Shown here one piece after another: positions 1 through 59,670 of a stretch of DNA of 59,670 nucleotides (its first letter is position 1; each line of letters begins with the position of its first letter). Source of the stretch: an uncultured Lachnospiraceae bacterium. Its GTDB lineage: Bacteria > Bacillota > Clostridia > Lachnospirales > Lachnospiraceae. The DNA lies in assembly GCA_947169235.1 (NCBI GenBank), contig CAMVOY010000006.1:1-59670 (forward strand), read 5' to 3'. A program made the position numbers and the translations under genes. The notes beneath the pieces were generated by a model. That model saw only the letters and a list, made by a program, of their open reading frames with translations. It had not been told where the DNA came from and searched no databases.

Positions 1-95
1 TGCCTGACATGTGGCAGTACGTAGTCAAAGGTCTCGTGCTTTTGATCGCCGTTGTATTCGACGTCGTATCAAATCACAAGACCGGTAAGTCATGA
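1..95 (+). CDS. Sugar ABC transporter permease, C-terminal end only
   Basis: The frame read from base 3 encodes about 30 residues ending in a hydrophobic stretch and a short basic tail (WQYVVKGLVLLIAVVFDV, then SNHKTGKS), stopping at the TGA at 93-95. This resembles the last membrane helix and tail of ribose/xylose-type (CUT2, GguB/XylH-like) sugar ABC permeases. The gene begins outside the window. Its stop codon overlaps the next start codon (ATGA at 92-95), so the two are translationally coupled. The family call rests on the tail alone and is therefore tentative. Confidence 0.55.
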   Translation, partial: PDMWQYVVKGLVLLIAVVFDVVSNHKTGKS

Positions 96-424
96 TGCAG
101 CTGGACGAAAAAAAACAGCGCATGGTCAAAATGACCCTACGTATCGTCGTCGCCGTGTATATTGGCTTTATGGGCGGTATGCTGGTGAAGGGATACTTAG
201 GTGATCCGAATATCGCTTTTCTGATTTTCGGCATCCTCTTCCTCGTACTTGCGGTCGGCTTTATCATCTACGCGCTTGTGTCTTTTTTCAAGACACCGGC
301 AGCGGAGGACGTCTCGTCAGAGGCGCCGCCGACTGCTGACGAGGTACCTGATGAAAAGGATACGCCGTCGCAGAAGCTTGGTATCAGGGATATCGCAAAA
401 TACGATAATTCGGATGATGAATAA
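92..424 (+). CDS. Small two-helix membrane protein, unknown function
   Basis: 110 residues. Two hydrophobic segments (about residues 14-35 and 39-66) are followed by an acidic, proline- and serine-rich soluble tail that ends in a run of aspartates. The start overlaps the stop of the preceding permease by 4 bases, which indicates translational coupling and a role connected with that transporter or its operon. I do not recognise a named family. A rho-independent terminator directly follows, so this is the last gene of its operon. Confidence 0.75.
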   Translation: MMQLDEKKQRMVKMTLRIVVAVYIGFMGGMLVKGYLGDPNIAFLIFGILFLVLAVGFIIYALVSFFKTPAAEDVSSEAPPTADEVPDEKDTPSQKLGIRDIAKYDNSDDE

Positions 425-429
425 AAATG

Positions 430-464
430 AAAAGGCTCGCCTGATTGATGGCGGGCCTTTTTGA
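430..464 (+). terminator. Rho-independent terminator of the left-hand operon
   Basis: An 11-bp stem (AAAGGCTCGCC with GGCGGGCCTTT, one G-T pair) around the loop TGATTGAT is followed by a T-rich run. It begins a few bases after the stop codon at 424. Confidence 0.85.
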
Positions 465-500
465 TTCGGTGTTTTAATAATATGTTGCAAGAAGACAATC

Positions 501-576
501 GGGGATCTTATTGTGTATCTGCGGGGGCACGCTTGCGCTTTTTTCCCGAACGCAGTGATACACTTATAAGATCCCC
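501..576. repeat. Palindromic element A1 (long imperfect hairpin)
   Basis: An 11-bp perfect stem (GGGGATCTTAT at 501-511 with 566-576) continues, after small internal loops, into GTGTATC (513-519 with 557-563), TGCG (520-523 with 551-554) and GGG/CCC (524-526 with 545-547). The tip carries a T-run at 539-544. It lies in the convergent junction between the left operon and the minus-strand GH94 gene and already follows a complete terminator, so termination of that operon does not explain it. No open reading frame is evident. Confidence 0.75.
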
Positions 577-826
577 TGCTTGAGTTGCTGAACGCTTGCA
601 TAATAAAAACCATCCGAATGGAAACGTTGCCAAGCGCACTTGATAAGCAGTGACTTTCGGTGGGCGCCCCGAGGACCTGTTTGAGCGCAGTTTCGAAGCG
701 CGAAGTGCGCACGAAACAAGCGAGTTCCGCAGGGGCGCCTATGGTTACCGAAAGGTGCTGCGAATCTAGTACGCTTGTGTCTGTTTCCGTGAGGATGGTT
801 GTTTATTTGCAAGCGTAAGTAAGCAA
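577..826. repeat. Palindromic element A2 (about 220-250 bp nested hairpin)
   Basis: The 33-base arm 593-625 matches the reverse complement of 783-815 at 26 of 33 positions. Nested inside are an AAGCG-type stem (about 632-638 with 770-776), a CTTTCGGT block near 653-661 pairing near 747-754, and a strong GC stem (662-670 with 732-740). The tip near 680-715 holds further short inverted repeats (GTTTCG/CGAAAC). Outside the main arms TGCTTG-like bases pair weakly out to about 577 and 826. A 12-bp direct repeat AGCAAGCATCAG occurs at 822-833 and 836-847, its second copy covering the stop codon of the GH94 gene. The stretch 465-843 contains no gene. Confidence 0.7.
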
Positions 827-843
827 GCATCAGCTAGCAAGCA

Positions 844-3324
844 TCAGATCACCAGCGTGATATCATTAGTGTCGGCAAGCTTGTCAGCCGGAATGTAATT
901 ATCGGAAAGTGTTTCACCGTTTAAAGTGAGTGAACTAAAGCCCGATTCGTGTCCGTTTGGATTCTCCACCGTGATGTGCATCTTCTTGCCACGGAATGTT
1001 TTATCCATGGAGAAAGACTTCCAGTCTGACGGGATCGACGGAGCGAGACGGATCCCATCCGGATCAGGACGGAGACCGAGGATACCCTCGACGCATCCAA
1101 CCATGATCGTCGATGCGGTACCGGTGAGCCAGTGAACATGCGAACGTCCGTGGTTAAGACTCGCTTTGCCTTCTGTAAACTGTCCGAAGCAGTAAGGCTC
1201 GATGGTACGTTTGTCGGCAATGTCGTTTTGTGCTGCAGGGTTGTTTTCCATAAAGTATTTAAATGCGCGGTTACCGTGACCGAGGAGAGACTCGGCGAGG
1301 ATCAGCCAACCCTGGGACTGTGAAAAGATACCTGCGTTTTCTTTGGAACCCGGGTTGAATAGTACAGCGAGAGCACCGTCGAACGCATGCGCATGGTATG
1401 GCGGATCCATGAGAACCGCACCGAAGTCGGTGTTCAGTCTTTCAAACACCTGCTGCATGGAGGTTTCGGCCTGCTCCTTTGAAGCGAGTCCGCTTATCAC
1501 TCCCCAGCTCTGCGGGTTCAGCCACATATTTGCTTCCGGATCATTTCTGTCACCGATTCGCTCTCCGGTATCCTTGTAGCCTCTGAGGAAACGGTCTTCG
1601 TTCCAGCAGAGTTTTTGAACGAGTTCACCGAAGGTTTTCTGCTTGTCTTCGAGTTCTTTTTTGAATGAAGAATCTCCCTTGATATCTGCAAAACGTCCGA
1701 GTATCGTAAGTGCGTAGTAATACTGTTCGGCAACGAAGGAAGATTCGCCCATGGCGCCGAGTCTGAGGCAGTCGTTCCAGTCGGCGTGAAGTCCGGCGGG
1801 CATTCCGTGAGCACCGAGATGGTTATCCGAAAAGTCGATAGCTCGTTTCAAATGCTCGTATACTGTGCCTTCATCCTTGTTGGCGAATGGGATCACTTCA
1901 TCCAAAAATGCAGTATCGCCGGTTTCTGAAACATATTTCCATATGGTCGGGAACAGCCAGAGAGCATCATCTGCGCGGTATGCCGGATGTCCGGTTTCCT
2001 TTACATATGACTCGTTTTCGGGTGTATCCTCGTGCCCCGGATTGTGTGTGTACTTTACGAGCGGAAGTCCGCCACCGTGATTGACCTGAGCTGAAAGCAT
2101 GAATACGATCATGTCCTTCGCCATATCAGGACGGAGGTGGATCACTCCCTGTATATCCTGAACGGTATCGCGGTAGCCGAAACCGTTACGCTCACCGCAG
2201 TATATGAATGAAGCCGCTCGGGACCAGATGAATGTCATGAAGCAGTTGTATGCATGCCAGGTGTTCATCATTGTGTTGAACTCCTGAGATGGTGTGTCGA
2301 CCTGAAGTGCATCGAAACGGGCATGCCAATCGGAAACAAGTTCTTTAAGTTCCGTTTTACATTTGTCTGCTACACTACTATAATATGAAGAAACTATTTC
2401 GCCGGATTCTTTTTCATCTTTCTCTCCGAGCAAAAATGCGATCGTTTTTGTCTCGCCGGGAGCGAGTTTGATAACAGTGGAGAGAGAGCCGCAGCTGTTT
2501 GAATTATAGTTCGTTGTATCGGAAAGCTTTCCGCTTGTAACGCCGATCGGGTCAGAATAATCGTGACCGTTTCCGAGGAAGTCCGCTCTGTCTCCGCAGT
2601 ATGAGTTCACCTTTTCGCCGGCAAGTCCGAAGAATCGGCGTCGAACCTGCTTATCATCTAGCGTATCTCTTGCAGCGATGATATCAAGGTTTCCGTTCAC
2701 TTCCTGCAGGATCCTGTTTTCTTTAAAAGAAGTTCTGGTGATGAACTGTGTGTACTGCAGATTTACCATGTCATTCGAGTAGTATGGATCATTGGTGAAC
2801 TCTGCGTAACCTGTGATAGTGAGATCCTTTGCCTCGTTCGTGGTATTTTTCAGAGAGAGCTCCCATACCTCATAAGTTGCATCCTTGGGTACATAGTAGG
2901 TCGCCACGCTTCGAACTCCGGCATAGTCTGTGATAAAACGGGCGTAGCCCATGCCGTAGCGAACGATATTTACGTATTTGTCAGAGTTTATGTTGTCGCC
3001 GGAGCCGTCAGGGGCGGCCTTTTTTGCCAAATCCTCATCTGCTTCCATGAAATCCTTGCGTACGGGTTTCCAGGAAGCGGACCAGTAATCCTCGGACGAG
3101 TTATCTCTAATATAAATGTATCGACCCGGGTAATCAACACTGTTGAAGTTATAGCGAAGAATACGTCCCTTCGCGCCTGACTTTGCAAAGGAGTACCCGC
3201 CTGCATTGTTGGATATCAGCGCTGCGTATTCCGGTGAGCCGAGGTAGTTCGCCCACGGCGTCGGGGTATCCGGACGCAGGATGACATATTCGCGGTTGTC
3301 ATTGTCAAAAAAACCGTATCTCAT
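844..3324 (-). CDS. GH94 family glycoside phosphorylase (cellobiose or N,N'-diacetylchitobiose type)
   Basis: 826 residues, the usual GH94 length. GH94 enzymes split a beta-disaccharide with inorganic phosphate, giving an alpha-sugar-1-phosphate and a free sugar and so saving ATP. The N-terminus (MRYGFFDNDNREYVI, then NYLG and NNAGGYSF) is typical of the family. The catalytic acid region ADWNDCL lies near residue 515 and the phosphate-site region HGRSHVHWLTGTA near residue 725. Start and C-terminal region (RPDPDGIRLAPSIPSDW, ENPNG) look at least as close to chitobiose phosphorylases as to cellobiose phosphorylases, so the disaccharide is left open. No signal peptide is present, so it is cytoplasmic. 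It is divergent from a sugar ABC importer (3622-7087) that probably delivers its substrate. An AGGAGG-like site precedes the ATG. Confidence 0.9.
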   Translation of the reverse strand: MRYGFFDNDNREYVILRPDTPTPWANYLGSPEYAALISNNAGGYSFAKSGAKGRILRYNFNSVDYPGRYIYIRDNSSEDYWSASWKPVRKDFMEADEDLAKKAAPDGSGDNINSDKYVNIVRYGMGYARFITDYAGVRSVATYYVPKDATYEVWELSLKNTTNEAKDLTITGYAEFTNDPYYSNDMVNLQYTQFITRTSFKENRILQEVNGNLDIIAARDTLDDKQVRRRFFGLAGEKVNSYCGDRADFLGNGHDYSDPIGVTSGKLSDTTNYNSNSCGSLSTVIKLAPGETKTIAFLLGEKDEKESGEIVSSYYSSVADKCKTELKELVSDWHARFDALQVDTPSQEFNTMMNTWHAYNCFMTFIWSRAASFIYCGERNGFGYRDTVQDIQGVIHLRPDMAKDMIVFMLSAQVNHGGGLPLVKYTHNPGHEDTPENESYVKETGHPAYRADDALWLFPTIWKYVSETGDTAFLDEVIPFANKDEGTVYEHLKRAIDFSDNHLGAHGMPAGLHADWNDCLRLGAMGESSFVAEQYYYALTILGRFADIKGDSSFKKELEDKQKTFGELVQKLCWNEDRFLRGYKDTGERIGDRNDPEANMWLNPQSWGVISGLASKEQAETSMQQVFERLNTDFGAVLMDPPYHAHAFDGALAVLFNPGSKENAGIFSQSQGWLILAESLLGHGNRAFKYFMENNPAAQNDIADKRTIEPYCFGQFTEGKASLNHGRSHVHWLTGTASTIMVGCVEGILGLRPDPDGIRLAPSIPSDWKSFSMDKTFRGKKMHITVENPNGHESGFSSLTLNGETLSDNYIPADKLADTNDITLVI

Positions 3325-3359
3325 ACTAATCCTCCATATTCGACGGGTATGAATCCCGT

Positions 3360-3407
3360 TTTTTAAAAAATAGGCTCAGTACTTACGAGCCTGTGAGATA
3401 TATTCTA
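3360..3407 (-). promoter_or_regulatory. Probable promoter and leader hairpin of the GH94 gene
   Basis: On the minus strand a TAGAAT -10-like box lies at 402-407 of this block (3402-3407). It is followed by an AGGCTC/GAGCCT hairpin (3372-3377 with 3387-3392) and a T-run at 3361-3370 on the minus strand. That hairpin plus T-run looks like an attenuator in the 5' leader. A second small hairpin (ACGGG/CCCGT, 3343-3359) lies between it and the start codon. No convincing -35 box is visible, so the promoter is tentative. Confidence 0.4.
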
Positions 3408-3495
3408 CCACATCCTTTCTTATAAAAAAAGTGCATAATTTTAAAAAAAACAAACCCTTTATTGTAAAAAATATACAAAAAATAAAAAAAAAGTG

Positions 3496-3524
3496 TTGAT
3501 TATGTGACAAAAGTGTGGTATTAT
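3496..3524 (+). promoter_or_regulatory. Sigma-A promoter of the sugar ABC operon
   Basis: TTGATT (3496-3501), 17-bp spacer, TATTAT (3519-3524), with an A/T-rich tract immediately upstream (about 3420-3490) that could act as an UP element. The leader to the start at 3622 is about 90 bases. Confidence 0.7.
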
Positions 3525-3621
3525 ACTCTATGGGTTTCGAGAAAAGCCCGAAAAATCAATCGTGAGGATCAGGCAGATCCCCACAAAACAACCAAAATTC
3601 ATTACAGGGAGGAATTCATTT

Positions 3622-5091
3622 ATGAAGAGAAAATGGTTGGCAATCGCTCTTTCTATGGCACTTGCTGTAGGAATGCTCAGCGGTTGTGGAGACAACAAGG
3701 AGACTGCTGCAAACAACGATACACAGCAGACTACAGATGACACTAAGGAAGAAGAGCCGGCACCGGCTGATGACACTCAGGAAGAAGAGCCGGCAGTTGA
3801 ACTTCTCGAAGATGGTGGCGGTAAAGTGCTCAACATCTACTGCTGGAACGAGGAGTTCAAAGAGAGATTTGAGCAGTACTATCCGGACTACAAGGACGGA
3901 AAAGTAGGCGACGTAGAGATTAAGTTCATCCAGAACGTAAACGAGGGTTCAAACTACCAGGATAAGCTGGATGAGGCTCTTGGTAAGCAGGAAAGCGCTG
4001 CTGCAGACGACAAAGTCGATCTGTTCATGGCAGAGGCTGACTACATCGCTAAGTATTCATCAGCAGCAGCTGACGTTGCTGTAGACGTTCATGCACTTGG
4101 TCTTACAGACGATGACATGAGCAACATGTATGATTACACAAAGCAGGTTGCAACTGATGAGAACGGCGTTCTTAAGGGAGTTTCATGGCAGGCTTGCCCG
4201 GCTGGTATGATCTACCGTCGTTCAATGGCTAAGAAGTACTTCGGTACAGATGATCCGGATGCAATCCAGGAGCAGGTATCTGACTGGGATAAGTTCGAGC
4301 AGGCTTGCAAGACCATCAAAGAGAAGTCAAAGGGTAAGGACTTCATGATGGCTGGTCCGAACGATATGCATCGTATCTACACAAACAATGACTCAACCAA
4401 GTTCGTAGACGGTGACAAGCTTACATTCACACCGGGATCAGAGCAGTGGGTTGACAACACCAAGAAGTTCTGCGACGAGGGTTATGTACTTAGCCCGACA
4501 ATGGGTCTGTGGAGCGAGGATTGGAACAAGAACATGGGTAAGGATGGTCACGTATTCGCATTCTTCGGCCCGGCATGGTTCATCTCCTTCACAATGTCAG
4601 CAGCTTCAGGTGCTACACAGAATGATGACGGAACATACACTCACAAAGATGGTAAGGATTCTTACGGCGATTGGGCACTTTGCCTTGGACCGCAGTCCTT
4701 CAACTGGGGTGGTACATGGATCATGGCAGCAAAGGGTACTGACAACGCAGCACTCATCAAGGATATCATGCTGAAGATGACATGCGATCAGACAATCCTT
4801 TACAACATCTCTAAGGATAAGCAGGATTACGTAAACGGTAAGGAAGCTTGCGAGAAGCTTTCATCTGATGGCGTAACAGCTCCGTTCCTTGGTGATCAGG
4901 ACATGATCGGTACACTTAAGCAGTCAGCAGAGAACATCTCTATGACAAACCTTACAATCTATGATCAGGCTTGCATCGAGAACTCTGAGAATGACTTCGG
5001 CGACTTCTTCTCAGGTAAATCTTCTAAGGAAGACTGCTTGAAGAAGTGGCAGGATGATGTACTTAAGAAGTTCCCGAACCTTACAGTTTAA
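3622..5091 (+). CDS. Sugar ABC transporter substrate-binding lipoprotein (CUT1 type)
   Basis: 489 residues from the ATG at 3622, which has AGGGAGG 9 bases upstream; the frame is open further upstream without a comparable site. A signal peptide ends in the lipobox LSGC, so the protein is a lipoprotein on the outer face of the membrane. An acidic, repetitive linker (EEEPAPADDTQEEEPA) tethers the binding domain. The mature part (KVLNIYCWNEEF, then GMIYRRSMAKKYFG, GGTWIMAAKG) is that of family-1 extracellular solute-binding proteins. Together with the two following permeases and the divergent GH94 enzyme it should bind a beta-linked disaccharide. A strong terminator after the gene suggests it is made in excess over the permeases. 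Confidence 0.9.
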   Translation: MKRKWLAIALSMALAVGMLSGCGDNKETAANNDTQQTTDDTKEEEPAPADDTQEEEPAVELLEDGGGKVLNIYCWNEEFKERFEQYYPDYKDGKVGDVEIKFIQNVNEGSNYQDKLDEALGKQESAAADDKVDLFMAEADYIAKYSSAAADVAVDVHALGLTDDDMSNMYDYTKQVATDENGVLKGVSWQACPAGMIYRRSMAKKYFGTDDPDAIQEQVSDWDKFEQACKTIKEKSKGKDFMMAGPNDMHRIYTNNDSTKFVDGDKLTFTPGSEQWVDNTKKFCDEGYVLSPTMGLWSEDWNKNMGKDGHVFAFFGPAWFISFTMSAASGATQNDDGTYTHKDGKDSYGDWALCLGPQSFNWGGTWIMAAKGTDNAALIKDIMLKMTCDQTILYNISKDKQDYVNGKEACEKLSSDGVTAPFLGDQDMIGTLKQSAENISMTNLTIYDQACIENSENDFGDFFSGKSSKEDCLKKWQDDVLKKFPNLTV

Positions 5092-5121
5092 TCTAAAAGG
5101 GGATTTTAACTAAAGACCTAA

Positions 5122-5155
5122 AATGGGGGCAGGATTTGTCCTGCCCCTATTTTTA
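5122..5155 (+). terminator. Terminator between binding-protein and permease genes
   Basis: Perfect stem GGGGCAGGA with TCCTGCCCC around a TTTG loop, followed by TATTTTTAA. It stands between 5091 and the permease start at 5186, and I see no clear new promoter after it. Partial read-through would give abundant binding protein and few permeases, a common arrangement. Confidence 0.85.
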
Positions 5156-5185
5156 ACTCAAATAATCTTTAGGGGGCTTGTTGCT

Positions 5186-6187
5186 ATGGCGAAAACAAAT
5201 AGTGCAACAGTCGCGGTAAGACAGAAAAAAAATAAGTTAAAATATGGGAAATGGGGTATCATTTTTATCCTTCCGTTTTTTATCGCGTATTTCCTCTTTT
5301 CGTTTTATCCGCTGATTACAACGTTTTACTATAGTTTCTTCTCACGTTTTAAGGATCCTGTAACGATCAAAACGGTTGAGAAATTTGTTGGATTTAAAAA
5401 CTATTCTACATTGTTTACAAAGGATCCGTTCTCAGAGACCGGATTCATCTATCATTTTGGAAATACATTTTTACTTTGGATTTTGGGATTTATTCCGCAG
5501 TTGTTACTCTCGCTGCTTTTCGCTTCATGGTTTACGGATATCCGTTTGAAGCTGAAGGGCACAGGCATAATGAAGGTAGTTTTGTACCTTCCGAATATGC
5601 TTATGGCATCTTCTATCGCCGTCCTGTTCAACAAGCTGTTTGCTTTGAGTGGACCGGTGAATGACCTTCTTGGAACCAACATTGATTGGCTACAATCGGC
5701 CTGGGGTGTCCGAGGGCTTATAGCCGCGGTTAACTTCCTGATGTGGACCGGTAACACGACCATCCTTTTGATGGCCGGTATCATGGGCATCGACCCTGCA
5801 CTTTATGAGGCAAGTGCTATCGATGGTGCCACAGCAGGACAGCAGTTTAGAAAGATTACGTTGCCCATGCTTAAACCTATCATGTTGTATGTGCTCGTCA
5901 CATCTATGATCGGTGGTTTGCAGATGTTCGATATCCCGAACCTGTTAGTAAAACAGGGTGGTACTCAGAAGGTTGCCCAGACAGTCGTTATGGACATCTC
6001 AGCTGGTATCGGAGGATCCGGAGATATCGGTTTGGCCGGTGCAGAATCAGTTATACTGTTCTTTGTTGCCGGTATAATAGGACTCATCCTCTTTAAGTCG
6101 ATGGAAAGCGACGATGATAAAGAGAAACGCAAGAATAAAAAGCGTGAAAAAGCAGAGAGAAAAGCTGCTATGGCAAAGGGGGTGTGA
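5186..6187 (+). CDS. Sugar ABC transporter permease, MalF-like
   Basis: 333 residues from the ATG at 5186 (AGGGGGC 8 bases upstream); an in-frame start at 5123 falls inside the terminator and is unlikely. Six or so membrane segments. The cytoplasmic EAA loop, which docks to the ATPase, is visible as EASAIDGATAGQQFRKITLPMLKP near residue 215. A basic, lysine-rich C-terminal tail follows the last helix. It forms the transmembrane channel with the next gene product. No ATP-binding gene is in the operon, so a shared MsmX-type ATPase elsewhere is inferred. Confidence 0.9.
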   Translation: MAKTNSATVAVRQKKNKLKYGKWGIIFILPFFIAYFLFSFYPLITTFYYSFFSRFKDPVTIKTVEKFVGFKNYSTLFTKDPFSETGFIYHFGNTFLLWILGFIPQLLLSLLFASWFTDIRLKLKGTGIMKVVLYLPNMLMASSIAVLFNKLFALSGPVNDLLGTNIDWLQSAWGVRGLIAAVNFLMWTGNTTILLMAGIMGIDPALYEASAIDGATAGQQFRKITLPMLKPIMLYVLVTSMIGGLQMFDIPNLLVKQGGTQKVAQTVVMDISAGIGGSGDIGLAGAESVILFFVAGIIGLILFKSMESDDDKEKRKNKKREKAERKAAMAKGV

Positions 6188-6193
6188 TGAAGA

Positions 6194-7087
6194 ATGACTG
6201 AAGATTTCAATTCCAATCTTACAGCGGAGGAGAAAAGAGGTCACGTCTTCCTCATTATCCGCCGTATTATATCTTACGTTATACTTATTGCCATGTGTCT
6301 GCTGTGTGTCTTTCCATTTTTAACACTGCTGATCAACATGACAAAGAACCATGCTGAGCTGAGCCAGGCGTTCAGCCTGATCCCGGGCGGATCCTTTATC
6401 AAGAACTTTACCAGGATCATCAACGATAACAACGTAGCCGTTGTTCGTGCGATGGGTAACTCACTTCTTATCGGTGCAGTGACCTGTATCATCAACGTGT
6501 ATGTATCTTCGTTGACAGCGTATGGTCTGTATGCTTATGAGTTCCGTCTGAAGAAGGTTGCATATACCTTCATCATGATAGTCCTGATGGTACCGACTCA
6601 GGTATCCGCTCTGGGTTACGTTCAGATGGTTAAGGGTTGGGGCTTTGAGAATGATAATGCGTTCCCTGCTCTGATCTTCCCGGCTATCGCTGCTCCGGGT
6701 GTGTTCTTCTTCATTCATCAGTATATGGAGAGTGCACTTCCGCTTGAGATCGTCGAGGCCGGTCGTATCGATGGTGGACATGAGTTCTACATATTTAACT
6801 TCGTTGTCCTACCGATACTGAAACCTGCTATCGCAGTGCAGATGATCTTCTCGTTCGTCGCATCGTGGAATAACTACTTCCTTCCACAGTTGTTGATGCA
6901 GAACACATCGAAGACTGCGACCCTGCCGCTGGTCGTCGCCGCGCTGAATGCGTCCGGTAACGACAACTTCGACCTTGGTAAGGTGTATATGGTGCTTGGT
7001 TTGGCTATCATGCCGCTGATCGTCGTATACCTGTGTCTGTCGAAGTACATTATCCGAGGTATCGCCCTGGGATCAGTCAAGGGATAG
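6194..7087 (+). CDS. Sugar ABC transporter permease, MalG-like
   Basis: 297 residues, six predicted helices, EAA loop EAGRIDGGHEFYIFNFVVLPILKPA near residue 187. It starts 6 bases after the preceding stop with an AAAGGGGGTG site upstream. Second half of the heterodimeric permease of the CUT1 importer. The cytoplasmic N-terminus is acidic. The operon ends here at palindromic element B. Confidence 0.9.
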   Translation: MTEDFNSNLTAEEKRGHVFLIIRRIISYVILIAMCLLCVFPFLTLLINMTKNHAELSQAFSLIPGGSFIKNFTRIINDNNVAVVRAMGNSLLIGAVTCIINVYVSSLTAYGLYAYEFRLKKVAYTFIMIVLMVPTQVSALGYVQMVKGWGFENDNAFPALIFPAIAAPGVFFFIHQYMESALPLEIVEAGRIDGGHEFYIFNFVVLPILKPAIAVQMIFSFVASWNNYFLPQLLMQNTSKTATLPLVVAALNASGNDNFDLGKVYMVLGLAIMPLIVVYLCLSKYIIRGIALGSVKG

Positions 7088-7093
7088 CTTGTC

Positions 7094-7225
7094 AAGCAAC
7101 GAGGTATGCCGTACCGACTCGGACTGCAAGCAGTCCTCGTGTCACGGCAGTCGTTAAGCAATTAAAAACATCCTACTGTGAGCACATGCTCACGTAGGAT
7201 GTTTTATTATTGCTTACCTCGTTGC
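7094..7225. repeat. Palindromic element B (three-way junction), with a bidirectional terminator
   Basis: A perfect 12-bp outer stem (AGCAACGAGGTA at 7094-7105 with 7214-7225) closes two inner hairpins. The first is 7106-7148 (TGCCGT/ACGGCA with apical GGACTGC/GCAGTCC). The second is 7155-7214 (AAGCAAT/ATTGCTT, then AAACATCCTAC pairing with GTAGGATGTTT, then TGAGCA/TGCTCA). The second hairpin is flanked by A- and T-runs (about 7161-7206) and should terminate transcription from both converging operons. The outer stem and first hairpin are not needed for that. The same outer-stem-plus-two-hairpins plan recurs at 30930-31057. Confidence 0.85.
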
Positions 7226-7234
7226 TAACGCGTA

Positions 7235-8320
7235 CTATTCCGGTAACTTCAGATCGCCATCCTTTGCCCATCCGAGCTTTTTGACGATCATATGAAACAG
7301 CGGTGTGAGTATCGCAGGAAGGACAATGCATATTGCAAAAAGTCCGATCCAATCCATCGCTGTGATCGCGTCCTTTGTTCCTTCGGCAACATCCTTTACC
7401 CATCCTGAATATACGCCGATCTGACCGACGAATCCGCATGTTCCCATTCCTGAGGAAACTGCAGCGCCGTTCATCTGCATGCCGAAAAGACATGTGGCAA
7501 GAGGTCCCGTTATGGCTGATGTAAGTATCGGAGCGATCCATATACGGGGATTTTTAACGATATTAGGCATCTGAAGCATTGATGTTCCAACGCCCTGTGA
7601 AATGAGTCCTCCCCATTTATTCTCTTTAAACGACATCACTGCGAACCCTATCATTTGTGCCGAGCAGCCTGCTACAGCGGCTCCTCCGGCGAGACCGGTA
7701 AGCCCCAGCGCGGCGCAAATGGCAGCTGAGGAGATTGGAAGTGTGAGTGCGATACCTATGATCACAGAAACAAGTATTCCCATCAGGAATGGCTGAAGAT
7801 CTGTGGCCCACATAACGAGATCGCCGACCCACATTGCGGCGCTTCCGAGTGGCGGAGCGATAAGAGCTGATAGCCCGATCCCGACACCTACGGTCACAAG
7901 AGGGGTGACCAGGATATCAAGCTTTGTTTCCTTGGATACGAGCTTTCCTATCTCGGCCGTGATTATCGCAACAAAAAGTACTGCCAAAGGCCCTCCTGCA
8001 CCACCGAGTGCATTTGAGGCAAAGCCTGCCGTGATCAATGAAAACAGAACGAGCGGCGGACATTTCAATGCGTGTCCGATAGCCACCGCCATTGCAGGAC
8101 CGCTCATGGCAGCTGCGAGACCGCCTACGGTGTATGGAACATCCTTTATCGTAGCCACGGTCATTGTCAGAAATCCGATGTCGAACTGTGTACCAATGGT
8201 ATCAATGATAGTCCCAATCAGCAAAGAACAGAAAAGTCCCTGTGCCATCGCGCCCAAAGCGTCGATACCATAACGCTTGAGCGAGATCTCGATGTCTTTC
8301 TTCTTCAAAAATTCTTTCAT
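7235..8320 (-). CDS. PTS EIIC-type membrane transporter (PTS_EIIC_2-like)
   Basis: 361 residues from the ATG at 8320 (MKEFLKKKD), preceded by AAGGAGAG; 21 further in-frame residues upstream lack a ribosome site. Eight to ten hydrophobic, glycine- and alanine-rich segments with small-residue motifs such as GGAGGPLAVLF and SGMGTCGFVGQIG. This matches the family of stand-alone EIIC-like proteins annotated as PTS transporter subunit IIC that lack EIIA and EIIB domains; no PTS partners are nearby. Its substrate and phosphotransferase dependence are unknown. It is the second gene of a minus-strand operon with the hydrolase/GNAT fusion. Confidence 0.75.
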   Translation of the reverse strand: MKEFLKKKDIEISLKRYGIDALGAMAQGLFCSLLIGTIIDTIGTQFDIGFLTMTVATIKDVPYTVGGLAAAMSGPAMAVAIGHALKCPPLVLFSLITAGFASNALGGAGGPLAVLFVAIITAEIGKLVSKETKLDILVTPLVTVGVGIGLSALIAPPLGSAAMWVGDLVMWATDLQPFLMGILVSVIIGIALTLPISSAAICAALGLTGLAGGAAVAGCSAQMIGFAVMSFKENKWGGLISQGVGTSMLQMPNIVKNPRIWIAPILTSAITGPLATCLFGMQMNGAAVSSGMGTCGFVGQIGVYSGWVKDVAEGTKDAITAMDWIGLFAICIVLPAILTPLFHMIVKKLGWAKDGDLKLPE

Positions 8321-8352
8321 TTTTTCAATACTCTCCTTATGAATATATGTGA

Positions 8353-8374
8353 ACCGCCATTGTGGGATGGCGGC
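8353..8374 (-). other. Intercistronic hairpin
   Basis: CCGCCAT/ATGGCGG (8354-8360 with 8367-8373) lies between the stop of the upstream gene (8377) and the start of the EIIC-like gene (8320). No T-run follows, so it is more likely an mRNA processing or stabilising hairpin than a terminator. Confidence 0.5.
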
Positions 8375-8376
8375 TA

Positions 8377-9543
8377 TCACCAATTTAAAAGGACGGTTTC
8401 CTCTCCTGTGGAGCTTTCAAGCTGGATGTCCTTTGCGTTGAACTCATTCTTCTGAAAAAAGTTCATGGCTCCTTTGTTCTTGGTATAGACAGATGCCTCG
8501 AGTATGCCCATCTCATCCTTCAGTTTGTCCAAAAGAAGTGAGCCTATACCACGTCCTCTTTCTCCTTCGATAACAGTGATCGCGACCATGGCTTCCTCCA
8601 TTGAGCCGGCAAACCCCAGGATGCGACCGTCTTCTTCGTATATATATACGGAAGCGATACTCATCACGCGAAGGACTTCTTTATAGTTTTTGCTCCAATA
8701 TTTTTTGGGGATGAAGCTCTGCTCCTTTACATTACTTTGAAGCCAGATCTCCATCATCTCTTCTATTTGCTTCTCTGCGTTTTTTGCGCCGGGTTTCAGC
8801 TTTCGTACATTTTTTACTTCGGCAGCTTTTTTCTCAGTAGTTTCTTTTATTGCTGCATCAGCGGCGGCCTTCTTCGCGGCAGCTTCTTTTTCAGCAGCAG
8901 CTTTTTCTGCAGCTTCCTTTGCGGCTTTTTCCTCAGCAGCCTTTTTTTCGGCTGCGGCCTTTTCGTCCGCCCTCTTTTTCCAGAGCTTTTCTGCGACAGA
9001 CGGGTCGCCGATCGCGGCGATGACCTGAGCGACCGCGCTTATATCCTTGGTCACATCTTTTCCGCCTTCCAGTCGGTGTCCGGTATTCTTGATCTCTATC
9101 AACGGAAGCTGAAGCTTTTTGCAGGCTGCACGCAGAGCCTTTATCTCGATGTGCTTGTCGTCCGTGCCGCAGGCAACTCCTGCGATAGATCTGTTCGGAT
9201 TTAAATATGCGTAGATGGCCTCGAGCGGTGTGTAGAGGATATGTGTAATATTATCAAGTTTGAGCATGTCCTCGAGCATCAGTCCGATCACGGTACCAAC
9301 AGACTTTTCCGCAAAAATGATCTGCTCGTAATCTCCGAAATTCACGGCAGAGAGGCGTTTTAAAAGATTCTTTGATGCTTTGTCAGCAAATGCGTCCAGA
9401 TCATCAGTTTCCCTAACGCCATAATCATCTACCGGGATAACTTCATAGCCTGCGTAGCTATACGCAATTCTTGTGTAGTATAGAAGTGGGCAATCAACGC
9501 TGTAACGGATTCCCGGAAGCAGTATAAGCAATCCTTTTTTCAT
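8377..9543 (-). CDS. Alpha/beta-hydrolase-like domain fused to a GNAT acetyltransferase through an Ala/Glu/Lys linker
   Basis: 388 residues. Residues 1 to about 185 look like a small alpha/beta-hydrolase fold: the start LLILLPGIRYSVD is a strand plus oxyanion-type loop, FAEKSVGTVIG sits where the nucleophile elbow belongs but with Ser in KSVG instead of GxSxG, and NTGHRL could hold the His. Residues about 190-245 are almost pure Ala, Glu and Lys, a long rigid helix of TolA type. Residues about 255-388 are a GNAT domain with the acetyl-CoA loop ERGRGIGSLLL and the downstream TKNKGAMNFFQKNEF. The substrate is unknown. A good promoter precedes it; the EIIC-like gene follows in the same operon. 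Confidence 0.7.
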   Translation of the reverse strand: MKKGLLILLPGIRYSVDCPLLYYTRIAYSYAGYEVIPVDDYGVRETDDLDAFADKASKNLLKRLSAVNFGDYEQIIFAEKSVGTVIGLMLEDMLKLDNITHILYTPLEAIYAYLNPNRSIAGVACGTDDKHIEIKALRAACKKLQLPLIEIKNTGHRLEGGKDVTKDISAVAQVIAAIGDPSVAEKLWKKRADEKAAAEKKAAEEKAAKEAAEKAAAEKEAAAKKAAADAAIKETTEKKAAEVKNVRKLKPGAKNAEKQIEEMMEIWLQSNVKEQSFIPKKYWSKNYKEVLRVMSIASVYIYEEDGRILGFAGSMEEAMVAITVIEGERGRGIGSLLLDKLKDEMGILEASVYTKNKGAMNFFQKNEFNAKDIQLESSTGEETVLLNW

Positions 9544-9573
9544 AGTATCCCTCCTAACATCGAAACGTACTAC

Positions 9574-9602
9574 ATTTTATCAAGAAAGCACCGAAGTGTC
9601 AA
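9574..9602 (-). promoter_or_regulatory. Sigma-A promoter of the hydrolase/GNAT - EIIC operon
   Basis: On the minus strand TTGACA (602-597 of this kb), 17-bp spacer, TAAAAT (9579-9574), about 30 bases upstream of the start codon at 9543. Confidence 0.8.
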
Positions 9603-9636
9603 GGGTAAACCGTGTGAGTCCATAACGAGTTTTTAC

Positions 9637-9665
9637 TTGCGGTTGGGGATATTTTTGTGTATAAT
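9637..9665 (+). promoter_or_regulatory. Sigma-A promoter of mnmA
   Basis: TTGCGG (9637-9642), 17-bp spacer, TATAAT (9660-9665), giving a leader of about 35 bases to the ATG at 9709. Confidence 0.75.
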
Positions 9666-9708
9666 CAGATAGATGCGGAAACAGGAAAAACTATGGGGCG
9701 GTTCTTTT

Positions 9709-10785
9709 ATGAGTAATGTAAAAAAGGTGATAGTTGGGATGAGCGGCGGCGTTGACAGTGCGGTTACGGCGTATCTGATGAAGGCTGCCGGCTATGACGT
9801 TATAGGGCTGACTTTAAAGACATGGGTAGCCGAGGACGGCAGGGAAAGCAGATGCTGCGAGCTTGATGATGCGAGAAGGATCTGTGATGCTTTGGCGATC
9901 CCATATTATGTCCACTCCTGCATGGATGAGTTTGATAAAAATGTCATAAAGCCGTTTATCGAAAGTTATCTGCATGGGATGACTCCGAATCCGTGTATAG
10001 GATGTAACCGTGACATAAAATGGAATAAGATGATGGAGGCTGCCCGGATGTATGGAGCTGATCTGGTGGCAACAGGTCATTATGCGTCTGTTGTGACTCT
10101 TCCGAATGGGAGGGTTACGGTCAGGATGGCTGAGCATGCCGATAAAGATCAGACATATATGCTCTACAGATTGACTCAGGAACAATTGAGAGCGACTATC
10201 ATGCCACTCGGAAAGCTATCAAAGGATGAGGTGCGTGAGATAGCGAAAAAAGCCAACATACCCGTGGCGGATAAACCTGATTCTCAGGAGATATGCTTTA
10301 TCCCGGATGGCGATTATGCATCCTATATCGAGGAGCACGCTGACGATGAGCTCCCCGGCGAGGGGAACTTTGTGGATGAGGACGGAAAGATCATCGGCCG
10401 GCACAAGGGAATCATTCACTATACGGTTGGTCAGAGAAAGGGGCTCGGGATCGCCATGGGATATCCGGTGTTCGTGAACAGGATATGTCCTGATACCGGT
10501 GATATCGTTTTGGGCAGGGAGGATTCCATATACCGCTCTGAGATCGAGTGCGAGGATGTGTGCTTCATGGGCATAGAGGATCTGCCTCAGGGTCAAAAAC
10601 TGTCCGCACATGTTAAGGTCAGGTATCATCATGCCGGAGAAAAAGCTACGATCGAGAGGATCGGAGATGGACGTGTACGTGTTATTTTTCTGAAGCCGGT
10701 GCGGTTTGCGGCGCCAGGTCAGTCGGCAGTTTTTTATGATGAAGAGGGGTGTGTTCTCGGGGGCGGGATCATATCGTTTTTCTGA
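9709..10785 (+). CDS. mnmA: tRNA-specific 2-thiouridylase MnmA
   Basis: 358 residues from the ATG at 9709 with GGGGCGG upstream; an in-frame ATG at 9673 lies only about 8 bases after the -10 box. MnmA adenylates U34 of tRNA-Lys, -Glu and -Gln and replaces O2 with sulfur. Visible: the PP-loop VGMSGGVDSAV near the start, the catalytic Cys in TPNPCIGCNRDIKW (about residue 100), the ATGHYA segment, the DKDQTYMLYRL motif, and the second catalytic Cys in DSQEICFIPDGDY (about residue 198). C-terminal beta domains are complete. The gene is monocistronic, with the atp operon promoter just after it. Confidence 0.92.
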   Translation: MSNVKKVIVGMSGGVDSAVTAYLMKAAGYDVIGLTLKTWVAEDGRESRCCELDDARRICDALAIPYYVHSCMDEFDKNVIKPFIESYLHGMTPNPCIGCNRDIKWNKMMEAARMYGADLVATGHYASVVTLPNGRVTVRMAEHADKDQTYMLYRLTQEQLRATIMPLGKLSKDEVREIAKKANIPVADKPDSQEICFIPDGDYASYIEEHADDELPGEGNFVDEDGKIIGRHKGIIHYTVGQRKGLGIAMGYPVFVNRICPDTGDIVLGREDSIYRSEIECEDVCFMGIEDLPQGQKLSAHVKVRYHHAGEKATIERIGDGRVRVIFLKPVRFAAPGQSAVFYDEEGCVLGGGIISFF

Positions 10786-10793
10786 AATATACC

Positions 10794-10822
10794 TTGAAAG
10801 TCGGACGAAAATGTTATAGAAT
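10794..10822 (+). promoter_or_regulatory. Sigma-A promoter of the ATP synthase operon
   Basis: TTGAAA (10794-10799), 17-bp spacer, TAGAAT (10817-10822), immediately after mnmA and about 35 bases before the atpB start. Confidence 0.75.
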
Positions 10823-10862
10823 ATAGTAGTGGATCATCTTATGGAAAGAAAGGGGTGATGAC

Positions 10863-11636
10863 TTGGAAGGATTAGCAGAAAAGCTGGTCGAAGAGCTTGA
10901 GTGTGAAACGGTCTTTACGATACCGATCGGTGACGGCATTCCTGTTGCGGAATCGGTCGTTGTGACCTGGATAATCATGGCGGTCATGCTGATCTTCTGC
11001 TTCATCATGACGAGGAATCTTCGTGTGAGGAACATTTCAAGGCGGCAGGCGGTGATCGAGACAATCGTCGTAAAGCTGCAAAACCTCACGGGGAGCATGG
11101 TCGGTGAGAAGGGGAAGGCATTGACGCCGTATCTCACGACCATTCTTATGTATATCACCCTGGCGAATATATGCGGTATATTTGGATTCAAGTCGCCGAC
11201 CAAAGATCTGAATGTCACCATAGCGCTGGCGCTGATGAGTATCATTTTAGTTCAGGCAGCGGGTATTCACTATCTTGGATTCAAAGGGTGGCTGAAAGGA
11301 TTTACACAGCCGATAGGTATGGTCACACCGTTCAACATTCTTGATCTGGTGACGAGACCGCTTTCGCTGTGTATGCGACTGTTTGGTAATGTGCTTGGTG
11401 CGTTCGTCATCATGAAGCTTTTGGAAGCGGTAGCGCCGGTGGTAGCGCCTGCGATCTTCAGCATCTACTTCGATCTGTTCGACGGTATACTTCAGGCATA
11501 TGTCTTTGTATTCCTGACCTCGCTCTATATTAAGGAGGAGATCGAAGAGGAGGAAGAAGAGAACGGGAAAAAGAAAAAGAGGCGCGGCAAAAAGATCCTG
11601 AAACTGCAGGATGAGAAACAGGAAAGTGTAGCGTGA
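10863..11636 (+). CDS. atpB: F-type ATP synthase subunit a
   Basis: 257 residues, probable TTG start at 10863 with AAAGAAAGGGGTG upstream; nearby ATG and GTG codons are out of frame. Subunit a forms the proton half-channels against the c-ring. Five to six membrane helices; the essential arginine is in LSLCMRLFGNVLGAF near residue 172, and the conserved VTPFNILDLVTRPLSL precedes it. Odd: the C-terminus carries a stretch of glutamates followed by a lysine/arginine-rich stretch (EEIEEEEEENGKKKKRRGKK), about 35 residues beyond the last helix, in the position of the family's usual short tail. First gene of the operon; no atpI is present. Confidence 0.92.
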   Translation: MEGLAEKLVEELECETVFTIPIGDGIPVAESVVVTWIIMAVMLIFCFIMTRNLRVRNISRRQAVIETIVVKLQNLTGSMVGEKGKALTPYLTTILMYITLANICGIFGFKSPTKDLNVTIALALMSIILVQAAGIHYLGFKGWLKGFTQPIGMVTPFNILDLVTRPLSLCMRLFGNVLGAFVIMKLLEAVAPVVAPAIFSIYFDLFDGILQAYVFVFLTSLYIKEEIEEEEEENGKKKKRRGKKILKLQDEKQESVA

Positions 11637-11675
11637 TATCACGTAAACATAACAAAAAACGGAGGTAACTAAATT

Positions 11676-11900
11676 ATGGGAACAATTGCAATCGGAGCAG
11701 GATTGGCGGTTTTCGGAGCGTTAGGAGCGGGAATCGGAATCGGTATCGCTACATCAAAGGCGGTTGAGGCAGTGGCAAGACAGCCTGAGGCTGACTCAAA
11801 GATCATGAAAAACCTGATCCTTGGTTGTGCGCTTGCAGAGGCGACAGCCATCTACTGTTTTGTCATCGCCCTGTTGATAATCATGATGTTAGGTAAATAA
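11676..11900 (+). CDS. atpE: F-type ATP synthase subunit c
   Basis: 74 residues, a two-helix hairpin with the glycine-rich first helix (GALGAGIGIGIATSKAVEAVARQPEA) and the ion-binding Glu in ALAEATAIY of the second. The RQPE loop that touches gamma and epsilon is intact. In Na+-coupled c subunits such as Ilyobacter tartaricus a Gln in helix 1 and a Ser next to the Glu complete the Na+ site; here the aligned positions are Ile and Ala, so proton coupling is predicted. GGAGG-type site 8 bases upstream. Confidence 0.93.
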   Translation: MGTIAIGAGLAVFGALGAGIGIGIATSKAVEAVARQPEADSKIMKNLILGCALAEATAIYCFVIALLIIMMLGK

Positions 11901-11914
11901 GCAGGAGGAAATAT

Positions 11915-12403
11915 ATGCTACGGATTGATTTCAATCTGATTTTCACCGTTATAAATATCCTTTTGCTGTTCGGCGGGCTGTGGCTTGTCCTTTTTAAACC
12001 TGTCAGGAAGATACTCGACGAAAGACAGGCTGAGGCCGATCGCGAGTATGATGATGCAAAACAAAAGCAGGCTGAGGCTGATGCGGCGAAGGAGCAGTAT
12101 GATGCATCCTTGGCTGAGATAGATCAGCATCGAAAGGAAACGCTCGATGAGGCCAGGAAAAAGGCTGATGACGAGTACCAGCGTATTATCGGGCATGCGG
12201 AAGCGCAGGCGAAGGATATAACTGCGCGTGCGCAGACGGAAGCCGAAAATCAGAGAAAGAAGATACTTAAGAGTGCAGAAGAAGAGATCGCCGATATGGT
12301 TGTAGAGGCTGCCGGAAAGGTGGCTGGTACGGCCGAAGGTGCTGATTTTGATCGCTCTTTATACGATGAGTTTTTATCAAAAAAAGCGGGGGATAATTCA
12401 TGA
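11915..12403 (+). CDS. atpF: F-type ATP synthase subunit b
   Basis: 162 residues: one N-terminal membrane helix ([22 protein letters not shown]) and a long, charged right-handed coiled coil rich in Ala, Glu, Lys and Gln. It forms the peripheral stalk dimer that holds the alpha3beta3 head against subunit a. The C-terminal end ([11 protein letters not shown]...) is where delta binds. The stop overlaps the start of the delta-alpha fusion by 4 bases. Only one b gene is present, so the stalk is a homodimer. Confidence 0.93.
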
Positions 12404-14452
12404 CACAACAGACGATTGAATATGCGTCAGAGTTGATGAAGATCCCTGACGCCAGAGAAATGGTCGCACAGACCAAAGATATTCTCGATGCCGTACCCGC
12501 GGTAAGGGAAGAGCTGTCGGATCCGGCAGTCCCTATTGACGTAAAGCACGTCGTGATCGAGAGGATTTTTCCGGGTGGCATCAGAAACTTCTTAAAGTTG
12601 CTCTGCGATAACTCTGACTTCGGATCATTTGACAGTATCCGTGAAGAGTATCAGCAGATGCAAAAGAGCCCGAAGGAGAAAGCTTCTTCTGCCGAGCTCG
12701 TATATGTGACTGAGCCTACGGATGAGCAGCTCGTAAAGATAAGAGATTTTTTGGGTCGTGAGTGCGGAAATCCTGATATGGAGCTTGAGCTCAAACAGGA
12801 CGCATCGCTTAAAAGCGGTTTCATCATCCGCGTCGGATCAAAGGAGTATGACTGGTCACAGGCCGGACGCATCAAACAGCTTGAGGAGAGATTGAGTAGT
12901 GCTGTTGCGTCCCAGACCACATATTCGGAAGATGGTATCATCTCTATTCTTCGTTCGACTATCGAGGAGTTCGAACTCACCGCGGCCGATAAGGAAATCG
13001 GTTTAGCGAACTGGGTCGGCGACGGTATCGTCAATGTCGACGGTATTGACCACGCAAACTACGGAGAGATTGTTATCTTCGATTGTGGAGTAAAAGGAAT
13101 GGTTCAGGATGTACGTCGTGATGAGATCGGCGTCATCCTCTTTGGTAGAGATACTGATATACATGAGGGATCCAGAGTGGTTCGTACCGGAAAGATGGCC
13201 GGAATCCCGGTAGGTGACGAGTATCTGGGAAGAGTTGTTGATGCGTTGGGAGCTCCGCTTGACGGTGGATCCGAGATCACCACGGACAGCTATCGTCCTA
13301 TCGAGATGAATGCTCCGGGAATCGTTGATCGTAAGAGTGTGTCCGTGCCGATGGAGACAGGAATCCTTTCTATTGATTCGATGTTCCCGATCGGTCGTGG
13401 ACAGAGAGAGTTGATCATCGGAGACCGCCAGACCGGAAAGACTTCCATAGCCATGGATACGATCCTCAATCAAAAAGGCAAGGACACCATTTGTATTTAT
13501 GTTGCTATTGGGCAGAAAGCATCGACAGTTGCGAAGTTGGTTGGCACATTGAAAAATGCCGGAGCGATGGACTATACCATCGTTGTGAGTGCTACGGCAT
13601 CCGATCCTGCTCCGCTTCAGTATATCGCACCTTATTCCGGTACTGCTCTCGCTGAGTATTTCATGTATCAGGGTAAAGATGTTCTGATAGTTTATGATGA
13701 CCTTTCAAAACATGCCGTTGCATATCGTGCGATCTCGCTTCTTTTGGAGCGTTCGCCCGGCCGTGAGGCTTATCCCGGGGACGTGTTCTATCTTCATTCA
13801 CGTCTTTTGGAGAGATCGGCGAGACTGTCTCCCGAGGCGGGCGGTGGATCCATCACGGCACTGCCTATCATAGAGACGCAGGCCGGAGATGTGTCGGCAT
13901 ATATCCCGACAAATGTTATCTCCATCACGGATGGACAGATATATCTCGAGTCGCAGTTGTTCTTCTCCGGACAGCGTCCGGCTGTCAACGTGGGATTGTC
14001 TGTTTCGCGTGTCGGTGGAGCGGCCCAGAGAAAGGCCATGAAAAAGGCAGCGGGAAGTGTGCGTATCGACCTGGCGCAGTACAGGGAGATGGAGGTGTTC
14101 ACACAGTTCTCATCCGATCTGGATGAAGCAACGAAAAAACAGCTCGATCACGGACGTGCTCTCATGGAGCTGTTGAAACAGCCGCTGGGACATCCGTTCT
14201 CAATGGCTGATCAGGTTATCATACTTGTAGCTGCGAATGCTCATGTCTTCAGCGATGTACCGGTCGAGGAGGTTCTCTCCTTTAGAAAAGGACTCCTGGA
14301 GTACTTCCATACGGAATGTGCGGATATAATTACTGAGCTTGAAACCTATCTTGATCTGCCGGATGAGCTGAAGAAGAGGATAGTTGATAGGGCAGCTGAG
14401 TATAAAGAGAGCCTTAATAAGGACGAGGTTCAGGAAAGCACGGAGGAAAGCG

Positions 14453-14460
<8 letters not shown>
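12400..14460 (+). CDS. atpA: ATP synthase delta-alpha fusion protein
   Basis: 686 residues in one uninterrupted frame. Residues 1 to about 172 are a complete delta (OSCP) subunit: the N-terminal helical domain ([17 protein letters not shown]...) and the C-terminal domain ([21 protein letters not shown], then [30 protein letters not shown]). From about residue 178 a full alpha subunit follows, about 505 residues long: [11 protein letters not shown], Walker [10 protein letters not shown] at 341-349, and [10 protein letters not shown] with the arginine finger. Known alpha Walker A motifs sit near residue 170, so the offset equals one delta. There is no stop, frameshift or convincing internal start at the join (a TTG at residue 165 has a purine run only about 3 bases upstream). 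Since F1 holds three alpha but one delta, the fusion implies unusual assembly or processing. Confidence 0.92.
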
Positions 14461-16821
<2,361 letters not shown>

Positions 16822-16836
16822 GAGGGATGAGAACGG

Positions 16837-17250
16837 ATGAATACGTTTTATCTTAAAATAGTAGCCTGCGATCGTGTTTTCTACGAGGGCGAAGCGACTA
16901 TACTGGTATTCCCCGTCGAGGACGGAGAGATGGCTATCCAGGCGCATCATGAGCAGATGGTAACGACTACGGAGATAGGAACGATGCGCTTTGGAACTCC
17001 GGATGGGCAGATGCATATCGCGATAGTGTCAGACGGGATGCTTACTGTCAAGAAAAACAGAGTTGATGTGATCGTATACTCTGCGGAGAGACCGGAGGAG
17101 ATAGACGAGTTCAGGGCGGAGGCCGCTGCTGAGCGTGCGAGAGAGAAACTTCAGCAGAAGCAGAGCCTGGTTGAATATCATATAACCGCGTCGTCACTCG
17201 CCAGGGCTATGGCCAGACTATCCGGAAAAGATAAATATCTTACGAAGTAG
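16837..17250 (+). CDS. atpC: F-type ATP synthase subunit epsilon
   Basis: 137 residues: an N-terminal beta sandwich (FYLKIVACDRVFYEGEATILVFPVEDGEMAIQAHH...) and a C-terminal helical hairpin (AERAREKLQQKQSLVEYHITASSLARAMARL). Epsilon sits on gamma and can inhibit ATP hydrolysis. Last canonical gene of the atp operon; a small unknown gene follows 18 bases later and may be co-transcribed. Confidence 0.92.
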   Translation: MNTFYLKIVACDRVFYEGEATILVFPVEDGEMAIQAHHEQMVTTTEIGTMRFGTPDGQMHIAIVSDGMLTVKKNRVDVIVYSAERPEEIDEFRAEAAAERAREKLQQKQSLVEYHITASSLARAMARLSGKDKYLTK

Positions 17251-17268
17251 ATAATGGAGGTGTGAGAA

Positions 17269-17559
17269 ATGGATGACAATCTGAAAAAGGAGTTGTTGGA
17301 TCAGCTGAACGCCGAGTTGGGAGTGAAGCAGGGGACAAAGGATGCGAGGTTCGATTCTTCCACGGGAACGCTCTATGCGAATGACCTGAAGAACTACGCT
17401 ATATCACATGTTGATTCGGATCAGTTCACCAAGGGCAAGACATATGAGGGAGGCGAAATACTGAATGGACGTATACGCGTCATTGATGATAATAATCGTC
17501 CCTCAAACATCCATATAGAGGATTATGACTTTGAGTTTCATCTGCATGTTGCAAAATAG
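17269..17559 (+). CDS. Conserved-looking small soluble protein, unknown function
   Basis: 96 residues, start with GGAGGTGTG upstream. Hydrophilic, mixed alpha/beta, no membrane segment, no cysteine and no motif I recognise; ends in a strand-rich, histidine-containing region (IHIEDYDFEFHLHVAK). Its position directly after atpC without an intervening terminator suggests co-transcription with the ATP synthase, but nothing in the sequence ties it to that complex. Confidence 0.65.
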   Translation: MDDNLKKELLDQLNAELGVKQGTKDARFDSSTGTLYANDLKNYAISHVDSDQFTKGKTYEGGEILNGRIRVIDDNNRPSNIHIEDYDFEFHLHVAK

Positions 17560-17624
17560 CATGCATTTGTACATATTTACCAAATTTCATAGCGATTTAT
17601 CAGATAGTTTGTACAAATTTGCGA

Positions 17625-17751
17625 TTGACGTTCAGGATGAAAGATGCTAGTATAATAGCATGTTTAAGGAACATGTGAAATTGCTTATCAGTTTTTTTTG
17701 ATCATATATCCCTTTAGTGGCCGGAGAGCGATCTCCGGCCTTCCCTTTTTT
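17625..17751 (+). ncRNA. Candidate short RNA (about 90 nt) or terminated leader upstream of metY
   Basis: TTGACG (17625-17630), 17-bp spacer, TAGTAT (17648-17653) predicts a start near 17660. A hairpin CATGTT/AACATG (659-675 of this kb) opens the transcript, an unpaired U-run follows, and a strong terminator closes it: GGCCGGAGA (17719-17727) with TCTCCGGCC (17732-17740), then a T-run. No open reading frame of note. A second promoter after the terminator serves the next gene, so the unit may stand alone as a small RNA. It could instead be a terminator-controlled leader of metY; I see no known riboswitch motif in it. Confidence 0.5.
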
Positions 17752-17773
17752 ATACGAAAGGCTTGATTTATAC

Positions 17774-17802
17774 TTGCACGAAGTTTAGTACTATGGTATC
17801 AT
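17774..17802 (+). promoter_or_regulatory. Sigma-A promoter of metY
   Basis: TTGCAC (17774-17779), 17-bp spacer, TATCAT (17797-17802), about 40 bases before the start codon at 17843. Confidence 0.65.
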
Positions 17803-17842
17803 ATCAGTTATCAAATCTGTTTCAGGAAAGGAAAGTTAAAAG

Positions 17843-19129
17843 ATGAACGACACAGCAACTTATAAAAAAGGCACGCAGTGTGTCCAGTCCGGTTACAGAC
17901 CGGGAAACGGTGAACCCAGACAGGTACCTATCATCCAGTCAACTACGTTTAAGTATGACACGAGTGAGGATATGGGCAAGCTTTTTGATCTTGAGGCGAC
18001 AGGGTATTTTTATACCCGTCTGCAAAACCCGACTAATGATTATGTAGCGGCAAAGATTGCCGAGCTCGAAGGTGGTACGGCAGGAATGCTTACATCATCG
18101 GGACAGGCGGCAAACTTCTTTTCGCTCTTCAATATATGTGAAGCCGGATCGCATATTGTGGCTTCATCGTCGATCTATGGCGGAACGTTTAACCTGATCG
18201 CCGTAACGATGGCAAAGATGGGGATTGAGACTACGTTTGTTTCTCCCGACTGTTCGGACAGAGAGCTTGAGGATGCGTTCCGTGACAACACGAGAGCCGT
18301 GTTTGGTGAAACCATCGCGAATCCGGCGCTTACTGTTTTTGATATCGAAAGATTTGCCGGTGCAGCACACAGACACGGAGTTCCTCTCATCGTTGATAAT
18401 ACATTTCCTACTCCGGTTAATTGCAGACCTATTGAATGGGGTGCGGACATCGTTACGCACAGTACAACAAAATATATGGACGGTCATGGCGCCGGCGTAG
18501 GAGGAGCGATAGTAGATTCCGGAAAGTTCGACTGGATGGCTCACGCAGAACTCTTCCCGGGATTGTGTACTCCGGATGAGTCATATCACGGGATTACATA
18601 CGCAGAAAAATTCGGCAAAGAGGGTGCGTTTATTACAAAGTGCACAGCGCAGTTGATGCGTGATTTCGGTTCGATCCAGTCACCGCAGAATGCATTTATC
18701 CTGAATCTCGGGCTTGAGTCTCTGCACGTACGCATGCCAAAACATGTGGAGAATGGTTACGCAGTTGCCAAGTTTTTGAAGGACCACCCGAAAGTAACGA
18801 AAGTAACGTATCCGGGACTTGAAGGAGACCAGTACTACGAGCGTGCCAAGAAGTATATGCCAAACGGAACTTGTGGAGTAGTTTCATTTGAGGTTGCCGG
18901 AGGTAGGACTGCAGCGGAGAGCATTATGAAGAAGCTCAGACTGATAGCAGTGGAGACACATGTTGCCGATGCGAGATCCTGCTGTCTCAATCCTGCCACA
19001 TCAACGCATCGTCAGATGACAGATGAGCAGTTAGAGCAGGCGGGCATACCTGCAGGGCTTGTGAGAATGTCTCTGGGGCTTGAGGACAAGGAGGATCTTA
19101 TCGCTGATATAGATCAGGCACTCTCCTGA
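17843..19129 (+). CDS. metY: O-acetylhomoserine sulfhydrylase (PLP-dependent Cys/Met metabolism family)
   Basis: 428 residues, the length of O-acetylhomoserine aminocarboxypropyltransferases, which make homocysteine (or methionine) from O-acetylhomoserine and sulfide (or methanethiol). Visible: the cofactor-binding SSGQAANFFSLFNI region, the substrate-side YTRLQNPTND, the PLP aspartate in LIVDNTFPTP, the Schiff-base lysine in THSTTKYMDGHGAGVGG near residue 213, and the C-terminal NPATSTHRQMTDEQL signature. A pair of cysteines occurs in ADARSCCLNPAT near the active-site loop. AGGAAAGGAAAG precedes the ATG. Monocistronic between a promoter and a terminator; functionally upstream of metK at 29691. 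Confidence 0.9.
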   Translation: MNDTATYKKGTQCVQSGYRPGNGEPRQVPIIQSTTFKYDTSEDMGKLFDLEATGYFYTRLQNPTNDYVAAKIAELEGGTAGMLTSSGQAANFFSLFNICEAGSHIVASSSIYGGTFNLIAVTMAKMGIETTFVSPDCSDRELEDAFRDNTRAVFGETIANPALTVFDIERFAGAAHRHGVPLIVDNTFPTPVNCRPIEWGADIVTHSTTKYMDGHGAGVGGAIVDSGKFDWMAHAELFPGLCTPDESYHGITYAEKFGKEGAFITKCTAQLMRDFGSIQSPQNAFILNLGLESLHVRMPKHVENGYAVAKFLKDHPKVTKVTYPGLEGDQYYERAKKYMPNGTCGVVSFEVAGGRTAAESIMKKLRLIAVETHVADARSCCLNPATSTHRQMTDEQLEQAGIPAGLVRMSLGLEDKEDLIADIDQALS

Positions 19130-19156
19130 ATAATCGTTGTATAGATAAAGTGTGCT

Positions 19157-19193
19157 GTGGCCGATCATTTGCGGATCGGCCGCTCTTTTTTTG
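19157..19193 (+). terminator. Rho-independent terminator after metY
   Basis: GGCCGATC with GATCGGCC (about 19159-19166 with 19174-19181) around a short loop, then CGC and a run of seven Ts. Confidence 0.88.
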
Positions 19194-19215
19194 TGTATTT
19201 TTTTGTAATACTTAC

Positions 19216-19244
19216 TTGCTATATCAGATGAAATGTCGTATAAT
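19216..19244 (+). promoter_or_regulatory. Sigma-A promoter of the xseA operon
   Basis: TTGCTA (19216-19221), 17-bp spacer, TATAAT (19239-19244). The leader to the ATG at 19335 is about 85 bases. Confidence 0.75.
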
Positions 19245-19334
19245 AGATAATTGGTACAATGCGAAAAAAGGCGATTTTTGCAGGTGTTGCGTTTTACTTA
19301 CTACCTGTGCACAAGAAATTGTGTTGGAGGTTTT

Positions 19335-20576
19335 ATGGAACAGTTTACGGAAGAAGAGTATGTAACGGTGACGGCGGTCAATGAGATGGTCGCTACATAT
19401 TTCGATAACAACTCACTATTCCGGTTTGTAAGGGTTAAGGGTGAAATATCAAATCATGCTGAATGGAATGGGCATCATTTCTTCACGATAAAGGATTCAA
19501 CCTCTGTCCTTCGATGTGTGATATGGAAAAGTGCGGTACCGATCGCGCTGTCATTTCCGCTTGAGGAGGGAAAAGAGGTCGGGCTTTTGGGAAACCTCAA
19601 GTTCAACACAAAAAAAGGTGAGGGTCAGCTCATCGTAGCCAGAGTCGTTAATCTTGGAGAGGGAGGAGAGAGCCTGGAGCTGAAGCTTCTCCGTGAAAAG
19701 CTCAAGGCTGAAGGCTTTTTTGATATTGAGCACAAAAAGCCCATTCCTAAATATCCAAAGAAAGTCGGGATAGTCAGCTCAAAAGAGGGAGATGCGATAA
19801 GGGATATATGCAGAGTTGCGCATGATCGCAATCCTTATGTGCAGTTAGCATTGTATAATGTTACGGTTCAGGGAGCCAGTGCGCCGGCCTCGATAGTTGA
19901 GGGGATACGAGCTTTGGACGAGCTTGGATACGATCTGATCATAGTCAGTCGCGGAGGAGGTTCCAGAGAGGATCTCGCGCCTTTTGACGATGAGCGGGTT
20001 GTAAGAGCAGTATATGACGCAAAAACTCCAATAGTGTCGGGAGTCGGACACGAGAGAGATTGGACGCTGATAGATCTGGTTGTCGATGCAAGATTTTCGA
20101 CGCCTACCTACGCTGCGCAGGGTGTGTTCCCGGATGTGATGAGCGACATACGACGTGTGCATCAGCTTGAGGACGGATTAAGAAGAGGCATTGAAAACAC
20201 GCTGAGGAGAAGAGTACTTCTTTTGGAATCTCGCAGGGAACGGCTTGAGAGATTCTCACCTGAGGCGATGCTTGCCAAGAAAAGAGAGCGACTAAATGTG
20301 GCCGAGGAAGGACTGAAACAGTCGATGACGGCGCTTGTTGATCGGAGAAAGCATCGATTGGAGATACTTATAGCTCGGATGCATGGATTGTCTCCCACTG
20401 CGAAGCTTGTAGGAGGATTCGGCTATATCACCGGACCGGGTGGACCGGTCAGCTCCGTGGATTCAGTTAATCCGGATGACGACATTTTTATAAGGATACA
20501 TGATGGGCAGATAAAGACAAAGGTCTTAGCTGTTGAGAAGACATCTTCAGGAGGGGACGATGGCAGAGAAGGATAA
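19335..20576 (+). CDS. xseA: Exodeoxyribonuclease VII large subunit
   Basis: 413 residues from the ATG at 19335 (GGAGG 5 bases upstream); the frame is open further upstream but overlaps the promoter. N-terminal OB-fold (FVRVKGEISNHAEWNGHHFFTIKD), then the nuclease core with SSKEGDAIRD, IIVSRGGGSREDLAPFDDE and SGVGHERDWTLIDLVVDARFSTPT, then a long coiled-coil region and a short C-terminal segment (VGGFGYITGPGG). Exo VII degrades single-stranded DNA from both ends together with XseB, encoded next with overlapping ends. Confidence 0.93.
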   Translation: MEQFTEEEYVTVTAVNEMVATYFDNNSLFRFVRVKGEISNHAEWNGHHFFTIKDSTSVLRCVIWKSAVPIALSFPLEEGKEVGLLGNLKFNTKKGEGQLIVARVVNLGEGGESLELKLLREKLKAEGFFDIEHKKPIPKYPKKVGIVSSKEGDAIRDICRVAHDRNPYVQLALYNVTVQGASAPASIVEGIRALDELGYDLIIVSRGGGSREDLAPFDDERVVRAVYDAKTPIVSGVGHERDWTLIDLVVDARFSTPTYAAQGVFPDVMSDIRRVHQLEDGLRRGIENTLRRRVLLLESRRERLERFSPEAMLAKKRERLNVAEEGLKQSMTALVDRRKHRLEILIARMHGLSPTAKLVGGFGYITGPGGPVSSVDSVNPDDDIFIRIHDGQIKTKVLAVEKTSSGGDDGREG

Positions 20577-20778
20577 AGAAAAGGATAAAGAATTTGATGT
20601 TGACGAAGCGCTGGAGAGGTTGGAGGAGATAAACTCCAAACTGGCTTCGGGGGAGCAGGCATTGACGGAGTCAATAGACTTATACAAAGAGGGAGTGACC
20701 CTCGCGAATAAGTGCAAGGAGCACTTAGAGGGAGTTGAGCAGGAACTTCAGATCATAAATCAAAATGAGGGAGATTAA
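20560..20778 (+). CDS. xseB: Exodeoxyribonuclease VII small subunit
   Basis: 72 residues from the ATG at 20560 (AGGAGGGGAC upstream), overlapping the end of xseA by 17 bases. A lysine/glutamate-rich start leads into the family motif DVDEALERLEEINSKLASGEQALTESIDLYKEG. Several copies wrap the XseA coiled coil. The stop is followed after 5 bases by the next gene. Confidence 0.92.
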   Translation: MAEKDKEKDKEFDVDEALERLEEINSKLASGEQALTESIDLYKEGVTLANKCKEHLEGVEQELQIINQNEGD

Positions 20779-20783
20779 ACCAG

Positions 20784-23438
20784 ATGGAGCTTAGAACAGC
20801 GGAGGAGGAACTCGGCAAGGAGTTGGCTGAGATCTACAAGAGAGAGTATCAAAAATTAACCGATCGCGATTCGGATCTGCTCTATATGCCGGCGACGGAT
20901 AGTGCTAAGTGGTGGTGCTCTTGCGGGGTGATGAATCTGACATCTCAGATGCATTGCCGTGTTTGTGGTGCCAGCATAGCTGATCTGTCAAAGATCATGT
21001 GGAAGGATTATCTTCAGGGAATCTATGATAAGGAGCATCCTGAAGAGGCCAAGGCACGTGATCAGGTCAAAACTGAGGAGCCGGAGCCGGTAGTAGCAGA
21101 GGAGCCTGAGCCTGTAATCCTCGAAGAACCGGAGCCGGTAGTAGTGGAAGAGCCTGAGCCGGTAGTAGCAGAGGAGCCTGAGCCTGTAATCCTCGAAGAA
21201 CCGGAGACGGTGGTAATGGAGGAGCCGGAAGCGAAGATCGAGCTTTCGTATGAGGAGCCGGCGGACGAGCCGGTTAAGCTGACGGGGTCGAGGAGTGATG
21301 AACCCGAGCCGGTGATGCTTAATGTGATCAGGGAAGATGAGCCCCCCGAGATGGGAAAGATCGGTTTGATGTCTGATGACGACAATGAATATGAGGATAC
21401 ACGCCTGGGCGAGACCGAGGACAATACTATATATTATGATGCTCCGAAAGGAGCTGTTCCCGATGCGGATACCGTGTTGGGAATACCTTCAGAAACGGAG
21501 GATGCAAGTGTATCACTCTCATCGGATATTAGTTTTCCCGACTCTGATGACGAGGAGATGACTGAAGTTGATTCCGCGAATATTGTTTTCGGAGACAATG
21601 ATTATGAAGAAAAAGAAGTGGCTGAAACCTCAGAGGTCAGCTTCCCGTCGGATCTTGCTGAGGAGTACGCAGCGGAGGTCCTGACAGTAGAGGATATGAT
21701 GTCAGATATCGACGAGGCAGAGAAACCTGAGCCGGGGTTGACAGAAGAGGATGATGGACCGCTGATCAAGCTTGAGAAGGCATTGGAGATGCCCGGATTC
21801 GGGAAAGTTGAATCCATGGATGCTGGTCCTGAAGACGAGTCGGTTGAGTTTTTGGTTGTTCCGGACGAGCCTGAAGAGCCTGTGAAAGAGGAAAAACCAA
21901 AGAAGTCAGGTCGCTTCGGTGGATTGTTCGGAAAGAAAAAAGCAAAAGAGAAAAAACAGCCGGAGGTAGTTGGCGATCTTAAGCTAAAAGAGGAGCCGGA
22001 GCTGAATCTCGAAAGTCCTGAGCCTGTTGAGGCCGAGGCTCCGATACCGCAGGAAGAACTCCCGCAGATAGAGTTCCCGCGGGAAGAGCTGCCACAGGAA
22101 GAGCTCCCGCAGATAGAGCTCCCGCAGGAGGAGCCACCGCAGGTAGAGCTGCCACAGGAAGAGCTCCCACAGATAGAGTTCCCGCAGGAAGAGGAGGAGC
22201 TACCCGTAATAGAACTTAAGCAGGTTCCTCAGGGAGAGCTTCCCGACATGCCGTTTAGCAGTGAAGAAAAGAATACAGAACCGAGTGTGATCGAAGATGA
22301 GGATGGCAATCCGCAGATTGTCTTCCCTGATAGCCCGTCATCGGAAAGCAGGTTCGGAGATTTGGACGAGCTTGATTTTCCTGATGCTACCATACCGGAG
22401 TCGCCGTTGCCTGATCCCGTAGAGCAACCGGTACTGCCGCGTGTGGAGTTCCCGGATGGACCGCAGATGGAGGTCAAAATGAATCCGGAACCTGAAAATA
22501 AAGAAAAGGCGCGGCCCTTTCGGAACCCGGGGGCGGCGGAGAAAACGTCGTCAGGACTGATTGCTTCTGAGGTAGAAACTGAGGAGGCAAAAGAGCCGGA
22601 AGCAGTACCGGCAACTGAGAAAGAAGAAAAGAAGAAAGAAAAGAAGAAGGAGCATGATACAGCAAAGTTCCTTTTGGTAACGGGTATAGTGGTTGGCCTT
22701 CTCGCATTGTGCTTTTTGGGATTTTTGGCTGCCAGAAGAATGTTTGGAAACTCTGAAGCTACCTCTGCGGTAGAAACAGCAACCGCTTCCATTCAGAAGC
22801 TCGAGGAAAGTGCGATCCCAACGCAGGAGGATTTCAATAAGGCGTTAAATGATTATAACGCAGTTCCGTATGACAGAAAAAATGAGGTCACAAATGCGAC
22901 AGTGCTTGAGAGATTTAAAGATGTTGATCTGAAGACAGTCAGGGATATATCTACGCGTATGGAGGCTGTGGATGATCATACACCGTTTTCGGAGATCATG
23001 TCTTTGGAAAGCGAGTACGGGAAGTTGACCGTTCAGGAAAAACAGTTCGTTGACGGAACTAAGCTTGACAAGTTCAAAAGCCTCAACGAAATGGAAAAAT
23101 CCGCACTTAAAGCTGTAGGAAATATCAGATCTCTTCTGCTTTCCAGCGATAATTTCAAGGTCTTAAGCGTGAAGATAAAAGATGATACAGCGATGTCTAT
23201 GTCTTATCGCATGCAGATAGAGTACAGTTTTGTTGATGAGATGGGAACCGTAAAACAGAATAAGACTTATTTGTCCATGATGTCGGAAAGCGATGATGTT
23301 GCATACAATGAAGCGGTAAACTCAGGAGATCACGAAGCCTACACAACCAGTTCAAAAGAAAAAGCAACGTATGACAAGTGTGAATCTGATGAGATAGAGA
23401 TTGATGTTGATAAGTTGATGTTTTATCTCAATTCATGA
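20784..23438 (+). CDS. Membrane-anchored protein with a RanBP2-like zinc finger and acidic proline repeats
   Basis: 884 residues. Residues 44-61 (W-C-x-C-x3-N-x6-C-x2-C) resemble a RanBP2-type zinc finger. Residues about 95-150 are repeats of EEPEPVV(A/V/L); about 395-440 hold PQEELPQIE(F/L) repeats; both blocks are near-identical at DNA level and prone to slippage. A basic patch ([19 protein letters not shown], about 370-390) separates them. One membrane helix lies at about 629-651, preceded by a lysine-rich stretch, and about 230 residues follow it outside. The topology is a long, acidic cytoplasmic arm with a zinc finger at its tip. I know no named family for the whole. It sits between xseB and the sensor kinase, with short gaps on both sides. 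Confidence 0.8.
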
Positions 23439-23461
23439 TATTTGTCCGGGGATGGAGCAGT

Positions 23462-26400
23462 ATGGATGTCAAGTGGAGAGTATTAAAAGGATTAGCTATA
23501 GGAATTGTAAGCATTGCGCTTAATCTGCTCTTGGGCTGGGTGGCACATGAGTTTGATTTTCCGGTATGGATCGACAGTATCGGAACAATGATCACAGCCA
23601 TAGTATATGGTCCTGTCGCAGGTGCGTTTATAGGTGCTACCGGAACCATTATCGCATCGTTTTATATCGGTGAGCCTATATGGTATGTTCTTACAGGTAT
23701 AAGTGTGGGAATAGTGATCGGAAAGTTCTATCCCAGAGAAAAAAATACTCCTTATCATATACTTCAGATCGCAGCGCTTGCCGGACTTGTAGGGGTTATT
23801 GTTGACACTCCGTTAAACATCCTCTTCCTCGGAGGATATACCAGTAATGTTTGGGGGAATGCACTCTATGACATGCTTTCTCAGAGCATAGACGTGCCTG
23901 TTTTTAATACTATATTAAGTGTGCTGTTCGTCGAGATGCCCGACAAGGTTATCAGCCTTGTTTTAGCGGCTTTATCTGTTGCAGGCGGGCGGCGTTTTTT
24001 TGCAAAAAAATCGATTAAAAATGAGACGACAGCACTTTTGTGTATTATTGTGATCGGACTTATGGGCATGGGGATTTTGGCTCCCGCAAAACCTGCCCGT
24101 GCGGTCGAGTATGCATCGGAATTTGAAACAATACTTTACAACAGTGCAAATGGTCTGGATACGGCTGAGATAAATGCCATCGCTCAAACAAATGATGGTT
24201 ATATGTGGGCGGGATCGTACTCCGGATTGTACCGATATGACGGAATGAAATTCGAAAGAATATATCCTGATGAGCGAATAAATACCGTTATGCAACTCTT
24301 TGTAGATTCTAGAAACAGGCTTTGGATCGGAACCAATGAAAGCGGTATCGCGTGCTACGATGTGACTACGCGTAAGCTCAAATTCTATACTATGCAGGAG
24401 GGGCTCGGAGCCAACTCGATAAGGTCGATATGTGAAGATGATTATGGTAATATTTATGTGGGAACCACGGGTGAATTGTCGATCATAGATGTTGCCGGAA
24501 AAATAGAAAACATCAAAGAAAACGAGAGTACTCAGTGCGTCCGTTCAATGGTAAAAATGGAGGATGGTACCATCTGTGGTGTAACCAATGGCGGAACACT
24601 GTTTTATATGAAGAACAGAAAAGTAATTGCCAAAAAAACTCACGAGGGACAGGTAGGGGTTTATTATACCGCAGTCGGATGTGATGCTACCGGAAGATGT
24701 CTGGTCGGAACGAGTGTTGCGACCTCTGAGTTTGTGGAATTACATGATAACCGGATCGAAACTGTCGGAAAGGTTTCGACAGGAGACCTCGTGTATATGA
24801 ATACCATCCGTTATGACAAAAAACAGAAAGGATTCTATTTCTGCGGAGAAAACGGACTCGGATTTATGGACAGAAACGGAAACTATACCGTGTTGTCCAA
24901 GGATGATTTTTCCAGCTCCATATGCGATATTGTTATTGATTATCAGGATAATATTTGGTTTGCCTCAAACAAGCAGGGCATCATGAAATATGCCAGAACT
25001 CCGTTTGAGGATATTTTTGTAAAGGCAGGGCTCAAGCCTGACGTGGTCAATACTATCGCTACGACCTATAGAAATATATATGTCGGAATGGACAATGGGA
25101 TAGTGATTATCGACAGAAAGAGCTATCATAAAAAAGATGAAGAGTGGATCAAAAGATTTGAAGGTGTCCGTGTACGTCATATGATGGTTGACTCGAAGAA
25201 TAATCTTTGGGTATCAACCTATGGCATGGATGGACTGGTTCGCGTTTCCGAGGATGGTAAATGCAAGTGCTTTAATGAGACGAATGGAACGCTGGGAGGC
25301 AGGTTCAGATCCGTTACGGAGCTTAGTGATGGAACCATACTTGCTGCATCAAATATGGGTCTTACTTATATCAAAGGGGACTATATTACGGGGACCCTCG
25401 GAGAAGAGGATGGTCTGGCTACACCTCAGATACTTTCCATGGTGGAGGAGCCAAACGGGAACATTCTTGTAGCATCTGATGGCGACGGGATATATGAGAT
25501 CAAGGATAAAAAAATAGTTCATCATATAGGTATCCATCAGGGCTTGGGGTCGCTCGTGGTACTGCGTATAATACCGTGTGATTCGGGATATATTTATGTG
25601 ACAAGTAATGCGATATATTATGATAACGGAAAGCGAATAAAGAAGCTTAAAAATTTCCCGTATACGAACAATTATGATGTTTATTTGGCAGAGGATGGTA
25701 CTGTTTGGGTGAGCTCATCTGCGGGAATATATATAGTTAATAAAGATGATTTTTTAGAGGATAAAGAAGGTTATAATTATTCTCTCTTAAACAGGGCGAG
25801 AGGGTTCTATACAACGCTTACCGCTAATGCATGGAACTCCTGCCGGGATGACAAACTTTATCTGTGTTGTACCGACGGTATGCGTATGGTATCTACAAAA
25901 ACTTACAACACATATGATGAAACCTACAAGATCAGGATGAATCATATTTATGCAGACGGAGAAGAAATAGAACCGGAGTCAGGAGTGTTTACCATCCCTA
26001 TCACGGCCAAAAAGATAGAGATAGACGTGGCATTTTTGAACTACACACTGTCGAATCCTTTATTAAAGATATGGCTTGAGGGTGCAGAAGCGGGTGAGGT
26101 GCTCTGTCATCAGAACGAGATAGTTCCGTTGACTTTTACGAACCTTCCATATGGTAATTATTCACTAAAGGTTCAGGTGTTTGACGGTACGAGTAAGGAC
26201 GTCGTCAGAGAAGAATCCTTTAGTATAATTAAAAACTCCCAGTTATTTGAGAGACCATATTTTAAAATATATCTTCTGTGTGTCGTTGTATTTTTCATAG
26301 TTCTGATCGCATGGATGTTGACAAAGGTCAAGAGTATGTCCATCATCAATGATCAGTATTTGGAGATAGCGAGAGCAAAAGAAGAAGCAGAGTTTGCCAA

Positions 26401-28303
26401 TCAGGCAAAATCAAGATTTCTTGCAAATATGTCTCACGAGATACGCACACCGATCAACGCGATAATGGGTATGGATGAGTTGATACTAAGAGATGATATC
26501 TCTCAGGAGGTGCGGGAAAGGGCGCTTGATATAAAGATAGCGTCGAACTCGCTTTTGTCTATCGTTAATGACATTCTTGATATGTCAAAAATAGAATCCG
26601 GAAAGATGAAACTTGTCGCGGAACAGTATGATATGGCGGAGTTTTTGAGCTCGCTCGTATCCATGATACAGGTAAGATGCGATGAAAAGCATCTGAAGTT
26701 CCGTGTAAATATCGATGACATCTCTCCGAGATATCTCTATGGCGATAACGTTCGTTTGAGACAGATCCTTTTGAACCTGTTATCAAATGCAGTAAAATAT
26801 ACTCCTTCGGGAGAGGTTGTGTTTGAAATGAAGGAGATGAGCAGACGAGATCTTCCACAGGGGAAAATAGAACTTCCGGGCATCGAAGAACCGGAGGAGG
26901 GAAGCGAAGATAATACCGATGAGACAGGTAAGAAGCAGGTAATGCTCAGGTTCACTGTCAGAGACAGCGGTATAGGTATAAAGGAAGAGGATATGGAGAA
27001 GCTCTTCCAGCCGTTTGAGAGACTGGATGAAAAGAAAAACAGGAGTATCCAGGGAACGGGGCTTGGCTTGGACATCGCCCGCCAGATGATAGAGATGATG
27101 GGCGGCGAGCTCGGCTGCAGAAGTACTTATGGCAAGGGATCGGAGTTTTATTTTACAATCCCTCAGAATGTTACATCAGAGAAGGTTCTGGGCATACGTT
27201 GGAGAGAAAGCGCAAAACAACTCGAGCCCGGAATGAGTGATCCTTCCGTTCCTCTTTTTGAGGCGCCTGAGGCAAGGGTACTCGTTGTGGATGACAACGA
27301 GATGAACCTGGCTGTGGCTACGGGACTGCTGAAGAGAACAAAGGTAAAGATAACAACTGCGATAAGCGGCATTGAAGCCTTAAATATCCTTGAGGATAAT
27401 GAGTTTGATATGATATTCCTTGACCATATGATGCCGGAGATGGATGGAATAGAAACACTTCATAAGATGAGAGAGCGTGATATAAAAACGCCGGTTGTGG
27501 CTCTCACGGCAAACGCGGTAGCCGGAGTAAAGGAAATGTATCTGAAGGAGGGCTTCGAGGGGTATCTTTCCAAGCCTATAGATGGAACCACAATGGAAAA
27601 AATGATGATGGAGTTTCTGCCCGCATCAAAAATGCAAAAGCCGCGGGGGCGCGCTGCGGCAGTGCCCGGAGCAGGTCTGGCACCATCCGAACCGGATACA
27701 AAAGCGGAGCTCCCCGAATGGTTAAAGGAAGTCGAAACCATCGATACTAAAGAAGGTCTGAAAAACAACGCCGACAAAGAAATGTTTATTTCGATGCTTG
27801 GTATTTTTTACAGATCAATAGATGAAAAATCATCCGAGATCCGCGGTTATTATGAGCAGGAGGATTGGAAGAATTATACCATAAAAGTACACGCATTAAA
27901 GAGCTCTGCAAGGATCATCGGAGCGGTTAAGTTGAGTGATCTTGCGCAGGAACTTGAAGATGCCGGTAACGCAAATGATATTGAAAAAATAAAAGAAAAA
28001 ACAGAAGGATTCCTCGGGATGTATGAGGAGTATAAAAAGACACTTTCTCCGATAGATCCTGCGTTGTATGGTGAGTCTGATAAAGCAGATGAAAGACCTG
28101 AAGTTGATCCTGCAATGCTTGAGGATGCATACTCGTCTTTGAAGGAGTTCTCTGAGGCTCAGGATTATGACCTGGCGGAGATGGTGATCAACTCGTTAAA
28201 AGAGTTCAAATTGCCGGAAGAAGATGATGAGAAGATCAGAAGTGTTGCAAAGTGTTTGTATGAACTTAAATGGGATGAAATAAATGATTTGCTTGAGAGT
28301 TGA
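23462..28303 (+). CDS. Hybrid sensor histidine kinase: ECF-S-like membrane domain, beta-propeller, kinase, receiver, Hpt
   Basis: 1613 residues from the ATG at 23462 (GGGGATGGAG upstream). Order: five or six membrane helices (about 5-220) with motifs [26 protein letters not shown] that recall ECF-transporter S components; an extracytoplasmic two-component-type propeller (about 225-800) of repeats such as [17 protein letters not shown] and [12 protein letters not shown]; a Y_Y_Y-like Ig domain (about 850-925); a membrane helix (about 935-955); HisKA with His in [12 protein letters not shown] (about 992); HATPase with DSGIGI and GTGLGL; a receiver with Asp in [12 protein letters not shown] (about 1319); and Hpt with [13 protein letters not shown] (about 1476). 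Propeller hybrid kinases are common glycan sensors in Bacteroidetes; there the output is usually a DNA-binding domain, which is absent here. Confidence 0.88.
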
Positions 28304-28335
28304 CGCGTCGGTGTGATAATTAACTGGAGGTGTGT

Positions 28336-29097
28336 ATGAAGAAAAATAAAAAAGCCGCTATAGTAGCAAGTGCTGAATCATTTATACTGCGCGGGCTGAT
28401 GATGAAGCTTAACGGAGTTGAGATAGATGCTGAGTTTTGTGGCATGGATATCACGAAGCTCCAACAGAATGAAGACAGCGCAGATATTTTTATAGTGTAT
28501 TTGGATGATACCGTCACTTCAGATGCTGACCTTATGGTATATATAAAAACAGCCTGCATGCAAAAAGAAAAAGCAGTGTGCCTTATCGGGTCAAAAGCAG
28601 AGTATGATGTGGCCATGAAGTACCTGGATAAAATGATCGTGTGGGAGTGGTTCGAAAGACCTCTCGATATGGATATGTTTTTACAGAAAATCCGGAAATA
28701 TATGACCAGTTTTTCCTTTGATTCTCTGAAGAAAAATATCCTGATAGTAGATGACGATCTTGATTATATGCATATGATAAGAGAGTGGCTTAAGGACAGT
28801 TACAAGGTATCAATGGTAAACTCGGGACTGCAGGCCATCACGTGGCTTGCAAAAAATAAAGTGGATCTTATCCTCCTTGATTACGAGATGCCGGTCACAA
28901 GCGGGCCTCAGGTTTTGGAGATGCTTAGAAGTGAGAAAGATACAAAGGATATCCCGGTGATGTTTTTAACAGGGAAAAGCGACAGAGGATCGATCGTAAA
29001 AGTCCTCGATCTGAAACCGACCGGATATCTGTTAAAGTCGATAAAAAGAGACGAGCTGCATCAGAAACTGGGAGATTTTTTTAAGGAAAGACAATAA
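28336..29097 (+). CDS. Double-receiver response regulator without an output domain
   Basis: 253 residues from the ATG at 28336 (GGAGG 5 bases upstream), 32 bases after the hybrid kinase. Residues about 8-120 have a receiver-like fold (KAAIVASAESFILRGLMMKL...) but lack the acidic pair and the phosphoacceptor region is degenerate. Residues about 133-253 are an intact receiver: acidic pair in ILIVDDDLD, phosphoacceptor Asp in LILLDYEMP (about 181), conserved Thr in VMFLTGKSD and Lys in YLLKSIKRDE. No DNA-binding or enzymatic output follows. It is the likely acceptor of phosphate from the Hpt domain of the preceding kinase. Confidence 0.85.
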   Translation: MKKNKKAAIVASAESFILRGLMMKLNGVEIDAEFCGMDITKLQQNEDSADIFIVYLDDTVTSDADLMVYIKTACMQKEKAVCLIGSKAEYDVAMKYLDKMIVWEWFERPLDMDMFLQKIRKYMTSFSFDSLKKNILIVDDDLDYMHMIREWLKDSYKVSMVNSGLQAITWLAKNKVDLILLDYEMPVTSGPQVLEMLRSEKDTKDIPVMFLTGKSDRGSIVKVLDLKPTGYLLKSIKRDELHQKLGDFFKERQ

Positions 29098-29125
29098 AAT
29101 ATGCACAGAGTAAAAAGGAACGGTT

Positions 29126-29560
29126 ATGGAATTGGAAGGAATAAAGCTGATGCATGATATCAGCGTTGAAGAGTATAATGACTTACGCGGAAGCGTCGAC
29201 TTCTGCCTGATCCGTGAGAATCGCGCGAAGACTGCACTTACAAACGCGCTTTACAAAGTGATCGCTTATGATGGTGAACGCCCCGTCGGGATGACACGCG
29301 TGGTCGGGGATGGTGGCTATGTTTACTTCATCTGCGACGTGATAGTAAGGCCGTCCTACCAGTCAAAAGGACTCGGCCGACGCCTGATCGAGACGACGCT
29401 TTCCTGGCTGGAAACACAGGTAGGTCCGGGCGAGACCATCATGGTGAATCTGATGAGTGCGATGGGAAAAGAAAAGTTTTATGAAAAGCTCGGGTTCTCA
29501 ACGAGACCGTTCGGTAATCACGGTGCCGGCATGAGCAGATGGATCGAAGGAAATGCTTGA
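29126..29560 (+). CDS. GNAT family N-acetyltransferase
   Basis: 144 residues. Acetyl-CoA motif A is clear: ICDVIVRPSYQSKGLGRRLIETTLSWLE (about residues 72-98), followed by MGKEKFYEKLGFSTRPF typical of the C-terminal motif B. The substrate is unknown. AAGGAACGG upstream. The metK promoter's -35 box overlaps its last codons. Confidence 0.85.
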   Translation: MELEGIKLMHDISVEEYNDLRGSVDFCLIRENRAKTALTNALYKVIAYDGERPVGMTRVVGDGGYVYFICDVIVRPSYQSKGLGRRLIETTLSWLETQVGPGETIMVNLMSAMGKEKFYEKLGFSTRPFGNHGAGMSRWIEGNA

Positions 29561-29585
29561 CACAAACCCTCTGATGAGGTAGAAT
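29557..29585 (+). promoter_or_regulatory. Sigma-A promoter of metK
   Basis: TTGACA (29557-29562), 17-bp spacer, TAGAAT (29580-29585). Predicted start near 29592, giving a leader of about 100 bases that contains the riboswitch-like element. Confidence 0.8.
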
Positions 29586-29612
29586 GTATATCTGTATCGA
29601 CAACTAAATAAA

Positions 29613-29693
29613 CGTGTTCGCCTTCTTTGAAACCGGATGAAAAACAGATGGTTCAAAGGAGTACAAGCGCTACCGAAAGGAGAAAAGAACATG
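29613..29693 (+). promoter_or_regulatory. S_MK (SAM-III)-like translational riboswitch of metK
   Basis: Two mutually exclusive helices are visible. (1) CTTCTTT (29622-29628) pairs with AAAGGAG (29676-29682), the metK ribosome site, and CGTGTTC (29613-29619) pairs with GAACATG (29687-29693), which includes the start codon. (2) CTTTGAAACC (29625-29634) pairs with GGTTCAAAG (29650-29658) with one bulge, using the same anti-ribosome-site bases. Between and after them stand GGATG (29635-29639), CAGATG (29645-29650) and TACCGAAAGG (29671-29680). These closely resemble the S_MK box core known from metK leaders of Lactobacillales (GGAUG...CAGAUG...AACCGAAAGGGG). In S_MK boxes SAM favours the helix hiding the ribosome site, shutting off SAM synthetase. 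Identification is by motif and pairing logic only. Confidence 0.65.
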
Positions 29694-30923
29694 GGAAAAA
29701 TCTTATTTACGTCCGAGTCCGTAACAGAGGGGCATCCGGACAAAATCTGCGATCAGATATCTGATGCGATTCTTGATGCGATCTACAAGCAGGACCCTAT
29801 GAGCCGTGTGGCTTGTGAGACCGCGATCACAACAAACTTCGTATGTATCATAGGCGAGATATCAACCGGAGCGAGGTTGGGACCGAAGGACTTCGAGCAG
29901 ATAGCCAGAGACATGATCTGCGAGATCGGATATGACGACGAAGCAAAGGGCTTCAACGGAAGAACCTGCGAGGTGATCGTAAAGCTTGATAAACAGTCTG
30001 CGGACATCGCGCTCGGCGTCGACAATTCACTTGAGACCAAGCAGGATTCAGATGCGGACGGAGTGTTCAACAAAACCGATATGGGAATGACTGATGCCGA
30101 GATCGACAAGATCGGAGCCGGCGATCAGGGAATGATGTTCGGATTTGCAACAAATGAGACGGAGACATACATGCCATACCCGGCATACATGGCGCAGAGT
30201 CTCGCAAAAAAGCTTACAGAAGTTCGTAAAAATGGCACGCTTGACTACCTTCGTGCCGACGGCAAAACTCAGGTAACAGTTGAGTACGATGAGAACAAAA
30301 AGCCAAAAAGGATCGATGCATTGGTGGTATCAACCCAGCACAGCGAGGATGTGAGCCAGCATCAGATCCATGAGGATATAAGAAAATATGTTATCGATCC
30401 GGTCGTGTCAAAAGATCTTATCGATGATAAAACAAGGATATATATCAATCCTACAGGCAGATTTGTGATCGGAGGTCCGAACGGAGATGCAGGACTCACC
30501 GGAAGAAAGATCATCGTTGACACCTACGGTGGTATGGGACGTCACGGCGGCGGTGCTTTCTCGGGAAAGGATCCGACAAAGGTTGACCGTTCGGGTGCGT
30601 ATGCAGCCCGCTACGTAGCGAAAAATATCGTGGCAGCGGGACTTTGTGACAGAGCAGAGGTTCAGCTTTCATATGCTATCGGAGTCGCCTGGCCGACATC
30701 CGTGCGTATAGATACTTTTGGTACCGGAAAGCTTCCTGAAGAAAAGCTCGTAGATATTATCTTTGATAACTTCGACCTGCGCCCGGCAGGTATAATAAAA
30801 ATGCTTGACCTGCGTCGCCCGATCTATAAACAGACCGCGGCTTACGGACATTTCGGAAGGCACGATATAGACGTGCCTTGGGAGAAGCTCGATAAGGTCG
30901 ATGCCCTTAAAAAGTATTTGTAA
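29691..30923 (+). CDS. metK: S-adenosylmethionine synthetase
   Basis: 410 residues from the ATG at 29691 (GAAAGGAG, spacing 8). It makes SAM from methionine and ATP. Motifs: [19 protein letters not shown] at the start, [15 protein letters not shown] near residue 145, and the P-loop [16 protein letters not shown] near residue 285. Full length. It is preceded by its own promoter and the S_MK-like leader, so it is probably feedback-controlled by SAM at translation. Palindromic element D begins 7 bases after the stop. Confidence 0.96.
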
Positions 30924-30929
30924 TTTTAG

Positions 30930-31057
30930 AGGCGTGAGTCCAACGCGCCGACTCGAAGTCTGCGACTTCTCGTGGTATGTTGGGTTCATGTGCGCGCGGA
31001 TGAGACTCCATGCATGCAAGCATGCAGCAGTCTCATCAGTCGCGCACACTCACGCCT
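30930..31057. repeat. Palindromic element D (three-way junction) between metK and tRNA-Arg
   Basis: A perfect 10-bp outer stem (AGGCGTGAGT at 30930-30939 with 31048-31057) closes two hairpins. Hairpin 1, 30940-30983: CCAAC/GTTGG with apical GAAGTC/GACTTC. Hairpin 2, 30990-31047: GTGCGCG/CGCGCAC, then GATGAGACT/AGTCTCATC (30999-31007 with 31029-31037), then TGCATGC/GCATGCA around AA. The plan is the same as in element B, but the sequences are unrelated. It has no T-run, so it does not look like a classical terminator. It ends 5 bases before the tRNA. Confidence 0.85.
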
Positions 31058-31062
31058 TATGC

Positions 31063-31134
31063 GCTCCTGTAGTTAAATGGATATAACAGCCCCCTCCTAA
31101 GGGGCAGTTGTGGGTTCGATTCCCGCCAGGAGTA
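31063..31134 (+). tRNA. tRNA-Arg, anticodon CCT
   Basis: Cloverleaf read directly: acceptor GCTCCTG with CAGGAGT (31063-31069 with 31127-31133), discriminator A, anticodon stem GCCCC/GGGGC around the loop CTCCTAA (anticodon CCT, decoding AGG), and T arm GTGGG/CCCGC with TTCGATT. The D arm is short (GTTAAATGGATATAAC). CCA is not encoded. Confidence 0.92.
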
Positions 31135-31150
31135 CTCGCGAAAAAAATAC

Positions 31151-31342
31151 GACGCGTAACACGTGATGGTCTGTGGCATCAGTAGAGAGCTCGCTCTCTA
31201 TCTGATGCTACGGACCTCACGTGCACGTGCGAATGCACGCGGGCTGCTTGGAGCATGCTCCAAGCAGCTTACGCGTCGAGTGGAGTGCGAATGCACGCGG
31301 GCCGACTGGTGCGAGCGCCAGTCGGCTTACGCGTCGAGTGGA
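31151..31342. repeat. Palindromic element F with two tandem 58-bp units carrying exchanged palindromic cores
   Basis: Part 1 (31160-31223) is a three-step hairpin: CACGTGA/TCACGTG, GCATCAG/CTGATGC, TAGAGAG/CTCTCTA. Part 2 is two head-to-tail 58-bp units, 31227-31284 and 31285-31342. Each has an identical left flank GTGCGAATGCACGCGGG (itself a GTGC/GCAC mini-hairpin), a 24-bp core, and an identical right flank CTTACGCGTCGAGTGGA. Core 1 (31244-31267) is a perfect palindrome with arms CTGCTTGGAGCA. Core 2 (31302-31325) has arms CCGACTGG/CCAGTCGG and unrelated sequence. GACGCGTAA at 31151-31159 is the exact complement of TTACGCGTC in both right flanks (31269-31277 and 31327-31335), so it can pair with either. 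The end of unit 2 supplies the GGAG ribosome site of the next gene. Confidence 0.88.
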
Positions 31343-31353
31343 GTGTGTTATTT

Positions 31354-31953
31354 ATGATTAAGAACGTGATCTTTGATGTTGGCGACACCCTGATCGACTT
31401 TCGCCATCAGGACTATATGCGCGATCTCGGCTTTTCTGAAGAGACGATCAGGTTTCTTACCGATAACATGATCTTTACGGATTTTTGGAAAGAACTTGAC
31501 GCAGGAAAAAAGGATATGGATGAAGCCTGCGATCATTTTTGCAACCTGTATCCCGATCTGGAAAAAGAAATAAAAGCCTTCTGGGAAAACATAGAAGACA
31601 TAGTGTCGGAGTTCGACTTTTCACATGATCTGGTCATGTCCATGAAGGAAAAAGGATACAAGGTATTTTTGTTATCAAACTATCCCCAAAAACTCGCAGA
31701 AATACATTGGCCGAAGCTGTCATTTTTTCCTGAGATGGATGGCTATATAATCTCTGCAAAAGTGGGTATTATAAAACCGGACGAAAAGATATACAGGATA
31801 CTCATGGACAGGTATCGAATGCATGCCGAAGAATGTGTCTTTATTGACGATAATCCGGAAAATATAAATGCTGCAAAAAAACTGGGTATCACTGCGATAC
31901 TTTTTACCGGATATGATGATCTTAAAAAGGAACTTGACAGATTAAATATATAG
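31354..31953 (+). CDS. HAD-superfamily phosphatase (YihX-like)
   Basis: 199 residues from the ATG at 31354. The nucleophile motif is NVIFDVGDTLIDF: the first Asp is present, but the usual second Asp is Gly, as in the DxGN variant of YihX-type phosphatases. Motif II is LLSNY, the lysine is in GIIKPDEKIY and the acidic motif is CVFIDDNPENI. The helical cap between them places it in subclass I. Substrate unknown. Its ribosome site (TGGAGTG) lies in the last bases of palindromic element F, so folding of that element could affect its translation. A terminator follows. Confidence 0.85.
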   Translation: MIKNVIFDVGDTLIDFRHQDYMRDLGFSEETIRFLTDNMIFTDFWKELDAGKKDMDEACDHFCNLYPDLEKEIKAFWENIEDIVSEFDFSHDLVMSMKEKGYKVFLLSNYPQKLAEIHWPKLSFFPEMDGYIISAKVGIIKPDEKIYRILMDRYRMHAEECVFIDDNPENINAAKKLGITAILFTGYDDLKKELDRLNI

Positions 31954-31957
31954 TAAT

Positions 31958-31993
31958 AAAAGCCTTGCAATCGCAGGGCTTTTTTAGTATAAT
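31958..31993 (+). terminator. Terminator with an overlapping promoter
   Basis: AAGCCTTGC with GCAGGGCTT followed by a T-run ends the HAD gene (31958-31988). The same bases carry a promoter for the next gene: TTGCAA (31965-31970) in the stem-loop, 17-bp spacer, TATAAT (31988-31993) at the T-run. The pyruvate-kinase-like gene starts 37 bases later. Confidence 0.75.
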
Positions 31994-32030
31994 TAGCGAT
32001 GGAGAAAATTATCTTGAAAGGAGCACTGAT

Positions 32031-33083
32031 ATGGAGTTTTACGGAACGCTTGGTGCAGCGTGTGATGACAAAAGTATATTACGAAAAATGTTTGAATACG
32101 GTATGACCGGAATGAGACTTAATCTGGCACATCAGTCGTTGAGCGAGGCTTCTCTTTCTATCGGACATGTATTTAAGGCTGCTGATGCAGTCGGTGTTAC
32201 TCCCGAGCTCCTCATCGATCTGCAGGGACCGGAGCGTCGTATCGGTGATCTGAAAAGACCATTGGAGTTAAAAGAAGGTCACAAGATAAAGCTTGGATTA
32301 AACGAGGATATACCCGTTCCGCAGCTTACCATGAATGATATTTCCGAGGGTGATGAGCTGCTTATCGACGACGGAAAAATAAAGCTGGAAGTATTAAAGG
32401 TATCAGAGGGCGTGATAAAGGGTGCTCCCAAGGATGAAAAACAGACTGTTTCGGCAACCTGTCGAATACTTCGTGGAGGAAGGCTTATATCCAGAAAAAA
32501 TATTTCAATTGCGGACGAAGAAACAAATGCATCTACTCTTACTGATGAGGATAAAAAACAACTCCGTCTCATGAATCAGTATGGTGTTACGGGAGTCATG
32601 CTTCCGTTTGTCAGGGGAGCCGGAGATATACAGCTTCTCAAGGAAGAGCTCAGAAAAAATGATGCGGATAATGTAAGGATATTTGCAAAGATAGAAAACA
32701 GAGCCGGATATGAGCACATCGGGGAGATAGCTGAGATAAGCGATATGGTCGTTGTGGCAAGAGGAGATCTCGGAAATGCATTCCCGTTATGGGAACTTCC
32801 GAAGGTGCAAAAGGAGATAGCACAGGTATGTCGTCATGCTGACAAACCGTTTTTGGTCGCCACGCAGTTCCTGCATTCGATGGAGCATAGTCCCGTACCG
32901 ACCAGGGCTGAGGTATCGGATATTTATAATGCGGTTCAGGATGGAGCGTCGGCATTGATGCTGACAGGAGAAACTGCGATAGGAGCCTATCCGGTCCGTG
33001 CGATGCGTTATCTCACAAAAACGGCAAATACTGCTCTTATGACATCGGATCCGCATATAAAACAGTTGTTGGATATGGCATAA
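32031..33083 (+). CDS. Pyruvate-kinase-like protein lacking the C-terminal domain
   Basis: 350 residues from the ATG at 32031 (GAAAGGAG upstream), against about 470-590 for pyruvate kinases. The barrel start (YGTLGAACDDKSILRKMFEYGMTGMRLNLAH) matches the TLGPAS...RLNFSH region; the B domain is present (about residues 85-160). The catalytic barrel motifs are KIENRAGY, VVVARGDLG, ATQFLHSM, PTRAEVSDIYNAVQDGASALMLTGETAIG. The protein stops straight after the barrel, so the regulatory C domain is missing. The canonical TK at the very start is replaced. It may be a divergent paralogue with altered activity rather than the main glycolytic enzyme. Confidence 0.8.
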   Translation: MEFYGTLGAACDDKSILRKMFEYGMTGMRLNLAHQSLSEASLSIGHVFKAADAVGVTPELLIDLQGPERRIGDLKRPLELKEGHKIKLGLNEDIPVPQLTMNDISEGDELLIDDGKIKLEVLKVSEGVIKGAPKDEKQTVSATCRILRGGRLISRKNISIADEETNASTLTDEDKKQLRLMNQYGVTGVMLPFVRGAGDIQLLKEELRKNDADNVRIFAKIENRAGYEHIGEIAEISDMVVVARGDLGNAFPLWELPKVQKEIAQVCRHADKPFLVATQFLHSMEHSPVPTRAEVSDIYNAVQDGASALMLTGETAIGAYPVRAMRYLTKTANTALMTSDPHIKQLLDMA

Positions 33084-33093
33084 GCAACATATC

Positions 33094-33122
33094 TTGCATT
33101 ATCAGGGAAGATGTGTTAGAAT
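33094..33122 (+). promoter_or_regulatory. Sigma-A promoter of metG
   Basis: TTGCAT (33094-33099), 17-bp spacer, TAGAAT (33117-33122). Leader about 48 bases. Confidence 0.75.
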
Positions 33123-33176
33123 ATGGAAATATCATCGGCAGGGCTCATTTGTTCTGTCAGAACGGAGGAATTAAGC

Positions 33177-35144
33177 ATGGCAAACAAAGGAAAATACTAT
33201 TTAACAACAGCGATCACCTACACTTCGGGTAAGCCACATATCGGAAACACCTACGAGGTAGTTCTCGCTGATGCTATCGTTCGCTTTAAAAGATTTCAGG
33301 GCTACGATGTGAGATTCCAGACCGGAACCGACGAACACGGTCAGAAGGTGGAACTGAAGGCGGCAGAGGCCGGTGTGACACCGAAGGAGTTCGTAGATAG
33401 TGTAGCCGGAGAGATTAAAAGGATATGGGATCTGATGAACACATCTTATGATCGCTTCATCCGCACGACGGATCCGGATCATGAGGAGCAGATCAAAAAG
33501 ATATTCAAAAAGCTTTACGAGCAGGATGACATTTATAAAGGCGAGTATGAAGGCCTCTATTGTACTCCGTGCGAGTCATTTTTTACACAGAGTCAGCTTG
33601 TAGACGGCAAATGTCCTGACTGCGGACGAGAGGTACAGCCCGCAAAGGAGGAGGCATATTTCTTAAGACTGTCCAAATATCAGGACCGTCTCGCAAAGCA
33701 TATCGAGGATCATCCGGAGTTTATTCAGCCGGAGTCACGTAAAAATGAGATGATCAACAACTTCATAAAGCCGGGTCTGCAGGATTTGTGTGTATCCCGT
33801 ACGAGCTTCAAATGGGGTATCCCGGTTGATTTCGATCCGGGCCACATCGTGTATGTGTGGATCGACGCACTCAGCAACTATATCACAGGTGTTGAATACG
33901 ATGCTGACGGAAACCATGGTGAGCTTTATCGTTACTGGCCGGCAGATCTGCACCTGATCGGAAAGGATATCCTCAGATTCCACACCATATACTGGCCGAT
34001 CATGCTCATGGCTTTGGATGTACCTTTGCCGAAGCAGGTATTCGGTCATCCGTGGCTTCTTACAAACAACGATAAGATGAGTAAGAGTAAGGGAAATGTT
34101 ATCTATGCAGATGACCTCGTGGACATATTCGGTGTCGATGCGGTCAGATATTTCCTTGTACATGAGATGCCGTTCGATAACGACGGAAGTATTACCTGGG
34201 AGCTTGTGGTCGAGAGGAATAATTCGGATCTTGCGAACGTCCTCGGTAACCTCGTAAACCGCACGATCTCCATGAGTAACAAATACTTCGGAGGCGTGGT
34301 TGAAGATAAGGGTGTAACAGAGCCTGTTGATGACGATCTGAAGGCTGTCGCAGATGCGACACCGGGCAAGGTCGCCGAAAAAATGGATAAACTGCGTGTG
34401 GCGGATGCTATCACCGAGATATTCACGCTTCTTAAGCGCTGCAATAAATACATAGACGAGACCGAGCCGTGGGTTCTTGCAAAGGATGATGCAAAAAAAG
34501 ATCGTCTTGCGACCGTTTTGTACAATCTTATCGAAGGTATCAGGATCAGTGCTAATCTGCTTTCTTCATTTATGCCGGAGACGGCTGAAAAGATCCTTAG
34601 CCAGATAAATGCCAAAGCTTGTGATCTTGATGAGCTTTTGGAAAAGGGCTTCGGACAGTACATATCGGGTACAAAGGTTACGGATTCTCCGGAGATTCTG
34701 TTCCAGAGACTTGATGTAAACGAGGTCATGGATAAAGTATTGGCATTGGAGGGAGCACAGGGGGATGCCTCTGCACAGGCCGGCTCCGACGAAGAGGGCA
34801 TCGATATTGAGGCTAAACCTGAGATCTCCTATGATGATTTTATGAAGATGCAGTTCCAGGTTGGTGAGATCATCGAATGTAAGGAAGTGGAGAACTCAAA
34901 GAAACTTCTTTGCTCACAGGTTCGTATCGGATCGCAGACACGTCAGATCGTATCCGGTATCAAAAAATGGTACTCACCTGAAGAGATGGTTGGTAAAAAG
35001 GTCATGGTGCTCGTAAACTTAAAGCCTGCCAAGCTTGCCGGAGTACTTTCGGAGGGTATGCTTTTATGCGCTGAGGATGCGGATGGAAATGTAGTTCTTA
35101 TGACTCCCGAGAAAAATGTTCCTTCGGGTTCCGAGATTTGTTAA
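33177..35144 (+). CDS. metG: Methionyl-tRNA synthetase
   Basis: 655 residues from the ATG at 33177 (ACGGAGGAA upstream). Class I synthetase charging tRNA-Met. The HIGH motif appears as PHIGNTYE, KMSKS is exact (NDKMSKSKGNVIY), and the connective domain carries the zinc ligands CTPCESFF...CPDCGRE. The anticodon-binding helical domain contains NDLANVLGNLVNRT-like NSDLANVLGNL. A C-terminal tRNA-binding (Trbp111-like) domain (about 555-655; YDDFMKMQFQVGEIIECKEV...) is fused through a linker, the long dimeric form. It is followed directly by the TatD-type gene, an arrangement common in Firmicutes. Confidence 0.95.
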   Translation: MANKGKYYLTTAITYTSGKPHIGNTYEVVLADAIVRFKRFQGYDVRFQTGTDEHGQKVELKAAEAGVTPKEFVDSVAGEIKRIWDLMNTSYDRFIRTTDPDHEEQIKKIFKKLYEQDDIYKGEYEGLYCTPCESFFTQSQLVDGKCPDCGREVQPAKEEAYFLRLSKYQDRLAKHIEDHPEFIQPESRKNEMINNFIKPGLQDLCVSRTSFKWGIPVDFDPGHIVYVWIDALSNYITGVEYDADGNHGELYRYWPADLHLIGKDILRFHTIYWPIMLMALDVPLPKQVFGHPWLLTNNDKMSKSKGNVIYADDLVDIFGVDAVRYFLVHEMPFDNDGSITWELVVERNNSDLANVLGNLVNRTISMSNKYFGGVVEDKGVTEPVDDDLKAVADATPGKVAEKMDKLRVADAITEIFTLLKRCNKYIDETEPWVLAKDDAKKDRLATVLYNLIEGIRISANLLSSFMPETAEKILSQINAKACDLDELLEKGFGQYISGTKVTDSPEILFQRLDVNEVMDKVLALEGAQGDASAQAGSDEEGIDIEAKPEISYDDFMKMQFQVGEIIECKEVENSKKLLCSQVRIGSQTRQIVSGIKKWYSPEEMVGKKVMVLVNLKPAKLAGVLSEGMLLCAEDADGNVVLMTPEKNVPSGSEIC

Positions 35145-35158
35145 GGATGAATAATAAC

Positions 35159-35938
35159 ATGATTTTTGATACTCATGCACACTATGATGATGAGGCATTT
35201 GATACAGACCGGGAAGAATTACTTTCCGGTCTGTCTTCGCGTAATATCGGCCATGTCGTGAATATCGGAGTCGATATTAAAACGTCAAAAGACTCATTAT
35301 TATTAGCAAAAAAATATGATTGGATTTATGCTGTTATCGGGTTCCATCCGAGCGAAACAAAACAGATGAGTGAAGACGATATAGATTGGCTCAGAGAACA
35401 TGCATCAAAAGAGAATAAAGTAGTTGCTATCGGTGAGATAGGACTTGATTATCATTGGTCCGAGTCTGAGGAGGAAAACAACAATCAACAGCATTGGTTC
35501 GCTCGTCAGATCGCGCTCGCAAAGGAGACAGGATTACCGATAGTAGTACATAGCCGTGAAGCTGCTGCAGATACAATGCGAATAATAAAGGAAGAAAATG
35601 CAGCTGAATGCGGTGGAATAATTCACTGTTATTCTTATTCTGCCGAGCAGGCTCGTCAGTATGTGGATATGGGTTTTTATATCGGTGTCGGAGGTGTCAT
35701 AACTTTCAAAAATGCCCGCAAGCTGATCGAAACAGTAGAGGCTGTTCCGCTTACAAGTATAGTCCTCGAAACCGACTGTCCATACCTTGCCCCCGAGCCC
35801 TATCGTGGCAAGCGAAATGACTCATCGCTCCTTTCCCTGGTCGTTAATAAAATATCCGACCTTAAGGGAGTTTCAGTTGATGAAGTCATAAAAGCAACGA
35901 CTCAAAATGCATATAAAGTATATAACATAAAAAAGTAA
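35159..35938 (+). CDS. TatD family metal-dependent deoxyribonuclease
   Basis: 259 residues from the ATG at 35159 (AAGGA 11 bases upstream); an ATG 12 bases earlier is also in frame but has no site. TIM-barrel hydrolase with metal ligands in FDTHAHYDD, GEIGLDYHW, VHSREA, GIIHCYS and LETDCPYLAPEPYRGKRN. Members are 3'-5' DNases or related hydrolases (YabD type). It lies between metG and rsmA, as yabD does in Bacillus subtilis (metS-yabD-...-ksgA), which supports the call. Confidence 0.92.
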   Translation: MIFDTHAHYDDEAFDTDREELLSGLSSRNIGHVVNIGVDIKTSKDSLLLAKKYDWIYAVIGFHPSETKQMSEDDIDWLREHASKENKVVAIGEIGLDYHWSESEEENNNQQHWFARQIALAKETGLPIVVHSREAAADTMRIIKEENAAECGGIIHCYSYSAEQARQYVDMGFYIGVGGVITFKNARKLIETVEAVPLTSIVLETDCPYLAPEPYRGKRNDSSLLSLVVNKISDLKGVSVDEVIKATTQNAYKVYNIKK

Positions 35939-35956
35939 TAATAACTAAGAAACCAT

Positions 35957-36116
35957 TAAACCATCCGTAGCCAAGGGCTGTCTGATGTTTTTATGAGGGA
36001 CCTGTCGGATACGTCAGTGCGTAGGCACCGTATTTTGGTGCCATGCACTGCTACGTATCCGAATGGCGAAAGCGTAGTCCCGAATGAAAACATCAGACAC
36101 CCGGGCGGATGCCTTT
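35957..36116. repeat. Palindromic element E (long nested hairpin) between tatD and rsmA
   Basis: Outer bases about 35957-35978 pair imperfectly with 36100-36116 (ATCCG/CGGAT, GGGC-type pairs). Then a perfect 13-bp stem TGTCTGATGTTTT (35979-35991 with 36087-36099), GGGAC/GTCCC (35997-36001 with 36077-36081), CGGATACGT/ACGTATCCG (36006-36014 with 36053-36061), CAGTGC/GCACTG (36015-36020 with 36045-36050) and GGCACC/GGTGCC (36024-36029 with 36037-36042). A side hairpin may form at 36062-36076. It occupies nearly the whole 192-bp gap. The rsmA ribosome site (TAGGAG, 36115-36120) touches its outer end. No T-run. Confidence 0.85.
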
Positions 36117-36130
36117 AGGAGCTTTATTTT

Positions 36131-36991
36131 ATGGATTATATTTCAGCAACCTACGACCTTATAAAACGATACGACGTCCACGCCCGCAAACGCTTCGGCC
36201 AGAACTTCTTAACCGACCCTCGCGTTCTCGATAAGATCATCGCGGCCGCTGATGTGACGAAGGATGACTTTGTACTCGAGATCGGTCCGGGACTCGGTAC
36301 GCTCACGCGAGCCCTGTGTGACAATGCCGGAAAGGTCCTTGTGGTAGAGCTTGATTACGATCTGGCAGATATCATAGAGCGCGAGCTTATGCCGCTTTAT
36401 GATAATCTGGAACTCATTACCGGAGATATTCTGAAGCAGGATATCACGCAGATAGCAGAAGAAAAAAACAACGGACACCCTATCAAGGTTGTTGCCAATC
36501 TCCCGTACTACATAACAACCCCGATCCTTATGGAGCTTCTTGAGAGCCGCGCACCGATCGAGAGTATTACCGTCATGGTTCAGAAGGAGGTTGCGGATCG
36601 AATGATGTCAAAGCCCGGGGATAAGGACTGTGGAGCCATATCTCTGGCTGTGCAGTATTATGCAGACATATATCTGGCCGCGAACGTCCCACAAAACTGT
36701 TTCACGCCACGCCCCAAAGTGGCATCTGCCGTTATCAGACTTACTGCGAGGAAGGAACCATTGGTGCACTCGCAGGATGAAAAGCTGATGTTTTCGCTTA
36801 TAAAAGCTGCATTTGCCCAGAGAAGAAAAACTCTTGTTAACGCCATATCTGGCAGTGCTGAGATAAGTTTTGAGAAGGAAGTTATCCAAAAAGCCATCGA
36901 AGCCGAGGGGCTTTCGCCCACTATTCGTGGTGAAATGCTTGATCTTGCGGCATTCGCGGGGCTTGCTGACAGATTGTCAAAAAAAGCATAA
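36131..36991 (+). CDS. rsmA: 16S rRNA (adenine1518/1519-N6)-dimethyltransferase
   Basis: 286 residues. KsgA dimethylates two adjacent adenines in the 3' hairpin of 16S rRNA during 30S maturation. Motifs: RKRFGQNFLTDPRVLDKI, SAM-binding LEIGPGLGTLTRAL, VVELDYDL, and the catalytic NLPYYITTPI with substrate-side FTPRPKVASAVIRL. Full length. The ribosome site TAGGAG abuts palindromic element E, so its translation could be affected by that structure. Confidence 0.95.
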   Translation: MDYISATYDLIKRYDVHARKRFGQNFLTDPRVLDKIIAAADVTKDDFVLEIGPGLGTLTRALCDNAGKVLVVELDYDLADIIERELMPLYDNLELITGDILKQDITQIAEEKNNGHPIKVVANLPYYITTPILMELLESRAPIESITVMVQKEVADRMMSKPGDKDCGAISLAVQYYADIYLAANVPQNCFTPRPKVASAVIRLTARKEPLVHSQDEKLMFSLIKAAFAQRRKTLVNAISGSAEISFEKEVIQKAIEAEGLSPTIRGEMLDLAAFAGLADRLSKKA

Positions 36992-37046
36992 AACGCGCAA
37001 TACGAAAGTTTTTCTTACGAAACATTACGAAAGTAGCATGATTTCT

Positions 37047-37075
37047 TTGACAAATGCCCATTTTCATAGTAAAAT
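37047..37075 (+). promoter_or_regulatory. Sigma-A promoter of the binding-lipoprotein/EAL operon
   Basis: TTGACA (37047-37052), 17-bp spacer, TAAAAT (37070-37075). Transcription should start near 37082, which rules out the ATG at 37076 and makes the leader very short. Confidence 0.8.
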
Positions 37076-37096
37076 ATGAGCATGAACAAAGGCGCG

Positions 37097-38317
37097 ATGA
37101 AAAAACTAACAAAGAAAGTGATCACAGGGGCTATGCTCCTGTTTTTATGCTGTCTATGTATCGGCTGTGAAAAAGAGAAGGAAAAGGTTTCTCTCTCCAT
37201 CTGGGCATCAGAAGCAAAAATGGATCTGATGGACGGATTCATGAAGGAGTTCATTGAGATACATAAGGACGAAGCAGATATTGAGTACAAGATAAGTAAA
37301 GAGGATGAGGACACCTGTCGTGATACGATACTGGCAAATCCTGATGGTGTTCCTGACATTTTTGCGTTCGCTGATGATCAGCTTGATGACCTCAAAAAGG
37401 CAGGAGTTCTTCATGCCTTCGATAAGGATCCCGAAAAAGTACTCGATCCGTTCGGTGGCAAGGATTCCGTTGCGTACAGATCCGTAGTGCGTGATGGTCA
37501 TATATATGCCTATCCGGAAACAGGAAACGGATATTTTCTGTATTACAACAAAAAGTACTTTGGCGACGAGGATGTAAAGAGCCTTGAGAGAATGGTACAG
37601 ATAGCCGGTGATTCAAACAAAAAGGTATCAATGTATCTCGGGAGCGGATGGTATCTGTATTCATTTTTCAAAGCGGCGGGCCTTGAACTGAATCTTGATG
37701 AGACCGGTACCAAAAACATATGCAATTGGAATGCGACGGACACTGCTCATACGGGACTGGCCGTGGCAGAAGCACTTTCGGGGATCTGTGCGAAAAGAGG
37801 TTTTGTCTCAGTGGACGATGATCTGTTCCTTGAGGGAGTCAATGATGGCTCGATAATAGCCGGAGTAAACGGCGCGTGGAACGCGGATAAGATCAAGAGC
37901 GCATGGGGGGCGGATTATGCTGCTACCAAGCTGCCGTCATACGAGGTTGATGGTCAGCAGGTTCAGATGGCAAGCTTTATGGGATACAAGGTTCTCGGAA
38001 TAGGAGCAAAGACCAAATATCCCGAATGGGCTGAAAAATTTGTCGAGTATGCAACATCAAAGGATAGCCAGGTCAAGGAGTTTGAGACCACCGGAGAGGT
38101 ACCTGCAAATCATGAAGTGGAGGAGATGGATTCCGTTAAAAATGAACCGGCGGTAATGGCGCTGTCACAGCAGTCCGAGTTCGCCGAGCTTCAGAGAGTT
38201 GCATCTCCTTTCTGGGATGCGGCGGCAAAGTTTGGTGCTATAATTGAAAGTGGGAATCCTGATAAAAAGAATCTTCAGCACTTGCTTGATAATATGGTGA
38301 AAGGAATCACGGGATGA
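37097..38317 (+). CDS. Family-1 extracellular solute-binding lipoprotein
   Basis: 406 residues from the ATG at 37097 (AAAGG 4 bases upstream). The in-frame ATG at 37082 would be at the transcription start itself, and that at 37076 upstream of it. A signal peptide ends in CLCIGC, a lipobox-like motif. The mature protein follows the CUT1 binding-protein pattern (KVSLSIWASEAKMDLMDGFMKEFIEIHK, YAYPETGNGYFLYYNKKYF, GVNGAWNADKIKSAWG). There is no permease or ATPase gene; the stop overlaps the start of an EAL protein with an exported sensor (ATGA). A sensory rather than transport role is inferred. Confidence 0.85.
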   Translation: MKKLTKKVITGAMLLFLCCLCIGCEKEKEKVSLSIWASEAKMDLMDGFMKEFIEIHKDEADIEYKISKEDEDTCRDTILANPDGVPDIFAFADDQLDDLKKAGVLHAFDKDPEKVLDPFGGKDSVAYRSVVRDGHIYAYPETGNGYFLYYNKKYFGDEDVKSLERMVQIAGDSNKKVSMYLGSGWYLYSFFKAAGLELNLDETGTKNICNWNATDTAHTGLAVAEALSGICAKRGFVSVDDDLFLEGVNDGSIIAGVNGAWNADKIKSAWGADYAATKLPSYEVDGQQVQMASFMGYKVLGIGAKTKYPEWAEKFVEYATSKDSQVKEFETTGEVPANHEVEEMDSVKNEPAVMALSQQSEFAELQRVASPFWDAAAKFGAIIESGNPDKKNLQHLLDNMVKGITG

Positions 38318-40275
38318 GAAGAAATAAAAAGAATGACATAAGACCCGGGAATATCAAGACCAATGATCTGAGACGAAACAAACTCTCGTTTCGTATCGCT
38401 TTTATTACCATTCTTTCATCTCTGTTTTCAATCGTTGCAATAGAGCTGGTTTATATGAACATGAAGAGTGTGATCCGTGATTACAATCATGTAGTTGAAG
38501 TGGATTATACGAATGCAGAATACATGAATGACGTGATGGTTGGTATCTATGAGCATCAGGCTCTTATCTTTCATCATATGGCTGAATCCAGCGCGTCAAA
38601 CAAAAAGGCGCTCATTGAAGAGGCGAACGAGATCGAGTCACATCTTAAAGACAGGATGAAGAAGTTCGAACAAAACGTTCGCGGTACCGAGTACGAGATC
38701 GGATATCACGACCTTTTTTCGCTTATGTCCGGTTACATTCATAACGTAAAAACAGTAGTGGATCTGAGCAAGTCAGGTGATATTCAGACAGCATATTATA
38801 CGATGCATGCCAAACTCGAGCCCATAATAGAAAAGATGAACAGTCAGATAATGGGCATGGATCAGGCTATTAAAAAAGACACGGAGAGCCTTATGGAGGA
38901 CATGAGGGAATCTACGGATCTGATGCGTATCGTAACTCGTGTTATGCTGGTGTTGATGCTGCTTTCAGCGATCTTTAACGTTTCCTTCTGTTTAAGGATT
39001 TCCGAAGAGATGATAAGCAGGGATCTTCTTACAGGTGTGGCAAACTTCGATAAGCTCATACGTGTCGGCGAAAAGATGAGAAGAAAAAAGAAAAATCATC
39101 TCGTGGATTATTCGGGTCTTGCCATCAGTATTAAGGATTTCAAGTTTATAAACCAGGAATATGGATCAGTAGTCGGAGATATAGTTCTCAGAGGCTATGC
39201 AAAGACTTTGAGCGAGCATTTGAGGCATGGGGAGGTCATCGCGAGAAATGGCGGAGACAACTTTATTGCGCTCATTGAAAAAGGTCATGTTGATGAGTTT
39301 CTCAAAAACATAAACAAGGTTCCGGTGGATGTCGGAGAAAAACTCGGACTCACTCTTACCAGTAGGTGCGGTATCTATCAGATAAATGATGAGGATACCA
39401 TATATGATGTGATTAATGCCGGACTGATCGCCGTGGGAGAAACACGTTTGTCCGGAGCCAAGGATTACGTATGGTTCAGACAGGAAAGACGTGATGAGAT
39501 GATACGCCAGAAGGATATCCTGAGTGGATACCATAAGGCGATCGATGAAGAGGAATTTGTTGTATATTATCAGCCCAAGGTTAACCTAAGGACCAGGACA
39601 CTTTGTGGTTGCGAGGCGCTTGTTCGCTGGATAAGAAACGGAGAGATGGTTCCTCCGGGATCGTTTATCCCTGTCCTTGAGAATGACGGAAAGGTCCAGG
39701 AGCTGGATTTCTATGTGTTTGATAAAGTGTGTCGTGACATAGGCGACTGGCAGAGACGTGGTATACAGCCTGTCAGAGTATCTTCAAACTTTTCCAAACT
39801 TCATCTTCACAACAAACAGTTCGTTGATGATGTGCTCGCAGTCGTTGATAAGCATGGTGCAGACCCGTATTATCTGGAGGCAGAGCTTACCGAGTCATCA
39901 GGTTACGAGGATCTGGATGCGATGAAGTATTTCGTATCCGAGATGAGAGAAGCAGGGATTCATACATCCATGGACGACTTTGGAACAGGTTATTCATCCC
40001 TGTCTCTTCTGAGAGATATCGATATGGACGTCATCAAGCTGGATCGTACATTCCTTCGTGATGAAAATGATGCGAAGGAAGAAAGAATGGTCGAAAACAT
40101 CGTTCGTATGATCCATGATCTCGACAGAAAGGTTATATGCGAGGGTGTTGAGACTGAGGAACAGGTTGAGTTCCTAAAGAGAGTCGGATGTACCATGGCA
40201 CAGGGTTTCCTGTTCGACAGACCGCTGTCAAGGGAAGAGTTTGAGAAGAGGCTTATTAATCCTTATTATTCATAA
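38314..40275 (+). CDS. Membrane c-di-GMP phosphodiesterase (degenerate GGDEF - EAL) with a four-helix extracellular sensor
   Basis: 653 residues. A membrane helix at about 26-47, a helical extracytoplasmic domain of about 160 residues (four-helix-bundle type), a second helix at about 208-228, a degenerate GGDEF domain (NGGDN in place of GGDEF, about residue 310), then EAL from about 400. EAL residues are intact: CEALVRW, AELTESS, MDDFGTGYSS, VIKLDRTF and CEGVETEEQ. It should therefore hydrolyse c-di-GMP, with the GGDEF relic possibly binding GTP. It is translationally coupled to the preceding binding lipoprotein, which could present a ligand to the sensor. Confidence 0.88.
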   Translation: MRRNKKNDIRPGNIKTNDLRRNKLSFRIAFITILSSLFSIVAIELVYMNMKSVIRDYNHVVEVDYTNAEYMNDVMVGIYEHQALIFHHMAESSASNKKALIEEANEIESHLKDRMKKFEQNVRGTEYEIGYHDLFSLMSGYIHNVKTVVDLSKSGDIQTAYYTMHAKLEPIIEKMNSQIMGMDQAIKKDTESLMEDMRESTDLMRIVTRVMLVLMLLSAIFNVSFCLRISEEMISRDLLTGVANFDKLIRVGEKMRRKKKNHLVDYSGLAISIKDFKFINQEYGSVVGDIVLRGYAKTLSEHLRHGEVIARNGGDNFIALIEKGHVDEFLKNINKVPVDVGEKLGLTLTSRCGIYQINDEDTIYDVINAGLIAVGETRLSGAKDYVWFRQERRDEMIRQKDILSGYHKAIDEEEFVVYYQPKVNLRTRTLCGCEALVRWIRNGEMVPPGSFIPVLENDGKVQELDFYVFDKVCRDIGDWQRRGIQPVRVSSNFSKLHLHNKQFVDDVLAVVDKHGADPYYLEAELTESSGYEDLDAMKYFVSEMREAGIHTSMDDFGTGYSSLSLLRDIDMDVIKLDRTFLRDENDAKEERMVENIVRMIHDLDRKVICEGVETEEQVEFLKRVGCTMAQGFLFDRPLSREEFEKRLINPYYS

Positions 40276-40289
40276 AGCGAGCGAGATAA

Positions 40290-42809
40290 ATGGCGAAGTA
40301 TATATATAAAACAGTCGGACTGATAATTATATTTTTTGGTGCGCTTTTCTTCTTCGGACGGCAGATGGAAACGAACTATGAGGTGGAAGCGGAGCAGGTA
40401 AAGATCGATAAAGAGTCTTTTCCCGTGCTTATGATAGAAACGCAGGGACATCTGATAAACCCTCTTTACGGATATGCCGCACCGATGACGGCGAATGTCA
40501 TCAGAGAGTCAATGACGCCGTTAGATAGTACCAAAAGCCTCACCCTTCGGATCGATGGGGGGACGAGCAGACTTACCGAGCTCACTTACAGTATAATTGA
40601 CAAGGAGAGCTCTGAAGTATACGATACACAATCCATAAAAGGCTTTACCCCTGAACAGAAGGAGGTAAGGCTTGTCTTGTCTTATGCCATGGCCACATCC
40701 ACTGAGTATATCATGGATATCGCCGGCAAACTTGATGATGGTAGAGAGGTGCATTATTATACCAGACTCAAGTACTATCTCGAAGATTCAAGTCTTGATA
40801 AAAAACTCGCATTTGTAAAAGAATTCCACGAAAACACCTTCCAGAAAAATAAAATGGAAGATGTCGCAAGATATTTGGAGCCTAACGAGGCAAGCAGTAA
40901 TTCCACTCTTGCCAGAGTTACCATAAAATCCAGTTCGGACCTCGTTACCTGGGCGGGTATGTCTCCGAAGGTGATAAGCGATGAATACATAACTATCAGA
41001 GAATACAATATGGAAACCGCCTGCGTGCAATACAACTATTTTGTAAAGGCGAACACAAACTCCGGCTCGGAGAACTATCACATAAAAGAATCATACAGAG
41101 TGCGTCATATACCGGGTCAGGACTTCTTACTGAATTTCGAAAGGACAATGGAGGCTGACTTCGATACGGATGTCGCTAATATTTCCGGCTCGCAACTTAA
41201 GCTCGGAATCACCTCCAAAACAAACGGCAAGCTCCTGCCGACCAAGGATGGAAAGGGACTTTATTTCCAGAGAAACGGTGAGCTTTATTTCTACGATATG
41301 GCACAGAACACTATGAAGACGATCTATCGTATTTACAGCGAGGATGCTGATTTTCTTTTGCGTGCCTACGATGAAAACGAGATCAGACTCATAGCGACGG
41401 ATGATGAGGATGCGCTGTTCTTCGTGGTGCTGGGTTACCAGCCGAGGGGAACTTACGAGGGAGATGTATGTATCACCCTGTATCGTTATAAGATTGATGG
41501 TTCTATCGAAGAGCTGGTCAATCTCCCGATGGAGACCTCATATAAACAGCTTGCGATAGACTTTGAGAGTTACAGTTATGTTTCTCCCAGAGATGTGTTT
41601 TATTTCACTGTTGCCAACACTGTATATGCTTATAATATATCCGGTCAGAGACTTGAGATACTTCAGAAAAATGTCAAGGATATTTCGTTTATGACCATGG
41701 AGAGTTCGAACTGTTATGTATGGTCATCATCCCTTTCAAAGGGCTACGGTGACAGCATAACAATTTACAATCTTGAAAATGATGAGCATCAGTTGATACG
41801 TTCTCCGTCGGAGGATGAATATATCCGTCTGTTAGGTACGATAGAGAACAATGTTGTATATGGATTTGTAAAAAAAGAGGATATCAAAAAGCAACCGGAC
41901 GGAACAAAGGTCATTCCGTGTCACAAATTGCTGATCAGTGAGATCTCCGGTAAGGTAGTAAAAACCTACGAAAAAGAAGATGTTTATGTAAGAGATGCAG
42001 TAGGATCCGGAAACGTTGTAAACATCCAGCTTTGCACAAAATCGGGAAATGAGTACAAAAACGCCGGAGAGGATTCAATACTTAACAGGTCCTCGATAAA
42101 AGCATCAAAGTTTTCATATACGTCAAGACTTACAAACAAGTCTCTGACGGAGTGGTATATCAGATTCCCGTCAACGTTTACCATACCGGGACGAATAAAA
42201 AAGAATGATCCCGTGGATTCGGTAAAGACGAACAACAGGATGCTTCGTCTCGAGCCGCCGGAGGTTATGAATTATTATGTCCTTTCAATGGGAAAGATCA
42301 CCAAATCATTTGAGGATGTAAGTAAAGCGATAAAGGAGGCTGACAAGCAGATGGGTGTTGTCATCTCCGGAGATCACAAGGTGGTATGGGAGAGAAGCGG
42401 CGCGTTCAATCAGAACAACTTAGGTGATCTGACACTTATCAAATCAGGAACAAATGTATCAAATCTTGCAGCGTGTGCGGCGATGGTTCTTTCGCAGGCG
42501 AGTGATGAGGTGGTATCACCGGAGAAACTCTCATCAGAAAACAGCTCGCCTTATGAGATGCTCGAAGACTATGTTTCGCATCCGTTGAACCTGAAAGGAT
42601 GCAGCCTGGAGCAGGTGATATACTTTGTCAGCAACAATAAACCCGTCATCGCCATGACCTATGATGACAAGGGTGTGGTTATCTCGGGATATACGCTAAA
42701 AGAGCTTTCCATATATGATCCCGATATCGGAAAACGCAAAGTCAGCAGATCGGAATTTGAGAGCTTTTTCAAGAAAAAAGGCAACAGATTTTTCAGTTAT
42801 TTGGAGTAA
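40290..42809 (+). CDS. Exported membrane-anchored protein with a degenerate C39-like peptidase domain
   Basis: 839 residues, 14 bases after the EAL gene; the ribosome site is weak. An N-terminal membrane helix (VGLIIIFFGALFFFG) anchors a large exterior part. The middle (about 300-600) has repeated strand patterns (GLYFQRNGELYFYDMAQNT, VFYFTVANTVYAYNISGQ) suggesting a beta-propeller. The last 150 residues follow the C39/C39-like peptidase plan: SNLAACAAMVLSQ stands where CGAACLAMV is expected, but the catalytic Cys position is Asn, and the histidine before VVISGY is missing, while YDPDIGKRKVSRSEF keeps the Asp region. It is thus probably a binding, not a proteolytic, domain. Confidence 0.65.
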   Translation: MAKYIYKTVGLIIIFFGALFFFGRQMETNYEVEAEQVKIDKESFPVLMIETQGHLINPLYGYAAPMTANVIRESMTPLDSTKSLTLRIDGGTSRLTELTYSIIDKESSEVYDTQSIKGFTPEQKEVRLVLSYAMATSTEYIMDIAGKLDDGREVHYYTRLKYYLEDSSLDKKLAFVKEFHENTFQKNKMEDVARYLEPNEASSNSTLARVTIKSSSDLVTWAGMSPKVISDEYITIREYNMETACVQYNYFVKANTNSGSENYHIKESYRVRHIPGQDFLLNFERTMEADFDTDVANISGSQLKLGITSKTNGKLLPTKDGKGLYFQRNGELYFYDMAQNTMKTIYRIYSEDADFLLRAYDENEIRLIATDDEDALFFVVLGYQPRGTYEGDVCITLYRYKIDGSIEELVNLPMETSYKQLAIDFESYSYVSPRDVFYFTVANTVYAYNISGQRLEILQKNVKDISFMTMESSNCYVWSSSLSKGYGDSITIYNLENDEHQLIRSPSEDEYIRLLGTIENNVVYGFVKKEDIKKQPDGTKVIPCHKLLISEISGKVVKTYEKEDVYVRDAVGSGNVVNIQLCTKSGNEYKNAGEDSILNRSSIKASKFSYTSRLTNKSLTEWYIRFPSTFTIPGRIKKNDPVDSVKTNNRMLRLEPPEVMNYYVLSMGKITKSFEDVSKAIKEADKQMGVVISGDHKVVWERSGAFNQNNLGDLTLIKSGTNVSNLAACAAMVLSQASDEVVSPEKLSSENSSPYEMLEDYVSHPLNLKGCSLEQVIYFVSNNKPVIAMTYDDKGVVISGYTLKELSIYDPDIGKRKVSRSEFESFFKKKGNRFFSYLE

Positions 42810-42813
42810 GAAA

Positions 42814-44223
42814 ATGCAGTTACCTGATGAGTATATAAAAAGAATGAAGGATCTGCTGGGGGCTGAGTTCCCGGCTTATCTTAATGCATTTGAAAAACCT
42901 CGCCTGTACGGACTCAGAGTAAATACACTAAAGATATCAACCGAAGAATTTGAAAGAATATCACCCTTTCCGATCAAAAAAATACCCTACATAGATAACG
43001 GCTATTTTTACGACGGAGAAGTATATCAGCCGGCGAAGCACCCTTACTACTTCGCCGGACTTTATTATCTTCAGGATCCTTCGGCGATGACACCGGCCTC
43101 GCGCCTTCCGGTAGAGCCCGGAAACAGGGTTTTGGATCTGTGTGCGGCTCCCGGAGGAAAGTCTACGGAGCTTGCCGCAAAACTGTCAGGTGACGGGCTT
43201 ATAGTGGCAAATGATATATCAGTCAAAAGAGCTAAAGCTCTTCAAAAAAACATTGAGCTTTTCGGCGTTACCAATTCCCTTATAACAACTGAATATCCGG
43301 AAAAGCTGTCCGGTTATTTTCCGCATTATTTTGACAGGATCCTGATAGATGCTCCGTGCTCCGGTGAAGGCATGTTTCGCAAGGATCCCGACATGATAAA
43401 ATCGTGGGATGCGGACAGCCCGGCAAGGTATGCTGCGATGCAAAAAGATATAGTAAAACATGCTCTTCCGATGCTCGCGCCGGGGGGATATCTGTTGTAT
43501 TCCACCTGTACTTTTTCACCGCTTGAGGATGAGAATACTGTGATGGAAATACTTAAGATGGATGCCGATATCTCCCTTGTTGATATCGATCCGTATGAGG
43601 GGTTTGTTCGGGGCAGACCTGATGTGATAAAAAACGGAATAAAAGAGCTTGAAAAATGTGTTAGGATATTCCCTCACAGGATGGATGGAGAGGGGCATTT
43701 TTTGGCACTGTTTCATAAAGCGGATAACGGATCGGATGCACATGAATCCGGGAAAGAATTCATTGATAAAAAAAGAAAAAATAACAACAAAAACAAGCTC
43801 TCAAAAGAAGAGAGATCTCTATGGGGAGAGTATCAAAATAATCTGAATATTAATCTTGATACAAATAAGATAGAATCACATGACGGAGTATTGTTCTACG
43901 GCGATGAACTGCCGGATATAAAAGGGTTAAAATTCCTTCGGAGCGGACTGTTTTTAGGGGAGTGCAAAAAGAAAAGATTTGAGCCGGGCCAGGCGCTGGC
44001 GATGGCTCTTAAGAAAGAAGACTATAAAAACACTCTCGATCTGCCCGTGACAGATGACAGGGTTATCAGGTATCTGAAGGGTGAAACAGTTTACGTGGAT
44101 GAATCAGAAGAGGTTAGTGACGGGATCGTCCTGATCTGTGTGGACGGATATCCGCTCGGATGGGGGAAAAAGCAGCGCTCTGCGATCAAAAACAAATACC
44201 ACAGCGGATGGCGTCTGATGTAA
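42814..44223 (+). CDS. RsmF/NOL1-NOP2-sun family RNA (cytosine-5)-methyltransferase
   Basis: 469 residues from the ATG at 42814 (TTGGAG upstream), 4 bases after the preceding stop. SAM-binding motif LDLCAAPGGKSTELA (about 110), the two catalytic cysteine motifs LIDAPCSGEGMFRKD and YSTCTFSPLEDE, and a C-terminal PUA-like RNA-binding region (GLKFLRSGLFLGECKKKRFEPGQALAMAL). This is the domain layout of RsmF (YebU)-type rRNA methyltransferases. A low-complexity KKRKNNNKNK linker separates the halves. Confidence 0.9.
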   Translation: MQLPDEYIKRMKDLLGAEFPAYLNAFEKPRLYGLRVNTLKISTEEFERISPFPIKKIPYIDNGYFYDGEVYQPAKHPYYFAGLYYLQDPSAMTPASRLPVEPGNRVLDLCAAPGGKSTELAAKLSGDGLIVANDISVKRAKALQKNIELFGVTNSLITTEYPEKLSGYFPHYFDRILIDAPCSGEGMFRKDPDMIKSWDADSPARYAAMQKDIVKHALPMLAPGGYLLYSTCTFSPLEDENTVMEILKMDADISLVDIDPYEGFVRGRPDVIKNGIKELEKCVRIFPHRMDGEGHFLALFHKADNGSDAHESGKEFIDKKRKNNNKNKLSKEERSLWGEYQNNLNINLDTNKIESHDGVLFYGDELPDIKGLKFLRSGLFLGECKKKRFEPGQALAMALKKEDYKNTLDLPVTDDRVIRYLKGETVYVDESEEVSDGIVLICVDGYPLGWGKKQRSAIKNKYHSGWRLM

Positions 44224-44231
44224 GAAATACC

Positions 44232-44332
44232 TTGCATTTTTGGCATCTCTGTGCTATAATGTCCTTCGTGTCATTTTATGGGAAATGACAGAGTGAAAAT
44301 TACAGGTTATTTGGCAGGAGAATCGGTCCTGT
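44232..44332 (+). promoter_or_regulatory. Promoter and hairpin leader of the amino-acid ABC operon
   Basis: TTGCAT (44232-44237), 17-bp spacer, TATAAT (44255-44260). The leader of about 80 bases holds two hairpins, TGTCATTT/AAATGACA (about 44269-44290) and CAGGA/TCCTG (about 44316-44332). No T-run, so no obvious attenuator. Confidence 0.7.
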
Positions 44333-44349
44333 CGGAATTGGAGGAAGAA

Positions 44350-45252
44350 ATGAAAAAGATAGTTGCGATCATGCTTACTCTGGTGATGAGTATGGCCATG
44401 ATAGCCGGCTGCGGAAGCGAGGAGTCAGCAGGGAACCAGGGTGGTTCAAGCGATGCGGCAAAAGATGCGGAAAGCACTGCCGGTGTACTCAAGGTTATCG
44501 ATGTAGATCTGTCCGACGAGGAGTACGCATTCGGTGTTGACAAGGAGCAGCCCGATCTGTTGGAGCAGGCTAACGCGTTTATCGCGGAGATCAAGGAAAA
44601 CGGCGAGTTCGATAAGATCTGTAACCGTTATTTCGGTGACGGAGAGCCGGAGCCTGTGGAGAGTGCTGCGGAGGATTCGTCAAAGGATCAGCTTATCGTT
44701 GCAACGAATGCAGGTTTTGAGCCCTTTGAGTATACGAAGGGTGACAAGTATCTCGGAATAGATATGGAGATCGCAAAGGCTTTTGCCGAAAAACTTGGTA
44801 AAGAGCTCGTTATCGCGAACATGGATTTCGATGCAGTATGTCTCGCCGTAGGTCAGCATAAATGTGATATCGCCATGGCAGGTCTTACCATCAAGGAGTC
44901 ACGAAAGAAGTATGTTACATTTACCGACTCTTACTACAACGCTTCACAGAGGCTTATCGTAAAGAGTGATGATACGGAGTTTGATTCCATGAAGGATGCG
45001 GACAGCATCCACAAGGCTCTCATGGGTAAGGATTCATCAGTAAAGATCGGTGTTCAGAATGGTACAACCGGACAGCTTTATTGTGAAGGTGATGACGAGG
45101 CAGGTTTTGAAAAGCTTCCGTCTCAGGCCATCGGTTATAAAAACGGATCGCTGGCTTGTCAGGATCTGATCAACGGAAACCTCAACTACGTGATCATAGA
45201 TTCTGCTCCTGCAAAGTGCATTACTGATGCTCTTAACGCTCAGAATAAATAA
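44350..45252 (+). CDS. Amino-acid ABC transporter binding lipoprotein (family 3), apparently circularly permuted
   Basis: 300 residues from the ATG at 44350 (GGAGGAAG upstream). Signal peptide with lipobox MIAGC. Residues about 43-97 (VLKVIDVDLSDEEYAFGVDKEQPDLLEQANAFIAEIKENGEFDKICNRYFG) have the hallmarks of the last segment of family-3 binding proteins: the strand returning to lobe 1, the YAFGV motif and the final K(I)xxxYFG helix. The normal start (DQLIVATNAGFEPFEY) appears only after an acidic linker, near residue 113, and the protein ends at NYVIIDSAPAKCITDALNAQNK, exactly where the missing tail would follow. The segment order is thus rotated. Ligand likely a polar or basic amino acid. 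Permease and ATPase genes follow. Confidence 0.85.
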   Translation: MKKIVAIMLTLVMSMAMIAGCGSEESAGNQGGSSDAAKDAESTAGVLKVIDVDLSDEEYAFGVDKEQPDLLEQANAFIAEIKENGEFDKICNRYFGDGEPEPVESAAEDSSKDQLIVATNAGFEPFEYTKGDKYLGIDMEIAKAFAEKLGKELVIANMDFDAVCLAVGQHKCDIAMAGLTIKESRKKYVTFTDSYYNASQRLIVKSDDTEFDSMKDADSIHKALMGKDSSVKIGVQNGTTGQLYCEGDDEAGFEKLPSQAIGYKNGSLACQDLINGNLNYVIIDSAPAKCITDALNAQNK

Positions 45253-45286
45253 GACAGGATTTGAAATAAAAGAGAGATAGAAACAG

Positions 45287-45997
45287 ATGGGAAATTTCGG
45301 ACAAAAATGGGATCAGTTTGTTGATATTTTTATCAACTACGGCGGCTCGGACAAGGTGATCGAGGGACTTAAAAATACCCTCATCATCGCAATTTCGGGA
45401 CTGCTTATAGGAATACTTATCGGAATGCTGATCGCGGCGGTACGTGTAGTGCCCAAGTATAAGCTTTTGCCGAGGATACTGAACGGGTTCTGTACTTTTT
45501 ATGTCGGGATGTTTCGCGGTACCCCGATGGTCGTTCAGCTTTTGATATTCTACTATGTTTTGCTTCCGATACTCGGGTTGAAGATGACAAGTGTGGCGGT
45601 GTCCATACTCGTCTTCGGACTGAACTCGGGAGCCTATGTATCCGAGATCATGCGAAGCGGCATACAGTCCGTGGATCCGGGCCAGATGGAGGCCGGCCGT
45701 GCCGTGGGACTCAGCTTCTCAACAACCATGCGCATGATAGTGATCCCGCAGGCGGTTAAGAACATACTGCCTACTCTCGGAAACGAGTTTATCATGCTTA
45801 TAAAGGATACATCCGTTGTCAGTTTCGTAGGTGCTACGGATCTGTACACGGCGTTTAACTATATCGGTACAAACAGTTATGAATTTATGGTTCCTTACCT
45901 GGTGATGGCAGTGATCTATATCGTTTTGGTTGTTATCATCAGTATCGGTATCAAACTCATGGAAAGGAGCCTGAAAAAGAGTGATCGACGTAATTGA
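45287..45997 (+). CDS. Amino-acid ABC transporter permease (HisM/GlnP type)
   Basis: 236 residues, five membrane helices. Family features: [19 protein letters not shown] (about 75-95) and the EAA loop [37 protein letters not shown] (about 143-180). A single permease gene suggests a homodimer. It overlaps the ATPase gene by 17 bases. Confidence 0.93.
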
Positions 45998-46736
45998 TCT
46001 GAAAAAGAATTTTCAGGGGGTGCCTGTGCTTACGGGCATAAACCTGCACGTGGATAAAGGCGACATCGTGGTGGTCACCGGGCCTTCAGGTTCGGGAAAG
46101 AGCACATTTTTGCGATGCTTAAACTGTATGGAGGATCCCGATGGAGGGCAGATCATCTTCAATGGGGTTGACATCGCCGACATGAGCGTGGATATAAACA
46201 TCCATCGTCGCCACATGGGAATGGTGTTCCAGCATTTTAACCTTTTTAATAACAAAACCGTACTCAAAAACATCTCGCTTGCACCTATATATGTCCGCAC
46301 ACATGACAAAAATGAAAAGACACCCAAGAAGGAGATCATAGCGGAGGAGAATGTGAGAGCACTGGAACTGCTTGAGAGGATAGGTCTGGAGGATAAGGCC
46401 GGAGTTTATCCGTCTACTCTCTCCGGTGGTCAGAAACAACGCGTGGCGATCGTTCGTGCCATGGCGATGAAGCCGGATGTGATACTCTTTGACGAGCCGA
46501 CTTCTGCGCTTGACCCCGAGATGGTCGGAGAGGTTCTGGACCTGATGAAGGAGCTTGCAAAGGATGGTATGACGATGATCATCGTTACTCATGAGATGGG
46601 CTTTGCAAAAGAGGTCGCAAACAGAGTGTTATTTATTGACGAAGGGCAGATAAAGGAGGATCGTCCTCCTGCAGAGTTCTTTGACGATCCGCATGATCCG
46701 CGTCTTAAGGAGTTCCTTTCAAAAGTATTGATGTAA
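45981..46736 (+). CDS. Amino-acid ABC transporter ATP-binding protein (GlnQ type)
   Basis: 251 residues, GTG start at 45981 with AAGGAG upstream inside the permease gene. Walker [11 protein letters not shown]-loop MVFQHFNLF, signature [14 protein letters not shown], Walker [15 protein letters not shown], switch His in [15 protein letters not shown] lysine-rich insertion of about 20 residues ([18 protein letters not shown]) lies between the Q-loop and the signature. Completes the importer begun at 44350. Confidence 0.94.
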
Positions 46737-46777
46737 ATAAAGAATAATATACGGCATTTGCCGGAATGGAGGAAGAA

Positions 46778-47137
46778 ATGGTAACTATAGAAAAAAGAGA
46801 TATTGCGGTAGCAGTTGTTCTGTCTATCATCACACTTGGGATTTTTGCACTTTATTGGATGTATCGTATTTCGGAGGATACCAATGCGTTCCTTGGCAGA
46901 CAGTGGCCGGTATCAAGTGGTATTCTTATCCTGCTCACTATCGTGACATTCGGGATCTACGGTATTTACTGGTATTATATGACAGGCCAGGCATGGGATG
47001 AGTACATCGTTAATCGTGAAAACGGTATGCCCGGAAGCCGCGGTATAGTATATCTTATTCTCTCTATCGTAGGTCTTTCGATCGTTAACCTTGCCATGAT
47101 TCAGAATGAGTTGAATCAGAGAGCTACTGTTGCTTGA
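46778..47137 (+). CDS. DUF4234-type small membrane protein
   Basis: 119 residues from the ATG at 46778 (GGAGGAAG upstream). Three hydrophobic segments with the aromatic pattern GIFALYWMYR and TFGIYGIYWYY that marks DUF4234 proteins, and a C-terminal helix ending IQNELNQ. Function unknown. It follows the amino-acid ABC operon by 41 bases without a clear terminator. Confidence 0.8.
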   Translation: MVTIEKRDIAVAVVLSIITLGIFALYWMYRISEDTNAFLGRQWPVSSGILILLTIVTFGIYGIYWYYMTGQAWDEYIVNRENGMPGSRGIVYLILSIVGLSIVNLAMIQNELNQRATVA

Positions 47138-47162
47138 CATTTATCATGTTAAAAGGTAGAAT
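47134..47162 (+). promoter_or_regulatory. Sigma-A promoter of the zinc-ribbon membrane protein
   Basis: TTGACA (47134-47139), 17-bp spacer, TAGAAT (47157-47162); the -35 overlaps the preceding stop codon. The start codon is 21 bases downstream. Confidence 0.8.
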
Positions 47163-47182
47163 ATCAGTAGGAGGATGATGCT

Positions 47183-47818
47183 ATGTTTTGTAAAAGTTGT
47201 GGAACAGAAAACGAAGAAAACGCTAAGTTTTGTCGCAACTGCGGACTTCCAATAGTTCCCGCAGAAGAGACTGCTATACCTGAGGTTGCTGAGGAGACAG
47301 ACTCGGTTTCAGAGGAAGATGTCGTCGAGACTGAGGAGAATGCTGAACCTGAGGCAGAGAATGCAAGCGAGTTTCAGTCGGCACCGGCTCCTGCAGATGA
47401 ACCTGCACCTCAGCCGAATTACGGTCAGCCGAATTATGGTCAGCCGAACTATGGCCAGTCGAACTACGGTCAGCAGGCTCCGCAATATGTTCAGAAGCCG
47501 AAACAGGAGTACTCAGGCTTGGCGATCACATCAATGATACTCGGTATCGTGTCCATCGTGTGCTGTTGTTCATGCATACCGGGACTCGGATGCGGTATTG
47601 CAGCCATATGTATGGCGGTCTCGGAGAAGAATAAAGGACACCATAACGGAATGGTTACGGCAGGCCTTGTTTGCGGTATTATCGGTGCGTCACTCAGTGC
47701 TATTTACCTGATAATGTTTATCGTAACCGGAAGTTTGGCGGATATGACAGGTTCTCTCAGTCGAGGAAGTTTCGACGATGCATTTGATGATCTGTTCAGG
47801 TTTAAATTCAGATTCTGA
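47183..47818 (+). CDS. Zinc-ribbon protein with QPNYG repeats and a DUF4190-like membrane domain
   Basis: 211 residues. An N-terminal zinc ribbon (CKSCGTENEENAKFCRNCG), an acidic linker, four to five PNYGQ repeats (about 75-95), then two or three membrane helices (GLAITSMILGIVSIVCCCSCIPGLGCGIAAICMAV and GMVTAGLVCGIIGASLSAIYLIMFIV) of the DUF4190 type. The tail is phenylalanine-rich (FDDLFRFKFRF). Function unknown; such proteins are often linked to envelope homeostasis, which is only a guess here. Confidence 0.8.
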   Translation: MFCKSCGTENEENAKFCRNCGLPIVPAEETAIPEVAEETDSVSEEDVVETEENAEPEAENASEFQSAPAPADEPAPQPNYGQPNYGQPNYGQSNYGQQAPQYVQKPKQEYSGLAITSMILGIVSIVCCCSCIPGLGCGIAAICMAVSEKNKGHHNGMVTAGLVCGIIGASLSAIYLIMFIVTGSLADMTGSLSRGSFDDAFDDLFRFKFRF

Positions 47819-47852
47819 TCCTGAGAGGATCCTGGTATTAACGTAAGCATAA

Positions 47853-47880
47853 TGGGGCGTCCTTTGTTTGGGACGCCTCA
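47853..47880 (+). terminator. Possible terminator after the zinc-ribbon gene
   Basis: GGCGTCC (47856-47862) with GGACGCC (47871-47877), loop TTTGTTTG, followed by a weakly T-rich stretch. Confidence 0.5.
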
Positions 47881-47905
47881 TGTTATAAATAGGGGATAAT
47901 CACAC

Positions 47906-48784
47906 ATGAATGAGGTTATTTTTTCTGATGGACAGATCACCGTTTTTACAGTTCTTTTGGCTGTGTCGGTGCTGGTTCCGATAGTGGTATTTGTATGGTA
48001 TAATATGCGAAAAAAGGCAAAGCTTATATCCTTTTTTATAGGATGCCTGGGGCTGCTTTTAATGCTCGGAGCGAGGTATGTCCTTGACATGTTTTTCGTA
48101 TCAATGCTCGGACTCGGAGAGTATCTGAATCCTGAAGTGCATCCGGTATATACCGCGCTTTATGCAGCGGTCATAAACGGAATACTTATGGCGCTTTCCA
48201 CGAGGCTGATACTCAGGTTTGCCATGGAAGGTAAGAGCGGCAGGGAGAATGCGTTTTTCATGCTGGTGGGAAAGGCCGGAATATATATGGTCATGTACGG
48301 GGCTGTCACGGAACTCACGTATATGACGGTAGCACGGACGGTAAATGAGATGGGTATGGACAAGTACATATCGAGCATCACGGACGAGAGCGTTCGCGCC
48401 GGTCAGAGAGTGGCTGTTGAAGCGCTGGCGACGAGACCCGTGGCGGAGGTGATCAGCGAGGGGCTTTTGCAGGTTACGATCTATGTACTTCATATAGCAC
48501 TCGGAATACTGATCTATATGGGTGTTCATAAAGCGAAGGAAGTGTTCTCCGAAAGCAAACTTGAGGAGATAAAAAAAGAGGGTCGTGATATCGCATGGTA
48601 TGATCGAAGGCGTGAGGGAATGATGTCTCTTGCGGTTATCCTTCAGGTGATAGGGATACTCCCGTTGAGCTTTTTGCAGGTAGGTATAGCAACCGATTAT
48701 GCGGTTATTCTGTTGGCCTTTGAAATACTGTTTACATCAGCGGTCGGCTTCGTTTGCTATACGATTTACAAACAGTTAAGATAA
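47906..48784 (+). CDS. Multi-pass membrane protein, possibly YhfC-like
   Basis: 292 residues with seven or eight hydrophobic segments. The order of segments, with a charged GKSGRENAFFM loop before a helix ending in YGAVTELTYM (about 110-150), resembles the YhfC family of putative intramembrane proteases, but I cannot confirm catalytic residues. Function unknown. A short leader follows the hairpin at 47853-47880. Confidence 0.6.
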   Translation: MNEVIFSDGQITVFTVLLAVSVLVPIVVFVWYNMRKKAKLISFFIGCLGLLLMLGARYVLDMFFVSMLGLGEYLNPEVHPVYTALYAAVINGILMALSTRLILRFAMEGKSGRENAFFMLVGKAGIYMVMYGAVTELTYMTVARTVNEMGMDKYISSITDESVRAGQRVAVEALATRPVAEVISEGLLQVTIYVLHIALGILIYMGVHKAKEVFSESKLEEIKKEGRDIAWYDRRREGMMSLAVILQVIGILPLSFLQVGIATDYAVILLAFEILFTSAVGFVCYTIYKQLR

Positions 48785-48828
48785 GCTTATCAGAGGCAGT
48801 GTAAAAACGCTTCGGAATGGAGGTGGCA

Positions 48829-49956
48829 ATGCTTTATCAGTCTTTGCTTCAGTACATATCCAGGCAGATGGTGCCCATGCATATGCCGGGGCACAAAAGG
48901 AATCCATACTTCCGCATGGAAAACCCGTATGCCATAGACATCACTGAGGTTCACGGCATGGATGACCTTCATCACCCGACCGGAGTCATAAAGGATCTCA
49001 TGGAGAGATTCAGGCAGTATTATGAGACCAGAGGGACATATATCCTTGTAAACGGATCTACTTCGGGCAACATGATAGCGATAGCTTCATCATGTTCAAG
49101 AGGCGATGTTATCGTGACGGATGCCAACTGCCACAGATCAGTCCCCAATGCGGTCGAGCTTCTGGGGCTCAAATCAGTAAGGATCGTAAGACCTTATCTT
49201 GATGAGGAGCACAAGATACCCGGGCCTATAGATCCGGATGAGGTGGATGATCTTTTTCATCATCTGGCGAAATCGGGAAGGACGCCTTCTGCCATAGTGA
49301 TCACCTCTCCGACTTATGAGGGAGTGGTCAGCGATATAAAGAAAATAGCAGAGATAGTTCATCATTACGGAACGATACTTATAGTGGATTCTGCTCACGG
49401 TGCGCATCTGACGCTGGCGTCAAGGACGGCAGGGCTTACGCTCGACTGGCCGAAACCTGCTACGACTCAGGATGCGGATTTTGTTATAGAGTCTCTGCAC
49501 AAAACATTGCCGGCGCTGACTCAGACGGCGCTGCTTCACAGGTGCTCGGACAGAGTCAGTGAGGAGACCGTGATGAATTATCATGATACTTTTATTACGA
49601 GCTCTCCATCTTATGTTCTCATGTCATCTATAGACCAGTGTCTGAGCTGGCAGGAGGGATACGGTATCAGGGCATTTTTGCAATATGATAAAAATCTTAA
49701 GGACATATATGAAGCGGCGGTCAAAACAAAGATCATGGCGGATGGCACGCGCCAGCAGGGTATGCACCTGCTCTCGCCCGCAGGCAGAGACCCGTCAAAG
49801 CTTATAGTCCTTGGTGACGGGCCGACGATAGAAGGTCAGCTTTTGGGGTACCGTATCGAACCGGAAAGGGTGAGTGAAAACTACGTTATCCTGATGACAT
49901 CTCCGGGAGATACGAAGGAAAACCTGAAATATCTTACTACGTTAACGATAAACTGA
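48829..49956 (+). CDS. Orn/Lys/Arg decarboxylase family protein (YaaO-like)
   Basis: 375 residues from the ATG at 48829 (GGAGGTGG upstream). Fold-type I PLP enzyme: PMHMPGHKRN at the start, VNGSTSGNMIAI for cofactor phosphate, the aspartate-His motif VDSAHGAH (about 190), and the Schiff-base lysine in FVIESLHKTLPALTQTALLH (about 222). It is shorter than classical 480-residue YaaO/SpeA proteins because the C-terminal domain is reduced. In Bacillus subtilis yaaO stands before tmk-yaaQ-yaaR-holB-yaaT; the same neighbourhood follows here. Confidence 0.88.
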   Translation: MLYQSLLQYISRQMVPMHMPGHKRNPYFRMENPYAIDITEVHGMDDLHHPTGVIKDLMERFRQYYETRGTYILVNGSTSGNMIAIASSCSRGDVIVTDANCHRSVPNAVELLGLKSVRIVRPYLDEEHKIPGPIDPDEVDDLFHHLAKSGRTPSAIVITSPTYEGVVSDIKKIAEIVHHYGTILIVDSAHGAHLTLASRTAGLTLDWPKPATTQDADFVIESLHKTLPALTQTALLHRCSDRVSEETVMNYHDTFITSSPSYVLMSSIDQCLSWQEGYGIRAFLQYDKNLKDIYEAAVKTKIMADGTRQQGMHLLSPAGRDPSKLIVLGDGPTIEGQLLGYRIEPERVSENYVILMTSPGDTKENLKYLTTLTIN

Positions 49957-49996
49957 ATGGAGCCATATATCATAAGCTCCGGAATGGTGGTAATAA

Positions 49997-50596
49997 ATGA
50001 ATGGTTTGATGTATATCGTGATGGGCAAGAGTGCCACGGGAAAGGATACTCTCTATGCAAAGATCCTAAAGGCTCATCCTGAGCTCGCACCGGTGATACC
50101 CTACACTACGAGGCCGATCAGGGAGGGTGAAACAGAAGGTGAGGAGTATCATTTTGTCGACATCGAAACGATGGAACAGATGAAAAAGGATGGAAAGATC
50201 ATAGAGAGTCGGTGCTATCACACGGTGCGCGGAGACTGGTATTATTTCACGGCGGATGATGAGCAGTTAAGTGGTGATTCCGATCACATCATGATAACCA
50301 CGCTTGAGGGTTATGAGCAGATCAGGGATTATTTCGGAAGCGAAAAAGTGATCCCGATCTACATAGAGGTATCAGATGTGACGCGTATAGAGAGGGCTGT
50401 CGGACGTGAAAAAAAGGAAGATTCGCCGTGTATCGCCGAGGTGTGTCGAAGATATCTGGCGGATGATGAGGATTTTTCGGAAGATAAGCTCGAAAAAAAC
50501 GGCATTATACGCCGTGTGAAAAACGAGGATCTGGAGTCTGCCATGAGCCAGATTAAGGAGCTTATTGTTGACGAAAGGTGCCGAAATATGTTATAA
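49997..50596 (+). CDS. Guanylate-kinase-like nucleotide kinase
   Basis: 199 residues. P-loop VMGKSATGKDTL at residues 8-19, the GMP-binding TTRPIREGETEGEEYHFV, and a lid region SDVTRIERAVGREK. The P-loop has Lys-Ser-Ala-Thr-Gly-Lys rather than the usual GPSGVGKG. It occupies the place of tmk in the yaaO-tmk-yaaR-holB arrangement of Bacillus. It may be a divergent guanylate kinase rather than the main one. The 3' end carries a promoter for yaaR. Confidence 0.8.
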   Translation: MNGLMYIVMGKSATGKDTLYAKILKAHPELAPVIPYTTRPIREGETEGEEYHFVDIETMEQMKKDGKIIESRCYHTVRGDWYYFTADDEQLSGDSDHIMITTLEGYEQIRDYFGSEKVIPIYIEVSDVTRIERAVGREKKEDSPCIAEVCRRYLADDEDFSEDKLEKNGIIRRVKNEDLESAMSQIKELIVDERCRNML

Positions 50597-50597
50597 T
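50568..50597 (+). promoter_or_regulatory. Internal promoter for yaaR-holB-yaaT
   Basis: TTGACG (50568-50573), 18-bp spacer, TATAAT (50592-50597), overlapping the end of the guanylate-kinase-like gene and 28 bases before the yaaR start. Confidence 0.65.
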
Positions 50598-50625
50598 AAA
50601 TCGGTTAGAGTAAGGAGGTGATCGC

Positions 50626-51069
50626 TTGGATAACATCCGTATAGATGCCATGCAGCAGGTGAATCAGACGCCTGAAGCAAACAAGGCGCGTGAATCAGAC
50701 GATCAGTTCCGGTTTACTCTGATGAGCAAGATCGAAGAGGACGGACTTGCGGAGCGACTCGAGGGGATGATGAAAGAGATCACCCAGCAGGGTAAAAAGC
50801 TCGGCAAACGTATGGATATCCGTGATATGAAGCACTATCGTGCGCTCATCAAGGAATTTTTGAACGAGGTGGTGAATCGCTCACACAAGTTTTCCCGCGA
50901 GAACTTTTTGGATCGCAGAGGACGCCATCGTGTGTACGGTATGATCAAAAGAGTCGATGCCGCTTTGGATGAGCTTGCGGGAGAGCTGATAAAGGATGAA
51001 AAGGATGCTATCGCGATACTCGACAAGGTTGACGAGATACGAGGTCTTTTGCTTGATATCGTGACTTAA
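50626..51069 (+). CDS. yaaR: YaaR family protein (DUF327)
   Basis: 147 residues, TTG start at 50626 with a full AAGGAGGTGATC ribosome site. All-helical; the C-terminal half ([52 protein letters not shown]) is the DUF327 signature. Function unknown; the position between a nucleotide kinase and holB is conserved in Firmicutes. Confidence 0.88.
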
Positions 51070-51082
51070 GGAGGCGCTTGCC

Positions 51083-52075
51083 ATGTTTTCATTTTCAGAG
51101 ATAGTCGGGCACGAGGAGATCAAATCACATCTCCGGGAAGCCATTAATAAGAAAAATCCGTTCCACGCATATATCTTTGACGGAGATGTAGGTGTGGGTA
51201 AGGAAACTATGGCCAAAACCTTTGCTGCAGGTCTTTTATGTCAGGATGACAAGGGGCATGAAAAGCCGTGTAAGGAGTGCATTTCGTGTCGGCAGACCGA
51301 GTCTTTGAGTATGCCTGACGTAATATGGGTAACACGTGCAAAAACTGATTACGGTATTGACGAGATCCGTGAACAGGTGATAGGGACGGTGGATGTGCGT
51401 CCGTATACCGGACCGTTCAAGATCTACATAATCCCCGATGCAGAGAGACTCAATGAAGCAACACAGAACGCTCTTCTGAAGACTCTCGAGGAGCCTCCCG
51501 AGTATGTTGTGATACTGCTTCTCACATCGAACATATCGGAGCTTCTCCCGACTATACAGTCGAGATGTCTTACGCTGGAGTTTCATCCGTTATCTACAAG
51601 CACTGTGGAGGACTTCCTCATCACGCAGTGCGGAACACCTGATTATATCGCCAAGGAGAGTGCGGCTTTTGCGCAGGGTAACATCGGAAAAGCCATTCGC
51701 TACGCCGATGCTTCGGATGATTTTGTCAAAAGAAAGAACACTATAATCGAGGTTCTCAAAAATGTCGACCGTATGGACGTATCCGATATGGTCGAAACAG
51801 CCAAAAACCTCGGAGCCAAGAGAGAAGAACTCAGAGACTATATCGATCTGATGATGCTTTGGTATCGCGATGTTCTTATTTTTAAAGCTACGAAAAATAT
51901 CAACCAGTTGATTTTCCAGAATGAGTCTCAGGCTATATCAAATGAGGCACAGACCAGAAGTTACGAAAAGATCGAAGAGATCATACAGGCCTTTGACAGG
52001 GCGAAGGTTCGCATCAAAGCGAACGTCAACGTGGACATCACCATGGAGCTGATGTTCTCGACAATGAAGGATTGA
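51083..52075 (+). CDS. holB: DNA polymerase III delta' subunit
   Basis: 330 residues, AAA+ clamp-loader subunit. P-loop-like GDVGVGKETMAKTF (about 36-46), zinc-module cysteines CQDDKGHEKPCKECISC, the ADRLNEATQNALLKTLEEPPE motif as PDAERLNEATQNALLKTLEEPPEYV, and SRC at PTIQSRCLTLEF. C-terminal collar helices complete. With a delta subunit and tau/gamma elsewhere it loads the sliding clamp. AAGGAGG upstream. Confidence 0.92.
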   Translation: MFSFSEIVGHEEIKSHLREAINKKNPFHAYIFDGDVGVGKETMAKTFAAGLLCQDDKGHEKPCKECISCRQTESLSMPDVIWVTRAKTDYGIDEIREQVIGTVDVRPYTGPFKIYIIPDAERLNEATQNALLKTLEEPPEYVVILLLTSNISELLPTIQSRCLTLEFHPLSTSTVEDFLITQCGTPDYIAKESAAFAQGNIGKAIRYADASDDFVKRKNTIIEVLKNVDRMDVSDMVETAKNLGAKREELRDYIDLMMLWYRDVLIFKATKNINQLIFQNESQAISNEAQTRSYEKIEEIIQAFDRAKVRIKANVNVDITMELMFSTMKD

Positions 52076-52090
52076 GAGTAGGAGAAAGAT

Positions 52091-53020
52091 ATGAAAACAG
52101 TAGTAGGAGTGAGATTCAGACAGGCAGGAAAGGTTTATTATTTTGACCCGGGAAGTGAGAAGCTGGCCAGAGGGCAGCGGGTGATTGTAAGCACGCAAAA
52201 AGGCACCGAGATAGGTACGGTGATCCTGCCCAATACCGACATGGAAGAGGAAAAACTCTCCGAAGAGGTCAAAAAGATAGTCCGCGTGGCTACCGAAAAG
52301 GATGAGCAGACCGAGAAGGAAAACAGAGAAAAAGAAAAAGAGGCTTTTGATATCTGCAAAACAAAAATAGCCAGACACGGTCTCGAGATGAAGCTTATCG
52401 GAGCTGAATATACATTTGACAGAAACAAGCTTTTGTTCTACTTTACCGCTGACGGAAGGGTGGATTTCAGAGAGCTTGTTAAGGATCTCGCAGGAGTGTT
52501 CCGCACAAGGATCGAGCTCCGTCAGATCGGAGTGAGGGATGAGACCAAGATTTGCGGAGGTATCGGTATCTGCGGACGTGCATTGTGCTGCAACAGTTAT
52601 CTTTCCGAGTTTGCTCCGGTTTCGATAAAAATGGCCAAGGAACAGAGCCTTTCTCTGAACCCGACGAAGATATCCGGAGTTTGTGGGAGACTGATGTGCT
52701 GTCTGAAAAATGAAGAGCTGGCCTATGAGGAGCTCAATTCCCACCTTCCGAATGTAGGCGAGCATGTTAAGACTGTTGACGGCCTCGAAGGAGAGGTGCA
52801 GAGTGTAAGTGTCCTGAAGCAAAAAGTCCGTGTGATAGTTGAGCTTGAAAAGGATGAAAAGGACATCAGGGAGTATGATGTAAAGGAACTCAAATTCAAG
52901 GGAAGAGGTCGCTCGGACAAGGGCCGTGGCGGAAATGATAAAAGCTCAAAGCATGACAAAGACCTTGAGAAGCTCGAAAAGATGGAAAAGGATGATGGAA
53001 GATCAAAGCTTGATGACTGA
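52091..53020 (+). CDS. yaaT: PSP1-domain protein YaaT (RicT)
   Basis: 309 residues. PSP1 fold with the cysteine-rich signature CGGIGICGRALCCNSYL...ISGVCGRLMCCLKNE (about 154-205). In Bacillus subtilis YaaT (RicT) forms an iron-sulfur-containing complex with YlbF and YmcA that guides RNase Y. The N-terminal half has a long charged helix (EKDEQTEKENREKEKEAF), and the C-terminal tail is lysine/aspartate-rich and probably unstructured. Follows holB as in Bacillus. Confidence 0.92.
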   Translation: MKTVVGVRFRQAGKVYYFDPGSEKLARGQRVIVSTQKGTEIGTVILPNTDMEEEKLSEEVKKIVRVATEKDEQTEKENREKEKEAFDICKTKIARHGLEMKLIGAEYTFDRNKLLFYFTADGRVDFRELVKDLAGVFRTRIELRQIGVRDETKICGGIGICGRALCCNSYLSEFAPVSIKMAKEQSLSLNPTKISGVCGRLMCCLKNEELAYEELNSHLPNVGEHVKTVDGLEGEVQSVSVLKQKVRVIVELEKDEKDIREYDVKELKFKGRGRSDKGRGGNDKSSKHDKDLEKLEKMEKDDGRSKLDD

Positions 53021-53750
53021 TTATCTGCATGAGGGCGAACGCTTGGATGACCTCCAGCGGGACGGTCTCATGATCATCCAGAACCCATCGTGGTTCTGCT
53101 TTGGAATAGATGCTGTGCTTCTGTCTGCTTTTGCCCGTGTGGGTGAAGGAGAACGGGTGATGGATCTGTGTACGGGGAACGGAGTTATCCCGTTGCTTTT
53201 GTCGGCGAGGACTAAGGCGTCTCATATCGACGGACTCGAGATTCAGGCGGATATAGCAGACATGGCTGCACGATCTGTAAGTTACAATGATCTTTCCGAC
53301 AGGATAAAGATAACTGAGGGCGATGTAAAGGAAGCCGTGAAGATATATTCGGCTGCATCGTTTAATGTGGTAACATGCAATCCGCCATATCTGAAAGAGG
53401 ATGGCGGGCTGATAAATCCGACTGATCACAAGGCTGTGGCGAGGCATGAGATAATGCTGAGTTTGTCGGATGTGATAGAAGTTTCGACGAAGCTGCTTGT
53501 ATCAGGGGGACATTTTTACATGGTTCATCGTCCCTTCAGGCTGGCGGAGATATTCTGCGAAATGGTTAAGAATAACCTTGAGCCGAAGCGAATGAGGATG
53601 GTGTATCCCATGGCTTCAAAGGAACCGAATATGGTATTGATTGAAGGAGTTCGCGGAGGAAACTCCGGGGTTGTTGTTGAAAAGCCTTTGATCGTATATG
53701 CGGATGATGGCGTATATACTGATGAAGTGCGTGATTTGTACGTGAGTTGA
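53013..53750 (+). CDS. tRNA1(Val) (adenine37-N6)-methyltransferase-like protein (TrmN6/YabB)
   Basis: 245 residues if it starts at the ATG at 53013, overlapping the yaaT stop by 8 bases; ATGs at 52992 and 52995 are alternatives with poorer spacing to a ribosome site. Typical start ERLDDLQRDGLMIIQNPSWFCFGIDAVLLSAF, SAM motif VMDLCTGNGVIPLLL, and the adenine N6 catalytic motif CNPPYLK (N-P-P-Y). It corresponds to yabB, which follows yaaT in Bacillus. Confidence 0.9.
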   Translation: MTDYLHEGERLDDLQRDGLMIIQNPSWFCFGIDAVLLSAFARVGEGERVMDLCTGNGVIPLLLSARTKASHIDGLEIQADIADMAARSVSYNDLSDRIKITEGDVKEAVKIYSAASFNVVTCNPPYLKEDGGLINPTDHKAVARHEIMLSLSDVIEVSTKLLVSGGHFYMVHRPFRLAEIFCEMVKNNLEPKRMRMVYPMASKEPNMVLIEGVRGGNSGVVVEKPLIVYADDGVYTDEVRDLYVS

Positions 53751-53796
53751 TATCGTAGGCATATAGAGGCAGCGAGCTTCGGAATGTGAGGATGAC

Positions 53797-55728
53797 ATGA
53801 ACGGAACCATCGATACAGCAATTCATTATTACGAAAATTATTCTCCTGTGGGTGACATCATTGTGATGGGTACGTGCCTGGTGTTTTTTGTGCTCATGAA
53901 GCTGTCATTCAACGTAAAAAACAAAAACTATCATCTGCTGAAGATCATGGTTGCCTGTATATTGGCTTCTGCAGTGTCGAGTATTACGTATCATGTTTTA
54001 TTGAACATGCGTTTAACCGTACCTCATTTTTGGATTTATTTCTTCAGAAGTCTTCAGCATGTAGGTTATTTTTTGAATCTGTTTGTTCTTGTTATATATG
54101 TTAAAGAGCCGTTACAGCTGGAACACAAGATCAGACAGATAGTAACGAGCCTGGCCGGGACAGCGTTTCTTTTACTTGTCGGCTATGATATTCTGGGGAC
54201 TGTTTTTCGCTTCGGGTTTTATATCGAAGATGGCGGAAATATTCATAAGGCATGGCAATTCTTTTTTGCATGCGGATATGTCTTTTATATAGGCGAGGTA
54301 GTATTCCTTCTGTTGTATTTCAGAGGGCGAATGGTAAAACAGATCCTGTATGGTATCATTGGAACACTTGGAATATCATTTGTGATCATGGCAATACAGG
54401 GTTCACATGGTCAGTCATCCTTTACCACAGCTTGTTTTATGCTACCTGTTCTGACTCTGTTATACATGATACATTCAAATCCGTACAACATAGATATAGG
54501 TGCGGTAAATCTGACTGCCTTTGAGGATATGATTACGTATTCTCATAACAAAAAACAATCGCGAATTCTTATGGCACTTTATCTGCCTGAGTTTGAGGGA
54601 ACAGGTAACAGGTACCCCAAAGAAATACAGGAAACAATTCGTAGATTTACCGAGGTGTATTTTAAGCAGGCAGTGCTTTTTCAGGTGTCGAGCGGACGTA
54701 TGATACTGGTTGTGGATATTGCCAAGAATCTCCACTATGAGGAGAGTATGCATTTGATTCTCGACCAGTTTAAAGAAGAGTATAAACGTTTTCAGCTTGA
54801 TTATAAGATTGTGATCCTGCGCACATCTCCGGCGCTTTCGGAGAAACAGGATTATCTTCGTATGATCAACTATCTTGAGAGTAAAATGGATATGAATTCT
54901 TTCAGGATAGCAGAGGAAAATGACTACGAAGAGTTTGCGAAAAGAAACTATATTCTGTCACAGCTTGAAGATATTAAAAAGGCTGCAAATCTGAACGATC
55001 CGAGAGTAGTGGTTTACTGCCAGCCGGTGCTTAACATCGCTACGGGAAAATATGATACGGCAGAGGCTCTGATGCGACTTATCCTCCCGGGGACCGGCAT
55101 GGTATTTCCGGATGTTTTTATACCTCTTGCAGAGGAGCACAATCTCATACATGTTTTGTCTGAGATCATTCTTTTTAAGACGTGTGTCCGTATCAAAAAA
55201 ATGATCAGTCAGGGAATCTATGTACAGAGGATATCCGTAAACTTTACCGTGAGTGAACTGAAGGATCCGAAGTTTTGTGACGATATAAAACGTATAATAA
55301 ATGATGTCGGTATTCCGAACGACAAAATAGCCATAGAGATCACGGAGAGTCAGAATGACAGAGAGTTCCGTATCGTGAAGGATCGAATCAACGAGCTTCG
55401 CGAGGATGGTATCAAGTTTTATCTTGATGATTTCGGGACGGGGTATTCAAACTTCGAGCGTATCATGGAGCTGCCATTTGATATCATCAAGTTTGACAGA
55501 TCTTTGGTTATCGCCTGCGGCTCTGACAAGAAGTCGGAAAAGATGGTAACTCACCTTGCAAGGATGTTCTCCGCGATGAATTATTCGGTCCTCTATGAGG
55601 GAGTCGAGACGGATCAGGACGAAGAAAAATGTATACGCATGAGTGCCAAGTATCTTCAGGGATATAAGTATTCAAAGCCTATACCGATAGATGATCTTAA
55701 CAAATATTTTGAAAAAAGTGCATCGTGA
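53797..55728 (+). CDS. Membrane c-di-GMP phosphodiesterase (multi-helix sensor, degenerate GGDEF, EAL)
   Basis: 643 residues. Seven or eight N-terminal membrane helices (about 15-230) form an integral sensor without a sizeable exterior domain. A GGDEF-sized region follows (about 235-380) with no recognisable GG(D/E)EF. The EAL domain (about 395-640) has all catalytic motifs: TAEALMRL, IEITES, LDDFGTGYSNFERI, IIKFDRSL, YEGVETDQDEEKC and LQGYKYSKP. It should be an active phosphodiesterase. It ends the yaaO-holB-yaaT gene group, 46 bases after the TrmN6-like gene. Confidence 0.88.
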   Translation: MNGTIDTAIHYYENYSPVGDIIVMGTCLVFFVLMKLSFNVKNKNYHLLKIMVACILASAVSSITYHVLLNMRLTVPHFWIYFFRSLQHVGYFLNLFVLVIYVKEPLQLEHKIRQIVTSLAGTAFLLLVGYDILGTVFRFGFYIEDGGNIHKAWQFFFACGYVFYIGEVVFLLLYFRGRMVKQILYGIIGTLGISFVIMAIQGSHGQSSFTTACFMLPVLTLLYMIHSNPYNIDIGAVNLTAFEDMITYSHNKKQSRILMALYLPEFEGTGNRYPKEIQETIRRFTEVYFKQAVLFQVSSGRMILVVDIAKNLHYEESMHLILDQFKEEYKRFQLDYKIVILRTSPALSEKQDYLRMINYLESKMDMNSFRIAEENDYEEFAKRNYILSQLEDIKKAANLNDPRVVVYCQPVLNIATGKYDTAEALMRLILPGTGMVFPDVFIPLAEEHNLIHVLSEIILFKTCVRIKKMISQGIYVQRISVNFTVSELKDPKFCDDIKRIINDVGIPNDKIAIEITESQNDREFRIVKDRINELREDGIKFYLDDFGTGYSNFERIMELPFDIIKFDRSLVIACGSDKKSEKMVTHLARMFSAMNYSVLYEGVETDQDEEKCIRMSAKYLQGYKYSKPIPIDDLNKYFEKSAS

Positions 55729-55761
55729 TTTTTAGTAAAAAGGATGAAAGGTGCCAAAAAG

Positions 55762-56037
55762 ATGGAAGGTATAACAGAAGTAAAAAAAGATATGGGGATA
55801 TCTGAGATCCTGTCTTTGGACATGACGATAGCTCCGATACTTATGGCCAGTGGTATGCACTGTATAGGTTGTCCGGCATCTGCCGGTGAGACCCTGGCGG
55901 AGGCAGCAGCCGTGCACGGGCTGGATGCAGATGAGCTCGTAGGCAAGATAAATGAATTTATCCGCGGAAAGGCTGAATATGAGGCAGGGATCCGCGGAGT
56001 AAGGATAGATCGGGAGAGTGGAACGGATGAGAGGTAA
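55762..56037 (+). CDS. DUF1858 domain protein with a CxxC motif
   Basis: 91 residues from the ATG at 55762 (GAAAGG upstream); an ATG 18 bases earlier is also in frame. DUF1858 pattern: ISEILSLDMTIAPILMASGMHCIGCPASAGETLAEAAAVHGLDADELVGKIN, with the redox-type CIGC motif. Such domains occur alone or with hybrid-cluster and other iron-sulfur proteins. The C-terminal 30 residues extend beyond the domain. The end overlaps the next gene by 11 bases. Confidence 0.85.
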   Translation: MEGITEVKKDMGISEILSLDMTIAPILMASGMHCIGCPASAGETLAEAAAVHGLDADELVGKINEFIRGKAEYEAGIRGVRIDRESGTDER

Positions 56038-57496
56038 TCTTGGGAATGTATATCGCAGAGTAGCCATTTGGCTTTGTCTGTGTCTGATGATAGGGATACT
56101 CCCTTTTTCATCGGATTCTGTTTCTGCGTCTTCACCTTCCGTGAAGCTGATTATTAGCGGAAAATATATAACAAAAAAAACGTATAAACTTGAGATTGGT
56201 CACGGTAGACAGCTGAATGTAAAAACAAATAATACTTTCGGAAAAACATCAATAAAATACACATCATCAAATAAAAACATAGCGACTGTAAATAAAAACG
56301 GATTGATCAGTTCGAGGAATACCGGTACCGCAAAGATCAGTGTAAAGGTGACCTGCAAGTCGGGAAAGAAAAAGAGAAGCACGACAACATGGACCAAGAT
56401 AAAGATCTATAGGAACGGTGCATCTGCATCGCCGACGCCTTCGCCTACTTCACAGATCGGCGGAGCGATGCAGGCCGTATTGATCGTAAACGGGACGAAT
56501 GTAAAACAGTTCCCCATGACAATTCTTGATAATGCGTGCGGAAGGATGCTGTACAGTGCTCTTCCCAAAACGCTTTATCTGACAGATCAAAACAATAACA
56601 CGAAGATAGGTACGGATCCTGAGGGTATCTATTATCCTATGGAGGAGTACAAACCGAAAAATCTTCTGGCCGGAGATTTTATGTTGTTTGGTAACTCCAG
56701 ATATGAGTTAAGCTATGAGGATCATACCAGTGGATATGCATATACCAGACTTGGCAGGATCATGAATCCTACAGGTCTTAAGGCGGCTCTCGGAAACGGG
56801 CCTGTGTCCGTTACGATCATCAGATCGACTCTTCCGTCGAACCCGACGCCGACACCGTCACTGACACCAAGACCGTCTGCGAGCGCATCGCCGTGGCCTT
56901 CGGGTGTCCCGACGCCGACATACTCAGGGTCACCAAGGCCGAGCTCATCACCGTGGCCTTCGGGTGTTCCTACGCCGAGTACGTCACCCGGAGCTTCGGT
57001 TTCACCGGGAGCGAGTACATCACCGAGACCCAGTGGGTCGGCGACTCCTACACCGCTTCCTGTCTATGTCGGACCAAGGATAAAGATAGAGACAAACGGA
57101 TTTAACTATATAGCAAATATAAATCAATCATGCAACGCCGCAATGACATTTTATAATAAGCTGTCATATGACAAGCCCTTTCCGCTTGTGATGATACCGT
57201 ATAATCCTGTAGATCGTTACTATATTGCGGATCCGGCGGGGTTGCCCACGAATGAGATGAATCGTGATGCGACCAGATGGCCTGCGGGAAGTCTTGTGCT
57301 GTTCGGAGGTGATTCCAGCAGATACCTTATGATATTCCGTCAGACCGTAAATAATATGGGTGCCGACGGAAAGGGGCAGGACCCATCGCTGATTTTGGCT
57401 ACCATTGATCCATCCGAGGTGTCAAACGGCTCCGGATGGCTAAAGACAATGTTTAATGGTGCTGAGACCTGTACGGTGAATGTATGGAAGGCATGA
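56027..57496 (+). CDS. Secreted protein: Ig-like domain, two cyclophilin-like domains, Pro/Ser/Thr linkers
   Basis: 489 residues from the ATG at 56027 (GGGAGAG upstream). A signal peptide (RRVAIWLCLCLMIGILPFSSDSVSA) leads into a BIG2-type Ig-like domain (about 40-125; IKYTSSNKNIATVNKNGLISSRNTGTAKISV). Two domains resembling the cyclophilin-like family (PF18050) follow, at about 145-265 (TILDNACGRMLYSALPKTLYL...LLAGDFMLFGNSRYELSY...LGRI) and about 350-487, separated by a repetitive SPWPSGVPTP linker. No anchor is visible, so it is probably released or wall-associated. Function unknown. Confidence 0.75.
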   Translation: MRGNLGNVYRRVAIWLCLCLMIGILPFSSDSVSASSPSVKLIISGKYITKKTYKLEIGHGRQLNVKTNNTFGKTSIKYTSSNKNIATVNKNGLISSRNTGTAKISVKVTCKSGKKKRSTTTWTKIKIYRNGASASPTPSPTSQIGGAMQAVLIVNGTNVKQFPMTILDNACGRMLYSALPKTLYLTDQNNNTKIGTDPEGIYYPMEEYKPKNLLAGDFMLFGNSRYELSYEDHTSGYAYTRLGRIMNPTGLKAALGNGPVSVTIIRSTLPSNPTPTPSLTPRPSASASPWPSGVPTPTYSGSPRPSSSPWPSGVPTPSTSPGASVSPGASTSPRPSGSATPTPLPVYVGPRIKIETNGFNYIANINQSCNAAMTFYNKLSYDKPFPLVMIPYNPVDRYYIADPAGLPTNEMNRDATRWPAGSLVLFGGDSSRYLMIFRQTVNNMGADGKGQDPSLILATIDPSEVSNGSGWLKTMFNGAETCTVNVWKA

Positions 57497-57523
57497 TTTT
57501 TGGAAAATGTACCCGAAAATCTC

Positions 57524-57552
57524 TTGACTTATAAGGTTTTATCCGATATAAT
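57524..57552 (+). promoter_or_regulatory. Sigma-A promoter of mecA
   Basis: TTGACT (57524-57529), 17-bp spacer, TATAAT (57547-57552). Leader about 35 bases. Confidence 0.8.
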
Positions 57553-57594
57553 TCATGGAAACATATCTGTGTAATAAGAAAGGGGGTATGACCT

Positions 57595-58410
57595 ATGCGA
57601 ATCGAACGAATCAGTGACAATCAGATCAGATGCACACTTTCGAAGAGAGACCTTGTTGAGCGCCACATTAAGATCAGTGAGCTTGCTTATGGTTCTGATC
57701 GTGCCAAAGAGCTGTTCCGTGATATGATGGAGCAGGCAAATATCGATTTTGGGTTTGAAGCGGAAGATATACCGCTGATGATTGAGGCCATACCGACATC
57801 GAAGGAGTCATTGGTATTGGTTATTACCAAGGTAGATGATCCTCAGGAGTTTGATGAGAGGTTTGCAAACTTCAATCTTCCTGAAGCGCATGAGGATGAT
57901 ATAGATGCCGATTTTGCGGATATCGGCCTTGAGGATGAGGAGAATACGAGTGTAAACTTTGACGATCTTATGGATTGCTTTGATCAGATGTACGAGAAAA
58001 ATGATGATGAGTCGGATGCTGATCAGGATTCGAAGTTTATACCTCTCTCAGAGGCACTTGCGGGTGCTCCAAACGGCTCTTCCAAGTCATCCAAACAAAA
58101 GAAGAATGATAATATCCATGAGAGGGTTAAGGTATTCTCGTTTGTATCGATCAATCCTATCATAGAGGCTGCACATCGTGTTACCACCGGATACACCGGT
58201 AAAAACACCATATGGAAGGATACCGTTGGAAAGAAGTACTATCTTCTTTTGAATCGTGGCAATGGCAAGCATGCATTTCATTCCGCCTGCTCGACGATAT
58301 CGGAGTACGGTTCCGAAGAGACGGTAACATACGCAACTCAGGATTATTTCAATGAGCATTACAAGATAATCATAAAGGATAAGGCGTTATACCAGCTTTC
58401 CAGACTTTGA
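57595..58410 (+). CDS. mecA: Adaptor protein MecA
   Basis: 271 residues, AAAGGGGGT upstream. The N-terminal domain (MRIERISDNQIRCTLSKRDLVERHI...AKELFRDMMEQANIDFGFEAEDIPLMIEAIP) recognises substrates; a long acidic linker (about 95-160) follows; the C-terminal domain (VFSFVSINPIIEAAHRV...YYLLLNRGNG) docks on ClpC. MecA delivers proteins to ClpCP. A strong terminator follows. Confidence 0.93.
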   Translation: MRIERISDNQIRCTLSKRDLVERHIKISELAYGSDRAKELFRDMMEQANIDFGFEAEDIPLMIEAIPTSKESLVLVITKVDDPQEFDERFANFNLPEAHEDDIDADFADIGLEDEENTSVNFDDLMDCFDQMYEKNDDESDADQDSKFIPLSEALAGAPNGSSKSSKQKKNDNIHERVKVFSFVSINPIIEAAHRVTTGYTGKNTIWKDTVGKKYYLLLNRGNGKHAFHSACSTISEYGSEETVTYATQDYFNEHYKIIIKDKALYQLSRL

Positions 58411-58425
58411 TGATCGCATAAACCC

Positions 58426-58456
58426 AAAGAGCCATCTTTCGATGGCTCTTTTTTGG
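58426..58456. terminator. Bidirectional terminator between mecA and the small minus-strand gene
   Basis: AAAGAGCCATC with GATGGCTCTTT around TTTC, flanked by A-rich and T-rich runs, so it can stop transcription from both sides. Confidence 0.9.
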
Positions 58457-58513
58457 TTTAAAAGGAGTTGATACATCATAGTTGTACATATATGCGTCTT
58501 CGCTTCGAAAAAT

Positions 58514-58720
58514 CTATGAACGGTCAACATTGTTAATATGGATCGCAGTGATATGCCCTGTGAAATCGCTCTCATAGTCAACCATATAACTGCCGCTTTG
58601 CATGACGCTGATCACATCCTGCGGGTGTCGATGGTTATAGGAAACGCCTTCAATATCTATTCCTATTCCGTGAGCCTTGGCATAATTAAGCTGATCCAGA
58701 AAACGTATTCTTGGTTCCAT
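58514..58720 (-). CDS. Small conserved-looking protein, unknown function
   Basis: 68 residues on the minus strand, start at 58720 with AGAGGAG 6 bases upstream. Mixed soluble protein (MEPRIRFLDQLNYAKAHGIG, ending HITAIHINNVDRS) with several histidines. I do not recognise the family. A good ribosome site, a possible promoter (58850-58879) and the facing terminator support it as a real gene. Confidence 0.65.
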   Translation of the reverse strand: MEPRIRFLDQLNYAKAHGIGIDIEGVSYNHRHPQDVISVMQSGSYMVDYESDFTGHITAIHINNVDRS

Positions 58721-58762
58721 ATTTACTCCTCTCTACAGTTTGAGATTTTTGGTGTGATGTAA

Positions 58763-58807
58763 TTAAAGAAGTGCGATACTTCTGGTCCGGCATCCCCGTG
58801 GGTTCAT
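58763..58807 (-). CDS. Possible 14-codon upstream reading frame
   Basis: In the leader of the small minus-strand gene an ATG (58807) is followed by 13 codons and a stop (58763-58765), reading MNPRGCRTRSIALL. AAAGGAGG lies 11 bases upstream. A small hairpin (AGAAGT/ACTTCT) overlaps its 3' end. It could be a leader peptide, or the ribosome site may be fortuitous. Confidence 0.3.
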   Translation of the reverse strand: MNPRGCRTRSIALL

Positions 58808-58849
58808 CCGAGATCTATCCTCCTTTCTTCGGGCTGCTTTCTTACTATC

Positions 58850-58879
58850 ATTATACCGTAGCTATGTCAGCAAACACAA
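58850..58879 (-). promoter_or_regulatory. Possible promoter of the small minus-strand gene
   Basis: On the minus strand TTGTGT, 18-bp spacer, TATAAT (58855-58850). The leader of about 120 bases holds the short reading frame above. Confidence 0.5.
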
Positions 58880-58963
58880 GATGCATTGAGACACGAAATT
58901 CGACCATTTAGACAAAAAAGTAGGGCGTAATGCGTCGATTTTGTGGATTGTGTTGATAAGTAC

Positions 58964-59013
58964 TTGACAGCGCAAAGAAAAAAGGGTAAACTATTGCAAG
59001 AAAATTGGTTTAC
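58964..59013 (+). promoter_or_regulatory. bioY promoter overlapped by a BirA-type operator
   Basis: TTGACA (58964-58969), 17-bp spacer, TAAACT (58987-58992). The inverted repeat GTAAAC (58986-58991), 16 bases, GTTTAC (59008-59013) matches the layout of BirA operators of Firmicutes and covers the -10 box. Binding of biotin-loaded BirA would block the promoter. Confidence 0.7.
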
Positions 59014-59031
59014 AAAAATGGAGGTTTAATT

Positions 59032-59601
59032 ATGACTAATGTTGCTACTGAAAAGAATCATGTTTTTGCTCTCGTAATGACTGCGCTTACCGCGGCTGTT
59101 TTCTGTGTGGCGGGTCCGATATCCATCCCCATAGGACCTGTTCCCATCTCTCTTATGACGCTTGTATTGTATATTTCCGTATATGCGATAGGATACAGGT
59201 ATGCAGTTGTTGCATGTGTTTTATATCTTCTTTTGGGACTGGCAGGTCTTCCGGTATTTTCCGGATTCCAGGGAGGGATCGGAAAGCTCGCCGGGCCGAC
59301 AGGCGGATATCTGATCGGGTACTTGCCGATGCTCGTTATAGGGGGGATCGGTATTGTTATCGCGCAAAAAAAGAAAGCCCCGTCACACGGCGTCATCCTG
59401 ACGCGCGTGCTCGAGGCTGTCGGTCTTGTTATAGCAACCGTTGCTTTGTATGCTCTCGGGACTGCGTGGTTTGTGATATCCACAGGGACTCCGGTGGGAG
59501 CGTCACTGGCGCTCTGCGTTATCCCGTTTATCCCGGGTGATATCGCGAAGATCGTGATAGCGGTCGTAGTTGGACCGCGTGTAAGGCATGTCTACAAGTG
59601 A
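59032..59601 (+). CDS. bioY: Biotin transporter S component BioY
   Basis: 189 residues from the ATG at 59032 (TGGAGG upstream; a TTG 27 bases earlier is less likely). Six membrane helices. Typical BioY motifs: PIGPVPISLMTLVLYISVYAIGYRY and GLPVFSGFQGGIGKLAGPTGGYLIGY. As an ECF S component it binds biotin and works alone or with a shared EcfAA'T module, which is not in the window. Probable control by BirA at its promoter. Confidence 0.94.
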   Translation: MTNVATEKNHVFALVMTALTAAVFCVAGPISIPIGPVPISLMTLVLYISVYAIGYRYAVVACVLYLLLGLAGLPVFSGFQGGIGKLAGPTGGYLIGYLPMLVIGGIGIVIAQKKKAPSHGVILTRVLEAVGLVIATVALYALGTAWFVISTGTPVGASLALCVIPFIPGDIAKIVIAVVVGPRVRHVYK

Positions 59602-59670
59602 CCTTCGGTCACTTGTCGTCCGTTGGACTCTCCTGTGCATGTGCATGTGGCATGCATGCGTGCATGCAGT
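59595..59670. repeat. Hairpin at the end of bioY and start of a GCATGC-rich palindromic region (cut by the window end)
   Basis: CAAGTGAC/GTCACTTG (59595-59602 with 59608-59615) includes the bioY stop codon and has no T-run. After it comes a stretch with repeated GTGCATG and GCATGCATGC, like the tips of elements D and F. It is probably the 5' half of another nested palindrome continuing beyond the window. Confidence 0.5.

Follow-up and report, generated by a model that had tools for sequence, protein, structure and literature searches.

The question raised by this locus is how two adjacent repeats can be identical in their flanks and different in their cores, with both cores still able to pair with themselves. 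The locus lies in a window of 59,670 nucleotides (the whole stretch of DNA that was analysed) from an uncultured Lachnospiraceae bacterium, taken from contig C6 of a 2.37-Mb genome assembled in 106 contigs. The tandem units sit between the gene for tRNA-Arg(CCT) and a hydrolase gene. We consider, with moderate confidence, that they represent a duplicated 3′ half-module of a structured element, Clostridiales-1-like and MITE-like, behind tRNA-Arg(CCT), whose cores have changed with pairing kept.

The element behind tRNA-Arg(CCT) and its two units

Table 1. Position of the features at the locus, in window coordinates.
Feature	Position	Strand	Basis or composition
SAM synthetase gene (metK)	29637-30923		Pfam
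Second Clostridiales-1-like element, between metK and tRNA-Arg	30930..31057	-	RF01699 30 bits, below the cut-off of 48
tRNA-Arg(CCT), immediately 5′ of the element	31063..31135	+	ARAGORN; Rfam tRNA 64.8 bits
Closing stem P1, 5′ strand CGACGCGTAA, complementary to both units	31150..31159	+	Sequence; fold
Long hairpin P2, apical GAG-CTCG-CTC	31160..31223	+	R1 match; fold
Unit 1	31227..31284	+	P3 hairpin 31227-31238; GCGGG 31239-31243; P4 core 31244-31267; P1 3′ strand 31269-31278; trailing AGTGGA
Unit 2	31285..31342	+	P3 hairpin 31285-31296; GCGGG; P4 core 31302-31325; second P1 3′ strand 31327-31336; trailing AGTGGA
HAD-family hydrolase gene, 3′ of the element	31354..31953	+	Pfam PF00702, 61.4 bits

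Each unit corresponds to the 3′ half (P3, GCGGG, a variable P4 and the 3′ strand of P1) of an element of about 130 nt organized as a four-way junction. The region 31135-31350 folds far more stably than shuffled sequences (z -10.5; none of 200 reached its stability), and in the predicted four-way junction the upstream strand closes on unit 1. The closing strand TTACGCGTCG is present in both units and is complementary to the upstream strand, in agreement with the preliminary description, in which an upstream 9-mer was complementary to either unit. The second element, between metK and the tRNA gene, has a fold z of -7.2, computed on the + strand. By inspection, the end of unit 2, GTGGAGTG (31338-31356), holds a GGAG about 10 bases 5′ of the hydrolase start codon. 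This GGAG may be a candidate ribosome-binding site of the hydrolase gene and could constrain the end of unit 2.

The units are arranged head to tail, and their two 17-nt flanks are indeed identical, with 83% identity over the whole 58 nt. Differences affect none of the 34 flank positions and 10 of the 24 core positions (Fisher p 4e-5). The cores had been said to share almost no sequence, which is not the case: placed in register, CTGCTTGGAGCATGCTCCAAGCAG and CCGACTGGTGCGAGCGCCAGTCGG are identical at 14/24 positions. Moreover, the 10 differences make up five complete pairs, an arrangement expected with a chance of 4e-4 for randomly placed differences; pairs 2/23, 4/21, 5/20 and 9/16 are still paired, and 12/13 is the apex. 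The claim that stem letters change with pairing kept is thus borne out (four of five altered pairs), and the claim that both cores are palindromic holds fully for core 1, which is perfect, and in part for core 2, which is paired with one T.G pair and has an unpaired apex. Unrelated cores are ruled out by the in-register comparison. Judging from the letters of the two units, the window cores are homologous stems with covarying divergence rather than an unrelated insert, and the wording of exchanged cores is overstated.

Most of the flank (GTGC-GAAT-GCAC, GCGGG, CTTACGCGT) is unchanged in the element found at the same site in the relative G002. The last 8 nt of the units, CGAGTGGA, are not conserved there, so a family-wide constraint does not account for their identity in both units. 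This identity sits ill with a slow drift of the cores and points to a fairly young duplication with fast or one-step core change. A template-driven process that keeps palindromes and selection for pairing could each hold the stems. The build of the repeat is unusual, as first noted. The preliminary description had named, as observations against itself, flanks occurring nowhere else and a single unit in relatives diverging in core and flanks alike. In the genomes and contigs searched, the exact flank pair was found only in the window, but the left-flank motif occurs in eight other genomes of the genus; at the same site, G002 carries a single unit, whose core has covaried while its flanks are conserved.

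Relatives in the genus and the Rfam family RF01699

The exact flank pair, with 10-40 nt between its halves, was found nowhere outside the window among 61 genomes, and with 10-30 nt between there were 0 matches in genome_contigs. A search with a left-flank motif (GTGC, 2-8 nt, GCACGCGGG) gave 13 matches in 9/39 genus genomes. The reversed control pattern gave 8 matches, or 7 when summed by genome (two in G000; one each in G002, G036, G030, G022 and G019), so single matches carry little weight. Nine of the 13, from seven genomes including that of the window, follow an intact tRNA-Arg(CCT) at a distance of no more than about 250 nt, and the remaining four lie behind a tRNA 3′ half (G005 C60), at a contig start (two in G024) and at an unrelated site (G019).

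tRNA-Arg was found in 28/39 genus genomes, and a recognizable element lies directly behind it, by reading, in 10 of these. The other 18 include four in which the contig ends less than 260 nt after the tRNA (L039, L041, L048, L057), one of which, L041 (G034), starts like an element before its contig ends. In G011 the gene order is the same as in the window and no element follows tRNA-Arg. The layout P1-P2-P3-P4 is common to 12 elements from ten genomes, with a length of 123-131 nt. A tRNA-anchored pattern retrieved 7 stretches from genome_contigs, of which 5 are family members behind tRNA-Arg already present in the genus set and 2 are chance matches. The P3 motif matched viral contigs 20 times, and 19 of these matches looked like chance. 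The other, L083:240-385, contains GTGCGAAGCACGCGGG and a palindrome (P3-GCGGG-hairpin) just 5′ of three large serine recombinases in a row.

A covariance model, R1, was built from 13 sequences including the window copy. It is restricted to P2-P3 because the whole-element MAFFT alignment did not hold in P4 and P1. The window copy, itself one of the 13, is matched over 31160-31243 with 68.3 bits (E 3e-14). Compensatory change on both sides is present in 26/31 pairs, and the covariation score is 0.589, with shuffles scoring 0.210 and slid partners 0.099-0.200; with related sequences and a structure derived from them, these values show a kept fold and are not a formal test.

R1 has matches in 33/39 genus genomes at E<=0.1, up to 24 per genome, some of which reflect the palindrome being matched on the opposite strand as well, and in 18/116 genomes of the order at E<=0.001, own genome included. 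Copies of the element are many; they are intergenic and occur in related gut and rumen bacteria. Among 40 further loci (L120-L159), ARAGORN finds a tRNA in two, and the element is directly behind one of them (L135, tRNA-Thr). Other copies lie behind a 6S RNA (L121), a lysine riboswitch (L125) and a T-box leader (L122), and in other genera L202 and L208 are near a tRNA-Thr. The genome of the window contains a further copy, L157 (G000:C78), which scores 37.3 bits; by inspection its upstream flank resembles a tRNA 3′ end, and the contig ends there. The element starts just after a terminator-like hairpin with a T run at 15/65 loci, as compared to 64/1068 control places; the 65 are those left after removal of lookalike flanks, and a single terminator accounts for three of the 15 (L133, L137, L220), which brings the proportion nearer to 13/63.

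These observations bear on the view that the element is a functional structured RNA, either trans-acting or the 3′ tail of tRNA-Arg and other transcripts, whose fold is selected and whose copies arose by ordinary duplication with no transposition. The strong covariation, the conserved loops and junction bits and the copies behind RNA genes and leaders are consistent with it, as is the entry of RF01699 in Rfam as an sRNA gene. Compensatory change alone is no proof of a functional RNA, and a position just after terminators, where little transcript is expected, argues against this view, as does the presence or absence of the element at the same site behind tRNA-Arg. It is regarded as unlikely.

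The repeat had been thought to belong to no described family. This does not stand, since an R1 match, L140, scores 51 bits with Clostridiales-1 RNA (RF01699; gathering score 48 bits) and the tRNA-Arg element of G035 scores 41.2 bits. RF01699 has no match at the window element itself (31150-31342), searched at E<=5 and E<=1. It overlaps R1 matches in 5/20 loci scanned, with scores, beside that of L140, of 44.4 (L136), 36.9 (L122), 34.8 and 31.5 (L124) and 34.3 bits (L125). Among 11 scanned tRNA-Arg loci with elements, the overlap in G035 is accompanied by weak ones in G025 (28.4 bits) and G001 (25.7 bits), and in G063, G079 and G104 the two models coincide at the same places. This agreement could be partly generic, as R1 is a long hairpin with a shared loop (P2, P3). 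Matches are also seen upstream of tRNA-Arg: G011 has one of 35.7 bits at the place of the window's second element, and G025 and G017 have true RF01699 matches of 94 and 105 bits.

The window element and RF01699 share a closing stem around a long P2 with a GCUUGC-type loop, which is present in the folds of the genus elements as in the RF01699 consensus, together with further stems inside, a multi-copy state and a distribution in Clostridia. They differ in the inner stems, which in the window element are P3 (GTGC-GAAT-GCAC), GCGGG and P4, and in length, about 130 nt for the window type versus 166 consensus positions. Of the inner stems of RF01699 (AUGAGC / GCGAAU; GGGAG), an ATGAGC-like stem occurs in dispersed genus copies, whereas neither is found in the window element, which has no AUGAGC consensus stem. 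We regard the window element as belonging to a divergent sister group of RF01699, outside the Rfam family proper. On Clostridiales-1, the literature search returned one table row in the portion of PMC2864571 consulted and no function in print; the terms MITE, hairpin and target site yielded nothing on this family.

Tandem 3′ halves and rates of stem change

Repetition of the 3′ half in tandem, on the downstream side, recurs across the group. Such copies were sought behind 93 element matches, picked by score rather than randomly and including orthologous copies; six of the 93 were dropped for short downstream sequence. A copy of the 3′ half, or part of it, follows in 36/87 elements (E<=0.01). 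Spacing is 30-113 nt in 27 of the 36, too close for a whole element, and 121-213 nt in the other nine, where the whole element may be repeated. Many of these tandem pairs have identical or almost identical cores. L159 mirrors the window pattern, with matching P3 and closing strand and the cores CCAC-GAA-GTGG and TATGC-GAA-GCATA, and L136, outside the 36, has a second core unlike the first, in less regular surroundings. In G035, two near-identical half-units are followed by one of another type. In G009, 3′ ends of two types alternate on two contigs, which may reflect mixed strains in one assembly.

At L034 (G005:C60), the 3′ half of tRNA-Arg, from the anticodon on, precedes a near-identical copy of the element, an arrangement that resembles an attachment-site duplication. 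Accretion at a recombinase attachment site, in which elements integrating at tRNA-Arg leave their 3′ flanks as tandem remnants, would fit this second G005 copy and also the alternating A and B ends of G009, if the latter are not a strain mixture. We regard it as very improbable, as loci without a tRNA detected by ARAGORN have tandem copies too, and no integrase was recognized, by inspection, among the window ORFs between 26000 and 37000.

The divergence of P2 was compared with that of 4-fold sites of the neighbouring genes in 19 orthologous pairs, which are not mutually independent. In distant pairs the two are close (P2 versus 4-fold: window-G002 0.38 versus 0.44; G015-G014 0.46 versus 0.48), and in the set G032/G034/G022/G035 P2 reaches 0.29-0.52 versus 0.60-0.62. 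Several closer pairs are well under neutral, namely, 0.03 versus 0.29, 0.05 versus 0.23, 0.09 versus 0.18 and 0.09 versus 0.32. The G025 copy at one locus gives pairs at or above neutral: 0.34 versus 0.11 (G021a), 0.29 versus 0.16 (G017a), 0.28 versus 0.21 and 0.26 versus 0.25. G015-G004 at tRNA-Arg is above neutral too, at 0.29 with 0/18 4-fold sites changed, a small number of sites; the G035-G017 comparison comprises 20 sites. With G025 as the exception, the 4-fold comparison rules out that stems in general diverge more than neutral sites. At the G025 locus (L139, G025:C5), an orthologous element with two further tandem copies alongside has a P2 in which both arms depart blockwise from those of its relatives, as though a block of that stem had been replaced.

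Template switching in DNA replication could keep and rewrite the palindromes without RNA selection, one arm being copied from the other in unselected DNA hairpins. In the part of PMC8794818 consulted, this process is said to be capable of forming and preserving stems, and P2 stems near the 4-fold rate in distant orthologues are what would be expected of free sequence with kept pairing. The block difference of G025 on both arms fits as well. Conversely, the process leaves the conserved P3, GYGGG and P2 loop unexplained, and several of the close pairs lie well below neutral. As a full account it is possible, though on the unlikely side, and it may supplement the favoured explanation instead of replacing it.

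A further reading, that of the preliminary description, is block exchange, in which gene conversion or an enzyme would trade whole P4 or P2 stems between copies. The excess of the G025 P2 over 4-fold sites in the pairs with G021a and G017a would agree with such exchange, as would the differing second cores of L159 and L136, the two stem types with shared flanks among the RF01699 copies of G148, a genome of another genus described below, and the identity of CGAGTGGA in both window units. The window cores themselves, with their in-register identity and paired differences, speak against it; in a 209-base search of 39 genus genomes core 1 was found nowhere else beyond short weak matches, and no donor was identified. 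Replacement of the cores by an enzyme is superfluous here because the cores are homologous in register and the divergence of orthologous stems, the G025 locus apart, mostly does not exceed that of 4-fold synonymous sites, and core exchange as a whole is judged decidedly improbable.

Proposed mobility and comparison with known repeats

RF01699 occurs in 24/146 genomes of the order (17 above cut-off; at most 18 matches per genome) and in 0/14 control genomes. In G148 many copies are near-identical, and they carry inverted-repeat ends and flanking direct repeats. Direct repeats of 5-11 nt are found at 11/16 ends, whereas permutation gave a mean of 2.5 and a maximum of 7 (0/5000 reach 11); the end rule was chosen with the copies already in view, and the recurrent ATTTTA makes the control higher. 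The repeats are ATTTTA five times and CTTACT, ATAAGT, ATACT, ATATTTT, ATAGCAT and an 11-mer once each. The 16 ends comprise 12 of 17 copies with a recognized 3′ end, 5 being left out, and four internal-deletion derivatives from ten lone-end stretches. The end motif (GATG..GGGTCAAAAG) has 76 matches in G148 and 0 in the reversed control. No transposase was recognized, by inspection, among the ORFs of the ten stretches with lone end motifs. Four G148 copies (L193, L195, L209 and L211, the last cut by a contig end) bear inserts of about 50 nt, consisting of a variable palindrome and then a conserved GACCGAAGCGGAGCGTA.

The RF01699 relatives in this other genus look like mobile DNA, and their inverted-repeat ends with flanking duplications weigh further against a functional RNA multiplied by ordinary duplication. 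Among the copies examined in the window's genus there was no clear case of target-site duplication, and mobility there is something we infer from homology, dispersal and presence or absence. Beyond the anatomy, the covariation, the dispersal within the genus and the recurrent tandem 3′ halves observed here, the favoured explanation would involve several steps. The whole group would be a MITE-like, non-autonomous mobile element moved in trans. At the window locus, the half-module (P3, GCGGG, P4 and the 3′ strand of P1) would have been doubled via slippage or unequal recombination between repeated parts. The P4 cores would then have changed while remaining paired, owing to selection for the fold, to palindrome repair by template switching or to both, and the single upstream P1 strand would be able to close on either unit. 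A bolder version, in which 3′ half-modules pile up behind tRNAs and terminators while element- or replication-linked copying rewrites whole paired blocks and makes nearly every copy unique, would describe a mobile element with renewable stem modules; it is offered as a long shot.

If the favoured explanation is right, an orphan Rfam family becomes tied to a mobile-element reading and is extended to a divergent group mostly missed by the Rfam cut-off. The recurrent tandem half-modules would in addition serve as natural replicates on how stems change, by selection, template switching or exchange.

Among known systems, the GTAG- and CGTC-tagged REPs are described in the part of PMC3733652 consulted as palindromic and extragenic, mostly 3′ of coding regions, and are thought to be miniature transposons. 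The present element is likewise palindromic and extragenic, but REPs measure 20-40 bp and carry a fixed tag, whereas this is a four-stem element of 123-131 nt and is not a REP in that sense. According to the sections of PMC6542083 consulted, bcr1 and other Bacillus cereus repeats are non-coding, 100-400 bp long, with mobile features and an AT-rich TTTAT site motif. The likeness to them, drawn from that description, lies in the non-coding nature, the mobile features and the AT-rich site motif, whereas those repeats are reported there in the B. cereus group only. MITEs are distinguished by a partner transposase, for which no counterpart was found in the ten G148 stretches inspected, and by ends and duplications that are seen in G148 and not clearly in the window's genus. 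As in MITEs, the element is short and non-coding, and its G148 relatives have inverted-repeat ends together with target duplications.
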